A stretch of 13,888 nt of DNA, taken from contig MFSY01000003.1 in NCBI GenBank assembly GCA_001785175.1, positions 2,226 through 16,113 of the forward strand, given 5' to 3'. Below, one piece after another: positions 1 to 13,888 of this stretch (the stretch's first letter is position 1; each line of letters begins with the position of its first letter). The position numbers and the translations under genes are program-made. A model generated the notes under the pieces. The model did no database searches. It was not told where the DNA came from and saw only the letters and a program-made list of their open reading frames with translations. The DNA is from Candidatus Muproteobacteria bacterium RIFCSPHIGHO2_01_FULL_65_16. Its GTDB lineage: Bacteria; Pseudomonadota; Gammaproteobacteria; Acidiferrobacterales; Sulfurifustaceae.

Positions 1-958
1 CGCTGACGCCCTCCTTGACCTCCAGCCGGCCGGGGGCGGGCTTGAGCCGCTCCAGCCCGCTGCGGATCTCCGGCAACGCGGCGCCGGCCGCGAGCGCGGT
101 GGTGGTGGCCGCGAGTGCGTTCATGACGTTGTGTCGGCCCAGCAGTGATAGTCGCATATCAATTTCTCCGTGGTTGGTTATGAGACGGATGGCGCTGCCA
201 GCTGCGTCCAGGGCGTAGCGCGCGCTGACATCGGCCGGATTATCGAGGCCGAAGCTCAGACACCGGTGCGGCGCGGCCAGGCGCCGCCACAGATCGCAAT
301 ACGCGTCGTCGGCGTTGATCACCGCCACGCCGTCCTCGGTCAGGCCCGAGAAGATCTCGCCCTTGGCGCGCGCCACCTCCTCCACGCCGCCGAGCCCCTG
401 GAGGTGCGCCTCGGCGGCGTTGATGACGAGGGCGATGGTGGGGCGCGCCAGGCGCGTCAGGTACTCGATCTCGCCGCGGTGGTTCATGCCCATCTCGATC
501 ACGGCGTGGCGGTCGCCGGCGCACATGCGCAGCAGCGTCAGCGGCACGCCGATGTCGTTGTTGAGATTGCCCTGCGTCACGCAACCGGGCCCGGCCCGGC
601 CCAGGATCGCGCCGATCATGTCCTTGACCGTGGTCTTGCCGTTGCTGCCGGTGACCGCGACGACCGGGATGTCGAACTGCCGGCGCCAGAAGGCGGCGAG
701 CGCGCCGAGCGCGCGCCGCGTGTCCGCGACCAGCAGGTGCGGCAGCGTCGTCTCGACCCGGCGTTCGAGCAGCGCACCGGCGGCGCCGGCGGCGCTCGCC
801 TCGGCGAGGAAATTGTGGCCGTCGCCATTGGCCCCCCTGAGCGCCACGAACAACTCGCCCGCCTTGAGCGTGCGCGTGTCCGTGCCCACGCCGGTGAACT
901 CGGCGTCCCGACCCGCGAGCGGCGCCTGCAACACGTCGGCGAGGGCGGCGAGCGACAT
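1..958 (-). CDS. murF: UDP-MurNAc-tripeptide--D-alanyl-D-alanine ligase MurF (3' end missing)
   Basis: MurF adds D-Ala-D-Ala to UDP-MurNAc-tripeptide, the last cytoplasmic step in building the peptidoglycan pentapeptide precursor. The 319 visible residues cover the N-terminal domain, the ATP-binding central domain and the start of the C-terminal domain. The full protein is usually about 450 residues, so roughly 130 are beyond the left edge. Visible landmarks are the P-loop TGSNGKTT (residues 103-110), NLNNDIGVPLTLL (131-143), EMGMNHRGEIEYL (155-167), NAAEAHLQGLGG (180-191), the likely carbamylated lysine K199 in ARAKGEIF, and GRHNVMNALAA (274-284). The ATG at 958-956 shares its A with the murE TGA stop (TGATG), which supports translational coupling. 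Residues about 259-271 use AT-rich, rare-type codons unlike the rest of the gene. Identification is secure from motifs and dcw position. Confidence 0.97.
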   Translation of the reverse strand, partial: MSLAALADVLQAPLAGRDAEFTGVGTDTRTLKAGELFVALRGANGDGHNFLAEASAAGAAGALLERRVETTLPHLLVADTRRALGALAAFWRRQFDIPVVAVTGSNGKTTVKDMIGAILGRAGPGCVTQGNLNNDIGVPLTLLRMCAGDRHAVIEMGMNHRGEIEYLTRLARPTIALVINAAEAHLQGLGGVEEVARAKGEIFSGLTEDGVAVINADDAYCDLWRRLAAPHRCLSFGLDNPADVSARYALDAAGSAIRLITNHGEIDMRLSLLGRHNVMNALAATTTALAAGAALPEIRSGLERLKPAPGRLEVKEGVS

Positions 959-2523
959 CACGCCGCCTCCCCCAGCAGGCCGAGCACGGCGTCGCGGTCG
1001 CTGTAGGGCACGCGCTCGTCGCCGATCTGCTGATAGTCCTCGTGGCCCTTGCCGGCCACGAGCACGATGTCGGCGGCGCCGGCCTCGGCGAGGGCGGCGG
1101 CGATGGCGGCCCGGCGCCCGCGGATCACGCGCGCCGCGGCGCGCATGCCGGCGCGGATGTCGGCGATGATCCGCTCCGGCGGTTCGTGGCGCGGGTTGTC
1201 GTCGGTGAGCACGACGACATCGGCCAGGCGCTCGGCGATCCGGCCCATCTCGGGGCGCTTGCCGCGGTCGCGGTCGCCGCCGCAGCCGAAGACGCACCAC
1301 AATTTTCCCGCGGCGTGCTCGCGCAGCGCAAGCAGGATCTTTTCCAGCGCGTCCGGGGTGTGCGCGTAATCCACGACCACGAGCGGCAGCCCGCGGGCGC
1401 CGCCGAAACGCTCGACGCGCCCGGGCACGGGCCGCGCCCGGCTCAGGCGCTGCGCCGCCTGCCGCACATCCATGCCCAACGCCAGCAGGGTGGCGAGCAC
1501 GGCGAGCAGGTTATAGGCGTTGAAGCGCCCGTACAGCGGGCTTGCGAGCTCGCACGCGCCGGCGGGCGTGTCCACGCGCAGCCACAGCCCCTCGTGCGTC
1601 AGCCGGACCTCGCGCGCGCGCACGTCGCCGCCCTCCAGCCCGTAGCTCAGGGTCCGGACACGGCCGCCGATTCGCGCCAGCAGCCCGCGGCCGAAGTCGT
1701 CGTCCCGGTTGATCACGGCGTATTTCAGATCCGGCGCCTCGAACAGCCCCGCCTTGGAGGCGCCGTAGGCGTCCATATCGCCGTGATAGTCGAGATGATC
1801 GCGCGTGAGGTTGGTGAACACCGCCACCTGGAACGCCACCTTGTTCACCCGCCCCTGGTCGAGGGCGTGCGACGACACCTCCATGGCGACGTGGGTGGCG
1901 CGCCGGTCCAGGAATTCCTTGAGCAGCCGGTGCACCGTGACGGCGTCCGGCGTGGTGTGGATCGCGGCGTTGAGCGCGCCGGGAAAGCCGTAGCCGAGGG
2001 TGCCGATGACGGCGCAGCGGTACGCGTCGGGCGCGGGCTGCGGCATGTCCTCTTCTCCCTTCGAACCACCCTCACCCCGTCCCTCTCCCGGAGGGAGAGG
2101 GGGAGTCGGTTCGCTGATGCGGCCCATACCCAGTGCCTGCGCCAGCAGCTGGGTGCAGGTGGTCTTGCCGTTGGTGCCGGTGACACCGATCACGATCAGC
2201 GCGCGCGACGGCGCGCCGTGGAAGCGATCAGCGATCGTGCCGATGTGGCGCCGAAGGTCGCCGACCGCGAAGGCCGGCACCGGCGCCGCGCGCAGCGCGA
2301 AGCCGTCGCCCGCTTCGTACACGACCGCCGCCGCCCCGGAGGCGACCGCGTCGCCGATGAACTCGCGCCCGTCGGCGACCATGCCGGGCAGCGCCAGGAA
2401 CAGATCGCCCGGCGCGACCGCGCGGCTGTCGAGCCCGAGGCCCCGCAGCGCGCGGTCGTCCGCGGCCGGCACCGCGACCAAGTCCCGCAGCAGCTCGCGC
2501 AGCCGGCGCACGGGGGCGGCCAT
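958..2523 (-). CDS. murE: UDP-MurNAc-L-Ala-D-Glu--meso-diaminopimelate ligase MurE with an in-frame repeat insertion
   Basis: MurE is the cytoplasmic ligase that adds meso-diaminopimelate to UDP-MurNAc-L-Ala-D-Glu. The 521-residue product has the P-loop TGTNGKTT (115-122), MEVSSHALDQGRV (214-226), NLTRDHLDYHG (238-248), the likely carbamylated lysine K257 in YGASKAGLFE, GRFNAYNLLA (332-341), and DYAHTPDALEK (385-395). DNPR (442-445) is the known marker for meso-DAP rather than lysine specificity. The E. coli enzyme is about 495 residues. The excess of about 26 lies between the P-loop helix and the next strand (AVIGTLGYG): residues about 134-166 are rich in Pro, Gly and Glu and are encoded by a palindromic repeat (see 2050-2118). 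Every other motif is intact, so the gene looks functional. The ATG at 2523 shares one base with the ftsI stop, and the TGA at 960-958 overlaps murF. Confidence 0.97.
   Translation of the reverse strand: MAAPVRRLRELLRDLVAVPAADDRALRGLGLDSRAVAPGDLFLALPGMVADGREFIGDAVASGAAAVVYEAGDGFALRAAPVPAFAVGDLRRHIGTIADRFHGAPSRALIVIGVTGTNGKTTCTQLLAQALGMGRISEPTPPLPPGEGRGEGGSKGEEDMPQPAPDAYRCAVIGTLGYGFPGALNAAIHTTPDAVTVHRLLKEFLDRRATHVAMEVSSHALDQGRVNKVAFQVAVFTNLTRDHLDYHGDMDAYGASKAGLFEAPDLKYAVINRDDDFGRGLLARIGGRVRTLSYGLEGGDVRAREVRLTHEGLWLRVDTPAGACELASPLYGRFNAYNLLAVLATLLALGMDVRQAAQRLSRARPVPGRVERFGGARGLPLVVVDYAHTPDALEKILLALREHAAGKLWCVFGCGGDRDRGKRPEMGRIAERLADVVVLTDDNPRHEPPERIIADIRAGMRAAARVIRGRRAAIAAALAEAGAADIVLVAGKGHEDYQQIGDERVPYSDRDAVLGLLGEAA
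2050..2118. repeat. Palindromic repeat element inserted in frame inside murE
   Basis: The core is a perfect 9-bp inverted repeat, ccctctccc (2081-2089) and gggagaggg (2093-2101), around a 3-nt loop. A second pair of arms, cgaacc (2062-2067) and ggttcg (2108-2113), encloses it. The segment ccctcacccc lies beside the stem. I recall this kind of element, with CCCTCACCCC next to CCCTCTCCC/GGGAGAGGG arms, as a common intergenic dispersed repeat in proteobacteria. Here it is read in frame on the minus strand and encodes a Pro/Gly/Glu-rich peptide containing PLPPGEGRGEGG (MurE residues 142-153). Exact borders are uncertain: the extra residues relative to other MurE proteins span about 2030-2121. Confidence 0.8.
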
Positions 2524-4238
2524 CAGATGTTCCCTCCGGCGCGCGCCGTCAGCAGCCGCCCTTCCGGGCGCGGCGCGTCCGGCGCGATGTTCAGAATGCG
2601 CAGGGCGCCGGCCAGCACGCGGGCGAACACCGGCGCCGCGATCTCGCCGCCGAAGTAACCGCCGCGCCGGGGCTCATCCACCGTCACCACCATCACCAGG
2701 CGCGGATCCGTGGCCGGGGCGAAGCCGGCGAACCAGGCGACGTAGCGATCCTCCGCATAGCCCTGATCGGTAAGCTTGTGCACCGTGCCGGTCTTGCCGG
2801 CGACGCGGTAATCGGCGACGCGCGCCGCCACGCCCGTGCCCTGGCCGCCGACCGCGAGCTCGAGCATGGCGCGCACCTGGCGCGCGGCCTCGGGCGTGAG
2901 CGCCTGCTCCCCGTCCGCCGGCGACTCGCGCCGCAACAGCGTCAGCGGCAACACCACGCCGTCGTTGGCGAGCGCGAGGTAGGCGCGCGCGAGCTGCAGC
3001 GGCGTAACCGAGATGCCGTAACCGAACGACAGGCTGGCCCGATCTATCGGCGCCCAGTCGGACGGTGGGTGCAGCATACCGGCGGACTCGCCCGGAAGCT
3101 GGCTGCCCGTGGCGGCGCCGAAACCGACGCGCCGCAAGAGCTCCCACATGGTCTTTTTGCCGAGCGCGAGCGCGATCTTGGTCGCGCCGACGTTGCTGGA
3201 TTTTTCGATCACCCGGGCGACCGAGAGCACCCCGAAATTGCGCGCGTCCTTGATGGTCTTCTGGCCGACCTGAATCGTGCCCGGGGTGGTGTCTATCAGG
3301 GTGCCGGCCGAGAATTTCCCGCTCTGGAGCGCGGCCGCGACGGTGAAGGGTTTGAGCGTCGAGCCCGGCTCGAACAGATCGGTCGCCGCGCGGTTGCGGA
3401 ATATCTGGCTCTTGAGACTGGCGCGGTTGTTGGGATTGAAGTCGGGCTCGTTGACCAGCGCGAGCACCTCGCCGGTGCGCGCATCGAGCACCACGGCGGA
3501 CCCGGCGCGCGCCGCGTGCGCCGCGATCGCCGCCTTGAGCTCGCGATACGCCAGATACTGGACGCGCCGGTCGAGACTGACGATCAGGTCCTTGCCCGGC
3601 GCCGGCAACACGATGCTCTCGGCGATCTCGACGGAATTCCCGTGCAGGTCCTTGAGCACGCGCTTGCTGCCGGGGACGGCGCGCAGCCAGGAATCGTACG
3701 CCAGCTCCAGGCCTTCCTGGCCCTGGTCGTCAATGTTGGTGAAGCCGAGCGCGTGGCCGGCGACGGCGCCGGCCGGATAATAGCGCCGATACTCCCGCAG
3801 CAGGCCCACGCCTTCGATCTTGAGCCCCGTGATGCGCTCGGCCAGCTCGGGGGTGACGTGCCGCCGCAGATACATGAATTCGCGCCCGGCGTGGCGCTCG
3901 ACCAGTTGCTCGAATTCCTGCGCCCTGATTTCGAGGAGCGCCCCGAGCTGCGGCCAGCTCTTCCGCTCCTGCGCGAACGTGGCCGGATGGGCCCAGACCG
4001 AATCCACCGGGGTGCTGATCGCGAGCGGCACGCCGTTGCGATCCAGGATCATCCCGCGGTGCGAATTGTCCTTGACCACGCGCGTGTGCCGCATGCTGCC
4101 CTGGGCCTGCAGATAGTCGGAGCTCACGACTTGCAGATACACCGCGCGCGCCGCGAGCCCGCCCAGGCCCAGCACCAGCAGGCACAGCACCAGCCAGTTG
4201 CGGAAGGGATGCATGGGCGGATTCGGCCGCTGGCTCAC
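2523..4238 (-). CDS. ftsI: Septal peptidoglycan transpeptidase FtsI (PBP3)
   Basis: FtsI is the divisome D,D-transpeptidase that cross-links septal peptidoglycan together with FtsW. The 571-residue product, close to the E. coli length of 588, has a single N-terminal membrane anchor (about residues 13-34, FRNWLVLCLLVLGLGGLAARAV) and a non-catalytic pedestal domain with RGMILDRNGVPLA (61-73). The penicillin-binding domain carries SxxK (S293-T-L-K296), SSN (347-349) and KTGT (482-485). The start chosen is GTG at 4238, whose GTGA overlaps the ftsL stop codon by 4 nt. An in-frame ATG at 4214 would remove eight residues and is the alternative. A longer reading extending upstream has an alanine/arginine-rich extension lying over ftsL and is unlikely. 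The stop overlaps the murE start by one base. Confidence 0.97.
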   Translation of the reverse strand: MSQRPNPPMHPFRNWLVLCLLVLGLGGLAARAVYLQVVSSDYLQAQGSMRHTRVVKDNSHRGMILDRNGVPLAISTPVDSVWAHPATFAQERKSWPQLGALLEIRAQEFEQLVERHAGREFMYLRRHVTPELAERITGLKIEGVGLLREYRRYYPAGAVAGHALGFTNIDDQGQEGLELAYDSWLRAVPGSKRVLKDLHGNSVEIAESIVLPAPGKDLIVSLDRRVQYLAYRELKAAIAAHAARAGSAVVLDARTGEVLALVNEPDFNPNNRASLKSQIFRNRAATDLFEPGSTLKPFTVAAALQSGKFSAGTLIDTTPGTIQVGQKTIKDARNFGVLSVARVIEKSSNVGATKIALALGKKTMWELLRRVGFGAATGSQLPGESAGMLHPPSDWAPIDRASLSFGYGISVTPLQLARAYLALANDGVVLPLTLLRRESPADGEQALTPEAARQVRAMLELAVGGQGTGVAARVADYRVAGKTGTVHKLTDQGYAEDRYVAWFAGFAPATDPRLVMVVTVDEPRRGGYFGGEIAAPVFARVLAGALRILNIAPDAPRPEGRLLTARAGGNI

Positions 4239-4516
4239 GGCGCCGGCCCCGCCGGCGCGCGGATGACGACGATGCGCTCGGAGCCGGGCACATCCATGTG
4301 CAGGCGCGCGCGCGCCGTCGCCTCGACGCGGCGGTGCTGCGCCCAGGCGCCCTCCTCCAGCAGCAGCTTGCCCCATTCGATGTTCAGCTCGTCGCGCTCG
4401 GTCTGCAGCGTCTGCAGCTCGGCGAACAATATGCGGCTGTTATGGCGCAGCTCCACCACCGCGATGGACGAGACCAGCACTCCCAGGATCAGCACGGCGC
4501 CGCGGATGCTATGCAT
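4235..4516 (-). CDS. ftsL: Cell division protein FtsL
   Basis: FtsL is a small bitopic membrane protein that forms the FtsQLB complex and helps activate FtsWI septal synthesis. The 93-residue product has only about five residues before one transmembrane helix (about 6-22, GAVLILGVLVSSIAVVE). A periplasmic coiled coil follows (about 27-56, heptad-like leucines in ILFAELQTLQTERDELNIEWGKLL when read in pieces). The tail has the family-like pattern of LHMDVPGSERIVVI (72-85). The E. coli protein is about 121 residues because of a longer cytoplasmic tail. As I recall, short versions occur in other gammaproteobacteria. The gene starts inside rsmH (8-nt overlap) and its stop overlaps the ftsI GTG. 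Sequence conservation of FtsL is low, so the call rests on topology, size and position, which together are convincing. Confidence 0.93.
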   Translation of the reverse strand: MHSIRGAVLILGVLVSSIAVVELRHNSRILFAELQTLQTERDELNIEWGKLLLEEGAWAQHRRVEATARARLHMDVPGSERIVVIRAPAGPAP

Positions 4517-5453
4517 TGGGCGTCTCGGTGCGTTCGGCGACGCGCAGCACGGCGCTGCGCGCGCGCGGGTTGAGCCCGAGCTCGCGCGCGCCCGGGCGCA
4601 CGGGCTTGCCGATGATCTTGAGGCGCACCCGGAAATGCGTCTGCCGCACCGGCAGGTCCGGCGGAAGCTCCGCGCCCCTGGCCTCGATGCGCAGGAAACG
4701 CTTGACCATGCGGTCCTCGAGCGAATGAAAGCTGATCACGGCGAGCCGGCCGCCGGGCGCGAGCACGGACACCGCCCGCGGCAGCGCCGCCTCGAGTTCT
4801 TCCAGCTCGCGGTTGATGTGGATGCGGATGGCCTGAAACGTGCGCGTGGCCGGATGCTGACCGACCTCGCGCGTGGGCACCGCGCGCGCGACGATCTCGG
4901 CCAACCGGCGTGTGGTGGCGACGGGGGCGATGGCGCGCTCGCGCACGACGGCGCGCGCGATGCGCCGGGCGAAGCGCTCCTCGCCGTATTCGCGGAGCAC
5001 GCGCGCGATCTCGGCCTCGTCCGCGCGGACGATCCAGTGCGCGGCGGAGAAGCCCGACTCTGGGTCCATGCGCATGTCGAGGGGGGCGTCCTGGCGGAAG
5101 CTGAAACCGCGGCGGGGGTCGTCGAACTGCGGCGAGGAGACGCCGAGATCGAACAACACGCCGTCAACCCTCCCGCTCAAACCCTGGCCTTCAATCACCG
5201 TCTCCAGCATCGAGAATGGCCCTCGTGTAATCTGAAACCGCCCGTCGCCGGAAAATCTTGCGCGCGCCGCGGCGCAGGCCTCCGGGTCGCGATCCAGCGC
5301 CAGCAACCTCCCGTCCGGGCCCAGCCGCCGCAAGATCTCCGCGGCGTGTCCGCCGCGCCCGTAGGTCGCATCTACGTAGACGCCGTCGCCGCGCACGTTC
5401 AACGCCTGCAACACCTCTTCCAGCAGGACGGGGGCGTGCCTGTATTCCTCCAC
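4509..5453 (-). CDS. rsmH: 16S rRNA (cytosine1402-N4)-methyltransferase RsmH (MraW)
   Basis: RsmH uses S-adenosylmethionine to methylate N4 of C1402 in the decoding centre of 16S rRNA; RsmI modifies the ribose of the same nucleotide and is also encoded in this window. The 314-residue product matches the E. coli length of 313. It opens with (M)EEYRHAPVLLEEVL, and has the SAM-binding motif DATYGRGGH (28-36), LDRDP (53-57), FDLGVSSPQFDDPRRGFSF, LDMRMDP and ISFHSLEDRMVKRF. The start chosen is GTG at 5453, 8 nt after the mraZ stop, because it aligns with the family N-terminus (MENYKHTTVLL in E. coli). The ATG at 5525 would add 24 glycine- and alanine-rich residues overlapping mraZ and has no family support. 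Confidence 0.96.
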   Translation of the reverse strand: MEEYRHAPVLLEEVLQALNVRGDGVYVDATYGRGGHAAEILRRLGPDGRLLALDRDPEACAAARARFSGDGRFQITRGPFSMLETVIEGQGLSGRVDGVLFDLGVSSPQFDDPRRGFSFRQDAPLDMRMDPESGFSAAHWIVRADEAEIARVLREYGEERFARRIARAVVRERAIAPVATTRRLAEIVARAVPTREVGQHPATRTFQAIRIHINRELEELEAALPRAVSVLAPGGRLAVISFHSLEDRMVKRFLRIEARGAELPPDLPVRQTHFRVRLKIIGKPVRPGARELGLNPRARSAVLRVAERTETPNA

Positions 5454-5461
5454 ACCGCCGC

Positions 5462-5914
5462 CTACAGGGACAACGACTCCAGGTCCGGAGGCAGCTTGCC
5501 CTCCTCCTCTCCCACCATCAGCCATTCCGCGCGGCGCGCGTTCCAGGCGTCCTCGTTCCAGATCTCAAACTTGTTTCCCTGTCCGATCAGCACCACCGCC
5601 TTCAGCAGGTTGGCGAACTCGCGCAGCGGCGGCGGCAACAGGATTCGACCGTTGGCGTCGAGCTCGCATTCCGTGGCATGACCGATCAGCAGCCGCTGCA
5701 GACGCCGCGCCTGCTTGTTGAATCCGGGCAGGCGCACCAGCTTGCGCTCGATCTCCTCCCAGTCCGGCAGCGGATAGAGCAACAGGCAGTGGTCGCGATC
5801 CACGGTCAGCACCATCTGGCCGTTGCAATGCCGCACGAGCCCATCGCGGTAACGCGTCGGGATCGCCAGCCGGCCCTTGCTGTCCAGATTCAGCGCATTT
5901 ACGCCACGAAACAT
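5462..5914 (-). CDS. mraZ: Transcriptional regulator MraZ
   Basis: MraZ is the first gene of the dcw cluster and a DNA-binding autorepressor of that operon. Its ring-shaped oligomers bind tandem GTGG-type repeats in the promoter region. The 150-residue product (E. coli 152) has two AbrB/SpoVT-like half domains, each with the family D-x-x-x-R motif: DSKGR (11-15) and DANGR (86-90). Other conserved stretches are MFRGVNALNLDSKGRLAIPTR at the N-terminus (in two blocks), CLLLYPLPDWEEIE (43-56), RLQRLLIGHATECELD (71-86) and LIGQGNKFEIW (109-119). The start ATG at 5914 follows GAGGG at a good ribosome-binding distance. The operator array and promoter are just upstream, so autoregulation is expected here too. 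Confidence 0.97.
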   Translation of the reverse strand: MFRGVNALNLDSKGRLAIPTRYRDGLVRHCNGQMVLTVDRDHCLLLYPLPDWEEIERKLVRLPGFNKQARRLQRLLIGHATECELDANGRILLPPPLREFANLLKAVVLIGQGNKFEIWNEDAWNARRAEWLMVGEEEGKLPPDLESLSL

Positions 5915-5964
5915 TTATTCCCTCTTTTACCCGCCCTATTCCACAATTTTCCACAATTTCCCAC
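5915..5964 (-). promoter_or_regulatory. MraZ operator array: 10-bp-phased direct repeats
   Basis: On the minus strand the 50 bases before the mraZ ATG fall into five 10-bp units: GTGGGA+AATT (5964-5955), GTGGAA+AATT (5954-5945), GTGGAA+TAGG (5944-5935), GCGGGT+AAAA (5934-5925) and GAGGGA+ATAA (5924-5915). The first three are strong matches to the known MraZ box type (GTGG-A hexamers spaced one helical turn apart, so all on the same DNA face). The last two are degenerate, and the fifth doubles as the Shine-Dalgarno sequence. The array starts 2 nt downstream of the predicted transcription start at about 5966, so bound MraZ would block promoter clearance. Confidence 0.88.
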
Positions 5965-5972
5965 TTGATCAC

Positions 5973-6002
5973 ACTATAGATAGCATCAGCAAGCAGTGTC
6001 AA
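5973..6002 (-). promoter_or_regulatory. Promoter of the mraZ/dcw operon
   Basis: On the minus strand a perfect -35 TTGACA (6002-5997) is followed by an 18-bp spacer and the -10 TATAGT (5978-5973, five of six consensus bases). The expected start is the A near 5966, giving a leader of about 52 nt before mraZ. The MraZ boxes lie inside that leader. Confidence 0.85.
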
Positions 6003-6190
6003 GGAAAAATCGGTACCCAAGAGGGAATTTCTCCTTTTCAAGACAGCGAGTTAGATAGACAAGTTGGAACGGCGAGGGGCCATGCCGCGACGAGGCTGGA
6101 ATCAGCCGCTAAAACCGGTAGGTTACAACCAATAAACTCGACCAATATGTGTAGGAAAAACAAAAAATTATATGATCAACTTAATGTAAG
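6003..6190. other. AT-rich spacer between rnpB and mraZ
   Basis: This 188-bp stretch has no convincing gene and is clearly more AT-rich than its surroundings. A TATAAT hexamer on the minus strand (6169-6174) sits in tgatcatataat but has no acceptable -35, so I do not call it a promoter. No strong hairpin is visible. Confidence 0.6.
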
Positions 6191-6199
6191 AAAAAAAAC
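6191..6199 (-). terminator. T-tract directly after rnpB
   Basis: On the minus strand the closing P1 strand GGCCGACTC is followed immediately by G and eight T residues (6198-6191). I find no strong separate hairpin: the best local stems (CCGG-CTTA-CCGG, or CGGC/GCCG) have only four pairs. Termination may depend on the folded 3' end of the RNA itself. The assignment as a terminator is inferred from the T-run and its position. Confidence 0.55.
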
Positions 6200-6625
6200 G
6201 AGTCGGCCGGTAAGCCGGGTTCTGTCGTGGACAGCCATTCATCTGGGACGCGCGTCGCCGCGCGCCTCAAGCAGCCTACCCGGGAACGACGCGGGCACAC
6301 GCCAATGTTCCCCTATTCGGCCTTGCTCCAGGTGGGGTTTGCCGTGCCGCGGCTGTTGCCAACCGCGCGGTGCGCTCTTACCGCACCATTTCACCCTTAC
6401 CGGTCCTTGCGGACTTAGGCGGTATATTTTCTGTGGCACTTTCCATGGACTCGCGTCCTCCAGGCGTTACCTGGCACCCTGCCCAATGGAGCCCGGACTT
6501 TCCTCCCCGCACCTATCTCCCTGAGCCGTCCGTGAAACCAGAGCGATGTCTCTTCGAGGAGACGGCGCCACGGTCCGAGACAACGACTCAGAAAGATAGA
6601 TGCGGGGCGGCTGTCTGGCCGACTC
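6200..6625 (-). ncRNA. rnpB: RNase P RNA, bacterial class A
   Basis: This is the catalytic RNA of RNase P, which trims tRNA 5' leaders. The ends pair perfectly as P1: GAGTCGGCC (6625-6617) with GGCCGACTC (6208-6200). Conserved elements on the minus strand are GAGGAAAGTCCGGGC (6505-6491), GGCAGGGTGCCAGGTAACGCC, the P15 region AGGGTGAAATGGTGCGG followed by TAAGAGCGCACCG, GGAGCAAGGCCGAATAGGGG, CCGGGTAGGCTGCTTGAG, AGATGAATGGCTGTCCACGA and ACAGAACCCGGCTTA (6225-6211). The RNA is about 426 nt against 377 in E. coli. Most of the excess is an enlarged P3 arm (6507-6606). As I recall, rnpB also lies between mraZ and rsmI in Pseudomonas. Exact ends are inferred from P1 and the promoter. Confidence 0.97.
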
Positions 6626-6631
6626 AAAAGC

Positions 6632-6660
6632 ATTATACCAGTGAAATGGAGGAATGTTCC
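6632..6660 (-). promoter_or_regulatory. rnpB promoter with extended -10
   Basis: On the minus strand a perfect -10 TATAAT (6637-6632) is preceded by TGG, giving the extended form TGnTATAAT. The -35 is poor (GGAACA, 6660-6655, 17-bp spacer), as is common with extended -10 promoters. Six bases separate the -10 from G6625, the first base of the P1 helix, so transcription would start at or next to the mature 5' end. Confidence 0.85.
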
Positions 6661-6720
6661 CGCGGCCCTGGTGTCGCCATTCGCCCGCCGGCTGATGATT
6701 ATGGACACCGCCCATCGAAC

Positions 6721-6797
6721 TCACCGCAGAGGCGCAGAAACGCGGAGAAAAATCCTTATTGTCTCAATAACTCCGCGCCTCTGCGTCTCCGCGGTGA
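6721..6797. repeat. Long palindromic repeat between rnpB and the flippase-like gene
   Basis: Two 27-nt arms (6721-6747 and 6771-6797) are inverted copies with four mismatches, separated by a 23-nt AT-rich loop. The arms begin and end with TCACCGC and GCGGTGA and contain CGCAGAGGCG-type units. In a minus-strand transcript three of the four mismatches become U-G wobbles, so that strand folds better. I recall similar 'CTCTGCG...GCGGTGA' palindromes as widely dispersed intergenic repeats. It lies 34 bp past the stop of the minus-strand gene and could act as its terminator or mRNA stabiliser, but it lacks a clean T-run. Confidence 0.8.
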
Positions 6798-6830
6798 AAA
6801 TCATCCTTTCAGCAATTTTTCGAGGTTCCC

Positions 6831-7766
6831 TCAACGGCGCCGCTCACGCTGATGTTCTTTTTCTCTGTGCTGCCTGCCGGCCAGAAAGAAAAACAGGCCC
6901 GGCAGGGCCGCCACCAGCCCGAGCAGGCCGTAGATCAGGGACATGGACAGGACCTGGGTCTTGTCGGCGCCGATCAGGACGAACAAACCGATAAAACCGC
7001 CCTCGCGCACGCCCCAGCCGGCGAGCGAGACCGGAATTACCATCAGCATGAACACCGGCGGCACGATGACAAGAAACGCCGGCAGGTCGTAGGCGAGACC
7101 CACGCCCCGGCCGACGAAATAGACCGACAGCACCAGAACAAAATGAATTGCGACGGCGAGCGCCGTATGGAAGGCGATGGCGCTTCTGGTCTTGTAGAGC
7201 GTCCTGATCCGCGCGGAAAATTCGTGGAGGTGTTTGAGCACGAGATAGCGGTCCAGGCGCCGGATCCGCCCGGCCGCGGCGAACGTGACAACGCCCGCGA
7301 GCCCGAACACGGCTATGGCGTTGATGAGCAGGAAGACCGGGCGCGGGAGCAGCCCCGGATACGCGAGATTGGCGATCAGGTTGAGCACCAACAGCCCGAC
7401 CAGCCCGACAACCCGGTCCAGCAGCACGCCGTAGAACGCCTCCTTGTTGCCGCGCCCGAGACGACCCGCCTCCAGTACCCGGAAGGCGTCGCCGCCGATG
7501 CTTGTCGGCAGCACCTGATTGAAATACGCCGCCTTCAGATAGGACTTGAAATAAAAGGCCGGGCCGTGCCCGAAATCCAGCGCCTGCATGACCAGATACC
7601 AGCGGTAAGAAGCCGTTACGGTCGCCAGCAGATTAAGGATCAGGGCCGGCAGCAGATACCATGGATCCACCTGCCGTATGACCCGTCCGAGATCGTAAAC
7701 GCCGATGGACCGGAAAATCAGGACAAAACAAAGCGCCGTGATCCCCAGCTTGAGAAGCAGCTTCAT
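6831..7766 (-). CDS. Flippase-like membrane protein, YbhN/AglD (LPG synthase transmembrane domain) family
   Basis: The 311-residue protein is an integral inner-membrane protein with about seven hydrophobic segments (roughly 4-22, 37-58, 112-136, 143-165, 197-219, 228-247 and 272-297) and a basic C-terminal tail rich in Arg, Lys and Glu. Two signatures place it in the lysylphosphatidylglycerol synthase transmembrane domain family (YbhN, AglD and relatives): NQVLPTSIGGDAFRVLEA (83-100) and IPVSLAGWGVREGGFIGLF (244-262). Members are proposed lipid or lipid-linked sugar flippases or accessory proteins; the cytosolic aminoacyltransferase domain of MprF is absent. The substrate cannot be told from sequence. 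Its ATG overlaps the rsmI stop (ATGA), so it is the second gene of an rsmI transcript. To my memory it is not part of the conserved rnpB-rsmI neighbourhood, suggesting lineage-specific insertion. Confidence 0.85.
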   Translation of the reverse strand: MKLLLKLGITALCFVLIFRSIGVYDLGRVIRQVDPWYLLPALILNLLATVTASYRWYLVMQALDFGHGPAFYFKSYLKAAYFNQVLPTSIGGDAFRVLEAGRLGRGNKEAFYGVLLDRVVGLVGLLVLNLIANLAYPGLLPRPVFLLINAIAVFGLAGVVTFAAAGRIRRLDRYLVLKHLHEFSARIRTLYKTRSAIAFHTALAVAIHFVLVLSVYFVGRGVGLAYDLPAFLVIVPPVFMLMVIPVSLAGWGVREGGFIGLFVLIGADKTQVLSMSLIYGLLGLVAALPGLFFFLAGRQHREKEHQRERRR

Positions 7767-8647
7767 TGTTGTTTTTTTCTCCGCGGTGCCGGTGGTTTTG
7801 CTCCGGCGCCGGCCAGCGCCAGCGCCCGGTCATAGAGCAGATTCTTTTTGCGCCCGGTGATGCCGGCGGCGAGCGCGGCGGCGCGGCTGATCGGCAGTTC
7901 GGCCATCAGGAGCTGCAATATCCTTTCGGCCTCGGCGTCGCCTGCGCGCGCGTCCTCGGCCGGAGCGCCGTGAACCAGGACGACGATCTCGCCGCGCTGC
8001 TGATTCGGATCGGATCGCGCCCAGTCGTGCAGCTCCGCGAGCGTCCCGGCGCGGACGGTCTCAAACTGCTTGGTGAGCTCGCGCGCGAACACCGCCGGGC
8101 GTTCGGCGCCGAAGACGGAGGCCATGTCCGCGAGACTCTCGACGATGCGGTGTGGAACCTCGTAAAAGACGAGCGTGCGCGGCTCGCCGTGCACGCCCGC
8201 GAAAAGGGCGCGGCGCGCGGCCGCTTTCGCCGGCGGGAACCCTTCGAACGCGAACCGGTCCGAAGGCAGGCCCGCGACGGAAAGCGCGGCGACGGCGGCG
8301 CACGCCCCGGGCACGGGAACGACATCCACGCCGGCGGCGCGCGCCGCGCGCACCAGGCGGAAGCCGGGATCGCTCACCAGCGGCGTGCCGGCGTCGCTGA
8401 TCAGGGCGATGGATTTGCCCGAGCGCAGGAGCTCGATCAGCCGCGGGATCTGCTCGCGCTCGTTGTGCTCGTGGACCGCTGCCGTCCCGGTCGTGACGCC
8501 GAAATGGCGCAACAGCCCGGCGCTGTGGCGCGTGTCCTCGGCGGCGATCAGATCCACGGAGGACAACACGCGGACGGCCCGTGGCGTCATGTCCTCGAGA
8601 TTGCCGATCGGCGTCGCCACGACATAGAGCACCGCGCGATTTGACAC
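7763..8647 (-). CDS. rsmI: 16S rRNA (cytidine1402-2'-O)-methyltransferase RsmI
   Basis: RsmI methylates the 2'-OH of C1402 of 16S rRNA with SAM, partnering RsmH. From the chosen start the protein has 294 residues (E. coli 286), with the tetrapyrrole-methylase fold motifs VATPIGNLEDMTPRA (10-24), LIAAEDTRHSAGLL (33-46), ALISDAGTPLVSDPGFRLV (81-99), VPVPGACAAVAALSVAGLPSDRF (in two blocks, 110-132) and the C-terminal AAALAAGITGRKKNLLY. I chose GTG at 8647 over ATG at 8680. GTG has GGGGAGGA just upstream, whereas the ATG has no ribosome-binding site and is itself the tail of a perfect TATAAT (TATAATG). The extra 11 residues from the ATG also have no family match. The stop overlaps the next gene by 4 nt. 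Confidence 0.95.
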   Translation of the reverse strand: MSNRAVLYVVATPIGNLEDMTPRAVRVLSSVDLIAAEDTRHSAGLLRHFGVTTGTAAVHEHNEREQIPRLIELLRSGKSIALISDAGTPLVSDPGFRLVRAARAAGVDVVPVPGACAAVAALSVAGLPSDRFAFEGFPPAKAAARRALFAGVHGEPRTLVFYEVPHRIVESLADMASVFGAERPAVFARELTKQFETVRAGTLAELHDWARSDPNQQRGEIVVLVHGAPAEDARAGDAEAERILQLLMAELPISRAAALAAGITGRKKNLLYDRALALAGAGAKPPAPRRKKQQ

Positions 8648-8669
8648 CCGTCCTCCCCGGTCCGATACT
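8641..8669 (+). promoter_or_regulatory. Probable lpoA operon promoter
   Basis: A perfect -35 TTGACA (8641-8646) is followed by a 17-bp spacer and GATACT (8664-8669, four of six -10 consensus bases). The start would be near 8676, giving a leader of about 23 nt before the lpoA ATG at 8699. The -35 lies inside the first codons of rsmI, so the divergent promoters overlap. Confidence 0.6.
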
Positions 8670-8684
8670 TTCGCTGCCATTATA
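8648..8684 (-). promoter_or_regulatory. rsmI -10 element and ribosome binding site
   Basis: On the minus strand a perfect TATAAT spans 8684-8679, with an expected start near 8672. GGGGAGGA (8658-8651) then lies 4 nt before the GTG at 8647, leaving a leader of about 25 nt. No -35 match is visible at the right spacing (CAGTAA at 17 bp). This arrangement is the main support for the GTG start of rsmI. Confidence 0.65.
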
Positions 8685-8698
8685 AACGGGATTGCAAA

Positions 8699-10609
8699 AT
8701 GTTACTGAGATCGCGCCGCGCCGCCGGGGCGCTGCTGCTGATCGCCGTCGCGCTCGCCGGGTGCGAGACCGCGCGCTTCGCGGCGCCGACGCTCGAGCCG
8801 GCCAGCACCGAGATCGCCGAGAGGGCCGAACTCGCCGGCGAGTACGTACTGGCCGCGCGCGAATACGAGCGTCTGGCCGAGACCGCGCGGGCGCCGCAAA
8901 AACAGGGCCTGCTGTTGCGCGCCGCGGACAACCTGCTCAAGGGCGGTCAGCTGCACAAGGCGCGCGAGGTCATCGCGACGATCGTCACCGCCGGCCTCGA
9001 TCCCGCCGTCAACGCCCGCAAGCGCATCCTGGAGGCGCGCCTGGCCGCGCTCGAGGGCGAACCGGAAAAAGCCATCCGGCAATTGGACGGCGTCCAGCGC
9101 ATGCGCCGTCTCGACCCCTCGCTGCTGGCCGAGATCCACCAGGCGCGCGCCCAGGCGGAGCTGGCGCTGGACAACCCCGCCGGCGCGCTGCGCAACCTCA
9201 TCACGCGCGAGCAGTACATCGTGGGCAAGGAGGCGGTGGCCGCGAACCGGGCGCAGGTCTGGAACATCCTCGACTCCCTGAGCCGCACGCGGCTCAAGAC
9301 CGAGCTCAACGCCACCCGCGACCCGGCGCTCTCCGGCTGGCTCGAGCTCGCGCTCGTCGCCGTTGAGAACGCGGGCAAACCCGACGCGCTCGAAGACGCG
9401 CTCGCGCGCTGGAGGAAGGCGTATCCGAATCATCCCGCGGGCGAATCCCGCCCGACGGCCTTCGCCGGCCGGGCCCCGCGCCTGATCGGGCGCATCCAGC
9501 GCATCGCGTTGCTGCTGCCGCTGACGTCGGGCTACAAGCACGCGGCGGCGGCGGTGCGCGACGGCTTCCTCGCCATGGACGCCGCCAACCGCGACCCCGA
9601 CAAGCCCAAGGTGCAGGTCTACGACATCGGCGCCGATCCGGCGCAGGCCCCGGCGTTCTATGCCCAGGCGGTGAACGACGGCGCCCAGGTGATCGTCGGC
9701 CCGCTGGGGCGCGAGGCGACGGACAGCGTCGTGCGCAAGGCCGATCTCGGCGTCCCGACGCTGCTGCTCAGCCACGCGGAGGAAGGTGACGCCACCGGCT
9801 ACCTGATCCAGTTCGGCCTGCCGCCGGAGCAGGAGGCGCGCCAGGCCGCCGAGCGCGCCTACCTCGACGGCCACCGGCGCGCGGCGGTGCTGTATCCGCT
9901 GACCTCGTGGGGCGAGCGCATGATGCTGGCCTTCACCGGCCACTGGCAGCGCCTGGGCGGGGTCGTGCTCGCCAGCCAGTCTTATCTCGAGGAACAGAAC
10001 GACTTCTCCGAGCCGATCCGGCTCCTGCTCAACATCGTCCAGAGCGAGGAGCGCAAGGCGCTGCTGGAGGCGCAGCTCCGGCAGCGGCTGCAATTCGAGC
10101 CGCGCCCGCGCCAGGACATTGATTTCATCTTCCTCGCCGCGGACGCCAGGCGCGGGCGGCTGATCAAGCCCCAGATCAACTACAATCGCGCCGCGCGCGT
10201 GCCGGTCTACGCCACCTCGCACATCTACGCCGGCAAGAGCGACCCGGCGCACGACGCCGATCTCGACGGCGTGCTGTTCGGCGACATGCCGTGGATGCTG
10301 GTGGGCGAGGGCAAGATCGCCGAGCTGCGGCGCAGCCTGCAGCGTGACTGGCCGCACGCCTACACCGACCTCGACCGGCTGTTCGCGCTCGGCATGGATT
10401 CCTACGCCATCCTGCCGCACCTGAACCGCATCCGCCAGGAGAGCGCGGCGCGCTTCAGCGGCGTGACGAGCGGCCTGCGCCTCGACCGCGACGGCCGCCT
10501 GCAGCGGCAGTTGTTGTGGGCCCGCTTCCGCAGGGGCGTGCCGCGGCTGCTGGACGGCATCCTCAAACCGGGCGGCCGGCTGGAAGTCGAGCTCGGGCCG
10601 GAAGGATAG
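8699..10609 (+). CDS. lpoA: Outer-membrane lipoprotein LpoA, activator of PBP1A
   Basis: LpoA is anchored in the outer membrane and reaches through the periplasm to stimulate the bifunctional peptidoglycan synthase PBP1A. The 636-residue product (E. coli about 678) starts with an arginine-rich n-region, a hydrophobic segment and the lipobox LAGC, with lipidated Cys22. Residues about 30-240 are alanine-rich helical repeats as in the TPR-like N-terminal domain. From about 265 (IQRIALLLPLTSGYKHAAAAV) to about 620 there is a periplasmic-binding-protein type I fold, with GAQVIVGPLGREATDSV, RRAAVLYPLTSWGERM, DIDFIFLAADARRGRLIKPQ and GVLFGDMPWML. It diverges from rsmI, matching the known rsmI/lpoA/yraN/diaA/dolP synteny. 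Its stop is 1 nt before the yraN start. Confidence 0.95.
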   Translation: MLLRSRRAAGALLLIAVALAGCETARFAAPTLEPASTEIAERAELAGEYVLAAREYERLAETARAPQKQGLLLRAADNLLKGGQLHKAREVIATIVTAGLDPAVNARKRILEARLAALEGEPEKAIRQLDGVQRMRRLDPSLLAEIHQARAQAELALDNPAGALRNLITREQYIVGKEAVAANRAQVWNILDSLSRTRLKTELNATRDPALSGWLELALVAVENAGKPDALEDALARWRKAYPNHPAGESRPTAFAGRAPRLIGRIQRIALLLPLTSGYKHAAAAVRDGFLAMDAANRDPDKPKVQVYDIGADPAQAPAFYAQAVNDGAQVIVGPLGREATDSVVRKADLGVPTLLLSHAEEGDATGYLIQFGLPPEQEARQAAERAYLDGHRRAAVLYPLTSWGERMMLAFTGHWQRLGGVVLASQSYLEEQNDFSEPIRLLLNIVQSEERKALLEAQLRQRLQFEPRPRQDIDFIFLAADARRGRLIKPQINYNRAARVPVYATSHIYAGKSDPAHDADLDGVLFGDMPWMLVGEGKIAELRRSLQRDWPHAYTDLDRLFALGMDSYAILPHLNRIRQESAARFSGVTSGLRLDRDGRLQRQLLWARFRRGVPRLLDGILKPGGRLEVELGPEG

Positions 10610-10610
10610 G

Positions 10611-11614
<1,004 letters not shown>

Positions 11615-12193
11615 ATGGCCCGCCGCCACTGGCCGCTCCCGCTGCTGCTGCTCGGCACGACCGCGCTCCATGGCTGCGCGCCGCTGGTGGTCGCCGGCGG
11701 CGCCACGGCGGTGATCGCGGCCCAGGACCGGCGCACCGTCGGCTCGTTCATTGACGACGAGACGATCGAATGGAAGGCCGTGACCGCCATCAACGCGGTC
11801 GAGTCGCTCAAGAAGGAAGTGCACATCAACGTCACCAGCGTGAACGGCACGGCGCTGCTGACGGGCGAGGCGCCGACGATCGAGCTGCGCGACGGCGTGC
11901 TCACCCAGGTCAGGGGCGTGCCGGGCGTGCGCCGCACCGTCAACGAGATCCGCATCGGTCCGCCGTCCACGCTCGCCGACCGCAGCAACGACTCCTGGCT
12001 GACCGGCAAGATCAAGACCAGGCTCGTGGGCGTGGAGAATCTGCAATCCGCGCAGATCAAGGTGGTCACGGAGAACGCGGTCGTCTACCTCATGGGTCTG
12101 GTGAAAAAAGACGAGGCGGAGTCAGCGACCGAGGCCGCGCGCCAGGTGGGCGGGGTGCAGCGCGTGGTGAAGCTCTTCGAGTACCTTGATTGA
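11615..12193 (+). CDS. dolP: Outer-membrane BON-domain lipoprotein DolP (YraP)
   Basis: DolP is a dual-BON-domain outer-membrane lipoprotein. In E. coli it binds anionic phospholipid, localises to division sites, supports envelope integrity and influences the BAM complex. The 192-residue product (E. coli 191) has a signal peptide ending in the lipobox LHGC, with lipidated Cys21, followed by a short hydrophobic Ala/Gly-rich stretch. The first BON domain is about 48-115 ([46 protein letters not shown]). The second is about 123-190 ([49 protein letters not shown]). The ATG follows the gmhA stop with no gap and GGGG is nearby upstream. The TGA overlaps the proposed TTG start of hldC. Confidence 0.95.
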
Positions 12194-12699
12194 CCGCCGT
12201 GGAGACCAAGGTCGTCACCGACCCCGGCCGGGAGCTGGCGGCGCGGATCGCGCGGCTGCCGCGCCCGATCGTCTTCACCAACGGCTGCTTTGACATCCTC
12301 CATCGCGGCCACGTGACCTACCTGGAAGAGGCCGCGCGCCTCGGCCGGAGCCTGGTCGTCGGCGTCAACAGCGACGTCTCGGTCGGACGCCTCGACAAGG
12401 GATCGGGCCGCCCGTTCAACGCGCTCGAAGACCGCATGGCCGTGCTCGCCGCGCTCGCGAGCGTGACGCTGGTGGTTCCGTTCGACGAAGACACGCCGCT
12501 CGCACTGATCAAGGCCGTGCGGCCGGACCACCTGGCCAAGGGCGGCGACTGGGCGCCGGACAAGATCGTCGGCGCCGAATTCGTGCGCGCCCACGGCGGC
12601 GCGGTGCACTCCATCCCCTTCCGCTACCAGCGCTCGACCACGGACCTGATCCGGCGCATCCGCTCATCACATGACAGGACGAACGAGCGCAGCGAGTAG
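12190..12699 (+). CDS. hldC: D-glycero-beta-D-manno-heptose 1-phosphate adenylyltransferase (RfaE2/HldC type)
   Basis: This enzyme adenylylates heptose 1-phosphate to ADP-heptose for LPS inner core. The 169-residue product corresponds only to the nucleotidyltransferase half of bifunctional E. coli HldE. It shows [19 protein letters not shown] (30-48) with the HxGH motif H38-R-G-H41, [13 protein letters not shown] (56-68), [17 protein letters not shown] (73-89), [11 protein letters not shown] (111-121) and the RSTTDLI end motif (148-154). The kinase half (HldA) must be elsewhere. The start used is TTG at 12190, overlapping the dolP stop as TTGA. GTG at 12199 is an equally reasonable start, and neither has a strong Shine-Dalgarno. 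The last nine or so residues (HDRTNERSE) are encoded by a repeat copy and look like an accidental tail. Confidence 0.92.
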
Positions 12700-12751
12700 G
12701 GCTTCCTTATCATGACAAGACGAACGAGCGACGCGAGTAGGGCATCCGTTA
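12670..12751 (+). repeat. 41-bp tandem duplication spanning the hldC stop and oxidase start
   Basis: Copy 1 (12670-12710) and copy 2 (12711-12751) are adjacent and differ at only a few positions. Both contain CATGACA-GACGAACGAGCG followed by a GCGAGTAGGGC block. Copy 1 supplies the last nine sense codons and TAG stop of hldC. Copy 2 supplies the ATG and first 13 codons of the following oxidase in another frame. The 41-bp period is not a multiple of three, so the two copies are read in different frames relative to the repeat. Confidence 0.9.
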
Positions 12752-13888
12752 CGACCGAGCTTCCGCGCCGCTTTCGCGCGCGGCTGGATGAGATCGCGGG
12801 CGCCGAAAACGTCGTGACCGATCCCGCCGAGCGCTGGGTCTACGGCTACGACAACTCGCGCCGGCACCACCCGCCGGACGCGGTCGTCTACGCCACGAGC
12901 CACGAGCAGGTGGCGGGCGTCGTGCGCGCCTGCAACGAGCACGAGGTGGCGCTCGTCGCGCGCGGGCGCGGGACCAACACCACCGGCGCCGCCGTCCCGG
13001 TCCGCGGCGGGGTCGTGCTGTCGTTCGAGCGCATGGACCGGATCGTCGCGCTCGATCCGGAAAACCGCGCGCTGCGCGCCGAGCCGGGCGCGCTCAATCA
13101 GGCGGTGCAGGACGCGGCGGCCGGGCACGGCCTGTTCTGGCCGCCCGATCCGACCAGCGCCGCCTACTGCACCGTGGGCGGCAACATCGCCCTCAACGCC
13201 GGCGGGCCGCGCGCGCTGAAGTACGGCGCGACGCGCGAAAACGTCCTGGGTCTCAGCGCCGTCACCGGCGCCGGCGCGACGATCCGCACCGGCGTTTACA
13301 CGACCAAGGGCGTCGTCGGTTACGACCTCACGCGCCTCATCATCGGCGCGGAAGGCACGCTCGCCGTCGTCACCGAGGCCACGCTCAAGCTCACGCCGCT
13401 GCCCGAGGCGCGGCGCACGCTCCAGGCCGTCTATGGCGGCGTGCGCGCGGCCGCGGCCGCGGTGACGCGCATCATGGCGCAGCCGGTCACGCCGTGCGCG
13501 CTCGAGTTCATGGACGGCGCCGCGATCGAGATGATCCGCGATCACTCGAAGGCCGAGCTACCGCGCGGGGCCGGGGCGCTGCTGCTGATCGAGGTGGACG
13601 GCCAGGAGGCGGGCATGGGCGCGGCGGTGGCGGCGGTCTCGAAGGCCGCGCGCGGTGACGGGCTGCTCGACCTGGTGGCCGCGGCCACCGACGCCGAGGC
13701 CGCGGCGCTCTGGGCCACGCGCCGGGCGCTGTCGCCGGCGCTGCGCACCATCGCGCCGAACAAGCTCAACGAGGACGTCGTGGTGCCGGTCTCGCGCATC
13801 CCCGATCTCATCGCCGGCCTCGACGCCCTGAGCCGCGAGTATGGCATCCCGATCGTCAACTTCGGCCACGCCGGCAACGGCAACATCC
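12712..13888 (+). CDS. FAD-linked oxidase, GlcD / D-lactate dehydrogenase family (3' end missing)
   Basis: This is a flavoprotein 2-hydroxyacid dehydrogenase of the GlcD/Dld type (p-cresol methylhydroxylase FAD fold), probably oxidising glycolate, D-lactate or a similar acid and passing electrons onward. The 392 visible residues include the FAD-binding part: VARGRGTNTTGAAVPVRGGVV (in two blocks, 82-102), GLFWPPDPTSAAYCTVGGNIALNAGG (in two blocks, 140-165), LKYGATRENVLGL (169-181), TTKGVVGYDLTRLIIGAEGTLAVVTE (in two blocks, 197-222). The C-terminal FAD-oxidase domain begins with KLNEDVVVPVSRIPDL (351-366) and reaches FGHAGNGNI (384-392), where the family metal/substrate-site histidine motif starts. 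About 70-110 residues are beyond the edge. The substrate is undecided. The ATG at 12712 lies in a repeat copy and has only a weak ribosome-binding site, so the first 13 residues are probably recent additions. Confidence 0.92.
   Translation, partial: MTRRTSDASRASVTTELPRRFRARLDEIAGAENVVTDPAERWVYGYDNSRRHHPPDAVVYATSHEQVAGVVRACNEHEVALVARGRGTNTTGAAVPVRGGVVLSFERMDRIVALDPENRALRAEPGALNQAVQDAAAGHGLFWPPDPTSAAYCTVGGNIALNAGGPRALKYGATRENVLGLSAVTGAGATIRTGVYTTKGVVGYDLTRLIIGAEGTLAVVTEATLKLTPLPEARRTLQAVYGGVRAAAAAVTRIMAQPVTPCALEFMDGAAIEMIRDHSKAELPRGAGALLLIEVDGQEAGMGAAVAAVSKAARGDGLLDLVAAATDAEAAALWATRRALSPALRTIAPNKLNEDVVVPVSRIPDLIAGLDALSREYGIPIVNFGHAGNGNI

Follow-up and report, generated by a model that had tools for sequence, protein, structure and literature searches.

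A BoxC-like palindromic motif in frame in murE, and its association with genes for Vsr-like DUF559 proteins

Results

The window, by which we mean the whole stretch of 13,888 nucleotides that was analyzed, carries on its minus strand (958..2523) a murE gene encoding 521 amino acids, with Mur_ligase, Mur_ligase_M and Mur_ligase_C matches above their cut-offs. This gene is host to an in-frame insert, which together with its edges corresponds to MurE residues 133-167 (2023..2127, minus strand) and has no equivalent in most relatives. MurE was matched in 58 of the 60 genomes searched, and most of these proteins align with residues of about 1-132 and 168-521, leaving about 3 residues between the two parts; no segment shared by many distant relatives was found. 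When aligned to E. coli MurE, residues 131-169 stand opposite about 7 residues. The loop between GTNGKT and IGTLG measures 52 aa here, as compared to 20 aa in 13 of 17 same-family MurEs (the remaining four have 16, 25, 25 and 95 aa, the longest being that of G001, the closest relative), so that this MurE is longer than those of close relatives by 32 codons net. The first-pass annotation of this DNA was right in seeing an excess, which it put at about 26 residues over E. coli MurE.

At the core of the insert lies a hairpin, CCCTCTCCC-TCC-GGGAGAGGG (2081..2101), which corresponds to blocks 1 and 2 of the BoxC/TM motif and whose arms, at 2081-2089 and 2093-2101, are the perfect inverted repeat that the annotation had described, with a 9-bp stem and a 3-nt loop. 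The minus strand reads, from 2101 to 2069, CCCTCTCCC TCC GGGAGAGGG AC GGGGTGAGGG, where GGGGTGAGGG (2069..2078, minus strand) is the putative third strand of a triplex, judging from its sequence and from Table 1 of PMC4666352. Outer arms, CGAACC at 2062-2067 and GGTTCG at 2108-2113 by direct sequence reading, enclose the motif (2062..2113). These arms had also been pointed out and are indeed present here, but they are disrupted in G001 and were therefore left out of the family features.

The P-loop residues G116-T122 are invariant in an alignment of 34 MurE sequences, and the AlphaFold2 model based on this alignment (mean pLDDT of 86.3) compares to E. coli MurE (1e8c) with TM scores of 0.84/0.89. 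Residues 136-166 have a pLDDT below 50 and are found between the helix of residues 120-132 and the strand of residues 170-174, i.e., after the P-loop helix and before the strand that follows it, where the insert had been expected as an exposed loop. The insert peptide is predicted to be disordered and is apparently tolerated by the host. RNA folding of the 111-nt murE stretch gave an ordinary stability (z -0.63), and RNA structure as the cause of the insert was rejected, as no surplus stability was seen.

We defined the motif as CCCTC[TG]CCC - GGG[AT]GAGGG - G-rich third block (GGGGTGAGGG or similar) and searched this genome (G000), which is 1.7 Mb in size and represented by a 135-contig bin that is 79% complete. 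With up to 3 mismatches allowed, the hairpin was found at 56 places across G000 and the reversed-pattern control at 0, which is a genome-wide dispersal beyond chance and bears out the earlier suspicion of a dispersed repeat. Good hairpins, defined as pairing at 8 or more of the 9 stem positions, number 44 in the fetched G000 stretches and the window, and 41 of the 44 have a G-rich third block on one side (6/160 in control positions displaced by 300-400 nt). The motif fits BoxC/PIT/TM on both sequence criteria, namely, three blocks and many dispersed copies, and on this basis we assign the murE insert, with the same three blocks, to the BoxC/PIT/TM triplex motif. The likeness to the Rickettsia RPE elements, to which the annotation had pointed, is one of analogy only.

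The fetched G000 stretches and the window contain at least 37 palindrome clusters, and 5 of these fall within the reading frame of a named gene, the four genes being murE, metG (two clusters), bioF and leuS, in support of the idea of repeated entry into genes. Open reading frames of at least 100 residues that overlap palindrome clusters number 55 in G000 or the window; the Pfam search covered 20 cluster-overlapping frames of G000, with murE being searched separately. Twelve close hairpin pairs were found in G000, with the third blocks facing outward in 8 and inward in 2. We also considered that the motif might be especially open in all frames, yet while 38/41 copies are open in 5/6 frames, among random 34-mers from the same stretches (n=3958), 1646 are open in 5 frames and 1191 in 6. 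The motif thus contains no special coding design, and this candidate was rejected.

Some observations on other repeated sequence should be recorded here. The G000 contigs C24, C39, C52, C65 and C42 end directly past a palindrome, and four of these contig ends share the identical onward sequence AACTGTGTTCCACGTCAAG..., pointing to a longer repeat joined to some copies. In the window, two 37-nt direct repeats that are 89% alike, with starts 41 nt apart, lie at 12670-12747, at the 3' end of the open reading frame 12190-12699. On the plus strand at about 6500-6830, beside a frame of 311 aa, a stretch translates into peptides such as NSPQRRRNAEK and SAPLRLRGE, and we take it, by its look, to resemble another dispersed repeat.

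In metG of G000, two in-frame motifs enclose an in-frame DUF559 (Vsr-like nuclease) domain, located between the anticodon-binding and tRNA-binding domains and scoring 115 bits against PF04480 (cut-off of 20.6). The same motif-DUF559-motif arrangement is found in the same metG linker in G009, which belongs to another genus of the same family. The palindrome that G000 carries in bioF is bare and occupies the position at which G261, a distant genome from another family of the same class, carries a full DUF559 unit (in BLAST of this pair, residues 67-209 match 17-159 and residues 221-451 match 399-636); the two forms, bare and with DUF559, occupy one and the same bioF insertion site. In leuS of G000, the motif lies in frame.

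DUF559 proteins (PF04480) are predicted to be Vsr-like PD-(D/E)XK nucleases. YcjD has been classified close to Vsr within the PD-(D/E)XK superfamily (PMC1189080, as far as accessible), and the one solved relative found, 3hrl, is titled 'Endonuclease-Like Protein'. According to the accessible part of PMC12907096, the Caulobacter DUF559 protein VsrA causes an SOS response in cells without a cytosine methyltransferase.

To describe the surroundings of DUF559 genes, 58 loci were fetched, 49 of which (19 from relatives and 30 from the sample of the class, Gammaproteobacteria) were placed by their FRRQ motif; the 9 of 58 not placed by this motif were excluded. As the loci were the best-scoring ones, a bias towards strong matches is possible. 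Stems with a score of at least 9, a few of which differ from the CCCTCTCCC kind, are found upstream in 37/49 and downstream in 35/48 loci (30/844 control windows), and pyrimidine-armed hairpins with a score of at least 8 are found upstream in 39/49 and downstream in 40/48 (control, 14/844), 33 loci having them on both sides. The upstream hairpins start 203-131 nt before the FRRQ motif and the downstream ones 233-306 nt after it, and the third strand points toward the gene upstream in 30/49 loci (solely outward in 1) and downstream in 32/49 (solely outward in 2), as compared to 7/576 in the control. Three of the 49 loci, one of them without a downstream window, presented no pyrimidine-armed hairpin in either window. 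The framing of DUF559 genes by palindromes is, accordingly, a direct observation.

Ten long DUF559 frames, picked by length from 15 fetched stretches, all contain another Pfam family in frame: two N6_N4 methylases, three hsdS specificity domains, two hsdM, one hsdR, one bioF and one DUF1156, with host domains flanking DUF559 on both sides in bioF and hsdR. Among the class-wide DUF559 loci L263-L273, in-frame units are common in genes for type I restriction-modification and other DNA methylases. As restriction-modification genes are often hosts, a defense role for DUF559 is still conceivable, and DUF559 may be cargo.

The number of motif copies in a genome goes together with the presence of DUF559. 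Among the 60 relatives, DUF559 was found in 12/13 genomes with at least 10 hairpins and in 7/47 others (Fisher p 4e-7, phylogeny ignored). In the class sample, where absence of DUF559 was called at E 1e-25, at least 10 exact hairpins were found in 21/57 genomes with DUF559 and in 8/217 without it (p 2e-10, phylogeny ignored), meaning that 8 of the 29 genomes with at least 10 exact copies have no DUF559 by this cut-off. One of the eight, G005, has 15 copies and presented no DUF559 even at E 1e-3, and an exact CCCTCTCCC hairpin is absent from 13/57 DUF559 genomes. It should be noted that the pattern with a 3-nt loop undercounts, as G005 yields 1 copy with it and 15 when loops of 2-6 nt are allowed.

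The DUF559 gene of E. coli K-12 is ycjD (1351407-1351760 of NC_000913.3), which scores 267.8 against NF007294 (cut-off of 218). Its stop codon falls within CCCTCGCTCTTTCAGGGAGAGGG, a BoxC-like hairpin that has decayed to two stem mismatches and has no third block. About 170 bp further on lies TMECO no. 9, directed away from the gene, while upstream of ycjD in K-12 no such hairpin was found. The ycjD stretch was matched in 3365/5426 genomes. In strain LH85-a, which is without ycjD, an efflux operon adjoins fabI instead, and the accessible part of PMC12817139 describes eefRABCD and ycjD as alternating at one place, ycjD being found where eefRABCD is absent; a clean empty E. coli site for ycjD was accordingly rejected, as the one strain in question, LH85-a, has the efflux operon there. 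In L280 (E. coli 2017-01-4CC), ycjD is annotated without its C terminus and about 106 bp are missing from the match; as a guess, this loss may have come about by recombination between the two BoxC-like hairpins there. By coordinates and strands, 4/5 inverted BoxC pairs of E. coli face inward (our own reading of Table 1 of PMC4666352).

We then considered the murE loop across the database, where 7471 MurE homologues passed the threshold. Among the 120 listed, the loop has 20 aa in 99 and 48-126 aa in 13, this MurE included, and the long loops carry peptides such as PLPPGEGRGEG or PSPARGEG. The motif was read at the DNA level in G000 and G001, and its presence in the other long loops is suggested by these peptides. 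In a tree of 150 MurEs built with the loop excluded, the distribution of the 17 long-loop rows requires 16 changes, with well supported branches forcing at least 13 of these; for shuffled labels, the average is 16.3. When referring to these numbers, it should be considered that P0105 (37 aa), which counts among the 17, lacks a recognizable motif peptide and that two others, P0002 and L047 (the G001 murE), are apparently from one species. The murE loop is a hotspot, with long loops scattered over the tree.

In G001, murE carries three in-frame motif copies at the same position as in G000, with copies one and two forming tandem units of 75 bp that are 97% alike, and the database protein P0002, near-identical to the G001 MurE, carries two. 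An essential gene thus likely differs between the two by a copy number of 25 codons. Four other MurEs have an insert peptide that shares 84-92% identity with that of P0011, and in three more the identity is 43-58%. Filled and empty murE sites coexist in close relatives: with the loop left aside, P0093, one of the four at 84-92%, shares 98.7% identity with an empty MurE, and P0122, whose insert is 58% identical to that of P0011, shares 98.8% with another. No broad tract of co-conversion is visible around filled murE in this protein-level comparison. We read the murE inserts as repeated arrival, in part through lateral transfer of one insert, and the loop as a tolerant site that is perhaps also preferred.

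Discussion

In E. coli, knowledge of BoxC/PIT elements goes back to the 1990s. The motif, formerly BoxC or PIT and now TMECO, was described as consisting of three blocks (Holder et al. 2015, PMC4666352), and this study reports that it occurs in E. coli and in more than 260 bacterial genomes and that E. coli copies adopt an intrastrand triplex in solution. In its accessible part, the E. coli copies are said to be always intergenic, no mobility activities were found nearby, and the mechanism and origin are described as unanswered. The elements considered here are similar in having the same blocks, in being dispersed and in sometimes forming inverted pairs, but they differ in that they also lie in frame in essential genes and are tied to DUF559.

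We consider it fairly probable that the murE insert is a non-autonomous BoxC/PIT/TM copy in an exposed loop, that palindrome-DUF559-palindrome is the autonomous form, and that nicking or cutting by DUF559, followed by repair, spreads the element. A complete unit would consist of a palindrome, DUF559 and a second palindrome, with the third strands directed inward. DUF559 would recognize the motif, perhaps in single-stranded DNA folded as a hairpin or triplex, or else the empty target, and would nick or cut the DNA at palindromes or target sites. Repair from a filled copy would then spread the element, whether as a complete unit or as a bare palindrome. Bare motifs, such as BoxC and the murE copies, would be non-autonomous derivatives, and in-frame genic copies would be the survivors of selection, having landed in frame and in a loop. 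A DUF559 gene framed by palindromes may, accordingly, be the mover of palindromes; its recognition, cutting and movement are steps that we infer, and in the genomes compared we observed neither movement nor excision nor a target duplication. We are evenly divided on the broader proposal that BoxC/PIT palindromes are the ends of an unrecognized class of mobile elements with a Vsr-like DUF559 enzyme, whose units home in frame into metG, bioF and hsd loops and of which the E. coli BoxC and the murE inserts are MITEs. The close hairpin pairs of G000 are oriented mostly outward, opposite to DUF559 units, and are therefore not simply units without the gene; this orientation, together with the arrangement at ycjD, makes our best explanation slightly less likely.

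The main competitor, to which we assign a minor though not negligible chance, is that DUF559 is a passenger, in which case palindromes would spread otherwise (by replication slippage, host repair or an unknown enzyme), and DUF559, perhaps a nuclease of defense or mismatch repair, would be carried between two of them. The orientation of the G000 pairs agrees with this, as do the 8/29 copy-rich genomes without DUF559, the units that lie in frame in methylase genes, hsdS, hsdM and hsdR among them, and the functional tie of the Caulobacter DUF559 protein to a cytosine methyltransferase (PMC12907096, accessible part). A passenger does not, however, readily account for the narrow range of distances and the inward direction of the palindromes around DUF559, for the co-occurrence of DUF559 with copy number, or for the one bioF site that is shared by the bare and the DUF559-bearing form.

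As for murE itself, a single old insertion, inherited vertically and lost many times, seems improbable to us. Several MurEs do contain similar insert peptides, and the insert lies at the same position in G000 and G001, as would be expected from such a history. Nonetheless, the nearest empty MurEs of ten filled ones read ALDQPPRR or similar, with no visible remnant, and the long-loop rows are scattered like shuffled labels. Moreover, the G000 and G001 inserts share a run of 49 identical bases while the adjoining 120-nt flanks are 83% and 73% identical, which fits recent spread better than age.

It is very doubtful that we are dealing with a classical REP of the GTAG type, mobilized by a RAYT (Y1) transposase. 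Intragenic REPs are known in several species (PMC3733652, accessible part), and G000 contains two Y1_Tnp matches above the cut-off; the block adjoining the stem is, however, GGGGTGAGGG and the GTAG tag is absent. The presence of Y1_Tnp also does not go together with copy number, being found in 11/13 of the relatives with at least 10 hairpins and in 32/47 others (p 0.31, phylogeny ignored; 60 relatives), with G007 having 57 copies and no Y1, G010 having 33 and none, and G036 having 0 copies and 16 Y1_Tnp, and RAYT was rejected as the main mobilizer. Least credible of all is an assembly artefact of metagenome bins, since even though G000 is a fragmented and incomplete bin with several contig ends near such repeats, the gene is in frame on both sides of the insert, the protein cluster that carries the insert comprises 7 sequences, and long loops are found at the same place in jgi, ncbi, ena and lgn proteins.

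Homing endonuclease elements include inteins and the intron homing nucleases, among them the Vsr-related EDxHD enzymes. They place a nuclease gene at one site in a conserved gene and give rise to filled and empty alleles in close relatives, as here, although here the palindromes and the nuclease remain in the reading frame. The REP/RAYT systems of the GTAG and CGTC superfamilies are also short dispersed palindromes that occur in pairs, are sometimes intragenic, are presumably mobilized by an enzyme and can flank its gene (PMC3733652, accessible part), yet tag and stem are different, and in our case a PD-(D/E)XK nuclease is flanked rather than a Y1 transposase. The Rickettsia RPE, as described in the same source, are palindromes that lie in frame in genes and add peptides, a likeness of description in another lineage. 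YcjD/DUF559 and VsrA are assigned to PF04480, PD-(D/E)XK and the relatives of Vsr in the accessible parts of PMC1189080 and PMC12907096, which contain no tie to palindromic repeats. Among the open-licence papers listed in our literature searches, none was found to link DUF559 to BoxC/PIT, and such a link may be in print elsewhere; in the 2015 triplex study (PMC4666352), DUF559 and YcjD have 0 occurrences. The association of the palindromes with DUF559 would thus be a new link, while intragenic REPs were known before (PMC3733652, accessible part).

The first-pass annotation had seen in such inserts a source of new surface peptides. This holds as a consequence. The more specific result is a family that looks mobile, with DUF559 as its candidate enzyme and with murE offering a perhaps preferred site. 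When annotating essential proteins, one should take into consideration that peptides of the PLPPGEGRGEG type can be element-coded. As the framed nuclease gene has a relative in E. coli K-12, ycjD, the mechanism and origin of BoxC become testable. In bioF and metG, nuclease units are borne inside the reading frame, and, to judge from the murE hotspot, an essential enzyme is changed by such elements time and again in nature.
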